54,684 nucleotides of DNA, taken from positions 1-54,684 of the forward strand of contig CAKKSD010000034.1 in assembly GCA_919902995.1 (NCBI GenBank), written 5' to 3'. The DNA comes from Thermodesulfovibrionia bacterium (GTDB taxonomy: Bacteria > Nitrospirota > Thermodesulfovibrionia > JACRGW01). The notes under the pieces are model-generated. The model was not told the DNA's origin. It searched no databases and saw only the letters and a program-made list of their open reading frames with translations. The position numbers and the translations under genes are program-made. Shown one piece after another: positions 1 to 54,684 of this stretch. How positions within the stretch are numbered: the stretch's first letter is position 1; each line of letters opens with the position of its first letter.

Positions 1-405
1 ATTAAAATAGACAAGGTAATAAAGTCGCATAGAAAGACAATTGCCCTTGTAATAACGTAAGATACCGCACTTGTGGTACGTGCCCCTCTCCATACGCCAT
101 TTGAATACATCCGGAATCTGGTTGATAAAAGGCGTTTCTGGATAAACTGGAATCAAATGGAAAAGAAAGTAGATAGAATGACAAGGCTTGTGGAAGAGAA
201 AATCGGAAAGCTTTTTCCAGTACCTGACTTTATCATTGAATATAAAAACGGAAGTAAGGAGATTCATGAGACAAAAGGCTTACCCCTTCTTCTCTGGCTT
301 TCAACAAAATTAAAAGGGCAATCAGCAGAAGAATTTTGTAAAGCTAATGGATTGAAATATAAACTGATTACAAAGGGAAGTCAGGCGTTTTATGGAAAGA
401 TTTAA
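1..405 (+). pseudogene. Decayed composite ORF: YgjP-like (DUF45) metallopeptidase N-terminus with an in-frame TAA, joined to an unrelated C-terminal fragment
   Basis: Frame 1 reads IKIDKVIKSHRKTIALVIT*DTALVVRAPLHTPFEYIRNLVDKRRFWIN, resembling the N-terminus of YgjP/DUF45 proteins; TAA at 58-60 falls where homologues continue. Downstream PDFIIEYKNGSKEIHETKG resembles a nuclease-type core. Cut by the window edge. Confidence 0.5.
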
Positions 406-501
406 TGTATATAATAGATAACTTGTGTATTGTATAATAATCATAATTCAAAACCTTTTAGCAGTTAAAATATTCAAATAAATTGGTGTTCATGAGTTAA
501 G

Positions 502-1845
502 ATGAATTCAAAAGAAAAAGCGGTAGAGATTCTCGATAGACTGATAAAACTCAAGCCCGATGGGGCTGAGGTTTATTTCAAATCCTCGGAGTCTTTCAAT
601 GTAGAAGTGAAGGATCAGAAGGTGGAGGCACTTGATGCATCGAGGAGTCACGGAATAGGGGTAAGACTTTTACTCGGTAAAAGGATGGGTTTTGGGTTCA
701 CCTCTGATATTAATGAAGAGTCCATAGAGGGTCTTATAAAGAACCTTTTTGCAAATACAAGAAATATCCAGGACGACAGATATTCAACCCTGCCTGATAA
801 ACCTGCGGAGGATTATAGGAGCCCTTCTGTATTCGATGAAAATATTGAAAGGGTTTCCGGCGATGAGAGGATAAGAAAGGCTGCTATTCTCGAGAAGGCT
901 GCCATTGATTATGACAGCAGAATAAAAAAGGTGAGGAAGGCATCCTTTTCCCTTTCTATCTATGATATTTTAATTTTAAATTCTAAAGGGATAGAGGTAT
1001 CCTATAAAGGAACTGCTTCATCTGTAAGCGTAATGGCTGTAGCAGAAGACAGAGGGGATTCACAGATAGGATGGGATTTCGCTGTCTCTCCTTTTTTGCA
1101 CAGACTTGATATGGAAGGTGTCGGAAGAATGGCTGCCAGAAAGGCTGTTGAGATGTTGGGGGCGAGAAGGATTAATTCCGTTAGGGCACCTGTTGTCCTC
1201 GATAGTAGCGTAACAGCAGATCTCCTGGGTGTACTTGCACCTGCCCTGTCTGCAGATGCAGTTCAAAAGGGGAGATCTCTCTTTGCAGGTAAGTCAGGAC
1301 AGAAGATTGCTGCCCCTTTTCTTTCTCTCATTGACGATGGACTTCTTCCCGAAGGTATAGCTACTTCACCGGCAGATGATGAAGGTATTCCGATGCAGAG
1401 GAAGGTCTTAATAGATAGAGGCGAATTAAAGGGTTTTCTCCATAATACGTATACAGCTAAAAAGGATGGTATCCGATCTACCGGGAATTGTGTGAGGGGA
1501 GGATTCAGGGGGATACCTGGTGTTGGTATTACAAATCTGTATATTGAGAAGGGAGATATTTCTAAAGAATCTCTCATCAAGGAAATTGAAAGGGGTCTCT
1601 ACATCACAGAGGCAATGGGTGTCCATACAGCAAATCCTATTTCTGGAGATTTTTCAATAGGTGTATCAGGGTTATGGGTAGAAGGAGGGGAATATTCCTA
1701 TCCTGTCCGTGAGGCAGTAATTTCAGGCAATATCATAGACCTTATGAAGAAGGTAAATGGTATTTCCGATGACATCCGTTTCTACGGGAGAATTGGATCA
1801 CCGAGTATCAGGGTTATGGATATTGACATAAGCGGTGGGTCTTGA
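502..1845 (+). CDS. pmbA: TldD/PmbA family metallopeptidase (PmbA-like)
   Basis: 447 aa ORF; GAEVYFKSSESFNVEVKDQKVEALDASRSHGIGVRLLLGKRMGF N-terminus and conserved C-terminal GVSGLWVEGGEYSYPVREAVISGN. Confidence 0.88.
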   Translation: MNSKEKAVEILDRLIKLKPDGAEVYFKSSESFNVEVKDQKVEALDASRSHGIGVRLLLGKRMGFGFTSDINEESIEGLIKNLFANTRNIQDDRYSTLPDKPAEDYRSPSVFDENIERVSGDERIRKAAILEKAAIDYDSRIKKVRKASFSLSIYDILILNSKGIEVSYKGTASSVSVMAVAEDRGDSQIGWDFAVSPFLHRLDMEGVGRMAARKAVEMLGARRINSVRAPVVLDSSVTADLLGVLAPALSADAVQKGRSLFAGKSGQKIAAPFLSLIDDGLLPEGIATSPADDEGIPMQRKVLIDRGELKGFLHNTYTAKKDGIRSTGNCVRGGFRGIPGVGITNLYIEKGDISKESLIKEIERGLYITEAMGVHTANPISGDFSIGVSGLWVEGGEYSYPVREAVISGNIIDLMKKVNGISDDIRFYGRIGSPSIRVMDIDISGGS

Positions 1846-1861
1846 GAAAAGGAGGTGTTAA

Positions 1862-2065
1862 TTGACTTTAATTATTATTATTATCTTGATTCTTGCTGTA
1901 TATGTCCTTTCTGCAGTTAATCTCCACTTTGGATACAAAAAACTTCTCTGAGGGAGAATTCCCCCTGAGGTCAGGGGTAAGATTGCAGAGAAGATTGCAA
2001 GAAATGGCAAGGAAATACCTGAATGGCTCAGGAAAGAATCAGGAGGGTCCTGCAGTATAAAATAG
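1862..2065 (+). CDS. Candidate small membrane selenoprotein (TTG start, in-frame TGA at 1949-1951, ends TAG)
   Basis: AAGGAGG SD 6 nt before TTG at 1862; LTLIIIIILILAVYVLSAVNLHFGYKKLL(TGA)GRIPPEVRGKIAEKIARNGKEIPEWLRKESGGSCSIK; N-terminal TM helix; hairpin CCCCTGAGGTCAGGGG begins 10 nt after the TGA. Confidence 0.35.
1962..1977 (+). promoter_or_regulatory. Candidate bacterial SECIS-like hairpin (CCCCUG-AGGU-CAGGGG)
   Basis: Perfect inverted repeat, extendable by two U-A pairs past one mismatch; apical loop AGGU lies 16 nt from the in-frame UGA. Alternative: a hairpin of the adjacent palindrome array. Confidence 0.35.
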
Positions 2066-2083
2066 ATGCTGATTCAAGCCTGT

Positions 2084-2364
2084 CCTGGCGTCAGGCCAGG
2101 GTTCAGCATAACAAAAAATGGTGTCATCCCGAACTTGTTTCGGGATGTCGATTTTAACTTGATAATTCCCTGTGGCTTACCACAGAGTTACCTTGTGTCA
2201 TTCTCTGGCTTGACCAGAGAATCCAGGGTTTCCCGTGAAGACGGGAAACCAGTTTCTTATGAATAAGTTCCCCGATTAAATCGGGGGACAAGTCTGGATT
2301 CCCCGATCAAGTCGGGGAATGACAGTAATTTTGATACTTGACACCCTGCGGCTTGCCGCAGGGT
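2084..2364. repeat. Array of eight sequence-divergent hairpins (REP-like palindromes)
   Basis: Perfect arms at 2084-2100, 2126-2146, 2170-2185, 2200-2222, 2227-2250, 2270-2286, 2298-2320, 2343-2364; loops often CTTG or CTTA/TCAAG. Confidence 0.85.
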
Positions 2365-2374
2365 TCTTCAGTGA

Positions 2375-2920
2375 ATGGATCCTTTAAAGATAATCAATAA
2401 ATACTATAAACCTGACTCGAAGGCCTTTGAGTTTCTTATTCAGCATGGAAGAAGTGTGGCAGGAAAAGCCCTTGAAGTAGCTGAAAGAGTAAGACATCTT
2501 AATCCAGATATGAGTTTTATCGAAGAGGCATCTCTTCTTCATGATATAGGAATATTCCTTACCGATTCACCTGAACTCGGCTGTTATGGAGATAGGGAAT
2601 ATATCTGTCATGGCTATCTCGGAAGGGAGATACTGGAGAAAGAGGGATTACCAAGGCATGCCCTTGTCTGTGAAAGGCATGTTGGTGTTGGACTTTCAAT
2701 AAAGGATATAGAGAATGAGAATCTACCATTACCAAAAAGAGATATGCTGCCAGTTTCCCTTGAGGAACAGATAGTATGTTATGCAGACAAGTTCTTCTCC
2801 AAAAATAAAGATAGCCTCCTCGAAGAAAAACCTTTATCGAAGGTTCGCGAGATAATTTTAAGATACGGAGAAGATAATTTAAAAAGATTTGATGAATGGT
2901 TAAGATTGTTCGGTGAGTAA
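2375..2920 (+). CDS. HD/HDIG domain phosphohydrolase
   Basis: 181 aa; EEASLLHDIGIF HD motif and downstream CHGYLGREIL, CYADKFF. Confidence 0.85.
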   Translation: MDPLKIINKYYKPDSKAFEFLIQHGRSVAGKALEVAERVRHLNPDMSFIEEASLLHDIGIFLTDSPELGCYGDREYICHGYLGREILEKEGLPRHALVCERHVGVGLSIKDIENENLPLPKRDMLPVSLEEQIVCYADKFFSKNKDSLLEEKPLSKVREIILRYGEDNLKRFDEWLRLFGE

Positions 2921-3036
2921 CAACTGATTATTCTGTATGGCAGATTGGCTTTACAATAATATCCCTTTATGTTAAGATTCTCAATCCAAAACTCAATTCG
3001 AGAAATCCTCTAAGAAATTATCATTTGATTGTATGA

Positions 3037-3061
3037 GATTCTTCGCTTTGCTCAGAATGAC
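3037..3061. repeat. Dispersed small palindromic repeat (GATTCT...AGAATGAC type)
   Basis: GATTCTTCGCTTTGCTCAGAATGAC, ATTCT/AGAAT arms; intergenic. Confidence 0.5.
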
Positions 3062-3170
3062 AATAAGTGAGGGATAACGAAAGGTAAGGGTTCAGAGAAT
3101 ATTCTGAATAAAGCGAAAAAAACAGACGGAGATGTTTCAATGTTTTGGAGGAATATTTAGGAAGAGCTTT

Positions 3171-4571
3171 ATGTATAAAGTAAGCTTCGGGACAGATGGC
3201 TGGAGGGGAATCATTGCGCGGGATTTTACCTTTGATAATGTGAGGGTAGTAACACAGGCCATTTCGAGTTATGTGAAAAAGACAGGTGAAGGACCTTTGA
3301 TCATAGGTTATGATACAAGATTCTTTTCTGACAGGTATGCCATGATTACTGCAGAGGTTATAAGGGGTAATGGTATCCCTGTCATCCTCTCTGACAGACC
3401 GATATCAACACCTGTACTCTCATATAGCGTTAAAAATTACAATGCCTCAGGAGGTATTATGATTACAGCCAGCCATAATCCTTACTATTTCAATGGGATT
3501 AAGTATAAGGCGAGCTATGGTGGCTCTGCATTTCCTGCGATTACATCAGAAATAGAGACATTGATTGGAAAGGAAAGACCGAAGGTTCTGACAGGGATTC
3601 CGAGTAAAAAGGATCTGCTCCCATCATATAAAAAACATATAAGTTCATTGATAGATATGGAAAAGATTAAGGACTCTGGTATTTCTATCATCTTTGATCC
3701 GATGTACGGGACTGCTGGTGGGGTTCTCGAGGAACTCCTGTCAGGGAAATCATGTAAGGTAAAAACGATCCATAACTGGATGGACCCGCTTTTTGGTGGG
3801 CTCCATCCTGAACCTCTTAAGGAGAACCTGAAGGATTTAAAAAATGAGGTTTTAAAAAATAAAGCCTCTGTTGGACTTGCTACAGACGGAGATGCAGACC
3901 GACTTGGAGTGATTAGCCCTTCAGGAGAATTTATAGAGTCTCATAAGATATTTGGTCTTCTTCTCCTCCATCTTATAAGAAATAGAGGGTGGAAAGGGGA
4001 TGTTGTAAAGACAATATCTACTACTCTGCTTATAGACAGGATCGCAGCTAAACTCGGTCTCGGTGTCTATGAAACACCTGTTGGTTTTAAGCATATATGT
4101 GAACTTATGTTAAAAGGTGACATTTTGATAGGAGGAGAAGAAAGCGGCGGGATAGGAATAAAAAACCATATCCCTGAGAGGGATGGGTTATTAGCTGGAC
4201 TTTTACTGCTGGAGATGATGGCTACAGAGAGTAAGAGCCTTCAAGAACTTCTCGATTTGATGGAAGAAGAGTTTGGAAGGCTTCATTACAGCAGGGTAGA
4301 TTTTAATATCGCTCCAGATGAAGGCAAGAAACTTGTCAAAATACTCAGAGAGTCTCCTCCAGATAATATTATTGGCAGGGGGATTCTGGATATAAAAATT
4401 TATGATGGTCTTAAATTCATCCTTGAAGGTGATAGCTGGGTTCTTCTAAGACCATCCGGCACAGAACCGGTTTTGAGAGTATATGCTGAGGCGCAGTCTA
4501 CAGAAGATGTGAAAAGGATCATTGATTTCGGCAAGGAGGTTGTACTTGGAAAAGGTCGCTATAGGAGTTGA
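3171..4571 (+). CDS. Phosphoglucomutase/phosphomannomutase family protein
   Basis: FGTDGWRG, TASHNPYYFNGIKY phosphoserine loop, DGDADRLGV metal-binding loop, RPSGTEPVLRVYAEA. ATG at 3171 chosen over the upstream ORF start. Confidence 0.92.
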   Translation: MYKVSFGTDGWRGIIARDFTFDNVRVVTQAISSYVKKTGEGPLIIGYDTRFFSDRYAMITAEVIRGNGIPVILSDRPISTPVLSYSVKNYNASGGIMITASHNPYYFNGIKYKASYGGSAFPAITSEIETLIGKERPKVLTGIPSKKDLLPSYKKHISSLIDMEKIKDSGISIIFDPMYGTAGGVLEELLSGKSCKVKTIHNWMDPLFGGLHPEPLKENLKDLKNEVLKNKASVGLATDGDADRLGVISPSGEFIESHKIFGLLLLHLIRNRGWKGDVVKTISTTLLIDRIAAKLGLGVYETPVGFKHICELMLKGDILIGGEESGGIGIKNHIPERDGLLAGLLLLEMMATESKSLQELLDLMEEEFGRLHYSRVDFNIAPDEGKKLVKILRESPPDNIIGRGILDIKIYDGLKFILEGDSWVLLRPSGTEPVLRVYAEAQSTEDVKRIIDFGKEVVLGKGRYRS

Positions 4572-5526
4572 TTTAGGTGGTACGAATATAAGAGCAGGTA
4601 TTGTAGATAAAGATGGAAGGGTTCTTAAAAAGATAGAAGGGTCTACATCAGTCCAGAATGGAAGGGATGTAGTAATTGACAGGCTTGTCGATAGCATTAA
4701 GGAACTTAAGGATGAGGCGAAGAGAAATTCCATGGTGGTATCGGTAATAGGGCTTGGCGCTTCGGGGATCATCTCTGCTAAAAAAGGTGTCATAGTCCTG
4801 TCGCCGAACCTACCTAACTGGATAGATGTTCCCCTCAGGGATATAGTAATGAAGCGGACAGGTATTCCTGTTGTCCTTGAGAATGATGCCAATGCATATG
4901 CCTTTGGAGAAAAATGGAGAGGAGCAGGAAAGGATTTTCAGGACTTTTTCCTGATTACCCTCGGGACTGGTGTTGGAGGAGGGATTATCCTTGGTGGTGA
5001 GATATTTCACGGTGCCGATGGTATGGCAGGGGAGATAGGGCATATGACAGTTAATCCTGAAGGTCCAAGTTGTGGATGCGGGAATAATGGATGCCTTGAA
5101 GTTTATGCATCGGCAAAGGGAATAATCGAAAGGACAATTAAATCTATAGAGGCAGGCGGAGAGACAAGACTGAAGGAGATTACTGAAGGGAATTTTTATA
5201 AGATAACATCGGAAATGGTATACCAGGCGGCTAAGGAAGGGGACTCACTTGCAAGGGATGTAATAAGGGAGATGGGAAGATATCTCGGTATAGGAATGGC
5301 AACTCTGATAAATCTCTTTAATCCCGAGGCGATCATCATCGGTGGAGGTGTCAAGGATGCATGGGATCTTTTTATCGAGCCAGCAAAAAGGGAGATTGAA
5401 AGAAGGGCCTTCAGTATTCCTTCCGAAAGGGTCAGGATAATTCAGTCAACCCTGGATGATGGGGGCATTTTAGGAGCAGCAGGTGTTGCTTTTAAAAAAT
5501 CAAAAGGCAGAACAAAAAGATTATAG
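4546..5526 (+). CDS. ROK family glucokinase-like sugar kinase
   Basis: VAIGVDLGGTNIRAGIV, GTGVGGGIILGGEIFHG, CGCGNNGCLEVYAS ROK zinc motif; AAGGAGG before TTG at 4546; overlaps the preceding gene by 26 bp. Confidence 0.9.
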   Translation: MEKVAIGVDLGGTNIRAGIVDKDGRVLKKIEGSTSVQNGRDVVIDRLVDSIKELKDEAKRNSMVVSVIGLGASGIISAKKGVIVLSPNLPNWIDVPLRDIVMKRTGIPVVLENDANAYAFGEKWRGAGKDFQDFFLITLGTGVGGGIILGGEIFHGADGMAGEIGHMTVNPEGPSCGCGNNGCLEVYASAKGIIERTIKSIEAGGETRLKEITEGNFYKITSEMVYQAAKEGDSLARDVIREMGRYLGIGMATLINLFNPEAIIIGGGVKDAWDLFIEPAKREIERRAFSIPSERVRIIQSTLDDGGILGAAGVAFKKSKGRTKRL

Positions 5527-5563
5527 GGTAAAACCAGGAATTTTATCTTTAAAATATTAAACA

Positions 5564-7357
5564 ATGAAACATATCAGAAATTTCTCTATCATAGCCCATA
5601 TAGATCACGGAAAATCGACATTGGCAGACAGATTCCTTGAAATTACAGGTGCCCTGAGTCAAAGGGAAATGGATGAACAGGTGCTTGATAGTATGGATCT
5701 TGAAAGAGAGAGGGGTATAACAATAAAGGCACATAGTGTGAGACTTGATTACAGGGCTGAAGATGGTATTCTATATACACTGAACCTTATAGATACTCCG
5801 GGGCATGTTGACTTCGGCTATGAAGTATCAAGGAGTCTTGCAGGCTGCGAAGGTGCCATACTTGTTGTTGATGCTTCCCAGGGTGTTGAGGCACAGACCT
5901 TGGCTAATGCGTATCTAGCAATCGAAAATAATCTTTCTGTTATCCCTGTCATAAACAAGATAGACCTTCCCAGTGCAGAACCCGAGGAAGTGAAACGCCA
6001 GATAAGAGGTATAGCAGGATTAAATGTTTCCGAGACACTCAGGGCATCTGCAAAAGAAGGGAAAGGGATAAAAGAAATACTTGAGGCGGTAGTTCAGAGG
6101 ATACCCCCACCGAAGGGAAAAGAGGAAGGACCGCTGAGGGCGCTTATCTTTGATTCATGGTTTGATGACTATAAAGGTGTAGTAGTCCTTGTAAGGGTCT
6201 TTGACGGGTTTGTAACAGAGGGACAGAAGATAAAAGTGATGGCAACAGGTAAGGTATTTGAGGTTAAGTCTGTAGGTGTATTCACACCTAAGATGGTAAC
6301 AAAGCAGAGACTTTCTGCAGGTGAGGTAGGCTACATCATTGCAGGTATAAGGAAGGTGACAGATACAAAGATAGGGGATACCATTACTGACGCAGACGTG
6401 CCTTCTTCATCACCGCTTCCCGGTTACAGGGAAGTTAAACCAATGGTATTCTGTGGTCTCTATCCAACAGAACCGATCCAGTATGAAGGTCTGAGGGACG
6501 CCCTCGAGAAATTGAGACTGAATGACTCTTCATTTACATACGTGCCAGAGACATCACTCGCCTTAGGATTCGGGTTCAGGTGCGGATTCCTGGGACTTCT
6601 GCATATGGAGATTATCCAGGAAAGATTGGAGCGTGAATTTAATCTTTCACTCCTTGCTACTGCCCCTAATGTAGCCTACAGGGTTGTGAGGACTGATGAG
6701 GCAATAGTCATGGTCGAAAACCCTGCAAAACTTCCAGAAACGCAGAAGATTCTCAACATCGAGGAGCCCTTTATCCTGGCTACAATTATTACACCTACGG
6801 AATTTGTTGGGCCTATAATCCAGTTATGTCAGGACAGAAGGGGGTTACAGAAAGGGTTTGTATCGAGCGGGAAAGAGAGGATGATAATTACCTATGAAAT
6901 ACCATTGAACGAGATCGTCATGGATTTTTATAATCGCCTTAAGTCTCTGAGTAGGGGCTATGCATCTATGGATTATGAATTCGTAGGGTTCAGGAAAGCG
7001 GATCTCGTTAGGCTTGATATCCTCCTCAATGGTGAGATTGTTGATGCCCTGTCCTGCATTATCCATATAGAGAGGTCTCAGATCAGGGGTCGCCAGATTG
7101 CACAGAGACTTAAGGAGATAATACCGAGACAACTCTTCGAGGTGGCGATACAGGCTGCTATAGGGAGTAAAATTATTGCGAGGGAGACAGTAAGTCCCTT
7201 AAGGAAGAATGTAACTGCCAAATGTTACGGCGGAGATATAACAAGGAAGAGAAAATTACGGGAGAAACAGAAGGAAGGGAAAAAAAGGATGAAACAGATA
7301 GGAAGGGTTGATATACCTCAGGAGGCATTCTTGAGTCTATTGAAGGTGGAGGCGTAA
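5564..7357 (+). CDS. lepA: Elongation factor 4 (LepA)
   Basis: [52 protein letters not shown]; full-length 597 aa. Confidence 0.97.
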
Positions 7358-7358
7358 A

Positions 7359-8057
7359 TTGAAAAGTTCAGAGATCCAGAAAAATCATATTGAAAGCGGG
7401 ATCGAAAAAGAAAATCCCAAAAGGAAAAAATCGGCAATAAGGGATTCTATAGAGGCAGTACTTGTTGCACTTTTCATAGCCCTTTTCGTCAGGACCTTTG
7501 TGGTCCAGGCGTTCAAGATCCCTTCAGGTTCTATGATTCCGACACTTGATATAGGCGACCATATCCTTGTTAATAAATTTTCCTATGGGCTGAATATTTT
7601 CAGGGAGTCATACTTCGGGATAAGCTTTCCTTTCAGTGATATAAATATTATGTCTTACAGGGAGCCTGAAAGGGGTGACATTGTTGTCTTTAAGTTTCCT
7701 CAGGATGATAAGAGGGACTTTATAAAGAGGGTTATAGGAGTAGAAGGGGATTCAGTTGAGATAAAAAATAAGAAGGTTTATATTAATGGGGTCTCTCATA
7801 TAGAACAGTATGCCGTCCATAAAGATACTGAGATACAGCCGAGAGAGATAAGTCCGAGGGATAACTTCGGACCGATTAAGGTACCAGTAGGTCAAATCTT
7901 TGTTATGGGCGATAACAGGGATGGAAGCCACGATAGTCGTTTCTGGGGATTTGTAGATATTAAAAAGGTAAAAGGAAAGGCCTTTATTATATACTGGTCA
8001 TGGAATAGCGATGACAACTGGGTAAGGTGGAGAAGGTTCGGGAAAATGATTTATTAA
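7359..8057 (+). CDS. lepB: Signal peptidase I
   Basis: FKIPSGSMIPTL catalytic Ser box, KRVIGVEGD Lys box, MGDNRDGSHDSRFWGFV; GGAGG SD before TTG start. Confidence 0.95.
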   Translation: MKSSEIQKNHIESGIEKENPKRKKSAIRDSIEAVLVALFIALFVRTFVVQAFKIPSGSMIPTLDIGDHILVNKFSYGLNIFRESYFGISFPFSDINIMSYREPERGDIVVFKFPQDDKRDFIKRVIGVEGDSVEIKNKKVYINGVSHIEQYAVHKDTEIQPREISPRDNFGPIKVPVGQIFVMGDNRDGSHDSRFWGFVDIKKVKGKAFIIYWSWNSDDNWVRWRRFGKMIY

Positions 8058-8069
8058 AGTGAGGGGGAA

Positions 8070-8423
8070 ATGGAAAGAGAAGGCGGTGGGTTTATTACCA
8101 GGACATTAGGCTGTATTATAATAATTGGGCTTCTGATTTATAGCGTTTTAAACTTCGTGATGCCATGGTATAATTATTTTTACTTTAAGGATAGGTTAAA
8201 AGAGATATCCCTGTCAGAGAGTATCGAATCGAAAGAAAAGATTATGAAGAGGATTATGGAAGCAGCCGAAGAAAGAAATGTTTCCATCGATGAAAGGGAT
8301 GTAAAGATAGAGTCAAAGGGCAAAAGTCCTGTAATAAAGGCTGAATGGGACCATGAAGTCAGGTTGTACGAAGAAAAAGTAAAAATAGTTTTCCATTTTT
8401 CAGTAGATACGGGAAAGGAATAG
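8070..8423 (+). CDS. Small single-TM protein, DUF4845-like
   Basis: 117 aa, N-terminal TM helix, located directly after lepB. Confidence 0.5.
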   Translation: MEREGGGFITRTLGCIIIIGLLIYSVLNFVMPWYNYFYFKDRLKEISLSESIESKEKIMKRIMEAAEERNVSIDERDVKIESKGKSPVIKAEWDHEVRLYEEKVKIVFHFSVDTGKE

Positions 8424-8452
8424 ATTTTAATATTTTAAGTATGGAGGTTTAT

Positions 8453-8896
8453 ATGCAGGTGATTTTGAGAAAGAATATCGAGAAACTTGGGGCGGCAGGG
8501 GATATGATAGAGGTCTCGAACGGTTATGGAAGGAATTATCTGTTACCAAGAGGACTTGCAATAGAAGCAACTCCAAGAAATATAAAGACTATAGAGCACG
8601 AGAAAATACTGATCTCCGAGAGAAAAAAAAGTGAGATCAGAGATGCCGAGGAGATTAAGAAAAAGATTTCAGAGATCTCGGTTACTATTGCAATGCAGGC
8701 AGGTGAGGAAGATAAGCTTTTCGGTGCGGTTACCACGATGGATATCGAAGAGGCTTTATCGAAAGAGGGTATATCTATAGATAAGAGAAATATCTTTTTA
8801 GAAGAACCGATTAAGAGACTTGGCATATATAATGTAAATGTAAAGGTTCACCCTGAAGTAATGACAGAGCTCAAGGTCTGGGTTGTTAAGAGTTAA
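8453..8896 (+). CDS. rplI: 50S ribosomal protein L9
   Basis: MQVILRKNIEKLGAAGDMIEVSNGYGRNYLLPRGLA; GGAGG SD before ATG 8453; precedes dnaB. Confidence 0.96.
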   Translation: MQVILRKNIEKLGAAGDMIEVSNGYGRNYLLPRGLAIEATPRNIKTIEHEKILISERKKSEIRDAEEIKKKISEISVTIAMQAGEEDKLFGAVTTMDIEEALSKEGISIDKRNIFLEEPIKRLGIYNVNVKVHPEVMTELKVWVVKS

Positions 8897-8938
8897 AGAT
8901 TTAATTTGTAACTTTTAACTTTCAACTTTTGAATTAGT

Positions 8939-10297
8939 TTGGAGGCAGTCATGGCAACCGATATTTCCTTAGAAAGGGTACCACCTCAGAATATTGAGGC
9001 AGAGCAGTCTGTCCTCGGGGCGATACTTCTCGAAAATGATGCCCTTAACAAGGCATTGGAGGTACTCAACATGGAGGATTTTTATAAGGAGTCCCATAGG
9101 AAGATATTTAGAAGGATGTGTGACCTGAGCGAAAAAAACGAGGCCATAGACCTTGTTACAATAAAAGAGATGCTGAAGAAGAATAACGAAATAGAAAGCA
9201 TAGGTGGTGTTTCTTATCTGGCATCATTGGTGAATATTGTCCCGACTGCCTCAAATGTTAGATATCATTCAAAGATAGTAAGGGAGAAGGCAGCACTAAG
9301 AAATCTGATCAATACAGCCACAGAGATCGTGTCTCAGGGATATGAAAACAGACAGGATGTAGATGACCTGTTAGATCAGGCTGAAAGGATGATATTCGAG
9401 ATCTCGGAGAAAAGGATAAAACCCTCTTTCATATCGATTAAGGAGATCGTTAAGGATACCTTCGAGATGATAGAGAGGTTATACGAAAAGAAGGAATTAA
9501 TAACAGGCCTACCTACAGGTTTTATGGATCTTGATGAAAAGACATCAGGGCTACAACAAGGGGATCTTATTGTTGTAGCCGGGAGACCTTCTATGGGAAA
9601 GACTGCACTATGTTTAAATATAGCACAGCATGTGGGGATTGAGAAGGGAGAAACAGTGGCTATATACTCTCTCGAGATGTCCAGTAAGCAACTTCTCCTC
9701 AGAATGCTCTGCTCCGAAGCAGAGGTGGACTCGCATAAGCTCCGTTCAGGTTATCTTGGAGAGGCAGACTGGCCAAAGCTTACTACGGCAGCAGGAAAAC
9801 TTACCGAGGCACCGATCTTTATAGATGATTCTCCTGTTCTTACCGCCCTTGAGATGAGAGCCAAGGCAAGAAGACTAAAGGCAGAACACGGGTTGAGCCT
9901 TATTATAGTCGATTATCTACAGTTAATGAGAGGCAGAGGGAGGTTTGAGAGGAGGGAGCAGGAGATATCGGAGATTTCAAGGAGTCTGAAGGCACTGGCA
10001 AAGGAACTCAAGGTACCAGTAATGGCTCTCTCCCAGCTTAACAGGAGTGTGGAGCAGCGTAACCCTCCAAAACCTCAACTTGCTGACCTAAGGGAATCAG
10101 GGGCGATTGAACAGGATGCAGATGTTATTTTATTTTTATACAGAGATGAACTCTACAATCCTGATAGAGAGGATAACAAGGGAAAGGTAGAGATAAATAT
10201 CGGTAAACAGAGGAATGGTCCTACAGGGATTGTTAATCTTTCCTTTCTAAGCCGGTATACAAAATTCAAGGATTACTCACCGAGACAGGAGGGGTAA
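8939..10297 (+). CDS. dnaB: Replicative DNA helicase DnaB
   Basis: PPQNIEAEQSVLGAIL, GRPSMGKTAL Walker A, IIVDYLQLM Walker B. Confidence 0.97.
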   Translation: MEAVMATDISLERVPPQNIEAEQSVLGAILLENDALNKALEVLNMEDFYKESHRKIFRRMCDLSEKNEAIDLVTIKEMLKKNNEIESIGGVSYLASLVNIVPTASNVRYHSKIVREKAALRNLINTATEIVSQGYENRQDVDDLLDQAERMIFEISEKRIKPSFISIKEIVKDTFEMIERLYEKKELITGLPTGFMDLDEKTSGLQQGDLIVVAGRPSMGKTALCLNIAQHVGIEKGETVAIYSLEMSSKQLLLRMLCSEAEVDSHKLRSGYLGEADWPKLTTAAGKLTEAPIFIDDSPVLTALEMRAKARRLKAEHGLSLIIVDYLQLMRGRGRFERREQEISEISRSLKALAKELKVPVMALSQLNRSVEQRNPPKPQLADLRESGAIEQDADVILFLYRDELYNPDREDNKGKVEINIGKQRNGPTGIVNLSFLSRYTKFKDYSPRQEG

Positions 10298-10307
10298 GTA
10301 ATAAAGA

Positions 10308-10331
10308 GTCAAAGTGTCAAAGGGTCAAAGT
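10308..10331. repeat. Intergenic octamer tandem repeat (GTCAAAGK)x3
   Basis: GTCAAAGT GTCAAAGG GTCAAAGT read directly. Confidence 0.8.
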
Positions 10332-10357
10332 CGCACGAATGCTATTATACACTGACT

Positions 10358-11458
10358 CTATGATAATGCCTTTCTAATCACTTCACAAATTTCATCTATG
10401 TGCCCTTCTGTCAGTTCAGGATAAATAGGTAGCGATAGGACTTCTTTAGAGGCCTTTTCGCTTTCTGGAAGATCGCCCTCTCTATAACCCAAGTCTCTAT
10501 ATACCTCCTGCAGATGCAAGGGGAGGGGATAATAGATAACTGAGGCAATAGATTTATCCTTAAGGCTATTTCTGATGAGATCCCTCTTTTTCGTTCTTAT
10601 TGTATATTGGTTATATACATGATGTCTTTCAGGTCTCTCTTCAGGAAAGATAAGGGGTAGACCCTTCAACCTTTCACTATAAATCAGAGCCTTATCCCTC
10701 CTCTTTCTGTTATATTCATTTATCCTCTTGAGTTTTACTCTCAATATGCCTGCCTGAATTTCATCGAGGCGACTGTTGAATCCAATCTCTGAATGGTGAT
10801 AGAGTTCTTTAGACCCGTGATTTCTGAGCGATTTCGCTCTCTCAGCAATATCACTCTTACTGGTAATCAGCATACCTCCGTCACCGTAACAACCGAGATT
10901 CTTGCTCGGATAAAAACTGAAACAACCTGTATCACCGAAAGCCCCGACCTTCTTCCCTTTGTATTCTGCACCGAAGGCCTGAGCTGAGTCCTCTATAACC
11001 ATGAGGTTATAATGCCCTGCCATAGAAAGTATTGGATCCATATCAGCAGGTTGTCCGAAGAGATGGACAGGCATTATCGCCTTAGTCTTATCCGTTATCT
11101 TACCCTCAATCTTCGAAGGATCTATGTTAAAGGTAGAAGGATCTATATCGACAAAGACAGGCCTTGCCCCTATATAGGATATAACCTCTGCGGTAGCTAT
11201 AAAGGTGAAAGTGGTTGTGATAACCTCATCACCTTGACCTATTCCGAGCGACCTGAGACTGAGGTGTAAGGCATCAGTACCAGAGGCAAGGCCTACACCA
11301 TATTTCACACCATGATAAGATGCTATCTCCTTTTCAAGGGCATCAAGATTTGGTCCAAGTATGAACCGAGTACTTTCGATGATCTCATTTAACTTTTCTT
11401 TTATCTCAGGTTCGATATCCAAAAACTGTGCCCTGAGATCAACCATAGGTATTCTCAT
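10358..11458 (-). CDS. DegT/DnrJ/EryC1/StrS aminotransferase, GnnB-like candidate
   Basis: GTDALHLSLRSLGIGQGDEVITTTFTFIATAEVI; FSFYPSKNLGCYGDGG PLP-lysine region; pairs with the overlapping Gfo/Idh gene. Confidence 0.9.
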   Translation of the reverse strand: MRIPMVDLRAQFLDIEPEIKEKLNEIIESTRFILGPNLDALEKEIASYHGVKYGVGLASGTDALHLSLRSLGIGQGDEVITTTFTFIATAEVISYIGARPVFVDIDPSTFNIDPSKIEGKITDKTKAIMPVHLFGQPADMDPILSMAGHYNLMVIEDSAQAFGAEYKGKKVGAFGDTGCFSFYPSKNLGCYGDGGMLITSKSDIAERAKSLRNHGSKELYHHSEIGFNSRLDEIQAGILRVKLKRINEYNRKRRDKALIYSERLKGLPLIFPEERPERHHVYNQYTIRTKKRDLIRNSLKDKSIASVIYYPLPLHLQEVYRDLGYREGDLPESEKASKEVLSLPIYPELTEGHIDEICEVIRKALS

Positions 11459-12383
11459 TTATAATCTCCGATATCTTAATGGCAACCCTCAGTGCCTCAG
11501 TTGCCTCTATCCCTGATATAACAGGTTTTGTTCTTCTTCTAACAGATTGGATGAAAGCCTTTAGCTCTTCTTTAAGGGGATCGCCTTTTTCAGGTTTAAG
11601 GTGGCTTATATCGAGGGTAGAAATGCCACCCCTGGATACCTTTTTATGTTTGATGATTTCGTTTGTCTGATAATCGAGGGATATGTATGTATCCTCTTCA
11701 AATATCCTGATTCTCCTTGTCTTTCCATGGAAGATGCGACCTGCTGTAAGATTTGCCACACAGCCGTTCTTGAACTCTATCCTTGCATTAGCCACATCTA
11801 TTCTCGATGTAAGCATCGGCATTCCTGTAGCCCTGATATCGGCAATATCCGATTTCACAAGTGAAAGTACTATATCTATGTCATGGATCATAAGATCAAG
11901 GGTTACATCCACGTCGGTTCCCCTGTCAGTAAAAGGGCTTAACCTCTGTGCCTCGATAAACCTTGGTTTATTGGTAAGACCTTTAAGGGCGATATAACCA
12001 GGATTGAATCTTTCGATATGTCCGACCTGAAGAATCAGGTTCTTTCCACCAGCTATCATTACTAAGTTCTCAGCGTCCTTAAGATTGTCCGTTATTGGTT
12101 TTTCTATAAAGATGTCTATTCCTTCTTTCAGAAAATCTGCAGCTACTTTATGATGAAGACCGCTCGGTACAGAGATACTCACTGCATCGACATTACCAAA
12201 GAGTTCTGAATAATCCACAAACGGTATTGAACCTGTATGTCTGGCAGCATCCTCTGCCCTTACTTTGTCAGTGTCAGCTACGCCGACAAGATTTACTCCT
12301 TCTAACTCTGAATAGATGCGGGCGTGAGTTTTTCCTAAATAACCGACCCCAACAACGCCGACCTTTACCTTACTGGACACCAC
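11439..12383 (-). CDS. Gfo/Idh/MocA family oxidoreductase, GnnA-like candidate
   Basis: VGVVGVGYLGKTHARIYSEL Rossmann fold; EKPITDNLKDAENL; overlaps the aminotransferase start. Confidence 0.88.
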   Translation of the reverse strand: MVSSKVKVGVVGVGYLGKTHARIYSELEGVNLVGVADTDKVRAEDAARHTGSIPFVDYSELFGNVDAVSISVPSGLHHKVAADFLKEGIDIFIEKPITDNLKDAENLVMIAGGKNLILQVGHIERFNPGYIALKGLTNKPRFIEAQRLSPFTDRGTDVDVTLDLMIHDIDIVLSLVKSDIADIRATGMPMLTSRIDVANARIEFKNGCVANLTAGRIFHGKTRRIRIFEEDTYISLDYQTNEIIKHKKVSRGGISTLDISHLKPEKGDPLKEELKAFIQSVRRRTKPVISGIEATEALRVAIKISEIINENTYG

Positions 12384-12696
12384 ATCTCTCCTGTCTTTTT
12401 TAAGATTTTATTTTAGGTATTAAAAAATAGTGAGTTCTATAAATAACCCATTTTGCAGAAGACTGTCAAGTAATTACTTCATAAGTAAGCAGCAAAACCT
12501 TTGCTGAGTTGTCATACCGATCAGATTGGAAGCGTCATAATTCCTATGCCGACAGTGTGGAAAAGATTGTTAAGATTGAGTAGATGTAGTAGGTATAGAC
12601 GTATATCTAATTAATCAACAGATATCGGATAACTTGATTATAGACGAGCAGGTTCATCTAACGCCCAGATTGGGAGAATAGACAAAATGCTTAAAC

Positions 12697-12728
12697 AATT
12701 CACTTTTAAATAAATTCACTTTTAAATA
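12697..12728. repeat. Perfect 16-bp tandem duplication AATTCACTTTTAAATA x2
   Basis: Read directly; inside a roughly 450-bp ORF-poor gap. Confidence 0.85.
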
Positions 12729-12836
12729 TTCTGATTAAAATTTACACTTTCTCTTAAGCTCTGTCAATTGAAAATAGCAGGAGTTCATGATTTAAATCAT
12801 ACTCATATCGGGTACAATTTTCCATGATAAGTAACT

Positions 12837-13361
12837 ATGAAGGCATCTATCCCGGAAAATGGCACTGTAATCCGACTGGAAGGTGAAAACGCCATCGTTT
12901 TTATTAAGGGAGCGGAGTCGTGCAAAGGCTGCGGGGCGGCACAAATGGGTCTCTGTAAAGGCGGCATGAGTTTGCTTACGCTGACTGTAAGAAATACCTT
13001 AGGTGCCCGTGCGGGAGATACAGTGAAGGTTGGTTTTGAGCAGGGCATACAGACAAGGGGGTATCTGTTAATCTATATATTACCTCTCTTTGCACTTATC
13101 GCTGGAGCATTCGGAGGATATATTATTGGAAAACACCTTGATGTTAAACAGCTTGATGTTATATTTGCCTTTATATCATTAGCACTTTCTCTGTTTTACT
13201 CCTTCAGGAGACTTAAAAAACTCGATTCCCATTCAATGATGGTAATTGAGAAAATTGTGTCCCGGGATGTTTCTGGCGAGGAAGTTTTTTCAGAAGAAGA
13301 TAGGAAGTATTTTGATTATACAGGTAATTATAAGAATTATGAGATGGCTAAACTCCAATAA
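12837..13361 (+). CDS. rseC: SoxR-reducing system / RseC family protein
   Basis: N-terminal CKGCGAAQMGLCKGG cysteine cluster followed by two TM helices. Confidence 0.75.
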   Translation: MKASIPENGTVIRLEGENAIVFIKGAESCKGCGAAQMGLCKGGMSLLTLTVRNTLGARAGDTVKVGFEQGIQTRGYLLIYILPLFALIAGAFGGYIIGKHLDVKQLDVIFAFISLALSLFYSFRRLKKLDSHSMMVIEKIVSRDVSGEEVFSEEDRKYFDYTGNYKNYEMAKLQ

Positions 13362-14148
13362 TACAGAGACCGATCTTGTCCGCTTCCCTGATCATTGCTT
13401 CTCTGTTAAGAATTATTGTCATTCCTGACTCGAGGGCAAGAACTTTTGCATTCGCCTCTTTCAGGGCATCCATTGTTTTAAGACCGACGACAGGGACATC
13501 GAATCTCATATCCTGACCTGGTTTGCTCACTTTTATAACTACCACATCGCCATTACCCAATTTCCCACCCCTCTTTATGGCCTCATCTGTTCCCTCTATA
13601 GCCTCTACAGCAAGAAGAGCCTGATTCTTGATTACGACTGTCTGACCTATATCGAGTCTTCCTATTTCCCTCGCAATTTTCAGCCCGAACTCTATATCTT
13701 TAACTTCTTCTTCAGAAGGGCTTTTTGTTGTAAGCACACCTTTTTGAACGAGGAGGTGATTAAGATAAGACGTGAGTCCTTCTAAGGTGATCCCCTCAGA
13801 CTCAAGTTCCTCAGCCAGGGCACGAAGTAAGGATTCGTCCTTTTTATCCCTGAGCTTGAGGAAGAAGGTCATTGCCCTTATATCGGGTTCAATATCAGTA
13901 AACATAAGGGTCTTTGGAACTTTCCCTGCCATAATAGCCCTTTTTATTCCTTCATCCTTGAGAATTCCTATAAGTCTGCCGAGCTCTCCAGGGCTGATCC
14001 AATAGGTATTATCTGAGGCATCAGAAAGATTATCAGAGGACAAACCCTTAAAGGCGATAGTCACAACTCTTAGTTTATCCTTTTTTATTCTTTCTAAGAG
14101 TATTAAAGGAAGGATACCACTGCCTGCAATAAGACCAATGCTCTCCAT
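13348..14148 (-). CDS. lpxI: UDP-2,3-diacylglucosamine pyrophosphatase LpxI
   Basis: IGLIAGSGILPLILLERIKKDKLRVVTIAFKG; ISPGELGRLIGILKDEGIKRAIMAGKVPK; FDVPVVGLKTMDAL; adjacent to lpxA. Confidence 0.92.
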   Translation of the reverse strand: MESIGLIAGSGILPLILLERIKKDKLRVVTIAFKGLSSDNLSDASDNTYWISPGELGRLIGILKDEGIKRAIMAGKVPKTLMFTDIEPDIRAMTFFLKLRDKKDESLLRALAEELESEGITLEGLTSYLNHLLVQKGVLTTKSPSEEEVKDIEFGLKIAREIGRLDIGQTVVIKNQALLAVEAIEGTDEAIKRGGKLGNGDVVVIKVSKPGQDMRFDVPVVGLKTMDALKEANAKVLALESGMTIILNREAMIREADKIGLCIIGV

Positions 14149-14154
14149 AACCTT

Positions 14155-14181
14155 AAAGTGTCAAAGTATCAAAGAGTCAGA
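14155..14181. repeat. Intergenic octamer-type tandem repeat (AAAGTGTC AAAGTATC AAAGAGTC)
   Basis: Read directly; related to the repeat at 10308. Confidence 0.7.
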
Positions 14182-14250
14182 GTAATAAAGATCTAATACT
14201 CTGACACTTCGAAACTCTGGTACTGTGATAATGTGAGACCCCGATTCCAA

Positions 14251-15123
14251 TTACCTGCATATTCCCCTTTCGGATTTTTCAATGAAGCGGAGGAGATGAT
14301 CTACCTCCATTGACCCTTTTATCTCCTCTCTTACTCTTTTTATAGCTACCTTGAGGGTGAGTTTTGATTGGAAGATAATCTTGTATGCCTTTTTAAGAGT
14401 GCTTATTGTATTTTCTGAGAAACCATGCCTCCTGAGACCTATGAGGTTTAGGCCATAGAGTTTTGCCCTGTTTCCGACAGCTGTTGTATAAGGTGGGACA
14501 TCCTGGACTATTGCTGAACACCCACCGACCATTGCATAGACACCGATCCTTGTAAACTGATGTATAGCTGAAAGCCCACCCACAATTGCGTAGTCCTCTA
14601 TTTCTATATGTCCCCCGAGTGTTGCACTATTTGACATGATGATACTATTTCCCAAACGGCAATCATGGGCTATATGGACATAGGCCATCAGATAGTTGTC
14701 GTCTCCTATTACAGTTTCTCCTGTTCCATATGATGATGCCCTGTGGATTGTTACGAATTCCCTGAAGATATTCCTGTTTCCGATTCTTATCTTTGTATCG
14801 TCTCCCTTATATTTCAGATCCTGGGGAAGTCCTCCAATTGCAGAGAATTGGTAAAAGATGCAATCGTCTCCTATTTCTGTAGGACCATAGATTACAACAT
14901 GAGGGCCTATCTTTGTCCTGTCACCGATTCTCACGCCATCTCCGATTATCGAATAAGGACCTATAGAGACATCTTTGCCGATTATCGTATTTTTATGGAT
15001 AATGGCTGACGGATGTATCTCCTCTGAATCAAAAAATCCTGAACTTAACTCTGCGGATTCAGGGTAAGGTTCAGCGTATGTCTTTGGTCTTCTACCTCTC
15101 ATTTTCTTCCTTTCACTTTTCAA
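14251..15123 (-). CDS. lpxA: UDP-N-acetylglucosamine acyltransferase LpxA with extended N-terminus
   Basis: Left-handed beta-helix hexapeptides from [35 protein letters not shown] at 15099 possible start. Confidence 0.93.
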
Positions 15124-15550
15124 GAGTTTTATCGGTTATCATTGCCATAAGTTCTGCCTCGCATACCAATTTATCTTCTACAAAGGCACTGCCTTTAAGC
15201 TTCCATACATTGACCCTCTGCTGTATGAGATCTACCTCCAAGCGGATCTGGTCTCCCGGAAAAACAGGCTTTCTAAATTTAGCCTTATCTATGCCTAAAA
15301 AATAAACGAGTTTATCTTTCTCGTCATTGGATTTAAATGCAAGCACTCCACCTAATTGTGCCATTGCTTCTATAATCAATACACCGGGCATGATAGGGTA
15401 TTCAGGGAAATGGCCCTGAAAAAAAGGTTCATTGATCGTCACATTCTTTATTCCTACAACCCTCTTTCCAGGTTCTAACTCGAGTATCTTGTCTATTAAC
15501 AGAAAAGGATATTTATGGGGTAGTGTTTTAAGAATTTCCCTGATGTCCAT
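15113..15550 (-). CDS. fabZ: 3-hydroxyacyl-ACP dehydratase FabZ
   Basis: [36 protein letters not shown]. Confidence 0.95.
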
Positions 15551-16658
15551 TTCTTCCTCCTTTGGAGTTAATGCCCTCCAGTCTTTTTATCCTTTCTTCA
15601 AGATCCGTTATCTTCTTTCTGATCTCAGGGAGTTTGGAAAAAATTGCCTGGGCCTTTAGCCAGTCCTTATGAGGAATGGCAAGCGTTCCAGAGATAACCT
15701 GATTTGGTTCTATATCATGACCGACACCTGACTGGGCAATAACCACCACATTATCCCCGATCTTTATGTGATCAGCGATACCTGCCTGTCCTGCCAGTAT
15801 TACATGTTTTCCTATCTCCGTACTCCCCGATATGCCAACCTGGGCGAGTATTATCGAGTCCTCTCCTATAATGACATTATGTGCTATATGGACAAGATTA
15901 TCAATCTTTGTGCCTTTTCTTATAATTGTGGTACCCAGGGTTGCCCTATCTATTGTGCAGTTTGCACCGATCTCAACATCGTCCTCTATTAGGATATTAC
16001 CAACCTGAGGGATTTTATGATACCTTCCTCCTTCTTCTACAAAACCGAAGCCATCACTTCCTATTACAGTGCCACTATGAATGATAACTCGTTTACCGAT
16101 TTTTATATCTTCCCTTATAGATACATTGGGATAGATAATACTATCCTCTCCTATCTCTGAGCCCTTCCCGATATAAACACCAGGGAAAAGTGTGACCCTG
16201 TCTCTTATACTGACCCTTTCTTCCAGGGCTACATAGGGATGTACAGAGATATCTTTGCCGAGGCTGCAGCCCTCTCCAATCAATGCCTTATTACTTATCC
16301 CTGTTGGGTGATAGGGCCTTTTCGAGAATAGCTCCAGAATTTTGCTGAAGGCAAAGTAAGGGTTTTTTACCTTTAAAAGAGTGAGTCTGAAGTCTGGAGT
16401 CTGGCCCGCCCCGCTTCTCCGAAGGATCCTGTGGAGCGGAGCGAGGCCGGGGAGTCTGGAGTCTAAAATCTTTTCTCCTATAATTACTGCCGTTGCCCTT
16501 GTCTTCTCGAGGTCGGGGAGATATTTGGTATGAGCTATAAATGTAATGTCTCCCTCATCTGCCTCTCTGATACCGGAGATTCCCTTTATATCGATATCTC
16601 CGTTTCCGATTACAGAGCCACCTACAAGCTCAGCCAGTTCCTTTAATTTCTTTATCAT
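15528..16658 (-). CDS. lpxD: UDP-3-O-acylglucosamine N-acyltransferase LpxD with an in-frame repeat-derived insertion
   Basis: [33 protein letters not shown]; hexapeptide repeats; [27 protein letters not shown]. Confidence 0.94.
16389..16464. repeat. Repeat element inserted in frame within lpxD
   Basis: Contains TCCGAAGGATCCTGTGGA (16418-16435), reverse complement of copies at 25050 and 25210; flanked by GAAGTCTGGAGTCT (16389-16402) and GGAGTCTGGAGTCT (16451-16464). Confidence 0.7.
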
Positions 16659-17191
16659 TTCTTCTGAGGCTGGTCATATCTCTTTATAACCTTCTCAGTA
16701 AGGTCATAAGCAGGAGATGAATAAAGGATTAAATCGGCTTTCTGCAGAATTATGGTGTAACCTTCCTCTTCTCCAATCTGTTTTATTATTCCCCTAAGAC
16801 CCTTTATAATTGGATTAATAAGCTCTATCTCTTTCTTCTGGACTTCCTCCTGAGAGTCTCTTACCATCCTCTGATAGTCCCTCCAATCCTTCTCCAGTTT
16901 CTCTTCCTTTTGTTTCTTTGCCTCGGGGCTTAAGACAGCAGCCTGTTTTTCAACCTCTGCTTTGAGTTTCTCTATCTCCTTACCCTTATCTTCAACGCTC
17001 TTCTGTTTGGCCATCATAATGTCTGTCATAGTCTTTATCGCCATCTGACCGGCCTGAGACTCATTTACGGCCTTTTGAATATCCACATATCCAATCTTTA
17101 AGGTTTTTTCTGCACCATAGGCAGAAGATATTAAAAGAATAGAAATAACAAAACTAACGACAACTACAGAACCTGTAAAAAAAACTTTCAT
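16655..17191 (-). CDS. skp: OmpH/Skp family periplasmic chaperone
   Basis: Signal peptide then LKIGYVDIQKAVNESQAGQMAIKTM and a coiled-coil; between bamA and lpxD. Confidence 0.88.
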   Translation of the reverse strand: MKVFFTGSVVVVSFVISILLISSAYGAEKTLKIGYVDIQKAVNESQAGQMAIKTMTDIMMAKQKSVEDKGKEIEKLKAEVEKQAAVLSPEAKKQKEEKLEKDWRDYQRMVRDSQEEVQKKEIELINPIIKGLRGIIKQIGEEEGYTIILQKADLILYSSPAYDLTEKVIKRYDQPQKK

Positions 17192-17273
17192 CTTTCCCCT
17201 CCCTTTTTCATTTACAATTATTAATCCGGAGTCTGGTGATTTCCGCTCCAGAGTATTAATGCTAAGCAATATT

Positions 17274-19532
17274 TTAAAAGAATGTTCCGATAGTAAATTC
17301 CCAGAGGCTTCTCTTTTCTCCGTCTCTGGGTTTCAGGTTATACCCCCATTCGACCCTTAATGGTCCAATAGGAGATATCCAGCGGAGACCCCCTCCAACA
17401 GATTTCCTCAATTCAGAAAATTTTACTGGCTCATCATCATCGAAGGCAGTCCCTGCATCATAGAATATGACCCCTTTAAGTCTGATTTCCCTCAGGAGGG
17501 GAAAGATATATTCGATATTGAAGATAAGTTGTTTGTTTCCACCAATATCCTCCCCGGTCGAAGGGTCCTTTGGCCCTGCATCTCCGAATCTGAATCCCCT
17601 TACAGTATTTATACCTCCCACATAGTATCTTTCATAGAGGGGTAAGGATTTACCTCCTAAACCACCGGCATAGCCAACCCTTCCCCTGATCATAAAGGCG
17701 GTATCCCAGAATAAAGGAAAATACCAGCTGCTATCTAATAGTGTTTTATAAAAGTGGTTATCACCTCCCAGAGGACCACCGGCATACAGTGCATAAATAC
17801 CGTGCCTTGAGCCACTCGTTGGATCTAAAAAACTATTCCTCGAATCCCATACTATTCCAGGTTCTAAACTGCTCGTTGTTCTTTTTCCTTCCTGCTCGGT
17901 TATCTTGATAGAAGAGCCAGGTTCAATATCATATATATTAACTATCTCGTAGTTATAGGAAATGCTACTGCTTAAAAATTCTGTAAAGCTCTTTCCAAAG
18001 GTGAGGCTTCCTCCAGTCGCTTTCCTTTTATAGTTATAATATTCTCTTTCCTGTTTATAAAGGGTTATACCACCCGAGACAGGTTTACCAAATAAATAGG
18101 GCTCTCTAAGGCTCAGAAGATAGGTCGTCCTTTTACTGCTGAATTCACCTCTGAGTCTTACGAACTGTCCTTTACCGAAAAGGTTTCCCTCACTAATCTC
18201 TGTCATTCCTATAAACTTGTCAGTAGAACTGTAACCACCGCCAATGCTTACAGCTCCTGTTGACCTCTCCTTCACCTTAATATTGATATCGACAACATCC
18301 TCTCCTGTCCTCGGCTCAGGAGATAGCTCAGCGCTTTCAAAATAATTAAGATTGTTAATCCTTTCGTAGCTCCTTCTGAGGAGTCTTGTGCTAAAGGTAT
18401 CTCCTTCATCAAGCCGCACTTCCCTTCTTATAACATGATCCATTGTCTTTTCATTTCCGTAGATATTTATTCTTCCGACTTTTACTATGCCACCTTCGAT
18501 TATGTCGAGAGTGATCTGGAGTGTGTTGGTTTCTGTATCACTTGATATGAGAGGTGATATATTCGCAAGGGCATGTCCCTTGTCAGAGTAGAGGTCTGTT
18601 AAAGTAAGGATATCCCTCCTGAGTTTGTCACGGCTGAAAATCTCTCCTTCTTTTGTATTCATGGATTTCAGTAATTCTTCAGTGGTGAAAAGGGTATTCC
18701 CCTTAGCCCTTAGATCTTTGACCTTAAACTGGTTTCCCTCGGAAATGACGATAAGTATATCAATATTTCTTCTATCTTCACTGAGTGTTATCCTCGGTTC
18801 ACCAACCTGGACCTGGATGTAGCCATTATTATAGTAAAAGGCTCTTATCCTTTCTAAATCCTCCCGCATAACCTCTCTTTTATAAGTTCCTGTGGAATCA
18901 AGCCAGGAGAACATCCAGTAACTTTTTGTCTGGATTACCTTTTTTATCGTCCCATCAGAAAAGGCCTTGTTTCCTTCTATCTTTATTTCCCTGATGCTGA
19001 CCTTGGTTCCTTCGTTGATCAGATAGGTAAGTCTTACGGCTTCCTTAGAGATATCCTTAATTATGGGTAAAACAGTGGCATGGTAATAGCTCTCCTCTTC
19101 ATAGTAGGAGCGTATTCTTTCGGCATTTTCAGCTATAACTGAATGATTGAGGAAAGAACCTGGACTAAGCTTTATTTTCTCCTTTATTTTATCGGTCTCC
19201 AACTTTTCATTACCTTCAAAAATTATTTCTACAATAGTGGGTTTCTCTGTTACATAGAAGGTTACCTTCAGACCGCCTTCAAAACCCTCTGTCTCGATCC
19301 TTATATCATCAAAGGACCCTAATTCAAAGATAGATTTAATATCCTCCTGAATCTTCTCGGGGGAGAACGTGTCTCCCTCAGCTGTCTTTATCGTAGACAT
19401 TATGGTAGCCTTCTCAGTCTTTTTGTTTCCCTGTATCTCGATCGCCTTCACTTTTATCATCTCCTCTGACCATCCATAAAGGGGGATGAAAAGGGTTAAG
19501 AGAATCAGACATCTGAAGACCTTATATTTCAT
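17274..19532 (-). CDS. bamA: Outer membrane protein assembly factor BamA
   Basis: POTRA repeats (IQGNKKTEKATI, IEGNKAFSDGTI, IYGNEKTMDHVI) and C-terminal barrel with GGINTVRGF...GPLRVEWGYNL...FTIGTFF. Confidence 0.96.
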   Translation of the reverse strand: MKYKVFRCLILLTLFIPLYGWSEEMIKVKAIEIQGNKKTEKATIMSTIKTAEGDTFSPEKIQEDIKSIFELGSFDDIRIETEGFEGGLKVTFYVTEKPTIVEIIFEGNEKLETDKIKEKIKLSPGSFLNHSVIAENAERIRSYYEEESYYHATVLPIIKDISKEAVRLTYLINEGTKVSIREIKIEGNKAFSDGTIKKVIQTKSYWMFSWLDSTGTYKREVMREDLERIRAFYYNNGYIQVQVGEPRITLSEDRRNIDILIVISEGNQFKVKDLRAKGNTLFTTEELLKSMNTKEGEIFSRDKLRRDILTLTDLYSDKGHALANISPLISSDTETNTLQITLDIIEGGIVKVGRINIYGNEKTMDHVIRREVRLDEGDTFSTRLLRRSYERINNLNYFESAELSPEPRTGEDVVDINIKVKERSTGAVSIGGGYSSTDKFIGMTEISEGNLFGKGQFVRLRGEFSSKRTTYLLSLREPYLFGKPVSGGITLYKQEREYYNYKRKATGGSLTFGKSFTEFLSSSISYNYEIVNIYDIEPGSSIKITEQEGKRTTSSLEPGIVWDSRNSFLDPTSGSRHGIYALYAGGPLGGDNHFYKTLLDSSWYFPLFWDTAFMIRGRVGYAGGLGGKSLPLYERYYVGGINTVRGFRFGDAGPKDPSTGEDIGGNKQLIFNIEYIFPLLREIRLKGVIFYDAGTAFDDDEPVKFSELRKSVGGGLRWISPIGPLRVEWGYNLKPRDGEKRSLWEFTIGTFF

Positions 19533-19642
19533 CTGGAATAAAAGCCTCCCTGAGATTAAAATAAAAAACTCCTTAATATACCATTAAGGGAGCTATCTGT
19601 AAATATAAAATATCTATTTTAATAATTACCTTTAAAAAATGT

Positions 19643-19670
19643 TTGACAGGGATAATTCTAATATTATACT
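19643..19670 (+). promoter_or_regulatory. Putative sigma-70 promoter of the rubrerythrin gene
   Basis: TTGACA (19643-19648), 16-nt spacer, TATACT (19665-19670). Confidence 0.5.
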
Positions 19671-19687
19671 AATAGACAGGGGATAAT

Positions 19688-20272
19688 ATGGATAAGACGA
19701 TTGAGAATCTTACAAAGGCCTTTATTGGAGAGAGTCAGGCAAGAAACCGTTATACCTTTTATTCAAAGATTGCTCTGGACGAGGGTTTTGAACAGATTTC
19801 GGAAATCTTCCTTATAACTGCAGATAATGAAAGGGAGCATGCCAAATGGCTGTACAGGCTTATCAACGACTTGAAACAAAAGGGCAGAGAGGGGTTAAGT
19901 GAGATATCCGTAGAGGCAGGGGCACCTATAACTCTCGGCGATACTGCAGAGAATCTTAAGGCAGCTATTGCCGGAGAAAATTATGAGTATACAAGGATGT
20001 ACCCTGAATTCGCAGGTATCGCCGGGAAAGAGGGTTTTCCGGATATTGCGAAGCGATTAAGGGCAATCGCAAAGGCTGAGGCACACCATGAGGAGAGATA
20101 CAGAAAGTTATTGAAGGAGCTTGAAGGTAAAAGTGTATTCAGGAAAGACAAACAGGTATACTGGGTCTGCAGGAAATGCGGGTATGTGCATGAAGGGAAA
20201 GAGCCTCCTGTAAAATGTCCTTCATGCGATCATGAATCAAAATATTTTCAGATTAGATGTGAGGAATATTAA
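19688..20272 (+). CDS. Rubrerythrin with C-terminal rubredoxin domain
   Basis: [56 protein letters not shown]. Confidence 0.95.
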
Positions 20273-20356
20273 AAGCAAAAACCCTTATTTTTTAAAGAAA
20301 AATAATTACCAAGATAATTTTTGACATAAAATATATATGTTAAAATAGGAAGGGAA

Positions 20357-20989
20357 ATGAATATTAAGAAACGTATATCAGAGGTTATAAGGAGATTGAA
20401 GAAGGAGTATCCGGAGCCAAAGACAGCCCTGAGTTTTAAAAGACCCTTTGAGCTCCTTGTTGCAACAATCCTTTCGGCGATGACAACGGATGTACATGTG
20501 AACAAGGTTACGAAAAATATCTTTAAAAAATACAGATCAATCAGAGACTATGCAGAATCATCCCTTCCGAAATTTCAGAAAGACATAAGTTCAATAAATT
20601 TTTACAGGAATAAGGCTAAAAATATCCAGGCATCGGCAAAGATGATAATGGAAAAATTCAATTCAAAGGTGCCAAGAACAATGGATGAACTTTTGAGTCT
20701 TCCTGGTGTTGCGAGGAAGACTGCGAATATAATACTTTCAAACGCCTATGGTATTAATGAAGGTATTGCCGTTGATACCCATGTTAAAAGACTTGCAGAT
20801 AGACTGGGGTTTACAAAAAACGAAGGCCCTGTGAAGATAGAGAAGGATTTAATGGATATAACTCCTGAAGAAGAATGGGGAAATCTTTCACACCTCCTGA
20901 TATTACACGGAAGAAAGGTCTGTCAGGCTAAAATACCAAAACATGAGGAATGCACCCTCTACGATATATGTCCATCAAAAGATATTTAA
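20357..20989 (+). CDS. nth: Endonuclease III
   Basis: ELLVATILSAMTTDVHVNKVT, LPGVARKTANIILSNAYG, VDTHVKRLADRLG. The usual CX6CX2CX5C cluster is replaced by CQAKIPKHEECTLYDICPS. Confidence 0.93.
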   Translation: MNIKKRISEVIRRLKKEYPEPKTALSFKRPFELLVATILSAMTTDVHVNKVTKNIFKKYRSIRDYAESSLPKFQKDISSINFYRNKAKNIQASAKMIMEKFNSKVPRTMDELLSLPGVARKTANIILSNAYGINEGIAVDTHVKRLADRLGFTKNEGPVKIEKDLMDITPEEEWGNLSHLLILHGRKVCQAKIPKHEECTLYDICPSKDI

Positions 20990-21000
20990 GACAGTAGCTC

Positions 21001-21873
21001 TTATGGAAGATACATGCCGAGTTTCTCTATGGCTGATCTAATGCCGAGGACAACCTCTGTCATCCTCCTGTAATCAAGTGTTTCTTCTCTGTCAGTGATT
21101 TCGTGATAATGGGTATTTCTGTAAAAGGCGGTATCTGTCACCATCAGTGCCTTATAGCCGAACCTGTAGAAAGAGCTATGGTCGGAGAAGTCCATTCCGG
21201 GAACAAGTGAGATGGTAGAGAGCGACTCGACAGGGAGATCTGTCCCCTTTTTGAAGCCTGACTTAAAACTGGATATAAAACTTTTTGAAGAGAGGTTTCC
21301 GACAAGGGCAATAAAATTTGCCTTATTGGGGTAAAACCAATTGAAGAAAGGCAGGGGGAAAGATTGACTCTTCGGGGAGTCCTTAAAATATCCGATCATC
21401 TCGAGCGATACCATCCCTTCTATATTTTCTCTCTTTTTCTTCAGACTTCTGGCATAGACATAACTCCCCATATGCCGTGTCATAAATAAAGGTGGTTCTT
21501 CAAGGGTGAAGGCTACAAAATGGACTGTCTTATCGAGATTTTTGTTTGATAAAAGCCTTGCAATCTCAAGTAATCCTGCGATACCGCTTGCGTTGTCATC
21601 AGCACCGGGAGTTCCGATAACAGTATCGTAGTGTGCTCCTATAACCAGAATCTTTTCTTGGGTCTTTTTACCTTGAAGCTCAGCAATTATATTTTTGTAT
21701 ATCCTCCCTTCGAAATCGTAGGGCTGAATTAATACATCATATCCGTAACTCCTCAGTTCCCCTTCGATATAGTCTGCTGCCAACCCTAAGGGTTTCATCT
21801 CAAGGTATCCCCTTGAGCCTATTACAGAAGAAAGATAGTTAACGGTTCTTTTGAGATTGGTCTGTATTTCCAT
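21001..21873 (-). CDS. M28 family Zn aminopeptidase
   Basis: LVIGAHYDTVIGTPGADDNASGIAGLLEIAR, HFVAFTLEEPP, GMDFSDHSSFYRFGYKALMVTDTAFYRNTHYH. Confidence 0.9.
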   Translation of the reverse strand: MEIQTNLKRTVNYLSSVIGSRGYLEMKPLGLAADYIEGELRSYGYDVLIQPYDFEGRIYKNIIAELQGKKTQEKILVIGAHYDTVIGTPGADDNASGIAGLLEIARLLSNKNLDKTVHFVAFTLEEPPLFMTRHMGSYVYARSLKKKRENIEGMVSLEMIGYFKDSPKSQSFPLPFFNWFYPNKANFIALVGNLSSKSFISSFKSGFKKGTDLPVESLSTISLVPGMDFSDHSSFYRFGYKALMVTDTAFYRNTHYHEITDREETLDYRRMTEVVLGIRSAIEKLGMYLP

Positions 21874-21986
21874 TTTATGCCATTCCCGTAACTAGAATAA
21901 TATAACAGATTTCTACATGCAATTCGTATAGATTATCACAATGTTATCTGATATAATCTGTTTTAACCTCTCAATTTAAAATAAAA

Positions 21987-23201
21987 ATGAAGGCTGTAGA
22001 GATAAAACCTGATATCTATTGGGTAGGAGCGATTGACTGGGCTGTAAGGGATTTCCACGGATATGTTACTCCGAACGGCACAACCTATAACAATTATCTC
22101 ATTGTGGATGAGCAGGTCACGCTTCTCGATGTAGTAAAGCACGGCTTCGCCGAAACAACTATCAGCAATATAAAAAGTATTATAGACCCATCGAAGATAG
22201 TTAATCTCGTCATAAATCACATCGAACCTGACCATGCCGGTAGCATTGACAAGATAATGGAACTCATCCCTGATACAACCATCCATATAACAGAGAAAGG
22301 TAAAAAGGGGCTCGACAGGTACTTCGACACATCGGGATGGAAATTCAGGATAGTCAGGACAGGTGATACACTGAATACAGGTAAAAGGAATCTTGTATTC
22401 ATAGAGACCCCCATGCTCCACTGGCCCGATTCGATGATGACCTATATAAAGGAGGATAAGGTACTTATAAGTCAGGACGCCTTCGGTCAGCATTATGCGT
22501 CTGCAAGCAGGTTTGACGATGATTTTATTACATGCTTTTCAGGATCAGAGCTTGAGGATGCAGTGAAGGACTATTATGCAAATATACTTATGCCTTTTAG
22601 TGCACTTATTAAGAGTAAGATCGAAGAAATACAGAAACTTGGTTTTCAGATAGATATGATAGCTCCTGACCACGGGATAATCTGGAGGAAAAGCCCCTCT
22701 AAGGTACTCAATATGTACCTTGATATGGCAAAGGGAAAGACGGATCTGGCTGTTGTGATTATATATGACACGATGTGGAACAGCACCGAACAGATGGCAC
22801 TTCCAATTGTACAGGGTATAAAGGATGAAGGTATAGAGGTCAAAGTAATAAAACTCAGAGCAACACCGATGAGTGTCGCCATAAAAGAATTCTGGAAGTC
22901 AAGGGGATGTCTTATAGGTACCCCAACTTTAAACAATATTATGTTCCCATCAGTCGCAGAGTTTTTAACACACCTTAGAGGTCTCAGACCTAAAAACAGG
23001 ATCGCCGGTGCCTTTGGGAGTTATGGATGGGGTGGCGGTGCTGTGAAAGAGGCCTATGAGGAATTCAAAAGAATGGGGCTTGAAGTTATGGAACCAGGAA
23101 TACAGGTTGTTTACAGGGCATCTTCAGAGGATGAAAGGAAATGTTATGAATTCGGCAGGGAGTTTGCGAAAAAGGTAAAGGAGTATCACGGGAGATTTTA
23201 A
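21987..23201 (+). CDS. fprA: Flavodiiron protein (FprA family A-type flavoprotein)
   Basis: Metallo-beta-lactamase-like NHIEPDHAGSIDKIM, WPDSMMTY; flavodoxin domain IIYDTMWNSTEQMA, GSYGWGGGAVKE. Confidence 0.94.
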   Translation: MKAVEIKPDIYWVGAIDWAVRDFHGYVTPNGTTYNNYLIVDEQVTLLDVVKHGFAETTISNIKSIIDPSKIVNLVINHIEPDHAGSIDKIMELIPDTTIHITEKGKKGLDRYFDTSGWKFRIVRTGDTLNTGKRNLVFIETPMLHWPDSMMTYIKEDKVLISQDAFGQHYASASRFDDDFITCFSGSELEDAVKDYYANILMPFSALIKSKIEEIQKLGFQIDMIAPDHGIIWRKSPSKVLNMYLDMAKGKTDLAVVIIYDTMWNSTEQMALPIVQGIKDEGIEVKVIKLRATPMSVAIKEFWKSRGCLIGTPTLNNIMFPSVAEFLTHLRGLRPKNRIAGAFGSYGWGGGAVKEAYEEFKRMGLEVMEPGIQVVYRASSEDERKCYEFGREFAKKVKEYHGRF

Positions 23202-23774
23202 ATGAAAACAGTTGCCTTTCTTGGAAGCCCGAGGAAGAACGGTAATACCGAACTCCTCCTTAAAGAGGCAATTCGCAGTATTCAGGATGCCGGTCTCGAT
23301 GTCCAGACCTTTAACCTGAACCTGATGAAGATCAAGCCATGCCTTGACTGTGACGCATGCAGGGATACAGGTATTTGCACGGTAAAAGACGATATGGAGA
23401 AGATATACACCGCCATAAGGGAGGCACAGAGGTTTATACTAGCATCACCTATATTCTTCTTCAGCCTCTCCGCACAGTCAAAAATAATGATTGACAGATG
23501 TCAGTCCTTCTGGTGCGAAAAATATCTCCTGAAGAGGCCTATCGTGAATGGGAAATATGGCAGGAAGGGATTACTCCTCCTTGTAGGGGGGATGAAGAAG
23601 GAGGTCGGCTTTGAGTGTGCAGGGGTTTCGGCAAAGGCATTCTTCAGAACAATAAGCGTGCCGGAACATAAGACATTGAGCTTTATGGGAATCGACGCAA
23701 AGGGAGAGATACTTAATCACCCAACCGCCCTCAGGGACGCATATGAGGCAGGGAAGAATCTTGTAGCGATCTAA
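23202..23774 (+). CDS. NADPH-dependent FMN reductase / iron-sulfur flavoprotein-like
   Basis: VAFLGSPRKNGNTELLLKEA; CLDCDACRDTGICTVKDDM; SPIFFFSLSAQSKIMIDR. Confidence 0.9.
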   Translation: MKTVAFLGSPRKNGNTELLLKEAIRSIQDAGLDVQTFNLNLMKIKPCLDCDACRDTGICTVKDDMEKIYTAIREAQRFILASPIFFFSLSAQSKIMIDRCQSFWCEKYLLKRPIVNGKYGRKGLLLLVGGMKKEVGFECAGVSAKAFFRTISVPEHKTLSFMGIDAKGEILNHPTALRDAYEAGKNLVAI

Positions 23775-23811
23775 ATCGTTTCTCTCTTATCCCTTTTCAG
23801 TCCACAATGAG

Positions 23812-23880
23812 CAGATAACGTTCTCAGCACAAACGAAGCCGATAGGGTTTGCATGAAAATCGTTTGTGCTGTGTTATCTG
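23812..23880. repeat. Bipartite imperfect palindrome (attC-like architecture) ending in boundary motif copy A
   Basis: CAGATAAC/GTTATCTG (8 bp) and CAGCACAAACGA/TCGTTTGTGCTG (12 bp) arms separated by asymmetric spacers of 5 and 1 nt; 23-nt loop. Confidence 0.7.
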
Positions 23881-23912
23881 ACGTTGCGGGCAGGAACCCC
23901 AAAATCGTCTTT

Positions 23913-24128
23913 TTATATTCTCAAAATATTTTCCAGATTATTTAGTGCCTCGTCGCTTAAAGTATCCCACTCGTCAAATTCTTTTTTGAGATAGAAATCA
24001 GCTTCCCTCTGCATAATGATACTTTTTTTAAAGATGCGTATGATGTTAAGAAGATTAAGAACCTGTTCATCAGGTATATTCTGCAACTCCTTGATAATCT
24101 CATCTTCGTACTTCATTTGCGTATGCAT
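23913..24128 (-). CDS. Small antitoxin-like protein
   Basis: 71 aa, helical, EIIKELQNIPDEQVLNLLNIIRIFK; size and context only. Confidence 0.4.
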   Translation of the reverse strand: MHTQMKYEDEIIKELQNIPDEQVLNLLNIIRIFKKSIIMQREADFYLKKEFDEWDTLSDEALNNLENILRI

Positions 24129-24253
24129 TTCTTCCCCTCCTTTCTCATAATGATAATTATGAACTCATTATATCACAATGGCACCGAGCATGGGTGTTTT
24201 AATTTTATGATTTGAGAAGGGCAAAGCCTTTGGGTGTAAACCTCAAGCACTCT

Positions 24254-24273
24254 GTTATCTGCCATTGCGGGCA
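24254..24273. repeat. Boundary motif copy B: GTTATCTGCCATTGCGGGCA
   Basis: Matches copies at 23873-23892 (GTTATCTGACGTTGCGGGCA) and 24955-24974 (GTTATCTGCCGTTGCGGGCA). Confidence 0.85.
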
Positions 24274-24274
24274 A

Positions 24275-24460
24275 TTATACTACAGCATGTTTTATCTCTT
24301 TGGGTTTTACTCTTTTTAAATTTAACTTCCGCTCTAATAAAAACCTCTCAGACTCCTCCAGAAGTTTCTTTATTCTTTGTTCGGGTGTTAAATCTTTCTC
24401 ATCATCATAAATTTTCTCCATTATCTCATGCACCTCGTCTAATCCTTTAAATCTTTTCAC
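24275..24460 (-). CDS. Putative antitoxin partner of the adjacent PIN protein
   Basis: 61 aa, overlaps the PIN ORF by 4 bp downstream. Confidence 0.5.
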   Translation of the reverse strand: MKRFKGLDEVHEIMEKIYDDEKDLTPEQRIKKLLEESERFLLERKLNLKRVKPKEIKHAVV

Positions 24461-24927
24461 AGTTCAATCACCTCCTCTGGTGAACATATCTCAATCTCAT
24501 GATAGCCTGATAACCTGTTTACTCCATTGACCATAACCCTTGTCTTCAGTTTTACAATATGTTCAAAGTTCCAACTGACAATTACCTCTATCCCATTAAT
24601 CACAGCCACAGCAATATGTAACGCATCGCTTCTATAACGTTCAGGAATAATTCCTTCTTTAACATACCGCTCTGCCAGTTCTTCAGCCTCTATATCTACT
24701 TCAAGCAACAGAGGATTAGTCTCCCTCAATAATCTTTCCAATTGGGATTTCCGTGGTTCAGGTGCTCTGCTAATCTCTCGGATTACTTCATCTGAGATAT
24801 AGATACCCTCAGCTATTAGAACCAAATCTTTAAATAGCTTTAAGGAAATGTCCTTCTTTTCGGCATCGCCTTCTGCAAATACAAAATTAAATATTGTTGT
24901 ATCAAGATAATATTTTACCTTTTTCAA
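24457..24927 (-). CDS. PIN-domain protein, VapC-like toxin
   Basis: KKVKYYLDTTIFNFVFAE; YRSDALHIAVAVINGIEVIVSWNFEHIV acidic PIN motifs. Confidence 0.85.
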   Translation of the reverse strand: MKKVKYYLDTTIFNFVFAEGDAEKKDISLKLFKDLVLIAEGIYISDEVIREISRAPEPRKSQLERLLRETNPLLLEVDIEAEELAERYVKEGIIPERYRSDALHIAVAVINGIEVIVSWNFEHIVKLKTRVMVNGVNRLSGYHEIEICSPEEVIEL

Positions 24928-24954
24928 TGCTGCCTCTTTTAACTATTTTAGCAT

Positions 24955-24974
24955 GTTATCTGCCGTTGCGGGCA
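24955..24974. repeat. Boundary motif copy C: GTTATCTGCCGTTGCGGGCA
   Basis: See copy B. Confidence 0.85.
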
Positions 24975-25026
24975 GTCTTTTAAAGAAAATATGGGAAGTG
25001 TCCCTCATTTCCTCAAGGGGCATTTT

Positions 25027-25140
25027 GGCTTCAGCCGTTCATCCGCCTGTCCACAGGATCCTTCGGAATAGCCGAAGTGACGCTTTGCCGTATGATAACG
25101 AATATAGTGGAAGATTTCCATATCATTTAAGGCTGAAGCC
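25027..25140. repeat. IR-bounded element 1 with core TCCACAGGATCCTTCGGA
   Basis: GGCTTCAGCC (25027-25036) / GGCTGAAGCC (25131-25140) perfect 10-bp inverted repeat; core at 25050-25067. Confidence 0.6.
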
Positions 25141-25160
25141 TTTTGCTCATCCGCCATCCC

Positions 25161-25303
25161 GATACCCAAAATGTGAACGCCGACTTCTTTTAATAAATTA
25201 CTCTTCTTCTCCACAGGATCCTTCGGAAAGGCAATTACTCTTACAATATCTATTACTAATCGCTTTCTTAAAGGCGTTCAAGCGAAGCGTCATTTTGGGT
25301 ATC
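25161..25303. repeat. IR-bounded element 2 with core TCCACAGGATCCTTCGGA
   Basis: GATACCCAAAATG (25161-25173) / CATTTTGGGTATC (25291-25303) plus TGAACGCC (25174-25181) / GGCGTTCA (25273-25280); core at 25210-25227. Confidence 0.7.
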
Positions 25304-25440
25304 TTGTTCATAGACGCAATAAAGATACACCGCCCTCTGGATGAAGACCCAGAAACCCCTTCCCGATGACGATTTTTGTCACTTATCACCCCCTTTGGTT
25401 GAATTTATAATGTATAATAGACATACTTTATTAAGTGGAG

Positions 25441-25480
25441 ATTGCTTCGTTGTCCCAAGATTTTCGGGACTCCTCGCAAT
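25441..25480. repeat. Nested palindromic repeat
   Basis: ATTGC(25441-25445)...GCAAT(25476-25480) enclosing GTCCC(25452-25456)...GGGAC(25466-25470). Confidence 0.6.
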
Positions 25481-25588
25481 GACTAGAGAAGAAAGAGGGT
25501 GCCATCTGTGGTGAGGGATGGTCTTTACTTTCTGGACACGCAGAGGATCATAAGAGAAGGAAACGGTTATCCTTCCAGAGTTGTCTTT

Positions 25589-25616
25589 ACCCAGCATTAT
25601 CCTTTTAGTGCTGGGT
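25589..25616. repeat. Hairpin ACCCAGCA-N12-TGCTGGGT
   Basis: Perfect 8-bp inverted repeat upstream of waaA. Confidence 0.6.
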
Positions 25617-25807
25617 GTACTTAAGTTTACCCCTCTTCGATAGCTAAACCTCTTCTCTATAGGACATGCCTTTGAGGGCTTCCGAGTGTCTGAATTAAAT
25701 CATACTTTTTTGGGAGTGTCAAGAGGGATTTTTCTGCTGGGATTTTCTTGCAAGTGTTGCCTTCTCCCTTGTCTTTTCCTATAGAATCTGTTATAAATTC
25801 CTGAGAT

Positions 25808-27094
25808 ATGGGTATCATCCTTCTTATATACAATCTATTCTTTTTCATTTTTTCGATTACACTCCTTCCCTATCTATACCTTAAGAGACGGAATAAAAAG
25901 GATGGAATTCTGTGGCTAAAAGAAAGGTTTGGTTTTATACCCGAAGAGAAATTGAAATCTATCTATGGCAGACCCGTCTGGATACACGCAGTTTCTGTGG
26001 GAGAGGTGATGGCCGCCCTCCCACTTATCAAGATAATTAAAGAAGAATACCCTGACAGGAGTTTAGTCCTTTCTACAATAACCGATACAGGAAATCTTAT
26101 TGCAAGAGAAAGGGCAAAAGAGGTTGATGCAATAATCTACCTCCCCTTTGACATAAGCCTTTCTGTTAAAAGTGCATTAAGGAGGATAGGTCCTGAAATA
26201 TTTATACTGATAGAAACAGAGATCTGGCCAAATCTCCTTCGTACACTAAACAGGGAAGGCATACCGTCTATTATTATCAACGGAAGGATATCCCAGAGAT
26301 CTTTTAAAGGTTATAAGCTTGTAAAACCCTTTATGAAGGCTATCCTGAAGAATATATATAGATTCGGGATGCAGACGACTTCAGATGCCGAGAGGATAAG
26401 GGCAATCGGTGCAGATCCCTTTAAGGTAGAGGTTATTGGAAATATAAAATTCGATCAATCCTTTTCTCAGGATTCGGTTGATTCAGAAAGACTTAAACGG
26501 TCATACGGGATAGGGGAAAGGCGTTTTTTTGTGGCAGGGAGTACCCATGAAGGAGAGGAAGAGATCATTTCTGATGCCTTCATAGAGATTAAAAAGGACT
26601 TTCCTGACCTTATCCTCCTTATCGCACCACGACACATAGAGAGGGTTAGAAGAATAGAAGGGTTACTTAAAGTAAGAGGTATCTCATTCAGAAGGAGAAC
26701 AGAACTTATCGAGAATGGACTTGATGATGCCTCAGTTATAATACTTGATACGATCGGTGAACTTGCCCAGATTTACTCCATCGCCACTGTCGTCTTTATT
26801 GGTGGAAGCCTTGTCCCTGCGGGAGGTCATAATGTCCTTGAGCCGGCAGTTTATTCTAAACCTATAATATTTGGACTACATATGGAAAACTTTAAAGATA
26901 TCGCTCAGACCTTCTTGGAAAAGGGGGCTGCATGTCAGGTCTCAAATGGTACTCAATTCAAAAGAGAATTAGGGTATCTGTTGAGTAATATGGATGTGGC
27001 AAGGTCGATTGGTGAGAATGCCAGGAAGGTGATAGATGAAAATAAAGGGGCAGTAGGGAGGTCACTCATGATGATAGAGAAATTCCTCAAATAA
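25808..27094 (+). CDS. waaA: 3-deoxy-D-manno-octulosonic acid transferase
   Basis: PVWIHAVSVGEVMAALPLIK; VVFIGGSLVPAGGHNVLEPAVY. Confidence 0.95.
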   Translation: MGIILLIYNLFFFIFSITLLPYLYLKRRNKKDGILWLKERFGFIPEEKLKSIYGRPVWIHAVSVGEVMAALPLIKIIKEEYPDRSLVLSTITDTGNLIARERAKEVDAIIYLPFDISLSVKSALRRIGPEIFILIETEIWPNLLRTLNREGIPSIIINGRISQRSFKGYKLVKPFMKAILKNIYRFGMQTTSDAERIRAIGADPFKVEVIGNIKFDQSFSQDSVDSERLKRSYGIGERRFFVAGSTHEGEEEIISDAFIEIKKDFPDLILLIAPRHIERVRRIEGLLKVRGISFRRRTELIENGLDDASVIILDTIGELAQIYSIATVVFIGGSLVPAGGHNVLEPAVYSKPIIFGLHMENFKDIAQTFLEKGAACQVSNGTQFKRELGYLLSNMDVARSIGENARKVIDENKGAVGRSLMMIEKFLK

Positions 27095-27110
27095 CTGATT
27101 TATAAAATAT

Positions 27111-28208
27111 ATGGAGGAATATGTTAATGGAATTATTCGGGGAAAAAATCAGGGGGTCTTTTCCTTTTTTTTGTTTCTACTTTCTATCGTCTATGGTTTC
27201 ATTCAAAGGGTAAGGGTCTTACTTTACAGGAAAGGTCTATTTAAGGTTGAAAAGATAGGGTCGAAGGTTATAAGCGTGGGGAATATAACTTTAGGAGGTA
27301 CAGGGAAGACCCCTGCTGTTATGGCAATCGCACAAATGGGTAAAGAGAAATCCTTTAAGGTAACGATTCTCACCAGGGGTTACAAGGGTAAGGCGGAAGG
27401 GATCAATGTCGTTTCTGATGGATCAAGGATCTTACTGAATTGTGAGGATGCAGGAGACGAACCGTATCTTATGGCAAAAAAGCTGAACGGTATCCCTGTA
27501 GTAAAGGGTAAAAACCGTTATCTCTCAGCCAGGTTTGCGATTAAAAGGTTTGGATCGGATCTATTTATTCTTGACGACGGATTCCAGCACCTTAAGATCC
27601 ACAGGGATGTAAACATTCTCCTTATCGACGCAACTGACCCCTTTGGAAACAACCGCATCTTTCCGGGTGGAACTCTTAGGGAGCCACTCACGGCTATAGG
27701 TAGGGCAGATATTATTGTGCTCACAAAGTCAGACCTTTCCCAAAAAAATGCAGAGACGATAAAAAAGATACGGGAATATAATCCTTCTGCACCTATTTTT
27801 ACGAGTTACTATTACCTTATAGATCTGGTGGATATGAAAGGGGATATAATGCCCGTTAAAGGTATTAAAGGAAGATCGTTATTTATTTTCTCAGGATTGG
27901 CAAACCATTCTTCCTTCAGGTCGATTATTGAAAGAGAAGGGGCAAGGGTTAAAGGGGAATTGACCTATCCTGACCATTTCTACTATTCTGAAAGTGATAT
28001 GAAAGAAATAAAAAAGAAGTCTGAATCCGCCGGAGCCGATATGATAGTGACTACAGAAAAGGATATTGTGAGGATCCCTTACCAAGGGGTAGAACCCGAA
28101 ACAAGTTCAGGGCAAGTCTGGGCATTGAGGATAGAATTTATTGTAGAGGATAGAGAGGGGTGGGAATCAATTCTATTCCAAAAGGGACCAATCGGGGGAA
28201 ATAGTTGA
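27111..28208 (+). CDS. lpxK: Tetraacyldisaccharide 4'-kinase LpxK
   Basis: VISVGNITLGGTGKTPAVMAIAQ; LDDGFQHLKIHRDVNILLIDATDPFGN. Confidence 0.95.
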   Translation: MEEYVNGIIRGKNQGVFSFFLFLLSIVYGFIQRVRVLLYRKGLFKVEKIGSKVISVGNITLGGTGKTPAVMAIAQMGKEKSFKVTILTRGYKGKAEGINVVSDGSRILLNCEDAGDEPYLMAKKLNGIPVVKGKNRYLSARFAIKRFGSDLFILDDGFQHLKIHRDVNILLIDATDPFGNNRIFPGGTLREPLTAIGRADIIVLTKSDLSQKNAETIKKIREYNPSAPIFTSYYYLIDLVDMKGDIMPVKGIKGRSLFIFSGLANHSSFRSIIEREGARVKGELTYPDHFYYSESDMKEIKKKSESAGADMIVTTEKDIVRIPYQGVEPETSSGQVWALRIEFIVEDREGWESILFQKGPIGGNS

Positions 28209-29098
28209 AGAAATTCTCCTGCTGGATCGAATATATTGTTTATATCTCTATTGCATGGTTTCTTAACCTTATCCCCTTTTCCCTTTCTTTAAAAGCTGGT
28301 GAGATACTCGGAAATCTGCTTTTTTTATTTGACAGGAAGCACAGGGAGATAACCCTTACTAATCTGGGCAGGGCATTTAAGAACGGAAAGTCAGAAAAGG
28401 AGATCTTTGAAATAGGGAAGGCCTGTTATCGAAATATAGGGAGGTCCTTTGTGGAATTCTCAAGACTCCTGAGAAATAACCGCGAATACATAAAAAAATA
28501 TATTACAATAGAGGGGCTTGAAAAATATATAAAGGCGAAAGAAAAGGGAAGGGGAGTTCTTTACCTCACAGGTCATTGTGGGAACTGGGAACTTATGTCC
28601 CTTACACAGGCACTCAGAGGGTATCCGGTGAATATAGTGGCAAGACCTATTGACAATCCCTATCTTAGCAGGAGGGTAGAGGAGATAAGGACAAGGTATG
28701 GAAACAGTATAATTGAAAAGAAGAGGGCAATGAGAGGGATCTTGAGATGTCTTGAAGAAGATGGGACAATAGGCATTCTCCTTGACCAGAATGTTATAAA
28801 GAAAGAGGGTGTATTTGTTGACTTCTTTGGCGAACCTGCCTGTACGAATAAGGGATTGGCATTAATCGCACTTAAGACTGGTACACCTGTGCTTCCAGCA
28901 TTTATCCATTATCTCGGAGAGGGTAGACATCGGATAGAAATCGGTGAAGAGGTAGTGCTTGAGAAAAGCGGTGATCCTAATATGGATGTAGTTTCCAATA
29001 CCGCAAAGTTTACAAAAATTATCGAGGAACATATAAGAAAATATCCGGAGGAATGGCTCTGGTTACACAGGAGATGGAAAACCAGGCCTGATAGTTAA
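28205..29098 (+). CDS. lpxL: Lipid A biosynthesis acyltransferase (LpxL/HtrB family)
   Basis: LTGHCGNWELM HX4(D/E) variant, IVARPIDNPYL, LDQNVIKKEGVFVDFFG, PEEWLWLHRRWKTRP. Confidence 0.92.
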   Translation: MKKFSCWIEYIVYISIAWFLNLIPFSLSLKAGEILGNLLFLFDRKHREITLTNLGRAFKNGKSEKEIFEIGKACYRNIGRSFVEFSRLLRNNREYIKKYITIEGLEKYIKAKEKGRGVLYLTGHCGNWELMSLTQALRGYPVNIVARPIDNPYLSRRVEEIRTRYGNSIIEKKRAMRGILRCLEEDGTIGILLDQNVIKKEGVFVDFFGEPACTNKGLALIALKTGTPVLPAFIHYLGEGRHRIEIGEEVVLEKSGDPNMDVVSNTAKFTKIIEEHIRKYPEEWLWLHRRWKTRPDS

Positions 29099-29104
29099 AG
29101 GGAA

Positions 29105-30133
29105 ATGGTTGAATTCTATGGGAGGGAGATTAAGAGTATCCTTATCAGGTCTGTTAACTGGATAGGTGATGCAATACTAACAACCCCTGCTATATCAGTT
29201 TTGAGGAATAACTTTCACAAAGCAAAGATTTCCATTCTTGCTAAACCGTATGTTAGCGAGGTCTTCAAGGAGAACCCGGATATCGATGAAATCATCCCTT
29301 ACGAAGGGTTGGGTAGCAAAAAGGGATTCGTACTTATAAATGAGCTAAGAAAGAGGAGGTTTGATTTGGCTGTCCTATTTCAGAATGCCTTTGAGGCAGC
29401 CCTTATATCTTTTCTATCAGGAATTCCAGTGAGGTTAGGGTACGCTACAGACGGAAGGGCTTTCCTTCTCAGGCCCTCTATAAAGATTAGACCTGAGACT
29501 AAGAAGAAACACCATCTTGATTATTATCTCGATCTTTTAAGTGAGGCAGGTTTTAATACAGAAAGAGGACCATTGGTTCTGAACCTTAAAGAAGGGGAGA
29601 GGATGTGGGCGATAGATCTCCTCAAAAAGAATGGATGGAATGAAGATGACAGACTTGTTGGTATAAACCCTGGTGCTACCTATGGCAAGGCAAAGCGGTG
29701 GTATCCTGAAAGGTTTGCATCTCTTGCAGATAGGATTATTAAGGAAGATGTAAAGGTGATCCTCTTTGGTGGTCTAAAGGAGACAGCTATTGTAGAAGAA
29801 ATAAAGAAGAAGATGGTTTCGAGACCGATTTTTGTTACAGGAAATACCTCTGTAAGGGAACTCGCATCTCTCATAGAGAGGTGTTCTGTATTTGTGAGTA
29901 ATGATACCGGGCCCATGCATATGGCGGCAGCCTTAAAGGTTCCTGTTGTTGCACTCTTCGGCTCTACAGATATGAATATAACAGGGCCTATAGGAGAGAA
30001 ACACAGGGTTATATGGAAAAAGGTTGAATGCAGCCCCTGTTTTTTAAGGGAATGTCCGAAAGACTTCAGGTGTATGAACCTTATAACCGTTGATGAGGTA
30101 GTAGATGCAGTTACCGAAAGATTGGTGGTGTGA
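29105..30133 (+). CDS. waaF: ADP-heptose:LPS heptosyltransferase (WaaF-like, GT9)
   Basis: ILIRSVNWIGDAILTTPAI; NPGATYGKAKRWYPERFASLAD; VSNDTGPMHMAAALKVPVVALFGSTD. Confidence 0.93.
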   Translation: MVEFYGREIKSILIRSVNWIGDAILTTPAISVLRNNFHKAKISILAKPYVSEVFKENPDIDEIIPYEGLGSKKGFVLINELRKRRFDLAVLFQNAFEAALISFLSGIPVRLGYATDGRAFLLRPSIKIRPETKKKHHLDYYLDLLSEAGFNTERGPLVLNLKEGERMWAIDLLKKNGWNEDDRLVGINPGATYGKAKRWYPERFASLADRIIKEDVKVILFGGLKETAIVEEIKKKMVSRPIFVTGNTSVRELASLIERCSVFVSNDTGPMHMAAALKVPVVALFGSTDMNITGPIGEKHRVIWKKVECSPCFLRECPKDFRCMNLITVDEVVDAVTERLVV

Positions 30134-30138
30134 GTTAG

Positions 30139-30852
30139 ATGAATGAGATAGATATTTCTCTTGTTATACCACTCCATAACGAAGAAGAGTCCCTCCCATT
30201 CCTCGTGAATGAAATAAGTGATACGATGGCTTCACATAAGAATTATGAAATCATATTCATAGATGATGGGAGTACAGATGGGAGCCTTTCAACTCTCATC
30301 CATCTTAAGGAGAAGTATCCGAGGATCAGGATAATAAAATTAAAAGACAGATATGGCCAGACATCCGCTATGGATGCTGGTTTCAAGAAGGCGAAGGGGA
30401 GAATAATAGTAACGATGGACGCAGACTTACAGAACGACCCTGCCGATATAGATAAGCTCCTAAGTGAACTTAACTGGTATGATATTGTGATAGGATGGAG
30501 GTCCGAAAGGAAAGATACCTGGCTAAAAAGATTATCCTCAAGAATAGCCAATTTTGTCAGGAACAGGATAACTGATGATGAGATAAAAGATGTGGGATGC
30601 ACACTAAAGGCATATAAGAGGGAATTTCTGGATAGGGTAAAACTCTACAATGGGATGCATCGCTTCCTGCCTACACTTTTCAAAATGGAAGGTGCAAGGG
30701 TGAAAGAGGTGAAGGTAAATCATAGACCAAGAAGATATGGCAGGTCAAAATACAATGTAAGAAACAGGGTCTTCAAAGCCATCTACGATTTAATTGCTGT
30801 CAGATGGATGAAGAGACGCCGTTTGATTTATGAGATAGAGGAGGAATTATAA
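30139..30852 (+). CDS. GT2 polyprenyl-phosphate glycosyltransferase (ArnC/DPM1-like)
   Basis: DISLVIPLHNEEESLPFLVNEI, IFIDDGSTDGS, TMDADLQNDPADI; RRYGRSKYNVRNRVFKAIYDL. Confidence 0.9.
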   Translation: MNEIDISLVIPLHNEEESLPFLVNEISDTMASHKNYEIIFIDDGSTDGSLSTLIHLKEKYPRIRIIKLKDRYGQTSAMDAGFKKAKGRIIVTMDADLQNDPADIDKLLSELNWYDIVIGWRSERKDTWLKRLSSRIANFVRNRITDDEIKDVGCTLKAYKREFLDRVKLYNGMHRFLPTLFKMEGARVKEVKVNHRPRRYGRSKYNVRNRVFKAIYDLIAVRWMKRRRLIYEIEEEL

Positions 30853-31130
30853 TGGATATAAAATTTAATTTTTGGACTATGCTTGGTCTTGGAGGACAGC
30901 TTTTTTTCTTCAGCAGGTTTCTTTACCAGTGGATTGTATCTGAAAGAAGGAAGGAGAGTGTAATCCCGACAGGGTTCTGGTTTTTCAGTTTAGGGGGGAG
31001 TCTTCTACTTCTCATGTATGCGATACACATCAAAGACCCTGTCTTCATCCTCGGACAATCAACTGGATTTGCAATTTATCTCAGGAACCTCATGTTTATA
31101 TACAGGAAGAAAAGTAGTTCAACTGACTGA
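30852..31130 (+). CDS. Lipid A biosynthesis N-terminal (LAB_N) domain protein
   Basis: 92 aa; GLGGQLFFFSRFLYQWIVSERRKESVIPTGFWFFSLGGSLLLLMYAI. Confidence 0.9.
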   Translation: MDIKFNFWTMLGLGGQLFFFSRFLYQWIVSERRKESVIPTGFWFFSLGGSLLLLMYAIHIKDPVFILGQSTGFAIYLRNLMFIYRKKSSSTD

Positions 31131-31137
31131 TTCTGTT

Positions 31138-32796
31138 ATGGGCAGAAACGAAATTATAAGGTCTATATTCCTCATCCTTCTTATATCATTACCCCTTTTT
31201 TTCTTCAGGCTCGATACTCCAGGATTGACCGACAGGGACGAGGGAAGTTTTTCAGAGGCAACGAGGGAGATGCTTGAGTCAGGTAACTGGCTGACACCGA
31301 AGTTCAATTATAACAACCGTTTTGATAAACCGATCCTTATCTACTATGTCATGGCGTTACCATACAAATTATTCGGCATAAATGAGTTCGCTGCAAGATT
31401 CCACTCTGCCTTCTTCGGTACGCTTCTTCTTCTTCTTGTTTTTTTCTTTGTGAAGGATTTAAAGGGCATTAGAACAGCACTGCTCTCTTCAGTGATTCTT
31501 GCATCAAACCTTGCAATAGTTATTCTCTCCAGGGCTGCTATAACAGATATGGTCCTGATATTCCTGATAACCGCTTCTCTCTTCTCATTTTATAAGGGCT
31601 TGTGGATAGATCGAAAATGGTCCTGGGGATTCTATATCTTTTCTGCCCTCGCTGTACTTACAAAGGGGCCTGTAGGGATTATTATTCCCCTTCTTGTGAT
31701 AATTCTATATCTTATATCTCTAAGGGGTAAAGGTAATCTGAAGGAGCTTCACCTTCTGGGTGGTACATCCCTGTTTTTGTTAATATCTCTTCCTTGGTTC
31801 TTAATAATGCTCGTAATCCATGGTAACGAATATATAGAGGCTGCTAAGTACCATACGCTTACCAGATATAGCAGCGTTATCGGTGGACATGGTGGCATGA
31901 TCTTTTATTATATTCCCGTGATATTAATAGGATTCTTCCCCTGGAGCGCCTTTCTCCCTGCCTCTATTTATTATGCTATCAAGGAAAGTTGGAAGCGAAG
32001 ATGGGAGAGCGGAGGTCATTCCCTGTTTGTTTTCAGTATCATATGGATACTTGTAGTCTTCGTTTTCTTCACCTCTTCGAAGACAAAACTCCCCCACTAT
32101 ATAGGACCATTGTTTCCTCCGATGGCTATCTTAGTAGCGGATCTGATAGACCGTTATATATCGGAAGAACGAATTGCAGGGGTGAACTTCAAAGGGTGGG
32201 TGAAGGTATCCTTATATATCGGAGGAATACTTGGAGTTCTTTTTTCGGCTGTGCTTGCTACCGCAGGGGTCTTATCCCACAGGATAGTTGATATTATTAG
32301 TAAAGAGATACCTGTTATTGATGTCGATTTCTTAGACAATCTATTCATCATATCGGCAATAATTTTTATAGGTACCCTCTCTTTTATATGCCTTTCGATT
32401 AAGGGGGCGAAAAGGACAAGTATCGCATTCCTTGTGATAATGATGGTAATTATGATACCTGCGATGATGTTGACTATCGTACCTACGGTTGACAGCCTTT
32501 TTCTTGCACCCCAGAGGCGTATTGCAGCCTTTGCTGGATTAAACCTGAGGGAGAATGAACGGTTTATCGTATTCGGTTTTTACAGACCGACTCTTGTATT
32601 TTATTCAAAGAGAAAGGTGGTATTCATAAGGAATGAGGATGTGGATAAACTTAGAAAGGAACTTTCTCAACCAGGGAATGTATTCGTATTATGCAGAGAA
32701 TCATCAATGAAAAAGCTGGAATCAGAAGGCGAACGTCTTAAACTTATTTCCCGTGAGAATGGGTATATACTATTATCAAATGAGAAGAGTGGGTAG
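31138..32796 (+). CDS. GT39 family ArnT-like glycosyltransferase
   Basis: LDTPGLTDRDEGSFSEATREMLESGNWLTPKFNYNNRFDKPILIYYVMALPYKLFG; multi-TM. ATG at 31138 chosen. Confidence 0.9.
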   Translation: MGRNEIIRSIFLILLISLPLFFFRLDTPGLTDRDEGSFSEATREMLESGNWLTPKFNYNNRFDKPILIYYVMALPYKLFGINEFAARFHSAFFGTLLLLLVFFFVKDLKGIRTALLSSVILASNLAIVILSRAAITDMVLIFLITASLFSFYKGLWIDRKWSWGFYIFSALAVLTKGPVGIIIPLLVIILYLISLRGKGNLKELHLLGGTSLFLLISLPWFLIMLVIHGNEYIEAAKYHTLTRYSSVIGGHGGMIFYYIPVILIGFFPWSAFLPASIYYAIKESWKRRWESGGHSLFVFSIIWILVVFVFFTSSKTKLPHYIGPLFPPMAILVADLIDRYISEERIAGVNFKGWVKVSLYIGGILGVLFSAVLATAGVLSHRIVDIISKEIPVIDVDFLDNLFIISAIIFIGTLSFICLSIKGAKRTSIAFLVIMMVIMIPAMMLTIVPTVDSLFLAPQRRIAAFAGLNLRENERFIVFGFYRPTLVFYSKRKVVFIRNEDVDKLRKELSQPGNVFVLCRESSMKKLESEGERLKLISRENGYILLSNEKSG

Positions 32797-33394
32797 CACA
32801 TTAAAAATATATTTCTTATTCATTATCCCGACATTTCTTTTGGACCCGTATTTTCAGTCAGGATTCAAGATAATCAAGGAATATCTGATGAATTACACCC
32901 TGATTCTTTTGATAGACAGATTAATGGATATCATTGGGAATGGAGGTTATCAGGCTGTCCTCTGCCTCCTGCTTTTTGTTGCAGGCCTATACTTTAGAAG
33001 GAAAGGCCTTTCCTATGCAGGTAAATACGGGTTTATCGGTATTGTAACATCAGGCATCCTTGTTCAGATACTGAAACATTTAATTGGCAGGGCGAGGCCT
33101 GTCTTTGATGATGCCTATCTTTTTTGGGGACCTTCCATAAAAAATGGTTTAATCGGCTTCGACTCCTTTCCTTCAGGTCATGCCATTGGGGCATTCACCC
33201 TCGCTACAATTTTCTCTGAGGTCTATTCAAAGGGAAAAGCAATATTCTATGGTTTAGCCGTCTTGATAGGGGTCTGGAGATTGTATGATAACGCCCATTT
33301 CCTATCTGATGTCTTTACCGGGATGGTTCTCGGTTTAATGGTAGGAAAATGGCTCGTAAATAGATACCCCTTAAGAGATGTGAAAGAGGGCTAA
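32780..33394 (+). CDS. PAP2-family phosphatase
   Basis: KHLIGRARP, FPSGHAIGAF, WRLYDNAHFLSDV; start uncertain. Confidence 0.88.
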   Translation: MRRVGSTLKIYFLFIIPTFLLDPYFQSGFKIIKEYLMNYTLILLIDRLMDIIGNGGYQAVLCLLLFVAGLYFRRKGLSYAGKYGFIGIVTSGILVQILKHLIGRARPVFDDAYLFWGPSIKNGLIGFDSFPSGHAIGAFTLATIFSEVYSKGKAIFYGLAVLIGVWRLYDNAHFLSDVFTGMVLGLMVGKWLVNRYPLRDVKEG

Positions 33395-33397
33395 AAG

Positions 33398-33694
33398 ATG
33401 GGTCTTGATAGAACACTCAGGCAGGAGATTGCTGAACTTTTAACAACAGAAAGGTTGACAGCAAGAGAGATATCACAGACTCTCAGGGTCAGGGAGAGGG
33501 AAGTTATTGAGCATCTCGAGCATATAGTAAGGTCGGTATCGAAGAAAGGTTATTTCCGTATAGAGCCATCGGTGTGCAGAAAATGTGGTTTCATATTTAA
33601 GGGCAGGAAAAGATTAAGAAGTCCAGGCAGATGTCCTCTCTGCAAGAATGAGGCGATTACAGAGCCAAGATTCTGGATAGAAAATAAAAGATAA
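33398..33694 (+). CDS. Predicted HTH plus Zn-ribbon transcriptional regulator
   Basis: LTAREISQTLRVREREVIEHLEHI HTH; CRKCGFIF...GRCPLCKNEAI Zn ribbon. Confidence 0.78.
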   Translation: MGLDRTLRQEIAELLTTERLTAREISQTLRVREREVIEHLEHIVRSVSKKGYFRIEPSVCRKCGFIFKGRKRLRSPGRCPLCKNEAITEPRFWIENKR

Positions 33695-33809
33695 TAGATA
33701 TTCCCACGAAGTGATAGTACTCCTTTATTAATTCTGGAAGTAAAAGGTAACAACCCCCTACCTTTATCCAGTCTTGAATTTTTATTAAATTTAACCTTTC
33801 TGTTATAAT

Positions 33810-35945
33810 ATGTCTATGAAACCTGAGGAAATAGAAAAGAAAATCCTGGCTTATAACCCAGAGGTTGATATAGGTCTTTTCAGAAAGGCCTATGATTTTA
33901 TAGAGAACGCCCATAAGGGTCAAACCAGGGTCTCAGGTGAACCTTATGTAGTACATCCCCTGGAGGTTGCTGACATCCTTGCATCCCTAAGACTCGACAT
34001 CATTACTATTGTTGCAGGACTACTCCATGATGCCCTGGAAGATACACCTACAAAGCTGGAACAGGTAAAGGAGGTATTCGGTATGGAAGTCTCTTTTCTT
34101 GTTGATGGTCTTACAAAATTAAGCAGGATTGAGTTCAAGACAAGAGAAGAACAACAGGCAGAGAGCTTCCGGAAGATGCTCCTTGCCATGGCAAAGGATA
34201 TAAGGATAATTCTCATAAAGCTTGCTGACAGGATTCATAATATGAGGACTCTCGAGCATCTGTCTCCTGATAAAAAAACTTCCATAGCACAGGAGACACT
34301 CGATATTTATGCACCAATTGCTAATAGGCTCGGAATTGGATGGATGAAGACAGAACTTGAGGACCTTTCGCTGAAATATCTTCATACCTCTGAATATGAG
34401 GACCTTGTAAAAAAGGTAGCGAAGAGGGAGGAAGAAAGAAAAGATTATATTAATGACGTAATAGATGAAGTAAAGAATGCCCTGAAGAGAGAAAACCTTA
34501 CAGGGGATGTTAGGGGAAGACCGAAGCACTACTATGGCGTGTACCAGAAGATGCTCAAACAGGGAATCTCTTTTGAACAGGTCTATGACCTTATAGGGAT
34601 CAGGATTATTACAGAGACAAAGGCAGATTGCTATGCCATACTCGGCGTTATCCATTCCCTCTGGACACCTGTACCAGGAAGATATAAAGATTTTATAGGT
34701 CTTCCAAGGCCGAATGGATATCAATCGCTTCATACAACAGTCATAGGTCCGAAGGGAGAGAGGGTTGAGTTCCAGATAAGGACACACGAAATGAACAGCA
34801 TTGCAGAGGAAGGAATCGCTGCACATTGGCGATATAAGGAAAAGGTACCCATAGGTGAATCGGATATGGAGAGATTTGGATGGCTGAGACAGCTTATCGA
34901 TTTACAGCAGGACCTGACAGAGGCGAAGGACTTCTTCGATACAATAAAGGTTGACCTTTTCCCTGACGTTGTATATGTATTTACTCCCAGAGGTGATGTG
35001 AAGGAACTCCCAAGAGGTTCTACCCCTATAGATTTTGCATATAGTATCCACTCCGATATAGGGCATCATTGTGCAGGGTCAAGGGTGAACGGAAAGATAG
35101 TGCCTTTGAAATACCAGCTCAAAAATGGTGATTCCGTTGAAATTCAGACATCTGCAACACATATCCCCAGCCGGGACTGGTTGAAATTTGTAGTCACTCC
35201 AAGGGCAAAGACAAGAATAAAACAATGGATAAAGGCAGAGGAAAGAAAGAGGTCCTTTGAACTCGGCAGGGAACTCTTGGAAAGGGAGTTTAAGAGACAT
35301 GATCACAGTCCATCAGTAATAAAATCGAAGGAGATGACCGAAATTGCCAATGGCTTAGGGTTTCAGGGTACAGAAGAAATGTTAGTAGCCATAGGGTATG
35401 GAAAGGTCTCAGCATTACAGGTGATTAACCGACTTGTTCCTGAAAAAGTTAAAGAAGAAGAGATGCCCATTAAAAGGCCTTTAAAGAAGGAGAAAGGGGA
35501 AAGGGGTGTCATGGTAAAAGGTATTGATGATATCCTCATCCATTTTTCTAAATGCTGCAGCCCTATCCCGGGTGATAAGATCATTGGCTTTATAACGAGA
35601 GGCAGGGGTGTATCAATTCATACAGAGGATTGCTCAAATGTAATGGATCTTGCGGTAGATAAAGACCGCCTAATAGATGTAGACTGGGAGCAGGATGAAT
35701 CTACGCATCCTGTCAGGATATCTGTATATACAGTGGATAAACCAGGGCTTCTCGCAAATGTATCATCCGCTATCACCTCTGCTGAGGTGAATATAAGCCA
35801 GGCAAATATCTCTACGACTGAGGATAAAAAGGCCTATCTGAATTTTGTGGTTGAGGTTAAAGACCTGAATCAACTCGTCAGGGTAATCAAGAAGGTTGAA
35901 CAGGTTGAGGGAGTACTCGATGTGAAGAGGATTAAAACAGCTTAA
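33810..35945 (+). CDS. relA: RelA/SpoT family (p)ppGpp synthetase/hydrolase
   Basis: HD domain GLLHDALEDT; synthetase YDLIGIRIITETKADCYAILG; TGS and ACT domains. Confidence 0.96.
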   Translation: MSMKPEEIEKKILAYNPEVDIGLFRKAYDFIENAHKGQTRVSGEPYVVHPLEVADILASLRLDIITIVAGLLHDALEDTPTKLEQVKEVFGMEVSFLVDGLTKLSRIEFKTREEQQAESFRKMLLAMAKDIRIILIKLADRIHNMRTLEHLSPDKKTSIAQETLDIYAPIANRLGIGWMKTELEDLSLKYLHTSEYEDLVKKVAKREEERKDYINDVIDEVKNALKRENLTGDVRGRPKHYYGVYQKMLKQGISFEQVYDLIGIRIITETKADCYAILGVIHSLWTPVPGRYKDFIGLPRPNGYQSLHTTVIGPKGERVEFQIRTHEMNSIAEEGIAAHWRYKEKVPIGESDMERFGWLRQLIDLQQDLTEAKDFFDTIKVDLFPDVVYVFTPRGDVKELPRGSTPIDFAYSIHSDIGHHCAGSRVNGKIVPLKYQLKNGDSVEIQTSATHIPSRDWLKFVVTPRAKTRIKQWIKAEERKRSFELGRELLEREFKRHDHSPSVIKSKEMTEIANGLGFQGTEEMLVAIGYGKVSALQVINRLVPEKVKEEEMPIKRPLKKEKGERGVMVKGIDDILIHFSKCCSPIPGDKIIGFITRGRGVSIHTEDCSNVMDLAVDKDRLIDVDWEQDESTHPVRISVYTVDKPGLLANVSSAITSAEVNISQANISTTEDKKAYLNFVVEVKDLNQLVRVIKKVEQVEGVLDVKRIKTA

Positions 35946-35961
35946 CCAGTCACTTTCGAAA

Positions 35962-36147
35962 TTACTTTTTTACCTTTCCTGATCTGAGACACCTTGTACA
36001 GACATAAATCCTTTTAGTCCTTCCGTTTTCCGATATCCTCACCCTTTGAAGATTTGGCTTTAATATCCTTTTGGTTCTGTTATGGGCGTGGCTGACATTC
36101 ATCCCGACTTGATGGCCCTTTCTGCATATCTCACATACCCTTGCCAT
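35962..36147 (-). CDS. rpmB: 50S ribosomal protein L28
   Basis: [34 protein letters not shown]...[12 protein letters not shown]. Confidence 0.96.
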
Positions 36148-36238
36148 AAACTTTCCCCTTTCTATACCGATTGACTATTGCATTAAAAGTACTGTTATGT
36201 TAGCATAATTAAAATAATTAGACAAGACTTAGAGAAAT

Positions 36239-38656
36239 ATGGGGAATATAAGAGTACACGAAATTGCTAAAAAATTTGGTGTGACCAATAAAGAGGTCCT
36301 TGAAAAACTCAGAGGTATTGGGATAAAAGGGAAGACCCATTCGAGCAGTATTGAGAAAGAAATTGCTGATGAGGTAACACGTATCTTCAAATCAAAACAA
36401 AAACCCAAAACTGAGACAAAAGCTAAACCTAAGGTTGGAATAAAGATCAAAGCTAAGACGAAACCCGAGGCTAAATCGAAAGCAGAATTAAAGGCAAAAG
36501 CAGAGTCCAAACAAAAGATCGAAACAAAGGTTGAAACCAGAGTTAAACCAATGCCTGAACCAAAGATCGAACCACCGGTTGAACTAAAGGAAGAACCTAA
36601 GGTTGAACCAAAGATTGAGAGGAAGGTTGAGGCTGAAAACAAGATAGAGATCGAGGAGCCCAGGGAGCATGAAAAGAAGATAGGGCCATTTAAATTCGAA
36701 GAAGATGAAGAAGTCACAAGAGTCCTTCCATCAAGATTTAAAGATAAACTTCAGCCACTAAAACTCAAAGGTGTAAGACCCTTTCCTACATCAAAGAAAA
36801 GATGGCAGGAATTCAGACCTTTATCTATATCAAGGAAGTTTGAAAAACTCAAGACCTTCAGACCAGGTGGGCAGGTTATACCGCTACCAACCTTACCGAG
36901 AAAGAAGGTTATAAGGCTTATAGAGGGCATGACCGCAAAGGACTTTGCTGAGACGATCGGTCAGAAGTTAAATGAGGTGATAAAAAGATTCATAGAACTC
37001 GGCGTTATGGCAACGATAAATCAGCCCGTTGATATGGACGCCGCTATCTTGGTTGCCGATAGCGTTGGTGTAAAAGCCGAATTCTCACCTGCAGAGGCTA
37101 TTGAATCCGTCCTTGAAGAGGGAATAGAAGATGTCTCACTCCTTAAACCAAGACCACCAGTAGTAACCATAATGGGTCATGTGGATCACGGAAAGACATC
37201 CCTTCTTGATGCTATCAGAGAGACCAAAGTAGTTGAGGCAGAGGCAGGTGGAATAACCCAGCATATAGGTGCTTATAAAGTTAATCTGAAAGATAAGGTC
37301 ATCGTTTTCCTTGATACTCCGGGCCATGAGGCATTTACAGCCATGAGAGCAAGGGGTGCAAAAGTAACAGATATAGTTGTTCTTGTAGTGGCTGCCGATG
37401 ATGGTGTAATGCCTCAGACTGTCGAGGCTATAAATCATGCTAAAGCAGCGGAGGTACCTATAATAGTTGCGATAAACAAGATTGATAAGCCAGAAGCGAA
37501 CCCAGCAAGGATAAAACAGCAGTTAGCAGAACACGGACTTATTCCTGAAGAATGGAGTGGCCAGACCATATTCACTGAGGTTTCAGCAAAAAAGTATATC
37601 GGCATAGAAAACCTTTTGAGCATGATTCTTCTCCAGTCTGAAGTCATGGAACTCAAGGCAAATCCGAATAAGTCAGGAAGAGGTATTATTATTGAGGCGA
37701 AACTCGATAAAGGTAGAGGGCCTGTAGCTACAGTCCTTGTTCAGACCGGGGCTGTGAAGATTGGAGACTCCTTTATTACCGGAGTCTACTCTGGAAAAGT
37801 AAGAGCCCTCATAGACGATACGGGCAGAAAACTTCCAGAGGCAGGTCCTTCCACACCTGTAGAAATTATTGGACTCTCAGGTGTACCGCAGGCAGGGGAT
37901 ACATTTATAATTGTTGAAGATGAAAGGAGAGCCCGTCAGATAGCCCTGGCGAGGGAGCAGAAACAGAGGGATACTGTTGTATCGAAGACGAGGAGGATGA
38001 CCCTTAATGACCTCTATACAAAGATTCAGGAAGGCGTGGTCAAAGAGCTAAAACTTATAATCAAGGGAGATGTTCAGGGTTCGGTTGAGGCGGTAGGAGA
38101 GGCATTAGAGAGGTTAAGCACAGAGGCGGTTAAAGTCAAGGTGATCCATAGTTCTGTTGGAGGGATTACAGAGACAGATGTTATGCTGGCATCAGCCTCT
38201 GAGGCTATTATTATCGGTTTCAATGTCAGACCAGAAACCAAGACATACGCCCTGTCTGAAAATGAAGGAGTTGACATCCGTTTATATGCTATCATCTATG
38301 ATGCTATATCGGATGTTAAGGCCGCTATGGAGGGTCTACTTGAACCTACAATAAGAGAAAAGATGCTTGGAAGAGTAGAGATTCGTCAGACCTTTCATAT
38401 CTCCAAGGTCGGGACTATTGCTGGTTGTTATGTCCTTGAGGGAGCGATAAGCAGAAGCAATACAAATGTAAGACTCCTGAGGGATCATGTAGTAATCCAT
38501 GAAGGGAAGATATCCTCACTTAAGCGTTTCAAAGATGATGTAAAAGAGGTCCAGGCAGGTTATGAGTGCGGGATAGCGCTTGAAAACTTTAATGATATCA
38601 AGACAGGCGATATCCTCGAGGTATTTACAATCGAAAAGATAGCGGCGAAGTTATAA
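36239..38656 (+). CDS. infB: Translation initiation factor IF-2
   Basis: [36 protein letters not shown]; charged low-complexity N-terminal linker. Confidence 0.97.
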
Positions 38657-38661
38657 TTTTC

Positions 38662-38689
38662 TTAACTCATAACTCATAACTCTTAACTT
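38662..38689. repeat. Intergenic heptamer tandem repeat (WTAACTY)x4
   Basis: TTAACTC ATAACTC ATAACTC TTAACTT. Confidence 0.8.
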
Positions 38690-38693
38690 TCAT

Positions 38694-38972
38694 ATGTTCA
38701 TCGGTCTCTGCACAATCGATCTCCATATCCCAGACAGCCAGTCCCTAAAGAGTAAAAGGCAGATACTAAGAAGCATCAAGGACAGGGTTAGGAAGAGGTT
38801 TAATGTCGCAGTGGCAGAAGATGCAGAGGACCTCTGGCAGAGGACTACTCTCGCAGTCACCACCGTTAATAAGGACAAGAGACATATAAACAAAACCCTC
38901 GACCTGATAATTGGACTAATAAGGGGAACACCCTCAGTAGAGATCCTGGATTACACCATAGAGATTTTCTGA
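38694..38972 (+). CDS. DUF503 / YlxP-like protein
   Basis: MFIGLCTIDLHIPDSQSLKSKRQILRSIKDRVRKRFNVAVAE; canonical position after infB. Confidence 0.92.
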   Translation: MFIGLCTIDLHIPDSQSLKSKRQILRSIKDRVRKRFNVAVAEDAEDLWQRTTLAVTTVNKDKRHINKTLDLIIGLIRGTPSVEILDYTIEIF

Positions 38973-39026
38973 TCTTTAAATTGACAAATCCAATGGTATG
39001 ATATAGCGTAATACCGGAGGTGGACT

Positions 39027-39266
39027 ATGAGCAAAGCAAAAATTGCCATTACATTAGACGAACAATTTATCGAAGACATAGATAGACTCGTTAGTACACA
39101 TATTTTTCAGAATCGCAGTCAAGCTATACAGGAAGCAGTAGAAGAAAAACTGAAACGATTGAAACGTACCCGTTTGGCTAAGGAATGCTCAAAACTTGAT
39201 CTTGATTTTGAAAAGGCAATGGCGGAAGAAGGCATGACCGAGGATTTGAGCCAATGGCCCGAATAA
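39027..39266 (+). CDS. Ribbon-helix-helix (CopG/MazE-like) antitoxin
   Basis: KAKIAITLDEQFIEDIDRLVSTHIFQNRSQAIQEAVEEKLKRL. Confidence 0.8.
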   Translation: MSKAKIAITLDEQFIEDIDRLVSTHIFQNRSQAIQEAVEEKLKRLKRTRLAKECSKLDLDFEKAMAEEGMTEDLSQWPE

Positions 39267-39307
39267 CAGTTCAAACGGTTCGACACCATTGAGGCAAAGA
39301 ACGCATA

Positions 39308-40510
39308 ATGAGATACTATATGCGTGGATATCATATACTAATAATCTCTCTGCTGGTAATGTCTCTCGTTCTGGAGTTACCCGCAGTTGCAGCCGATAAC
39401 AAGGATACCGGCAAGGGCAAGTACATTGACACACACGTTCATTTGATGATCCTCCGCGAGGGTCCGCAGGAACAAACTGGCGCTGAAGGTCCCTTCCAAG
39501 GTCCTCGGCAAAAAGGGGAGATGCGCCCGCCACCAGACCGGCCAAGAGACAAGGCAGGACCCAAGCCATCCGAGCGGTCTGAGATTTTGGACTATCTTGC
39601 GGCTGGAGAGAACTTGATTAAGATAATGGATCAATATGGCGTGAAGAAAGCGCTCCTTATGCCGCCCCCACAGATTCCAGAACAAGTAGGGAGGGTGCGG
39701 AACAGCTCCGCCGTCAATCTGGCCGTGGTGAAGAAACATCCTGAACGCTTCGCGCTTGTTGCCGGAGGCAGCGAGCTTAATCCGCTGATTAACGGCACAA
39801 AACCATCCGAGGTCAACGAGTCTATCCGAACCGGGTTCAGGCGAGAGGCCGAGAAGCTGGTGGAATCAGGCGCCAAGGGATTCGGTGAAATGTCGGTTCT
39901 CCATGTGGCTATGCAGGAGAAACACAACTATAGCCAGGCTGCAGCAGATCATCCTCTGTTCCTTGATCTGGCTGACATCGCCGCCCGTCACAACATCCCG
40001 ATTGACATCCACATGGAGGCGGTTCTGAGTCCAATGGAAACGCCACCGTTTCTCGCGAATGTCTCCCACAATCCCAAAACACTGCCCGCAACGATTCCTG
40101 CTTTCGAACGCCTCCTGCAACACAACCGGAAGGCTAAGATCGTTTGGCAGCACATTGGATGGGACAATACCGGGAACCAGACCCCTGACCTTCTGCAACG
40201 CCTCCTGCGTGAACACCCGAATCTTTACGCGGCTTTGAGAGTCGAGGAGTTCAATCTCAGAATGCGCCCTTTCAGGCCGAATGCCCTTACCGGCGACGAC
40301 GGAACCATCAAGCCGGAATGGCGCCAGTTGATCGGCGAGTTTCCCGATCGCTTCATGATCGGTTCCGATGAGTTTGTTGGGATTCCAGGTGTTACACGTC
40401 GTATGCCCAAATCGTTTGCATTGACTTGGGCTCTTCTTGAGCAACTACCCTCAGATCTCGCGTGGAAGATCGGTCATGAAAACGCTGCGCGGGTTTACAA
40501 TCTTAAGTGA
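39308..40510 (+). CDS. Exported amidohydrolase-2 family protein
   Basis: Signal peptide, YIDTHVHLM metal motif, PIDIHMEAV, IVWQHIGWDNTG, FMIGSDEF; higher GC than its neighbours by eye. Confidence 0.85.
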   Translation: MRYYMRGYHILIISLLVMSLVLELPAVAADNKDTGKGKYIDTHVHLMILREGPQEQTGAEGPFQGPRQKGEMRPPPDRPRDKAGPKPSERSEILDYLAAGENLIKIMDQYGVKKALLMPPPQIPEQVGRVRNSSAVNLAVVKKHPERFALVAGGSELNPLINGTKPSEVNESIRTGFRREAEKLVESGAKGFGEMSVLHVAMQEKHNYSQAAADHPLFLDLADIAARHNIPIDIHMEAVLSPMETPPFLANVSHNPKTLPATIPAFERLLQHNRKAKIVWQHIGWDNTGNQTPDLLQRLLREHPNLYAALRVEEFNLRMRPFRPNALTGDDGTIKPEWRQLIGEFPDRFMIGSDEFVGIPGVTRRMPKSFALTWALLEQLPSDLAWKIGHENAARVYNLK

Positions 40511-40663
40511 AGATCCCGAATCAGTCGAAACGTTCTTTAAGCGGATGCAGGAGACCACGCTACTTAATGGCATCGTTCTCAGATGAATGCAAATCCTTTT
40601 TTGTGCCTCTTTCCCCGGGCACCCATACCCTGTCCTTATATTCTTATTTAGAGATTTTAAGCT

Positions 40664-40927
40664 CTAAGCCACATGCTTTGTTTCTTTTGATAGATGCTCC
40701 TTAATCCACATTCTGATAAGCGATGTGTAGCTTAGCCCTTTGCGTTCGGCAATCTTTTCGACAGATTTTATATCGGCTGGATCAAGTCTAACGGCAACTG
40801 TTTTTTTGGTACGCTTAACGAACTTAGCCCCAGCCTTTTTTGTATCCCCATGGTAATCTTCAAAGCTATGTGTTTCCCAGAATCTTGCCGCTTTCTCGTC
40901 GGTTTTAAATTTCGGTATCTTCTTCAT
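40664..40927 (-). CDS. BrnA-type antitoxin
   Basis: MKKIPKFKTDEKAARFWETHSFEDY...KKTVAVRLDPADIKSVEKIAERKGLSYTSLIRMWIKEHL. Confidence 0.88.
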   Translation of the reverse strand: MKKIPKFKTDEKAARFWETHSFEDYHGDTKKAGAKFVKRTKKTVAVRLDPADIKSVEKIAERKGLSYTSLIRMWIKEHLSKETKHVA

Positions 40928-40928
40928 A

Positions 40929-41210
40929 TTATTTACCTCTTCTTTTAAAATAATCCCTTTCCCATACATTCATATTCCGTGCAGTTATAACCCTGACCTC
41001 TCCAGGTCTTATGAACCTGACCACAATGAAAAGCAATTTTCCCGAATAAGTTTTTCCGAAAACATAATGTAAATTCTCTCTGCCCGATTTTACGAATGGA
41101 GGATTATCTTTGTTGAAACACGCCTCCTCGACCTCTTCCGGACTTATCGCATGCCTTCCAATGTGTTCAATACTCTTATCAGTCCATTTTATTGAACTTA
41201 TTGCCTTCAT
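40929..41210 (-). CDS. BrnT-type ribonuclease toxin
   Basis: IKWTDKSIEHIGRHAISPEEVEEACF...RENLHYVFGKTYSGKLLFIVV...VRVITARNMNVWERDYF. Confidence 0.9.
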   Translation of the reverse strand: MKAISSIKWTDKSIEHIGRHAISPEEVEEACFNKDNPPFVKSGRENLHYVFGKTYSGKLLFIVVRFIRPGEVRVITARNMNVWERDYFKRRGK

Positions 41211-41301
41211 ATTAACCCATAACTAATATTAAACGAACGTATTGCATTTGTCAATTAATAATATCCTTTATCTGATTATAAGAGGAGTCTCAAGTCTTGA
41301 A

Positions 41302-41784
41302 TTATGAATCAAGCCCCTTATGGGAATGCGTAGTCTTTTTCTGTTTTTCAGCATGTTTCTCCCCCGGTATCCATAACCTGTCCTTATCTATTATATGGAT
41401 AACCTTCCATCCCCTCCGATGGAGTTCCCTGGATATATATCTCCTGTGGCATTTCCAGGGGAATCTTTCGGCACACATGAAGACCGTTTTCTTTCTGGAT
41501 GCTATTTCCACGAGTTTCGTTAAACCACGATCGTAGTCCTCTGTCTGTGTATATAATTCATATCCACCTTGCCTGAAACCGCCGAGTTCTCTGCCAAGAT
41601 ATATGTATTCTATGCCTGTATCTTCGAGAGATTTCGATAGGTTTTCTTTAGAGAAATGGTTAAGTTTGCTTTTAGGAAAACTCCTCACATCCACAAGGGT
41701 CTCCATATCGTATGCCCTTAGGATCTCGATGAATTCCTGCTCGGTTCTCCTGCTCGATCCTATCGTATAAATTATTTTCCCCAT
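41302..41784 (-). CDS. DUF488 family protein
   Basis: IYTIGSSRRTEQEFIEILRAYDMETLVDVRSFPKSK...MCAERFPWKCHRRYIS. Confidence 0.92.
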   Translation of the reverse strand: MGKIIYTIGSSRRTEQEFIEILRAYDMETLVDVRSFPKSKLNHFSKENLSKSLEDTGIEYIYLGRELGGFRQGGYELYTQTEDYDRGLTKLVEIASRKKTVFMCAERFPWKCHRRYISRELHRRGWKVIHIIDKDRLWIPGEKHAEKQKKTTHSHKGLDS

Positions 41785-41838
41785 TTCTCTACTCTATATA
41801 CTCCTTTACTTTTTCTCTTATTTTATTGATAATATAAC

Positions 41839-42219
41839 ATGCTTCGTTATAAAAGATCAGTAAGGGTCGGGGATCTCATGCGAGAGGAGATCGCCGATAT
41901 CCTGATGCATAAGATAAAAGACCCAAGAATTGGCTTTGTAACAGTCACTGGGGTAGAGGTGAGTGACGATCTACGCCACGCAAAGACCTTTGTGAGTATT
42001 TACAAAGAGGAGGAGAGGGAAACGACACTTAAGGCAATTGAATCAGCCAAAGGATTCATCAGGAGAGAACTCGGAAAAAGGATGAGGTTGAGGTTCCTCC
42101 CTGAGCTGATTTTCAGACTGGATAAATCAATAGAATATGGTAACAAGATTGATCGGATACTTAAAGAGATTAGTAACAGTAAAAGGTTAGAGGAAACCGA
42201 GAAGGTTGATGACACATAG
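41839..42219 (+). CDS. rbfA: Ribosome-binding factor A
   Basis: RVGDLMREEIADILMHKIKDPRIGFVTVTGVEVSDDLRHAKTFVSI. Confidence 0.95.
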   Translation: MLRYKRSVRVGDLMREEIADILMHKIKDPRIGFVTVTGVEVSDDLRHAKTFVSIYKEEERETTLKAIESAKGFIRRELGKRMRLRFLPELIFRLDKSIEYGNKIDRILKEISNSKRLEETEKVDDT

Positions 42220-43192
42220 AGCGGAGATGAATCCCCCCGAGAAGGTTATAGAGCTAATCAAGAAAAACTCCAGCTTTCTAATTACTTCCCATATAAACCC
42301 TGAAGGAGATGCACTTGGATCAGAACTTGCCCTGGCATTGACGCTGGAGAAGATTGGGAAAAGTGTGAAGATATGGAATCGTGATCCTGTTCCTGAAATT
42401 TATAAATTCCTCCCTTACTCAGAAAAGATTTACCATGGAGAAAATATAAATAGAAGATATGACGTCCTTATACTCGTCGATTGTGGCAACATGGATAGAA
42501 CCGGTTGGGTTGATAAAAATAACCTTCCTGCAAATAGTGTCTTTGTAATAGATCATCATCTTACAGAAAGTCCTCTTAAGGACAATGGCTGGATAGAACC
42601 AGATGCCTCCTCAACCGGAGAGATGATCTATAACCTTGTTAGCTCACTTGGGATAGAGATTGATTTAGATATAGCGGTCAATATCTATACAGCAATTATG
42701 ACAGACACTGGATCTTTCCGTTATTCATCGACAACTCCTGATGCCTTCAGGATTGCAGGTATTCTTGTAGAAAAAGGGGTGAATCCATCAAAGATAAACA
42801 GAGAGATTTATGAAAGTTTTCCATTCAGAAAGATTAGACTCTTAGGTTATGCATTGAGAACAGTCGGAAAAAATCAAGACGGAAGGGTTGCCTGGATGAC
42901 TATAAATAAGAGAATGTTTAAGCTTGCAAATGCAAGGGCAGAAGATACAGAGGAATTTGTAAACAACCTTCGGTCAGTGAAGGGAGTAGAGATTGCTATA
43001 CTTTTCAGACAGAAAGGTCTTAAGGCCTTCAAGGTTAGCTTCAGATCGAGGGGGAAGGTTGATGTCGCAAAAATAGCTGAGGTCTTTGGTGGAGGAGGAC
43101 ACAGGAATGCCGCAGGGTGCGAGCTTAAGGGGAATCTTACAGAGATCAAAAAGAAGGTTGTAAAGATGGTGGAGAGGGAGATAGCAAAATAG
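42206..43192 (+). CDS. nrnA: DHH/DHHA1 phosphoesterase (NrnA-like)
   Basis: TSHINPEGDALGSELAL, VIDHHLTE, VFGGGGHRNAAGCELKG. Confidence 0.92.
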   Translation: MMTHRAEMNPPEKVIELIKKNSSFLITSHINPEGDALGSELALALTLEKIGKSVKIWNRDPVPEIYKFLPYSEKIYHGENINRRYDVLILVDCGNMDRTGWVDKNNLPANSVFVIDHHLTESPLKDNGWIEPDASSTGEMIYNLVSSLGIEIDLDIAVNIYTAIMTDTGSFRYSSTTPDAFRIAGILVEKGVNPSKINREIYESFPFRKIRLLGYALRTVGKNQDGRVAWMTINKRMFKLANARAEDTEEFVNNLRSVKGVEIAILFRQKGLKAFKVSFRSRGKVDVAKIAEVFGGGGHRNAAGCELKGNLTEIKKKVVKMVEREIAK

Positions 43193-43260
43193 ATAAAGGT
43201 GCAGGATGCACGAAGTTATAAAGTTGTACATCTTGAATCTTGCATCATGCATCCTGAGTA

Positions 43261-43968
43261 ATGAATATGGATGGGGTTCTGAATATTGATAAATCGAAGG
43301 GGCTTACTTCAAATGATGTGGTGAAGAGGGTAAAGAGGATTCTCTGTATAAAAAAGGCAGGTCATACAGGAACCCTCGACCCTGAGGCGACAGGTGTTTT
43401 ACCTGTACTTGTAGGAAAGGCTACGAAGATAAGTCAATACCTGATCAACTCTGATAAGGAATATTCATCTAAGATGGAGTTGGGTGTAAAGACAGATACT
43501 GGAGATTCAGCAGGAATGGTAATTTCAAGATACTCGGGCACCTTCCCTTCAGAGATTGAGATATGCAGAACATTCAAAAAATTTACCGGAAGGATCCTAC
43601 AAATACCACCAATGTATTCAGCGATAAAGGTTAATGGGAGGCCTCTATATAGTCTTGCCAGGAAGGGGATAGAGATAGAAAGAAAGGCAAGAGAAGTTAT
43701 AATTCATAACATCGAGATACTGAGTATCAATGGCAATTCAATAACCTTTAAAGTACTCTGCTCAAAAGGGACATATATCAGAACATTAGTCTCAGATATT
43801 GGAGATATTCTGGGGGTTGGAGGTTATCTCGTTTCTTTAAGGAGAACCATTGCGGGCAAATTTAGAATAGAAGATTCGATTGACATTAAAGAATTAGAAG
43901 ATAGCTACAAAAGGGGAAAGATAGCAAGGGGTTTCTATACAATAGAAGAGGCCCTTGAAAACGTTTAA
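43261..43968 (+). CDS. truB: tRNA pseudouridine(55) synthase TruB
   Basis: GVLNIDKSKGLTSNDVV, GHTGTLDPEATGVLPVLVGKATK, KGTYIRTLVSDIG. Confidence 0.95.
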   Translation: MNMDGVLNIDKSKGLTSNDVVKRVKRILCIKKAGHTGTLDPEATGVLPVLVGKATKISQYLINSDKEYSSKMELGVKTDTGDSAGMVISRYSGTFPSEIEICRTFKKFTGRILQIPPMYSAIKVNGRPLYSLARKGIEIERKAREVIIHNIEILSINGNSITFKVLCSKGTYIRTLVSDIGDILGVGGYLVSLRRTIAGKFRIEDSIDIKELEDSYKRGKIARGFYTIEEALENV

Positions 43969-44049
43969 TTGCTTCTATCATAAAAAATTCTTTACAATTG
44001 ACCATATTTTATGTTATTAAATTGTGAAAACTTGGAGAGGTATTAGGTT

Positions 44050-44319
44050 ATGTCCCTTGATAGGGGTGAGAAACAGCATATAATTAATGAATACAGAGTC
44101 CACGAGACTGACACTGGTTCCCCCGAGGTTCAGATAGCTCTTCTCTCGGAGAGAATAAGCTACCTTACCGAACATTTCAAAATCCATAAAAAGGACCACC
44201 ACTCAAGAAGGGGATTACTGAAATTGGTAAGCCAGAGAAGAAAACTCCTCAATTATCTCAGGGAAAACGATATTGACCGATACAGGGTACTTATAGGAAG
44301 GCTGGGAATAAGAAGGTAA
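44050..44319 (+). CDS. rpsO: 30S ribosomal protein S15
   Basis: [46 protein letters not shown]. Confidence 0.97.
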
Positions 44320-44339
44320 TCCCTTATTCCGAATCTTTT

Positions 44340-46484
44340 ATGGATTGCAGAGTAGAAGAAGATATACGGGGAGATAAACTTTCCCTGTCAACAGGGAAAA
44401 TGGCAAGACAGGCAGATGGAGCAGTTGTGGCCCAATATGGAGATACAATTGTTCTCGCCACCTGTGTATCTTCTAAGAAAGTTAAAGAAGAAGTAGATTT
44501 CCTTCCTCTCACAGTTGATTATCAGGAAAAGGCTTATGCAGCAGGAAAAATTCCAGGCGGTTTCTTCAAGAGAGAGGGACGACCTACAGAGAAAGAGACC
44601 CTCACATCAAGACTTATAGACAGGCCTTTAAGACCCCTCTTCCCTGAAGGGTTTTACGATGAAATCCAGATTATCCTGTCTGTCCTTTCTTACGGAGAAG
44701 AAAATATCGCCGATATTTTAGGAATAATAGCTGCATCTGCTACACTTACTATTTCTTCTATCCCTTTCCTCGGTCCTGTTGGGGCTGTCAGGATAGGAAG
44801 AATCGGTGAAGAATTTATTATAAATCCTGACTTAAAAGAGACCGAAGAAAGTAATCTCAACCTTATCGTTGCAGGTACATCCGATGCTGTCATAATGGTA
44901 GAAGGAGAGGCAAGAGAAGTTTCTGAGACTGTTATGCTCGAGGCCCTTGATCTTGCACATCAGGAAATCAAGAGGATAGTCAACCTCCAGTTAAAATTGA
45001 GAGATAATGTAGGCAAGGAAAAGATTAATGTAATACCCACGAAGGTAGGAGATGAATTACGGGAAAAGGTGAAGGCGGTCACCCTTAAAAGGATGAGGGA
45101 GGCGATTATTATTCCTGATAAACTTCATAGACAGGGAACCTTAGATCTTATCCTTCATGAGGCAATAGAAACCATAAAATCGGAGACCCCGAACCTGGTT
45201 CAGGGTAATATTCAAGATCAACCCTCAAAGAGGGACATCGAAAGAGAAATAAATATTGCCTTTAAGCAAACCGAAAGGGAAGAGGTAAGAAAGACAATAC
45301 TTGAAAAAGGTATCAGGGCAGATGGTAGAGGACCGGCGGATATCCGTTCTATAAGGTGTGAGGTAGGGGTACTGCCGAGGACACATGGATCGGCACTATT
45401 TACGAGAGGGGAGACGCAGTGTCTTGCGGTAGTTACCCTAGGAACATCTGAAGATGAACAGAGAATCGATGCCTTGGAAGGTGAATCTACAAAGACCTTT
45501 ATGCTCCATTACAACTTTCCACCATTTAGCGTTGGGGAGGTGAAACCCCTTAGGTCTCCAGGCAGGCGTGAAATAGGTCACGGAGCCCTTTCCGAGAGGG
45601 CACTTAAACCTGTAATTCCTCCAAAAACCGAATTTCCTTACACCCTCAGGATTGTATCAGACATATTAGAATCTAATGGCTCCTCTTCGATGGCGACTGT
45701 ATGTGGAGGGACTCTTGCGCTTATGGATGCAGGTGTTCCAATAAAGGCTCCTGTTGCAGGAATAGCTATGGGTCTCATTAAAGAAGATAATAAAGTAATT
45801 ATCCTTTCAGATATCCTTGGGCTTGAGGATCACCTGGGAGATATGGATTTTAAGGTTACAGGAACAGAAAAGGGGATCACAGCATTTCAAATGGATATGA
45901 AGATTGCAGGTATTTCGAGGGAAGTAATGGAAAAGGCCCTTGAACAGGCAAGAGAGGGAAGACTTTATATTCTGAAAAAGATGCTCGAGACTATTTCTAC
46001 GCCGAGAACAAGGCTTTCTTCTCATGCCCCAAGAATATACACGATGCAGATAAAAACTGAGAAGATCAGGGATGTAATAGGAACAGGTGGAAAGGTGATA
46101 AGAGGTATTATTGAACAAACAGGAGTAAAGATCAATATTGATGATACAGGTCTTATAAATATTGCATCTATTGATGAGGTATCTGCTGAGAAGGCGATAG
46201 AGATAATAAATGGTATTGTAGCTGAAGCTGAGGTGGGAAAGATATATGATGGAAAAGTAAAGAAGATCATGGATTTCGGAGCATTTGTAGAGATACTTCC
46301 AGGAACTGAGGGACTACTTCATATCTCCCAGATATCCGAACATAGAGTATTGAGGGTGACCGATGAGATGAAGGAGGGCCAGATAATACCAGTGAAGGTT
46401 ATAGAAATAGATAAACAGGGAAAGATACGGCTCAGCAGGAAGGCAGCCTTGAGAGAAAGTCCCCAGGAGAAGACATTAAAATAA
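44340..46484 (+). CDS. pnp: Polyribonucleotide nucleotidyltransferase
   Basis: Two RNase PH domains, KH (KIRDVIGTGGKVIRGI) and S1 (GKIYDGKVKKIMDFGAFVEI). Confidence 0.97.
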   Translation: MDCRVEEDIRGDKLSLSTGKMARQADGAVVAQYGDTIVLATCVSSKKVKEEVDFLPLTVDYQEKAYAAGKIPGGFFKREGRPTEKETLTSRLIDRPLRPLFPEGFYDEIQIILSVLSYGEENIADILGIIAASATLTISSIPFLGPVGAVRIGRIGEEFIINPDLKETEESNLNLIVAGTSDAVIMVEGEAREVSETVMLEALDLAHQEIKRIVNLQLKLRDNVGKEKINVIPTKVGDELREKVKAVTLKRMREAIIIPDKLHRQGTLDLILHEAIETIKSETPNLVQGNIQDQPSKRDIEREINIAFKQTEREEVRKTILEKGIRADGRGPADIRSIRCEVGVLPRTHGSALFTRGETQCLAVVTLGTSEDEQRIDALEGESTKTFMLHYNFPPFSVGEVKPLRSPGRREIGHGALSERALKPVIPPKTEFPYTLRIVSDILESNGSSSMATVCGGTLALMDAGVPIKAPVAGIAMGLIKEDNKVIILSDILGLEDHLGDMDFKVTGTEKGITAFQMDMKIAGISREVMEKALEQAREGRLYILKKMLETISTPRTRLSSHAPRIYTMQIKTEKIRDVIGTGGKVIRGIIEQTGVKINIDDTGLINIASIDEVSAEKAIEIINGIVAEAEVGKIYDGKVKKIMDFGAFVEILPGTEGLLHISQISEHRVLRVTDEMKEGQIIPVKVIEIDKQGKIRLSRKAALRESPQEKTLK

Positions 46485-46569
46485 TTTAAGAGAAATTTCT
46501 TAATGCAAGGAAATGGGGTAGAGATGCCTTATTTCCTTTTTTTGTTTAACGACTAATCAGCCCATTTGG

Positions 46570-46589
46570 ATTCCCATTTTTGTGGGAAT
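46570..46589. repeat. Dispersed palindrome GGATTCCCA-N6-TGGGAATGAC type
   Basis: ATTCCCA(46570-46576) / TGGGAAT(46583-46589). Confidence 0.7.
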
Positions 46590-46604
46590 GACTGAAGGAA
46601 GAAG

Positions 46605-47849
46605 ATGTTTAGAAAAGACGTCCTCGATAACGGAATTAGGGTAGTCTCTGAGACTATACCTGTCTCTCACTCTGTATCTATAGGTATCTGGGTGATGGTA
46701 GGCTCAAGAGATGAACCTCAGGAGAAGAACGGAATATCCCATTTCCTTGAACACATGTTCTTTAAAGGCACTGAAAGGAGAAGTGCAAAGGATATAGCAA
46801 TTGAAGTTGATTCCATTGGAGGAGAACTTAACGCCTTTACATCACGGGAGGAAACTACATTCTATGCCAGGACACTCGATGAACACCTGCCTATTGCCTT
46901 AGATATTCTCTCGGATATCTTTCTCCATTCGGTTTTTGACCTGCAGGAGATAGAAAAAGAGAAGAGGATAATACTCGAAGAGATTAAGATGGTGGCAGAT
47001 ACCCCTGACGACTACGTTCATGATCTGTATTACAAGACCGCATGGAAGGATAATCCGCTGGGACAACCGGTTCTTGGTAGGAAAGAGGTAATAGAATCTC
47101 TCAAAAAGGAGAACCTTATAGACTATATAGAAGGTTATTACTATCCTGAGAATATCGTGATCTCAGCTGCTGGGAATTTAAATCCTGATAGTCTCCTACG
47201 GTATTTAGATGAAACCTTCGGGAGGTTGAAGAGGAATAAACACTTAAATAATAAGATTCTGCCAAAATTTGTTGGAAATGTATATGGAAAGAAAAAGGGG
47301 CTTGAGTCTGTACATCTCTGTATTGGGGTAGAGGGACTTAAATATACAGATGAAAATAGATACAGCCTCCTTATCCTTAACTCAATCCTTGGAAACAGTG
47401 TAAGTTCAAGGCTCTTTCAGGAAATTAGGGAGAAGCGTGGTCTTGCCTATGCTATTTTTTCCTACGCAGCTTCTTACAGGGATACCGGAATGCTTACAGT
47501 ATACGCTGCGACTGACTCCTCAAAGGTAAGGGAGGTGATAGACCTGATTCTAAAGGAATTCATAATTATTAAGAAAGATATTGTCTGCAAAGATGAATTA
47601 AGGAAGGCGAAAGAACAACTAAAAGGAAACCTCATACTGTCCTTAGAAAGTACAATAAATAAGATGACCCAGATAGGAAGACAGGAGATCTATTTTAGCA
47701 GGAATTTTGCTATAGAGGAAATGCTCCATAATATAGATGCAGTAACTTCAGAGCAGGTTCAGAGGATTGCCCATAGTCTCTTCAGAAAGGATTCGATAGC
47801 CCTTACCACATTGGGACCCGTCACGATTAAAGAAATTCCAGCATTATAG
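46605..47849 (+). CDS. M16 family zinc peptidase
   Basis: HFLEHMFFKGT inverted zinc motif; DNGIRVVSETIP N-terminus. Confidence 0.94.
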   Translation: MFRKDVLDNGIRVVSETIPVSHSVSIGIWVMVGSRDEPQEKNGISHFLEHMFFKGTERRSAKDIAIEVDSIGGELNAFTSREETTFYARTLDEHLPIALDILSDIFLHSVFDLQEIEKEKRIILEEIKMVADTPDDYVHDLYYKTAWKDNPLGQPVLGRKEVIESLKKENLIDYIEGYYYPENIVISAAGNLNPDSLLRYLDETFGRLKRNKHLNNKILPKFVGNVYGKKKGLESVHLCIGVEGLKYTDENRYSLLILNSILGNSVSSRLFQEIREKRGLAYAIFSYAASYRDTGMLTVYAATDSSKVREVIDLILKEFIIIKKDIVCKDELRKAKEQLKGNLILSLESTINKMTQIGRQEIYFSRNFAIEEMLHNIDAVTSEQVQRIAHSLFRKDSIALTTLGPVTIKEIPAL

Positions 47850-47939
47850 AATATCCGATAAAAGACTTGAAATCCTTCAAATCCTGTGAGATAATTTTAT
47901 TATAAATATTTCGATACACTCAGGGTAACAGATGTTGAT

Positions 47940-49685
47940 ATGAAACTCCTTACCACTTATAAGGGTATTCTCTTGACCCTTACCATATTCATTCTTTCTT
48001 CAATATGTAATCTGCCAGATAGTTCAGCATCAAAACAGAGGCTTAATGTGACTTGGAAACCGGATGCAGGCCCTCCTGTAAAGATTGGGGTATCATCAAT
48101 GATTACACCTGTAGATACCGTAAAGTACTATCAGGAGATAATCGATTATATTGGAGAGAGGATAGGCCGTCCGGTTCAGATGATTCACAGAAGGACATAC
48201 AAAGAGATGGATTCGTTACTTAAGAACGGTGATGTCAAGGTCGCATTTGTCTGTTCACTTTCTTATATTAAAGATCAGGAAGAATTCGGGGCTAAACTAC
48301 TTGTTGCCCCGGTTGTGAATGGCAGGACAACATATCACTCTTATATAATTGTCCATAAGGATGACTCCATAAATTCTTTCGCTCAGCTGAAAGGAAAGGT
48401 CTTTTCATTTACAGACCAAAGGTCAAACTCAGGGAGATTATATCCTGTGTATCTTTTAAAGACAATGGGAACAACACCAGAGAAGTTTTTTAATAGGTAC
48501 ATCTACAGTTACAGCCACAATAAGTCTGTTGAACTTGTTGCCAAGAAGGTTGTTGATGGTGCAAGTGTTGACAGCCTTGTTTATGAATATATGTTAAAAA
48601 ATAACTCTCCCTATGCAAAACAGACGAGGATTATTAAGCGTTCACCCCCCTTCGGGATACCGCCTGTAATAGTAACAAGAGATATAAATCCTGAACTTAG
48701 AAATAAAATAAGGGATGCCTTTTTAAATATAAATAATGATCCAAAGGGCAGGGCAATTCTTGATGCTATGATGATAGATGGATTTGTTACTATAAATACT
48801 AAAGATTACGACTCTATAAGGGTGATGGAAAGGTCAATTAAGGATACTGTAGTATCAGTAAAGAGAGAAAAAGGAAAACAGACCTTATATATTGGTGTGA
48901 TACCGAGGGATAATCCACGGATACTTTATGAAAAGTATCAGCCTCTTGTTGATTACCTCTCTGAAAGAACTCCTTACTCCTATGAACTTGCCCTGAAGAA
49001 AAATTATGAAGAGACTGTGAACGCTTTCGGTAAAGGGGAAATAGATATTGCCCTGCTCGGACCATTAACTTATCTCGAAGCTCATAAAAGATATGGTGCT
49101 GTCACTATCCTGAAGCCAAAAGGAATAGATAACAACGCAACCTATAAGAGTGTAGTGATCAAGAGGAAGGACTCCCCATTTAAAAAGGCTTCAGAACTTA
49201 AGGGAAGGGCTGTTGCCTTTTCAGCCTCCAAGTCAACATCAGGAAATCTTATGCCAAGGTATCTCCTGGCGAATTCAGGGATACATCTAAGTGAACTCAG
49301 AAACTATACAAATTTCGATTATCACGACTCTGTTGTTAAGGCTGTCCTTAAGGGACAGTATGACGCGGGAGCTGTGAGGGATTCTGTGGCGAGAAAATAC
49401 ATGAAACTCGGGATTGAGATAATAGCTGAATCTATGCCTATACCTACGGGCCCTATAGTTGTGAGACCTGATATGCAGCTTTCTGTGAAAGAAGACATTA
49501 AGAAGGCGCTTCTCGAATTAGACCCCAGTAACACACGATACCAGACGATACTTAATAAACTTGATGATGATTATAAAAATGGTTTTACAGAAACCTCAGA
49601 TAATGATTATGAAGATATAAGGGTAAAGATTAATGCAGTACCAAAAACATGTGGGAAGGGATGTCATCCGAAGATAAGGTTATAA
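47940..49685 (+). CDS. Dual-domain PhnD-type periplasmic binding protein
   Basis: Signal peptide; two PhnD-like modules (PPVKIGVSSMITP...AFVCSLSYI...SNSGRLYP and LYIGVIPRDNP...IALLGPLTYLEA...STSGNLMPRYLL); C-terminal CGKGCHPKI. Confidence 0.88.
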   Translation: MKLLTTYKGILLTLTIFILSSICNLPDSSASKQRLNVTWKPDAGPPVKIGVSSMITPVDTVKYYQEIIDYIGERIGRPVQMIHRRTYKEMDSLLKNGDVKVAFVCSLSYIKDQEEFGAKLLVAPVVNGRTTYHSYIIVHKDDSINSFAQLKGKVFSFTDQRSNSGRLYPVYLLKTMGTTPEKFFNRYIYSYSHNKSVELVAKKVVDGASVDSLVYEYMLKNNSPYAKQTRIIKRSPPFGIPPVIVTRDINPELRNKIRDAFLNINNDPKGRAILDAMMIDGFVTINTKDYDSIRVMERSIKDTVVSVKREKGKQTLYIGVIPRDNPRILYEKYQPLVDYLSERTPYSYELALKKNYEETVNAFGKGEIDIALLGPLTYLEAHKRYGAVTILKPKGIDNNATYKSVVIKRKDSPFKKASELKGRAVAFSASKSTSGNLMPRYLLANSGIHLSELRNYTNFDYHDSVVKAVLKGQYDAGAVRDSVARKYMKLGIEIIAESMPIPTGPIVVRPDMQLSVKEDIKKALLELDPSNTRYQTILNKLDDDYKNGFTETSDNDYEDIRVKINAVPKTCGKGCHPKIRL

Positions 49686-51130
49686 AAAAAGGCTTAGGCC
49701 TTCAGTATAAGTTCATATTAATTACAACATTTGCGATTATCCTTCAGATGGGCATTATAGGTTATATAACCGTTGAGAGAGAAAAAGGCATACTGTATAA
49801 GGAGGTAGAAAGACATGGAAGATTACTCGGAGAGACCCTTGCCATACCTATAATAAATGACCTGATATACGAAAGGGTTGGACTTATCGAAGAAGGTGGC
49901 CTTCTTGATAACTATGTTATGGAGATATTCAACAAACGGGATGTGGATCTGGTCTATATCGCAATCCTCAATGAGGAAGGTAAAGTGATATCACATAATA
50001 ACATTAAGGAGTATGGAAAAATCTACTCTGACATATTAACAAAAAGGTCATTTGAGTCTGATAATATCGTAATCCAGCGTATCACATATAATAGAAGACC
50101 AGCAATAGATTTCGGCGTTCCACTTTCCATAGGTAAGAAGAGGTGGGGGACGCTGAAGTTTGGAATCTCCATTGAAAAAATGGAAATAGAGATTATTGCT
50201 ATGGTTAAAAAGATTGTGATCCTTACCCTATTTTTTATCGCTATAGGGTTTTCAATCATACTTTTATTGAGCAGAAGGTTTATAAGCCCCATTACATACC
50301 TTGCAAATATTATGGAAAAGACAGGTGGGGATTATCTTAATATCAGGGCTGATGTAAAGGGTTATGACGAGCTTGCCATACTTGGTGAAAAATTTAACAG
50401 TATGATAGAAAGAATAAGGCAGGCTAACGAAGAGCTTAAAAAGACTCATGAGAAGATGGTCCAGTCAGAAAAGCTGGCTTCTATAGGTATCCTTGCTTCT
50501 GGTGTTGCCCATGAAATAAACAATCCTCTCGGTGGGATTTTCAACTGTCTCCAGATGTTGAAACAGAGCAGTAGCAATCCTAACTTAAAGGAAAAATATC
50601 TTAACCTTATAAAGGAAGGACTTGAGAGGATAGAAAGTACGGTAAACAAACTATTATGGATGTCAAGGAAAGACGAACATAAGCCTGTTAATCTAAATTT
50701 AAAATATTCTATAAATGAGATTTATTCCTTTATTGATTATAGAATTAAGAAAAATATGATTAAATTTTTAGCAGAGATTGAAGATAATCTTGTTATGTTA
50801 GTTGATCCCCACGATTTTCAGCAAATGATGCTGAACATTTTCATCAATTCTATTCAATCAATGCCTAGAGGTGGTAACCTGATAGTAAAGGGGTATAAAG
50901 AAAATTCCAAGATAATGTTAGAAATAATAGATACAGGTGAAGGGATTACAGGTGAGAACATAGACAAGATATTTGATCCTTTCTTCACAACAAAGCCCCC
51001 TGGAGAGGGTACAGGACTTGGACTCTGGATGACCTACGAAATTATAAAAAATTATAATGGTGAGATTTCGGTAGAAAGTGAGGTAGGGAAAGGGAGTAGA
51101 TTTATTTTGAGCTTCCCTCTTTCAGGATAA
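49661..51130 (+). CDS. Membrane sensor histidine kinase (extracytoplasmic sensor, HAMP, HisKA, HATPase)
   Basis: Two TM segments, SGVAHEINNPLGGIFNCLQML H box, EIIDTGEGITGENIDKIFDPFFTTKPPGEGTGLGLWMTYEI. ATG at 49661 overlaps the SBP stop. Confidence 0.92.
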   Translation: MSSEDKVIKKGLGLQYKFILITTFAIILQMGIIGYITVEREKGILYKEVERHGRLLGETLAIPIINDLIYERVGLIEEGGLLDNYVMEIFNKRDVDLVYIAILNEEGKVISHNNIKEYGKIYSDILTKRSFESDNIVIQRITYNRRPAIDFGVPLSIGKKRWGTLKFGISIEKMEIEIIAMVKKIVILTLFFIAIGFSIILLLSRRFISPITYLANIMEKTGGDYLNIRADVKGYDELAILGEKFNSMIERIRQANEELKKTHEKMVQSEKLASIGILASGVAHEINNPLGGIFNCLQMLKQSSSNPNLKEKYLNLIKEGLERIESTVNKLLWMSRKDEHKPVNLNLKYSINEIYSFIDYRIKKNMIKFLAEIEDNLVMLVDPHDFQQMMLNIFINSIQSMPRGGNLIVKGYKENSKIMLEIIDTGEGITGENIDKIFDPFFTTKPPGEGTGLGLWMTYEIIKNYNGEISVESEVGKGSRFILSFPLSG

Positions 51131-51165
51131 AAAAGGAACATTAGAAAGGCCTAAAATCAAGCAAA

Positions 51166-52509
51166 ATGAAAGAACCTATTCTTTTGATTGAAGATGAAAA
51201 ACTTATGAGAGTTACCCTTGAGGATGCCCTTAAGTCCTCAGGTTATGATGTTATCTCCTTCGAAAATGGCAGAGATGCGATAGATGCATTAAGGGAGAGC
51301 TACTTCAGTATAGTTGTGACAGATGTGAGACTTCCTGATGTAGATGGTCTCGATATACTTAAAAATATTATTGAGAACAAAAAGGATACACAGGTGATTC
51401 TGATGACCGCCTTTGGAAGTATAAAGGATGCAGTTGAGGCAATGAAACTCGGCGCCTTTGATTACATAACGAAACCGTTTTCATTAGATGAATTTCTTCT
51501 TCTAATAAAGAGGGCCCTGGATGTAAAAAGCCTCAAAGATGAAAATATCAGACTTAAAAAAGACATCGTCAAATACTACTCTCTCCCGAATATAATTTGT
51601 GAAAGCACAGAAATGAAAAATGTTTTCTCATTGGTAGAAAAGGTTTCTGAATCGGATTCGACTGTTCTTATACTTGGTGAAAGTGGAACTGGTAAGGAAC
51701 TCATAGCAACGACAATCCACTACCAGGGTAAAAGGAAGGATAAACCCTTGATTAAGGTTAACTGTTCGGCACTACCGGAAGGTCTTATAGAGAGTGAGTT
51801 ATTCGGGCATGAAAAGGGTGCCTTTACTGGTGCGATAAAGAGAAAACCGGGTAGGTTTGAACTTGCCGATGGTGGTACAATCTTCCTCGATGAGGTAGGA
51901 GATTTTCCCCTTTCTACTCAGGCAAAGCTACTAAGGGTAATACAGGAAAGGAGGTTCGAAAGGGTTGGAGGGACAGATACATTGAGTGTAGACGTAAGAA
52001 TAATTGCTGCAACAAATAAAAACCTTGAGGAAGAGGTTAAAAAGGGAAGGTTCAGAGAGGATCTCTATTACCGCCTTAACGTAATACCTATAACACTTCC
52101 TCCATTAAGAGAGAGGAAAGAGGAAATTCCCTATCTTATTGATTTCTTTTTAAATAAATATAGAGATAAACTATTTAAAAATACACATTTTTCAAAAGAA
52201 GCGGTAAGTACACTCCTTAATTATGACTATCCAGGAAATATCAGGGAACTTGAAAATATTGTGGAAAGATGTGTAACCCTTTCTATCTCAGATGTGATCA
52301 AGAAAGATGACCTTCCCTCCTTTATATTTAAAAAAACAGATGATAAAAAACAAGGTTCACTTTCTTATATAGCAGCGGAGGCAGAAAAAGATCATATCAT
52401 CAGGGTTTTAAGGATCACAAAGGGAAACAGAACAAAGGCTTCCGAGATGCTCGGAATAAGCAGAAAGACACTCTGGGAGAAGATAAATTCCTATGGGATT
52501 GATTTATAA
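51166..52509 (+). CDS. NtrC-type sigma-54-dependent response regulator
   Basis: Receiver VVTDVRLPDVDGL; AAA+ GESGTGKELIA, GAFTGA motif; FIS-type HTH GNRTKASEMLGISRKTLWEKI. Confidence 0.95.
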   Translation: MKEPILLIEDEKLMRVTLEDALKSSGYDVISFENGRDAIDALRESYFSIVVTDVRLPDVDGLDILKNIIENKKDTQVILMTAFGSIKDAVEAMKLGAFDYITKPFSLDEFLLLIKRALDVKSLKDENIRLKKDIVKYYSLPNIICESTEMKNVFSLVEKVSESDSTVLILGESGTGKELIATTIHYQGKRKDKPLIKVNCSALPEGLIESELFGHEKGAFTGAIKRKPGRFELADGGTIFLDEVGDFPLSTQAKLLRVIQERRFERVGGTDTLSVDVRIIAATNKNLEEEVKKGRFREDLYYRLNVIPITLPPLRERKEEIPYLIDFFLNKYRDKLFKNTHFSKEAVSTLLNYDYPGNIRELENIVERCVTLSISDVIKKDDLPSFIFKKTDDKKQGSLSYIAAEAEKDHIIRVLRITKGNRTKASEMLGISRKTLWEKINSYGIDL

Positions 52510-52522
52510 AGAGTTAAAGTCT

Positions 52523-52538
52523 GTTACTTAATTGTAAC
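52523..52538. promoter_or_regulatory. Candidate activator binding palindrome GTTAC-N6-GTAAC
   Basis: TGTTACTTAATTGTAACA, about 130 bp upstream of the sigma-54 promoter. Confidence 0.4.
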
Positions 52539-52670
52539 AATACTTATTGATTAAAAAATGATTTTTTATTCTTAAAAAATAAAGGCTTATCCTATCACCA
52601 TCCTTCTTTCTGTTTCTTTTCCGTAACACCTACAATTACCAAGAACCTTTAAAATTAAATAACTTACTAA

Positions 52671-52686
52671 TGGTATAAAAATTGCT
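52671..52686 (+). promoter_or_regulatory. Putative sigma-54 (RpoN) promoter
   Basis: TGGTATAAAAATTGCT: -24 GG and -12 GC separated by exactly 10 nt; matches TGGYAYR-N4-TTGCW. Confidence 0.75.
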
Positions 52687-52837
52687 GTTATTATCTGGTA
52701 TAGATCATTTTATGATTAGATACCTAAAGCCTAGTTAATTTTTATATGGGAGGGGGTGATTTTAAGGGGAATAATGAATTTTCTGTAAGATGTGTTTAAT
52801 AGTTTGGGTAAATCAAGACTGTTTAGGAGGTGTAAAG

Positions 52838-54684
52838 ATGAAGATTAAAAGAAGGGATTTTTTAAAGGCAGGTGTAGCCACAGGTGCAGCAGTTGCACTA
52901 AGTGGTGGACTTACACTCAATGCCTTTGCCAATGGCAAAGACCAAAAAACAGGAGGTGGCGGGACAGAGCCAGGCAAATGGATACCTTCCACATGTCAGG
53001 GCTGCACGCAATGGTGCCCTGCTGAGTTTTTTGTACAGAATGGAAGGGCTGTAAAGGTAAGGGGCAACCAGCTGTCCAAAGTAAATAACGGTTATGTATG
53101 TCCGAGGGGACATATGATGCTTCAGGAACTTTATGACCCTGACAGGGTAAAGGTTCCAATGAAGAGGACGAATCCCAAGAAGGGCAGAGACATTGACCCG
53201 AAATTTGTTCCTATCACTTGGGATGAGGCATTAAATACAATTGCCGATAAACTGGTGGAGCTCAGAAAGAATAATGAACCTCATAAGTTCTTATTTATCA
53301 GGGGGAGGTATTCACCTAAGACATATCCTCTTGCTTATGGCACATTGCCTAAAATAATAGGTTCTCCAAATGCTATATCTCATAGCGCAATCTGTGCAGA
53401 GGCAGAGAAATTCGGACCCTTTTACACAGAGGGTTTCTGGGGATACAGGGATTATGACCTTGCAAGAACAAAATGTCTGGTGGCTTGGGGATGCGACCCC
53501 TTAAGCTCAAACAGAAATGTCCCAAATACCATCAACAAGATCGGTGATGTTATTGACAATGGCAAAGTTATAACTGTTGACCCCAGACTGAGCGCAATAG
53601 CTGCTAAGTCTCACGAATGGGTGCCTATAAAACCGGGTGAAGACGGTGCCCTTGCTGTTGCTATTGCCCATGTGATTCTTACTGAGGGAATGTGGAGTAA
53701 GGAGTTTGTAGGAGATTTCAAAGACGGTAAAAACCAGTTCAAAGCTGGAAAGCCTGTTGATGAAGCGGCATTTGCTGAAAAGCACACGCATGGCCTTATA
53801 AAGTGGTGGAATATCGAACTCAATGAAAGGACACCTCAGTGGGCAGAAAAGATCTGCGGTATCTCAAAAGGTCAGATTGTCAGAATAGCGAGAACTATGG
53901 GCAAAGCTTCGCCCAATGTTGCTGTATGGATGGGTCCCGGACCTGCTATGAGCCCAAGGGGTGCATATCCATCCTTTGCAATTCATGCATTAGCAGGACT
54001 TCTTGGCGCTTGCGAGAACGAGGGAGGTTCTTTGAGAAATCATGCCAAGTCACCTTCAGGCAAACTGCCAGAAATTGATCCTTTCCTCGATGACATTGCG
54101 AAGAAATATGGCAAAGAGAAGAAAATCGATCAGAGGGGATATAAACAGTTCCCCTCAATATCAGAGGGCAAGGCTGGAAGCTCGGTCATTACCAACAATG
54201 TAGCAACAGGCATTCTGAATGAAGATCCCTATGATATTAAAGTGGCCATCAGCTACTGGGCGAACTTCAACTTCTCCTGTACAGGAGCCGACAGATGGGA
54301 CAAGGCTATGACAAAGGTTCCTTTCTATGTTCATATAGGGACCAACCCTTCAGAAATGGCGATGTTTGCAGATATAGTGCTTCCAGCTGCGCACCATGCA
54401 ACTCAGAAGCTTTCAATAATTGATAACAAAGGCAACCTCCATACACATCTTTCGATTCAGCAACCTGTTGTCGGGAGGTTATGGGAAGAGAAGGCTGATG
54501 AGACCGAGATTATGTGGATGCTTGCCGAGAAACTTAATGCTAAGGGATTCCCTAATATGCTTAACTATTTTAAGTCATTTAAGGACCCCGAAACTGGCAA
54601 GACCCCAAACAACGCAGATGAGTTTGCACTGATTACTACAAGGATTATAAGCATGCCCGTATGGAAGCCTGAAAAGCCTCTTAA
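52838..54684 (+). CDS. Tat-exported molybdopterin oxidoreductase catalytic subunit, ArrA-like (3' end beyond window)
   Basis: RRDFLKAG Tat motif; CQGCTQWCPAEFFVQNGRAVKVRGN...YVCPRGH Fe-S motif; FIRGRYSPK; SHSAICAEAEKFGPFYTEGFWGYRDYD; AGGAGG SD. Open at the window end, so absent from the ORF track. Confidence 0.88.
   Translation, partial: MKIKRRDFLKAGVATGAAVALSGGLTLNAFANGKDQKTGGGGTEPGKWIPSTCQGCTQWCPAEFFVQNGRAVKVRGNQLSKVNNGYVCPRGHMMLQELYDPDRVKVPMKRTNPKKGRDIDPKFVPITWDEALNTIADKLVELRKNNEPHKFLFIRGRYSPKTYPLAYGTLPKIIGSPNAISHSAICAEAEKFGPFYTEGFWGYRDYDLARTKCLVAWGCDPLSSNRNVPNTINKIGDVIDNGKVITVDPRLSAIAAKSHEWVPIKPGEDGALAVAIAHVILTEGMWSKEFVGDFKDGKNQFKAGKPVDEAAFAEKHTHGLIKWWNIELNERTPQWAEKICGISKGQIVRIARTMGKASPNVAVWMGPGPAMSPRGAYPSFAIHALAGLLGACENEGGSLRNHAKSPSGKLPEIDPFLDDIAKKYGKEKKIDQRGYKQFPSISEGKAGSSVITNNVATGILNEDPYDIKVAISYWANFNFSCTGADRWDKAMTKVPFYVHIGTNPSEMAMFADIVLPAAHHATQKLSIIDNKGNLHTHLSIQQPVVGRLWEEKADETEIMWMLAEKLNAKGFPNMLNYFKSFKDPETGKTPNNADEFALITTRIISMPVWKPEKPL

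Follow-up and report, generated by a model that had tools for sequence, protein, structure and literature searches.

A short reading frame interrupted by a TGA triplet was found close to the beginning of the window, the whole stretch of 54,684 nucleotides of Thermodesulfovibrionia DNA that was analysed here. With the UGA read as selenocysteine (Sec, U), the frame at 1862-2065 of the forward strand gives the product LTLIIIIILILAVYVLSAVNLHFGYKKLL-U-GRIPPEVRGKIAEKIARNGKEIPEWLRKESGGSCSIK-stop, which comprises 67 residues and has 37 codons between the TGA and the TAG. The earlier note had proposed a small membrane selenoprotein at this place, and the layout it described was recovered throughout. 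The AAGGAGG sequence stands 6 nt from the TTG at 1862, every base of the frame from the TGA at 1949-1951 to the TAG at 2063 is as described, and the hairpin begins 10 nt and its loop 16 nt downstream of the UGA. The hydrophobic N-terminal helix also appears in an AlphaFold2 model. The features are as follows:

1849 to 1855, forward strand: Shine-Dalgarno sequence AAGGAGG, 6 nt 5′ of the start codon, kept in the relatives L007 and L008
1862 to 2065, forward strand: putative selenoprotein gene, TTG start at 1862-1864, TAG stop at 2063-2065, 67 residues
1865 to 1933, forward strand: codons of the predicted membrane helix (residues 2-24), hydrophobic, an AlphaFold2 helix with a pLDDT of about 95
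1949 to 1951, forward strand: in-frame TGA, putative Sec codon (residue 30); the same column holds TGA in 33 genes and a Cys codon in 18 genomes
1962 to 1977, forward strand: candidate SECIS hairpin CCCCUG-AGGU-CAGGGG (loop 1968-1971), which meets the published constraints on bacterial SECIS elements
2051 to 2053, forward strand: distal Cys codon (residue 64), invariant in the alignment, the proposed partner of Sec30

At the column of the TTG start codon, L008 carries an ATG. The gene lies between a gene at 502-1845, which we take to encode a PmbA/TldD-type protein, and a small gene at 2375-2920, presumably HD-like, and this arrangement is found only in the window's own family. No gene cluster recurs near the selenoprotein gene across families. 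Elsewhere the neighbours differ. It seems to be a stand-alone gene whose context suggests no function. Directly past the stop codon, positions 2066-2370 of the window contain short palindromic segments (for example TCATCCCGAACTTGTTTCGGGATG), which are possibly a REP-like array. The palindromes that the earlier note had pointed out were thus seen again by eye, and they begin just past the TAG, outside the reading frame. Repeat tools at default settings reported no repeats in the window, and searches of the downstream repeats against Rfam gave only sub-threshold matches to sRNAs. L007 has similar palindromes past the gene, whereas L008 has none there.

Relatives of the gene were found in 50 Nitrospirota genomes. 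At the position of the UGA, 32 of these genomes carry TGA (33 genes) and the other 18 carry a Cys codon, either TGC or TGT, in an open frame. When the aligned codon was read in the members fetched, all 33 stop codons in this column were TGA, and TAA or TAG never occurred. A search with the readthrough protein gave matches in 39 of the 231 genomes of the class, with TGA at the same position in the matches from the window's genus (87% identity) and family (66%). With a profile, 43 matching genomes turned up in a sample of 396 from the phylum. All 29 matches of a DNA-pattern scan of 85,462 species were Nitrospirota; the pattern accepts TGN at the Sec codon and was tuned on one class, so that members elsewhere may be missed. 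Named magnetotactic bacteria among these matches include Candidatus Magnetobacterium casense, Ca. Magnetominusculus xianensis and Ca. Magnetocorallium. The Cys-carrying genomes all belong to one family, f11, which takes in magnetotactic bacteria. A second, distant clade in other Nitrospirota classes consists entirely of TGA members (e.g. MNTVIIIAAALVILYGWGAVSYYYGFYKRNPL-U-GTKLSPEVLAK...IPQW...SC). The plasmid collection that was searched held no match to the family.

In a tree computed with the Sec/Cys site masked, all Cys forms fall into one clade (support 100/98), which suggests a single switch between Sec and Cys; this tree has few columns, resolves few of its deep forks and does not include the member L137. 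L137 (G079:C74, about 53750-53930) is a divergent TGA member within the otherwise Cys-carrying f11. Its PxW part is missing, and its protein sequence is altered after a change of codon register. Four short Cys paralogues of 46-64 residues (L134, L135, L136 and L138), which belong to the second clade, keep the membrane helix and a Cys-Gly motif (YGFKNWYPMCGG) and are without the PxW tail; three of them (L134, L136 and L138) carry two or more Cys residues close together. One genome (G059) holds two diverged TGA copies, L015 and L043, with LIUDGG and LLUNSS variants. L068 (G270:C91) is nearly identical to L008, yet its genome, 70% complete, sits in another Nitrospirota family; misbinning or recent transfer are possible reasons.

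The sequence downstream of the UGA is conserved as protein. Across 46 aligned sequences, Tyr14, Sec/Cys30, Pro53, Trp55 and Cys64 are invariant, and Tyr25 and Gly49 are nearly so. The distal Cys follows the Sec/Cys residue at a distance of 32-36 residues in all 47 members listed. For the codons past the UGA, nine pairs were informative and gave dN/dS values of 0.05-0.43, the window gene and L008 having 0.26. Three pairs were saturated, and the closest pair, L006 and L007, gave a value of 2.7 from 5 changes, too few to be informative. The comparison of these sequences shows purifying selection on the codons past the UGA, where the earlier note had suggested a Ka/Ks check. Homologues that all end at the TGA or lose their conservation there had been named as evidence against a selenoprotein; instead, the relatives continue with conserved sequence beyond it.

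The published model of bacterial SECIS elements describes a loop of 3-9 nt, a stem of 4-16 bp, a spacing of 16-37 nt, an MFE of -7.5 or lower and a G within the first two loop bases that is followed by G or U (PMC13188914). With arms CCCCUG (1962-1967) and CAGGGG (1972-1977), the window hairpin fits every one of these constraints: its stem has 6 bp, its loop AGGU (1968-1971) has 4 nt with G at position 2 and then G, the spacing is 16 nt and the MFE is -12.3 kcal/mol. Compared with dinucleotide shuffles the hairpin has a z of -1.04, and compared with synonymous recodings a p of 0.046. Both strands of the window together contain 2039 TGA triplets, of which 21 come with a hairpin that fits the model at -8 kcal/mol or lower; the value for the window gene is -10.0. 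Since about 1% of the TGA triplets in the window match by hairpin energy, the hairpin alone is not decisive. The SECIS of E. coli fdhF has an AGGU apical loop as well, its distance from the UGA being almost equal, and most of the family retains one G-U step in the loop. However, the stem sequence of fdhF is different, and the window hairpin shows no evident counterpart of its bulged U.

Conservation across the family makes a much stronger case for a SECIS than the hairpin alone. Codons +6 to +8 are fixed as TCC GTG AGA in Sec members, whereas they are free in Cys members. In the members with Ser-Val-Arg, Ser is encoded by TCC in 17 of 17 cases, Val of that type by GTG in 16 of 16 and Arg by AGA in 17 of 17, while the flanking residues of Sec members use several synonyms at equal divergence. 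In L015, Arg is encoded by CGA, yet the CUC/GAG stem is retained. Two stem pairs, numbered from the first base past the UGA, change on both sides: pair 14-26 occurs as C-G, U-A and G-C and forms in only 11 of 18, and pair 13-27 occurs as C-G and G-C. A one-codon insertion upstream of the hairpin in L016, L042, L043 and L085 shifts the hairpin as a unit, and in L137 a CCCUC/GAGGG stem enclosing CGUGCCA persists despite the shifted codon register. Of 29 Sec members, 23 have a model-fitting stem-loop, compared to 4 of 18 Cys members; at -4 kcal/mol or lower the counts are 15 of 29 and 1 of 18. Several Sec members have a stem of only 3-4 bp that is weak in isolation, and L020 shows no clear hairpin past the UGA. 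On the whole, this comparison of aligned sequences shows the hairpin to be under selection at the RNA level.

The earlier note had also named a lack of selABCD in the genome as evidence against its proposal. In the host genome (2.01 Mb, 94% complete), all four genes were found. On contig C41, selB (TIGR00475, 383 bits) adjoins selA (TIGR00474, 614 bits). The tRNA-Sec (selC) exceeds the Rfam cut-off and has the anticodon UCA, and selD scores 362 bits in a frame with its own UGA. This TGA (L055, 1532-1534 of G000:C31) lies in the N-terminal loop, KAAG-TGA-AGKLG; by its sequence, SelD is itself a selenoprotein in the host. selA is present in all 32 TGA genomes (two sets of 22 and 10) and in 12 of the 18 Cys genomes, being absent from the other 6. 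This difference agrees with a selenoprotein, as modest evidence, because most of the class carries selA (201 of 231 genomes) and the genomes are related.

Our comparison shows that the UGA acts as a sense codon equivalent to Cys, and we infer Sec as the inserted residue. Decoding by a suppressor tRNA or a changed code would give a sense UGA as well and is compatible with this comparison, which shows the sense reading of the codon. It is nevertheless very improbable, as neighbouring and homologous genes use UGA as an ordinary stop codon, Cys is the sole alternative at this column and all TGA genomes have the Sec machinery. The earlier note had considered three other alternatives, and all are contradicted by the Cys homologues, the purifying selection and the conservation of the hairpin codons. 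Under the standard code the gene would yield exactly 29 residues, a plausible membrane helix, so that a microprotein truly ending at the UGA, with the downstream frame left untranslated, is conceivable on paper. We give it hardly any weight, because selection acts past the UGA, where P, W and C are invariant, and because the helix and the downstream part share one open frame in 18 Cys genomes. The palindromic repeats just past the stop codon would suit a pseudogene or a frame broken by a repeat hairpin. But the same TGA recurs in 32 genomes of several classes and is never replaced by TAA or TAG, and the hairpin sits among conserved codons and is displaced whole by one-codon insertions, which makes this explanation the least credible of all. 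The inference of the earlier note that this UGA is read as Sec is therefore supported by the sel genes, the TGA and Cys relatives, the downstream conservation and the conserved hairpin codons. We are highly confident, from sequence comparison, that this is a selenoprotein gene whose UGA at 1949 encodes Sec in a 67-residue single-pass membrane protein. In the proposed mechanism, translation would begin at the TTG at 1862 and produce the membrane-spanning helix. SelB carrying Sec-tRNA would then recognise the hairpin at 1962-1977, and because of this Sec would be inserted at the UGA, after which translation would run on to the TAG at 2063.

The AlphaFold2 model (mean pLDDT 79.6, pTM 0.41) contains helices at residues 2-24, 26-30, 35-47 and 54-57. 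Sec forms have at most one positive charge at the N-terminus and a tail with a net charge of +3 to +11; Cys forms have a longer N-terminus that is hydrophobic and Pro-rich. By the positive-inside rule, this charge bias suggests that Sec probably faces the cytosol at the membrane surface. The topology that we infer thus has a single membrane helix, whose Sec-bearing end probably lies on the cytosolic side; a short helix, PxW and Cys come next in the modelled architecture. The tail past the helix would lie in the cytosol, with Sec30 at the membrane surface and Cys64 beyond the short helix and PxW. The eukaryotic SELENOK and SELENOS are likewise small proteins with a single N-terminal membrane helix and Sec in a cytosolic tail. 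On the other hand, they carry Sec close to the C-terminus and have the SECIS in the 3′-UTR, and we claim no sequence relation.

The earlier note did not recognise the family, and indeed no library or catalogue entry matches it. For the members scanned, Pfam, NCBIfam (June 2026), PHROGs and the PDB gave no match near the cut-off; Pfam hints such as FixQ and the Rad50 hook were far below the cut-offs and were rejected. A 2026 catalogue lists 119 prokaryotic selenoprotein families and subfamilies (PMC13188914, Table 1), and none of its entries has the layout of a membrane helix, LLUGG, PxW and a distal Cys. In the open-licence literature searched, no paper described such a selenoprotein from Nitrospirota. 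We therefore name it a new selenoprotein family. Bacterial selenoproteins as such are a known kind, and with the catalogued ones the family shares the in-frame UGA for Sec, Cys homologues at the same site, a SECIS just downstream and the sel genes; the family itself is new. Many catalogued prokaryotic selenoproteins are thioredoxin-like redox proteins. The new family has no UxxC or CxxU motif, its distal Cys lying 32-36 residues away, and the all-helical AlphaFold2 model shows no thioredoxin-like fold. It seems likely that these single-pass membrane selenoproteins, shorter than 90 residues and so far known only from Nitrospirota, make up an undescribed family, with one Sec/Cys switch on the branch that holds the magnetotactic bacteria and a SECIS able to outlive the codon register, as in L137.

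As to function, our guess, a tentative one, is that Sec30 and Cys64 might be linked as a selenenylsulfide and work as a redox pair, with an oxidant or a disulfide on the inner side of the membrane as the substrate to be reduced. Within the same selenoprotein reading, the two residues could bind a metal or metalloid instead of cycling redox states. The clustered Cys residues in three of the four short paralogues would fit this, as would a 2026 review in which Sec may be a metal ligand in the small prokaryotic selenoproteins SaoB, SaoC and UXX-star (PMC13188914). We consider metal binding rather unlikely, as no metal-resistance genes were seen to recur beside the gene and as, in the main family, the Sec/Cys pair is 32-36 residues apart, with no further invariant residue of a metal-binding type. 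The remaining probability falls to other functions, such as that of an accessory protein in a membrane complex.

A gene of 67 residues is easily overlooked when it lacks a known domain and contains an internal stop, and because of the UGA "stop" gene finders can easily miss its product. An in-frame TGA paired with Cys homologues, together with codon conservation specific to the hairpin, can reveal such short selenoproteins. The family adds a membrane-tethered Sec protein to a phylum rich in uncultured members. As the split between Sec and Cys forms is clean and two thirds of the Cys carriers have selA, the value of selenium is open to direct study, and the family, if our reading is true, would be a natural system for what selenium adds to a membrane-tethered protein.

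Follow-up and report, generated by a model that had tools for sequence, protein, structure and literature searches.

Which enzyme does the regulatory gene set at the end of this contig control, and to what signal does it respond? The window, by which we mean the whole analysed contig of 54,684 nucleotides, closes at its 3′ end with genes for a PhnD-type sensor, a histidine kinase, a sigma-54 response regulator and a Tat-signal molybdoenzyme, the order claimed in the initial annotation, and it terminates at position 54684 inside the last of these, arrA (Table 1). That annotation had proposed a three-component switch that senses an arsenic or antimony oxyanion and drives a respiratory reductase, a proposal supported by the RGRY motif and ArrA-clade position of the enzyme, the AioR-type palindromes upstream of its gene and the first domain of the sensor, which is nearest to ArrX. 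For these reasons an arsenic switch is the best reading, and we consider it very probable that the locus is an arsenic-type three-component switch on arrA, with ligand and function as predicted below. What is new is that the “PhnD” protein consists of two fused sensors, one of ArrX/AioX type and one cysteine-less domain with a CGxxCH tail, and that the molybdoenzyme behind the complete cassette varies among relatives (ArrA, PhsA-like, TtrA-like); this wider pattern of fused sensors, conserved operators and swapped clients is of greater interest than the single locus.

Table 1. Positions in the window of the predicted switch and the gene that it precedes.
Feature	Position	Strand	Basis or remark
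Periplasmic sensor of 581 aa with two fused domains: signal sequence, ArrX/AioX-type domain, PhnD-type domain, CGKGCH tail	47940..49685	+	two PF12974 stretches
Sensor domain 1, residues 42-298	48063..48833	+	pocket Y87, C105, Y132, S162, S164, H193, D211
Sensor domain 2, about residues 311-561	48870..49622	+	pocket as in domain 1 except Gly374 for cysteine
Sensor C-terminal CGKGCH tail, residues 571-576	49650..49667	+	CGxxCH conservation
Sensor histidine kinase	49649..51130	+	two transmembrane segments, sCache_3_2, HAMP, HisKA, HATPase
AtoC/NtrC-type response regulator	51166..52509	+	receiver, sigma-54 AAA+ with GAFTGA at residue 218, Fis-type HTH
Candidate activator palindrome 1, GTTACTTAATTGTAAC	52523..52538	.	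fits AioR consensus GTT-N10-AAC (PMC5335332)
Candidate activator palindrome 2, GTTTCTTTTCCGTAAC	52612..52627	.	89 bp after palindrome 1, start to start
Predicted sigma-54 promoter -24/-12, TGGTATAAAAATTGCT	52671..52686	+	59 bp after palindrome 2 start
arrA, catalytic subunit, 615 codons, cut by contig end	52838..54684	+	domain, homology, tree

In the proposed mechanism, these parts would make up the control section of an arsenate-respiration (arr) operon, together with its first structural gene, in a bacterium of Thermodesulfovibrionales type (Nitrospirota). The fused periplasmic sensor would bind an arsenic oxyanion, as its domain 1 suggests, and once liganded would activate the membrane kinase; the kinase, judging from its domains, would phosphorylate the sigma-54 activator, which would bind the two AioR-type palindromes and open the promoter, as the conserved arrangement of these sites suggests. 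The predicted transcript would carry arrA and, as in relatives, arrB, the gene for the TorD chaperone and cofactor genes. We infer each of these regulatory steps from the characterised AioXSR and ArrX; observed directly are the parts themselves, how they are conserved and linked, and the place of the enzyme in the ArrA tree.

The sensor gene is of PhnD type, as first annotated, but it is not a single PhnD: it encodes two PhnD-type domains, a point overlooked at the time. In an AlphaFold2 model (mean pLDDT 86.7) both PBP domains are predicted with confidence, their relative placement is uncertain (pTM 0.52), and the best PDB matches of the protein are ArrX, then AioX. Domain 1, closest to the arsenate-binding ArrX, has all seven residues listed for the AioX/ArrX pocket (PMC5908839), including the arsenic-binding cysteine, which is present in 43 of 43 fused sensors; in domain 2, glycine occupies the cysteine position in 38 of the 43, as in PhnD. 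The combination of PhnD-type PBP fold and Y-C-Y-S-S-H-D pocket that marks an arsenic sensor is thus found in domain 1 only, and the protein is a variant rather than a standard ArrX, since it has 581 residues in two domains and not a single domain of about 300. The pocket cysteine does not tell which oxyanion is bound: the ArrX of Chrysiogenes, a sensor of arsenate, has it, and AioX binds arsenite (PMC5908839).

The CGxxCH tail is found in 41 of the 43 fused sensors and in all 11 domain-2 sensors of Desulfuromonadota. Because it is kept where sensor and kinase genes share only 4 bp (L040) and in Desulfuromonadota, we rejected an explanation of the tail as a by-product of the overlap with the kinase start codon. 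The Desulfuromonadota arr loci (L196, L202, L203, L206 and others) resemble the window in that their enzymes belong to the ArrA clade and a sensor with the same tail, 44-48% identical to domain 2, lies upstream of the kinase and regulator genes. They differ in that domain-1 and domain-2 sensors are separate proteins, and in L202 and L206 the separate, cysteine-bearing domain-1 sensor is encoded between the regulator and arrA. That the proteins encoded separately there are fused here argues that both sensor types would feed one kinase. Two of the surveyed loci have a second PhnD sensor, single-domain and with its own kinase, near acr3 (L040:1-4711, where a sigma-54 regulator is also present, and L142:7209-12398); this sensor has neither the pocket cysteine nor a CGxxCH tail.

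Sequence of 3 kb or more is available downstream of 33 cassettes, and 28 of these are followed on the same strand by a molybdoenzyme of the DMSO family; 27 were recognised by script, and the remaining one is L139, where an antisense ORF masked arrA. In addition to ArrA, the clients include PhsA-like enzymes, TtrA-like enzymes and a further group, and genes for TorD, FmdE, a ModE-like protein and MoeA are common to many of the client operons. The PhsA-like enzymes have 776-840 aa and are accompanied by a c7-type cytochrome with three hemes and by an Fe-S subunit of 192 aa (L116, L118, L122, L123, L127, L147, L148, L149), and the TtrA-like enzymes behind the cassette have 1026-1082 aa (L124, L126, L128, L130, L131, L132, L133, L153). 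Exchange of clients also extends into the window's own genus. In G001 the sensor is 94-95% identical and lies at the same place in the chromosome (pnp, M16 peptidase), and the cassette is followed by the cytochrome that heads the PhsA-like operon in relatives, where the contig ends, before the enzyme; the window genome holds no orthologue of the PhsA-like enzyme, its best match reaching 28% identity.

As the cassette precedes other molybdoenzymes in relatives, the sensed signal may be broader than the substrate of ArrA. In the main alternative to an arsenic switch, the sensed signal would not be an arsenic oxyanion but, for example, a sulfur oxyanion, thioarsenate, antimonate, the phosphate balance or a general demand for acceptors, and the cassette would turn on any respiratory molybdoenzyme placed after it, ArrA being only one of several clients. 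The client label needs 10 changes on the sensor tree, which implies at least 10 swaps, also within the genus at the high sensor identity just given, the PhsA-like and TtrA-like clients are similar to reductases of sulfur compounds, and the pocket residues are constant whatever the client, none of them tracking the client enzyme among the 43 fused sensors. We nevertheless regard this alternative as unlikely, given that every member has the ArrX/AioX cysteine and the full pocket in domain 1, that the operators are of AioR type, and that acr3, arsR, arsA or arsD adjoin several orthologous cassettes, with ars genes beside several that do not serve ArrA.

If the arsenic reading is kept, the other clients themselves come into question. 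According to PMC10100899, an alternative arsenate reductase belongs to the TtrA family, so arsenic chemistry is plausible for the TtrA-like clients. More tentatively, and as a possibility that we rate short of likely, the fused-sensor cassette may be a portable head of an arsenic (or arsenic/antimony) regulon, in which case the PhsA-like and TtrA-like clients in other Thermodesulfovibrionia would be respiratory oxidoreductases of arsenic type that have so far gone unrecognised, and the two domains, with the CGxxCH tail, would integrate more than one input, e.g. arsenate versus arsenite or phosphate. Because the cassette and its operators can be recognised without knowing the enzyme, molybdoenzyme families of undefined substrate would become candidates for arsenic chemistry in aquifers.

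The enzyme encoded in the window itself is an ArrA, a predicted respiratory arsenate reductase. It has a Tat signal and an N-terminal Fe4S4 domain (PF10518, PF04879) and matches the Shewanella ArrA structure with 671 bits. In a maximum-likelihood tree it falls not outside the Arr group but inside an ArrA clade with 100/99 support, together with the ArrA of Shewanella and of Geobacter sp. OR-1, an isolate that respires arsenate (PMC4319506), while the ArxA of Sulfuricella lies outside. The outgroup of this tree is thin, a single ArxA reference on a long branch, and the nesting of the window enzyme with the OR-1 ArrA is well supported. RGRY, taken in the initial annotation as typical of ArrA rather than ArxA, is at residue 155, in agreement with the published motifs, (R/K)GRY in ArrA versus XGRGWG in ArxA (PMC6549141).

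We also considered the curated cut-off of NCBIfam NF041714 (1600) as a test of ArrA membership and rejected it. The window ArrA, truncated to 615 residues, scores 761 bits, its full-length relatives 1092 and 1160, the OR-1 ArrA 1008 and ArxA 431; the cut-off is not decisive, because it excludes the ArrA of arsenate-respiring OR-1 as well, which scores below the relatives of the window enzyme.

A further alternative is that the enzyme runs in the oxidising direction, as ArxA does, or works mainly on antimonate. Arr and Arx are closely related, and the title of a reference in PMC13284237 names Shewanella ANA-3 as the origin of an identified antimonate respiratory reductase; the presence of RGRY in place of XGRGWG, the position of ArxA outside the ArrA clade and the absence of an NrfD-type arrC/arxC from the operons of relatives make this alternative quite improbable. 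In the same class, L047, L048 and L049 encode ArrA-like proteins of 898-1010 aa that carry RGRY and form a divergent clade at 43-46% identity, with a four-heme cytochrome upstream, possibly a second type of arsenate reductase. At L046:5401-7594 (G052), an internal stop splits arrA into two frames that overlap, indicating a pseudogene or an assembly error.

The switch is predicted to reach arrA through the intergenic region in front of it. The predicted sigma-54 promoter with exact GG-N10-GC spacing noted by the initial annotation, TGGTATAAAAATTGCT, is indeed in place, and the pattern TGGYRY-N5-TTGCW has this one match in the whole window, where shuffling expects 0.18. The palindrome that it reported upstream, GTTACTTAATTGTAAC, lies 132 bp 5′ of the promoter and is the only exact GTTAC-N6-GTAAC of the window; the second palindrome, GTTTCTTTTCCGTAAC, had been overlooked. 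One palindrome and a promoter, taken alone, are weak evidence. Here, both palindromes match by sequence comparison the AioR consensus GTT-N10-AAC, for which GTTCGGATTTCCGAAC has been footprinted (PMC5335332). On this sequence evidence the regulator resembles AioR/ArxR-type activators, GTT-N10-AAC being located upstream of the sigma-54 promoter of the client enzyme, and its domains are those of such activators as well: it belongs to the AtoC family and has a receiver, an AAA+ domain with the GAFTGA that had been claimed for this NtrC-type protein, and a Fis-type HTH.

Promoter and palindrome stand well above chance because the arrangement of two palindromes plus promoter recurs in relatives at fixed spacing. 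Of the 41 regions behind orthologous regulators (relatives plus window), at least one palindrome is present in 28 (dinucleotide-shuffle mean 0.24), two palindromes 82-100 bp apart in 19 (shuffle mean 0), and a palindrome followed by -24/-12 at 56-59 bp from the palindrome start in 16 (shuffle mean 0); dual palindromes also precede clients other than ArrA. In a scan of the whole class (231 genomes), palindrome plus -24/-12 was matched 47 times and the reversed control 3 times; the genome of the window, in which rpoN is present, has a single match, the window promoter. Where arrA lies several genes away from the regulator genes (G008, G057, G072), the element still lies directly 5′ of arrA. In many arrA orthologues the -12 element is TTGA and not TTGC. 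That the sites are chance matches in AT-rich DNA, with arrA transcribed by another route, is very improbable: a lone palindrome or -24/-12 in an AT-rich intergenic region would be weak and some orthologous cassettes are without the sites, but spacing and sequence are fixed across families, none of 200 shuffle sets had any dual site or site with promoter, and the class-wide matches far exceed the reversed control.

The operator pattern is not quite exclusive to this regulon, a possibility that we had considered. In one genus, palindrome and -24/-12 precede an unrelated membrane protein of 580 aa (L280:4578 in G015; also G017, G029, G033 and G163), and our fused-sensor survey reported no fused-sensor cassette in these five genomes. 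Upstream of Desulfuromonadota arrA, inspection of 400 bp showed no operator pair of the window type.

Among characterised systems, ArrXSR-ArrAB of Chrysiogenes arsenatis likewise has a PhnD-type arsenate-binding sensor, a kinase and a regulator beside arrA, and its ArrX is matched by domain 1 here with the same pocket (PMC5908839). It differs in that ArrX has one domain instead of two fused ones, in that ArrR is CitB-like without AAA+, so that the AAA+ regulator here is not of the Chrysiogenes type, and in that no promoter was detectable upstream of arrAB, in contrast to the predicted sigma-54 promoter and two operators found here (PMC5908839). AioXSR-AioBA of Rhizobium NT-26 and Agrobacterium shares the sensor, the kinase, the AtoC-type regulator, the GTT-N10-AAC operator and the sigma-54 promoter, but it controls an unrelated enzyme, the arsenite oxidase AioBA, through a single-domain sensor, and in the window the operator is doubled. 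ArxXSR-ArxA (Alkalilimnicola, Sulfuricella) also combines a sigma-54 regulator and GTAAC-type site with a PhnD sensor beside the kinase and regulator genes, and is distinguished by an ArxA with XGRGWG outside the ArrA clade and a single-domain sensor. Known ArrXSR and AioXSR thus have one sensor domain each, whereas in the window arrA is joined by a two-operator predicted sigma-54 promoter and a fused double sensor. Putative arrA akin to deltaproteobacterial arrA have been described in Nitrospirae metagenome-assembled genomes, in a paper whose consulted passages show no analysis of regulator, sensor fusion, operator or alternative clients (PMC6730927). Our locus adds, in a groundwater-type bacterium of the Nitrospirota, a predicted arsenate-breathing gene beside its own arsenic-type sensor system and promoter.

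Of the arrB/arrC and ars genes that the initial annotation suggested looking for, acr3 and an arsC-like gene are present in the window genome, but arrB is not in the assembly: neither it nor the remainder of arrA was found on the other contigs. The simplest explanation for the lack of arrB is that the contig breaks inside arrA. In L037, whose ArrA is 90% identical to that of the window, arrB follows arrA, and the operon of relatives reads arrA-arrB-torD-ferredoxin-fmdE-modE-like-moeA. The acr3 gene of the window genome (G000, contig C36) lies near a contig start beside the arsC-like gene, which is of the low-molecular-weight phosphatase type (L276:389-1904).

The leader of arrA was inspected as well. 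A search of Rfam gave no match for an RNA element in it, and a short leader peptide encoded by the conserved GGGGGTGA was considered, although inspection by eye showed differing frames among relatives. At 52750-52765 of the window the leader contains GGGAGGGGGTGA, a conserved GAAGGGGGTGA-like stretch that sits well upstream of the ribosome-binding site and is also present in the arrA leaders of L037-L042.
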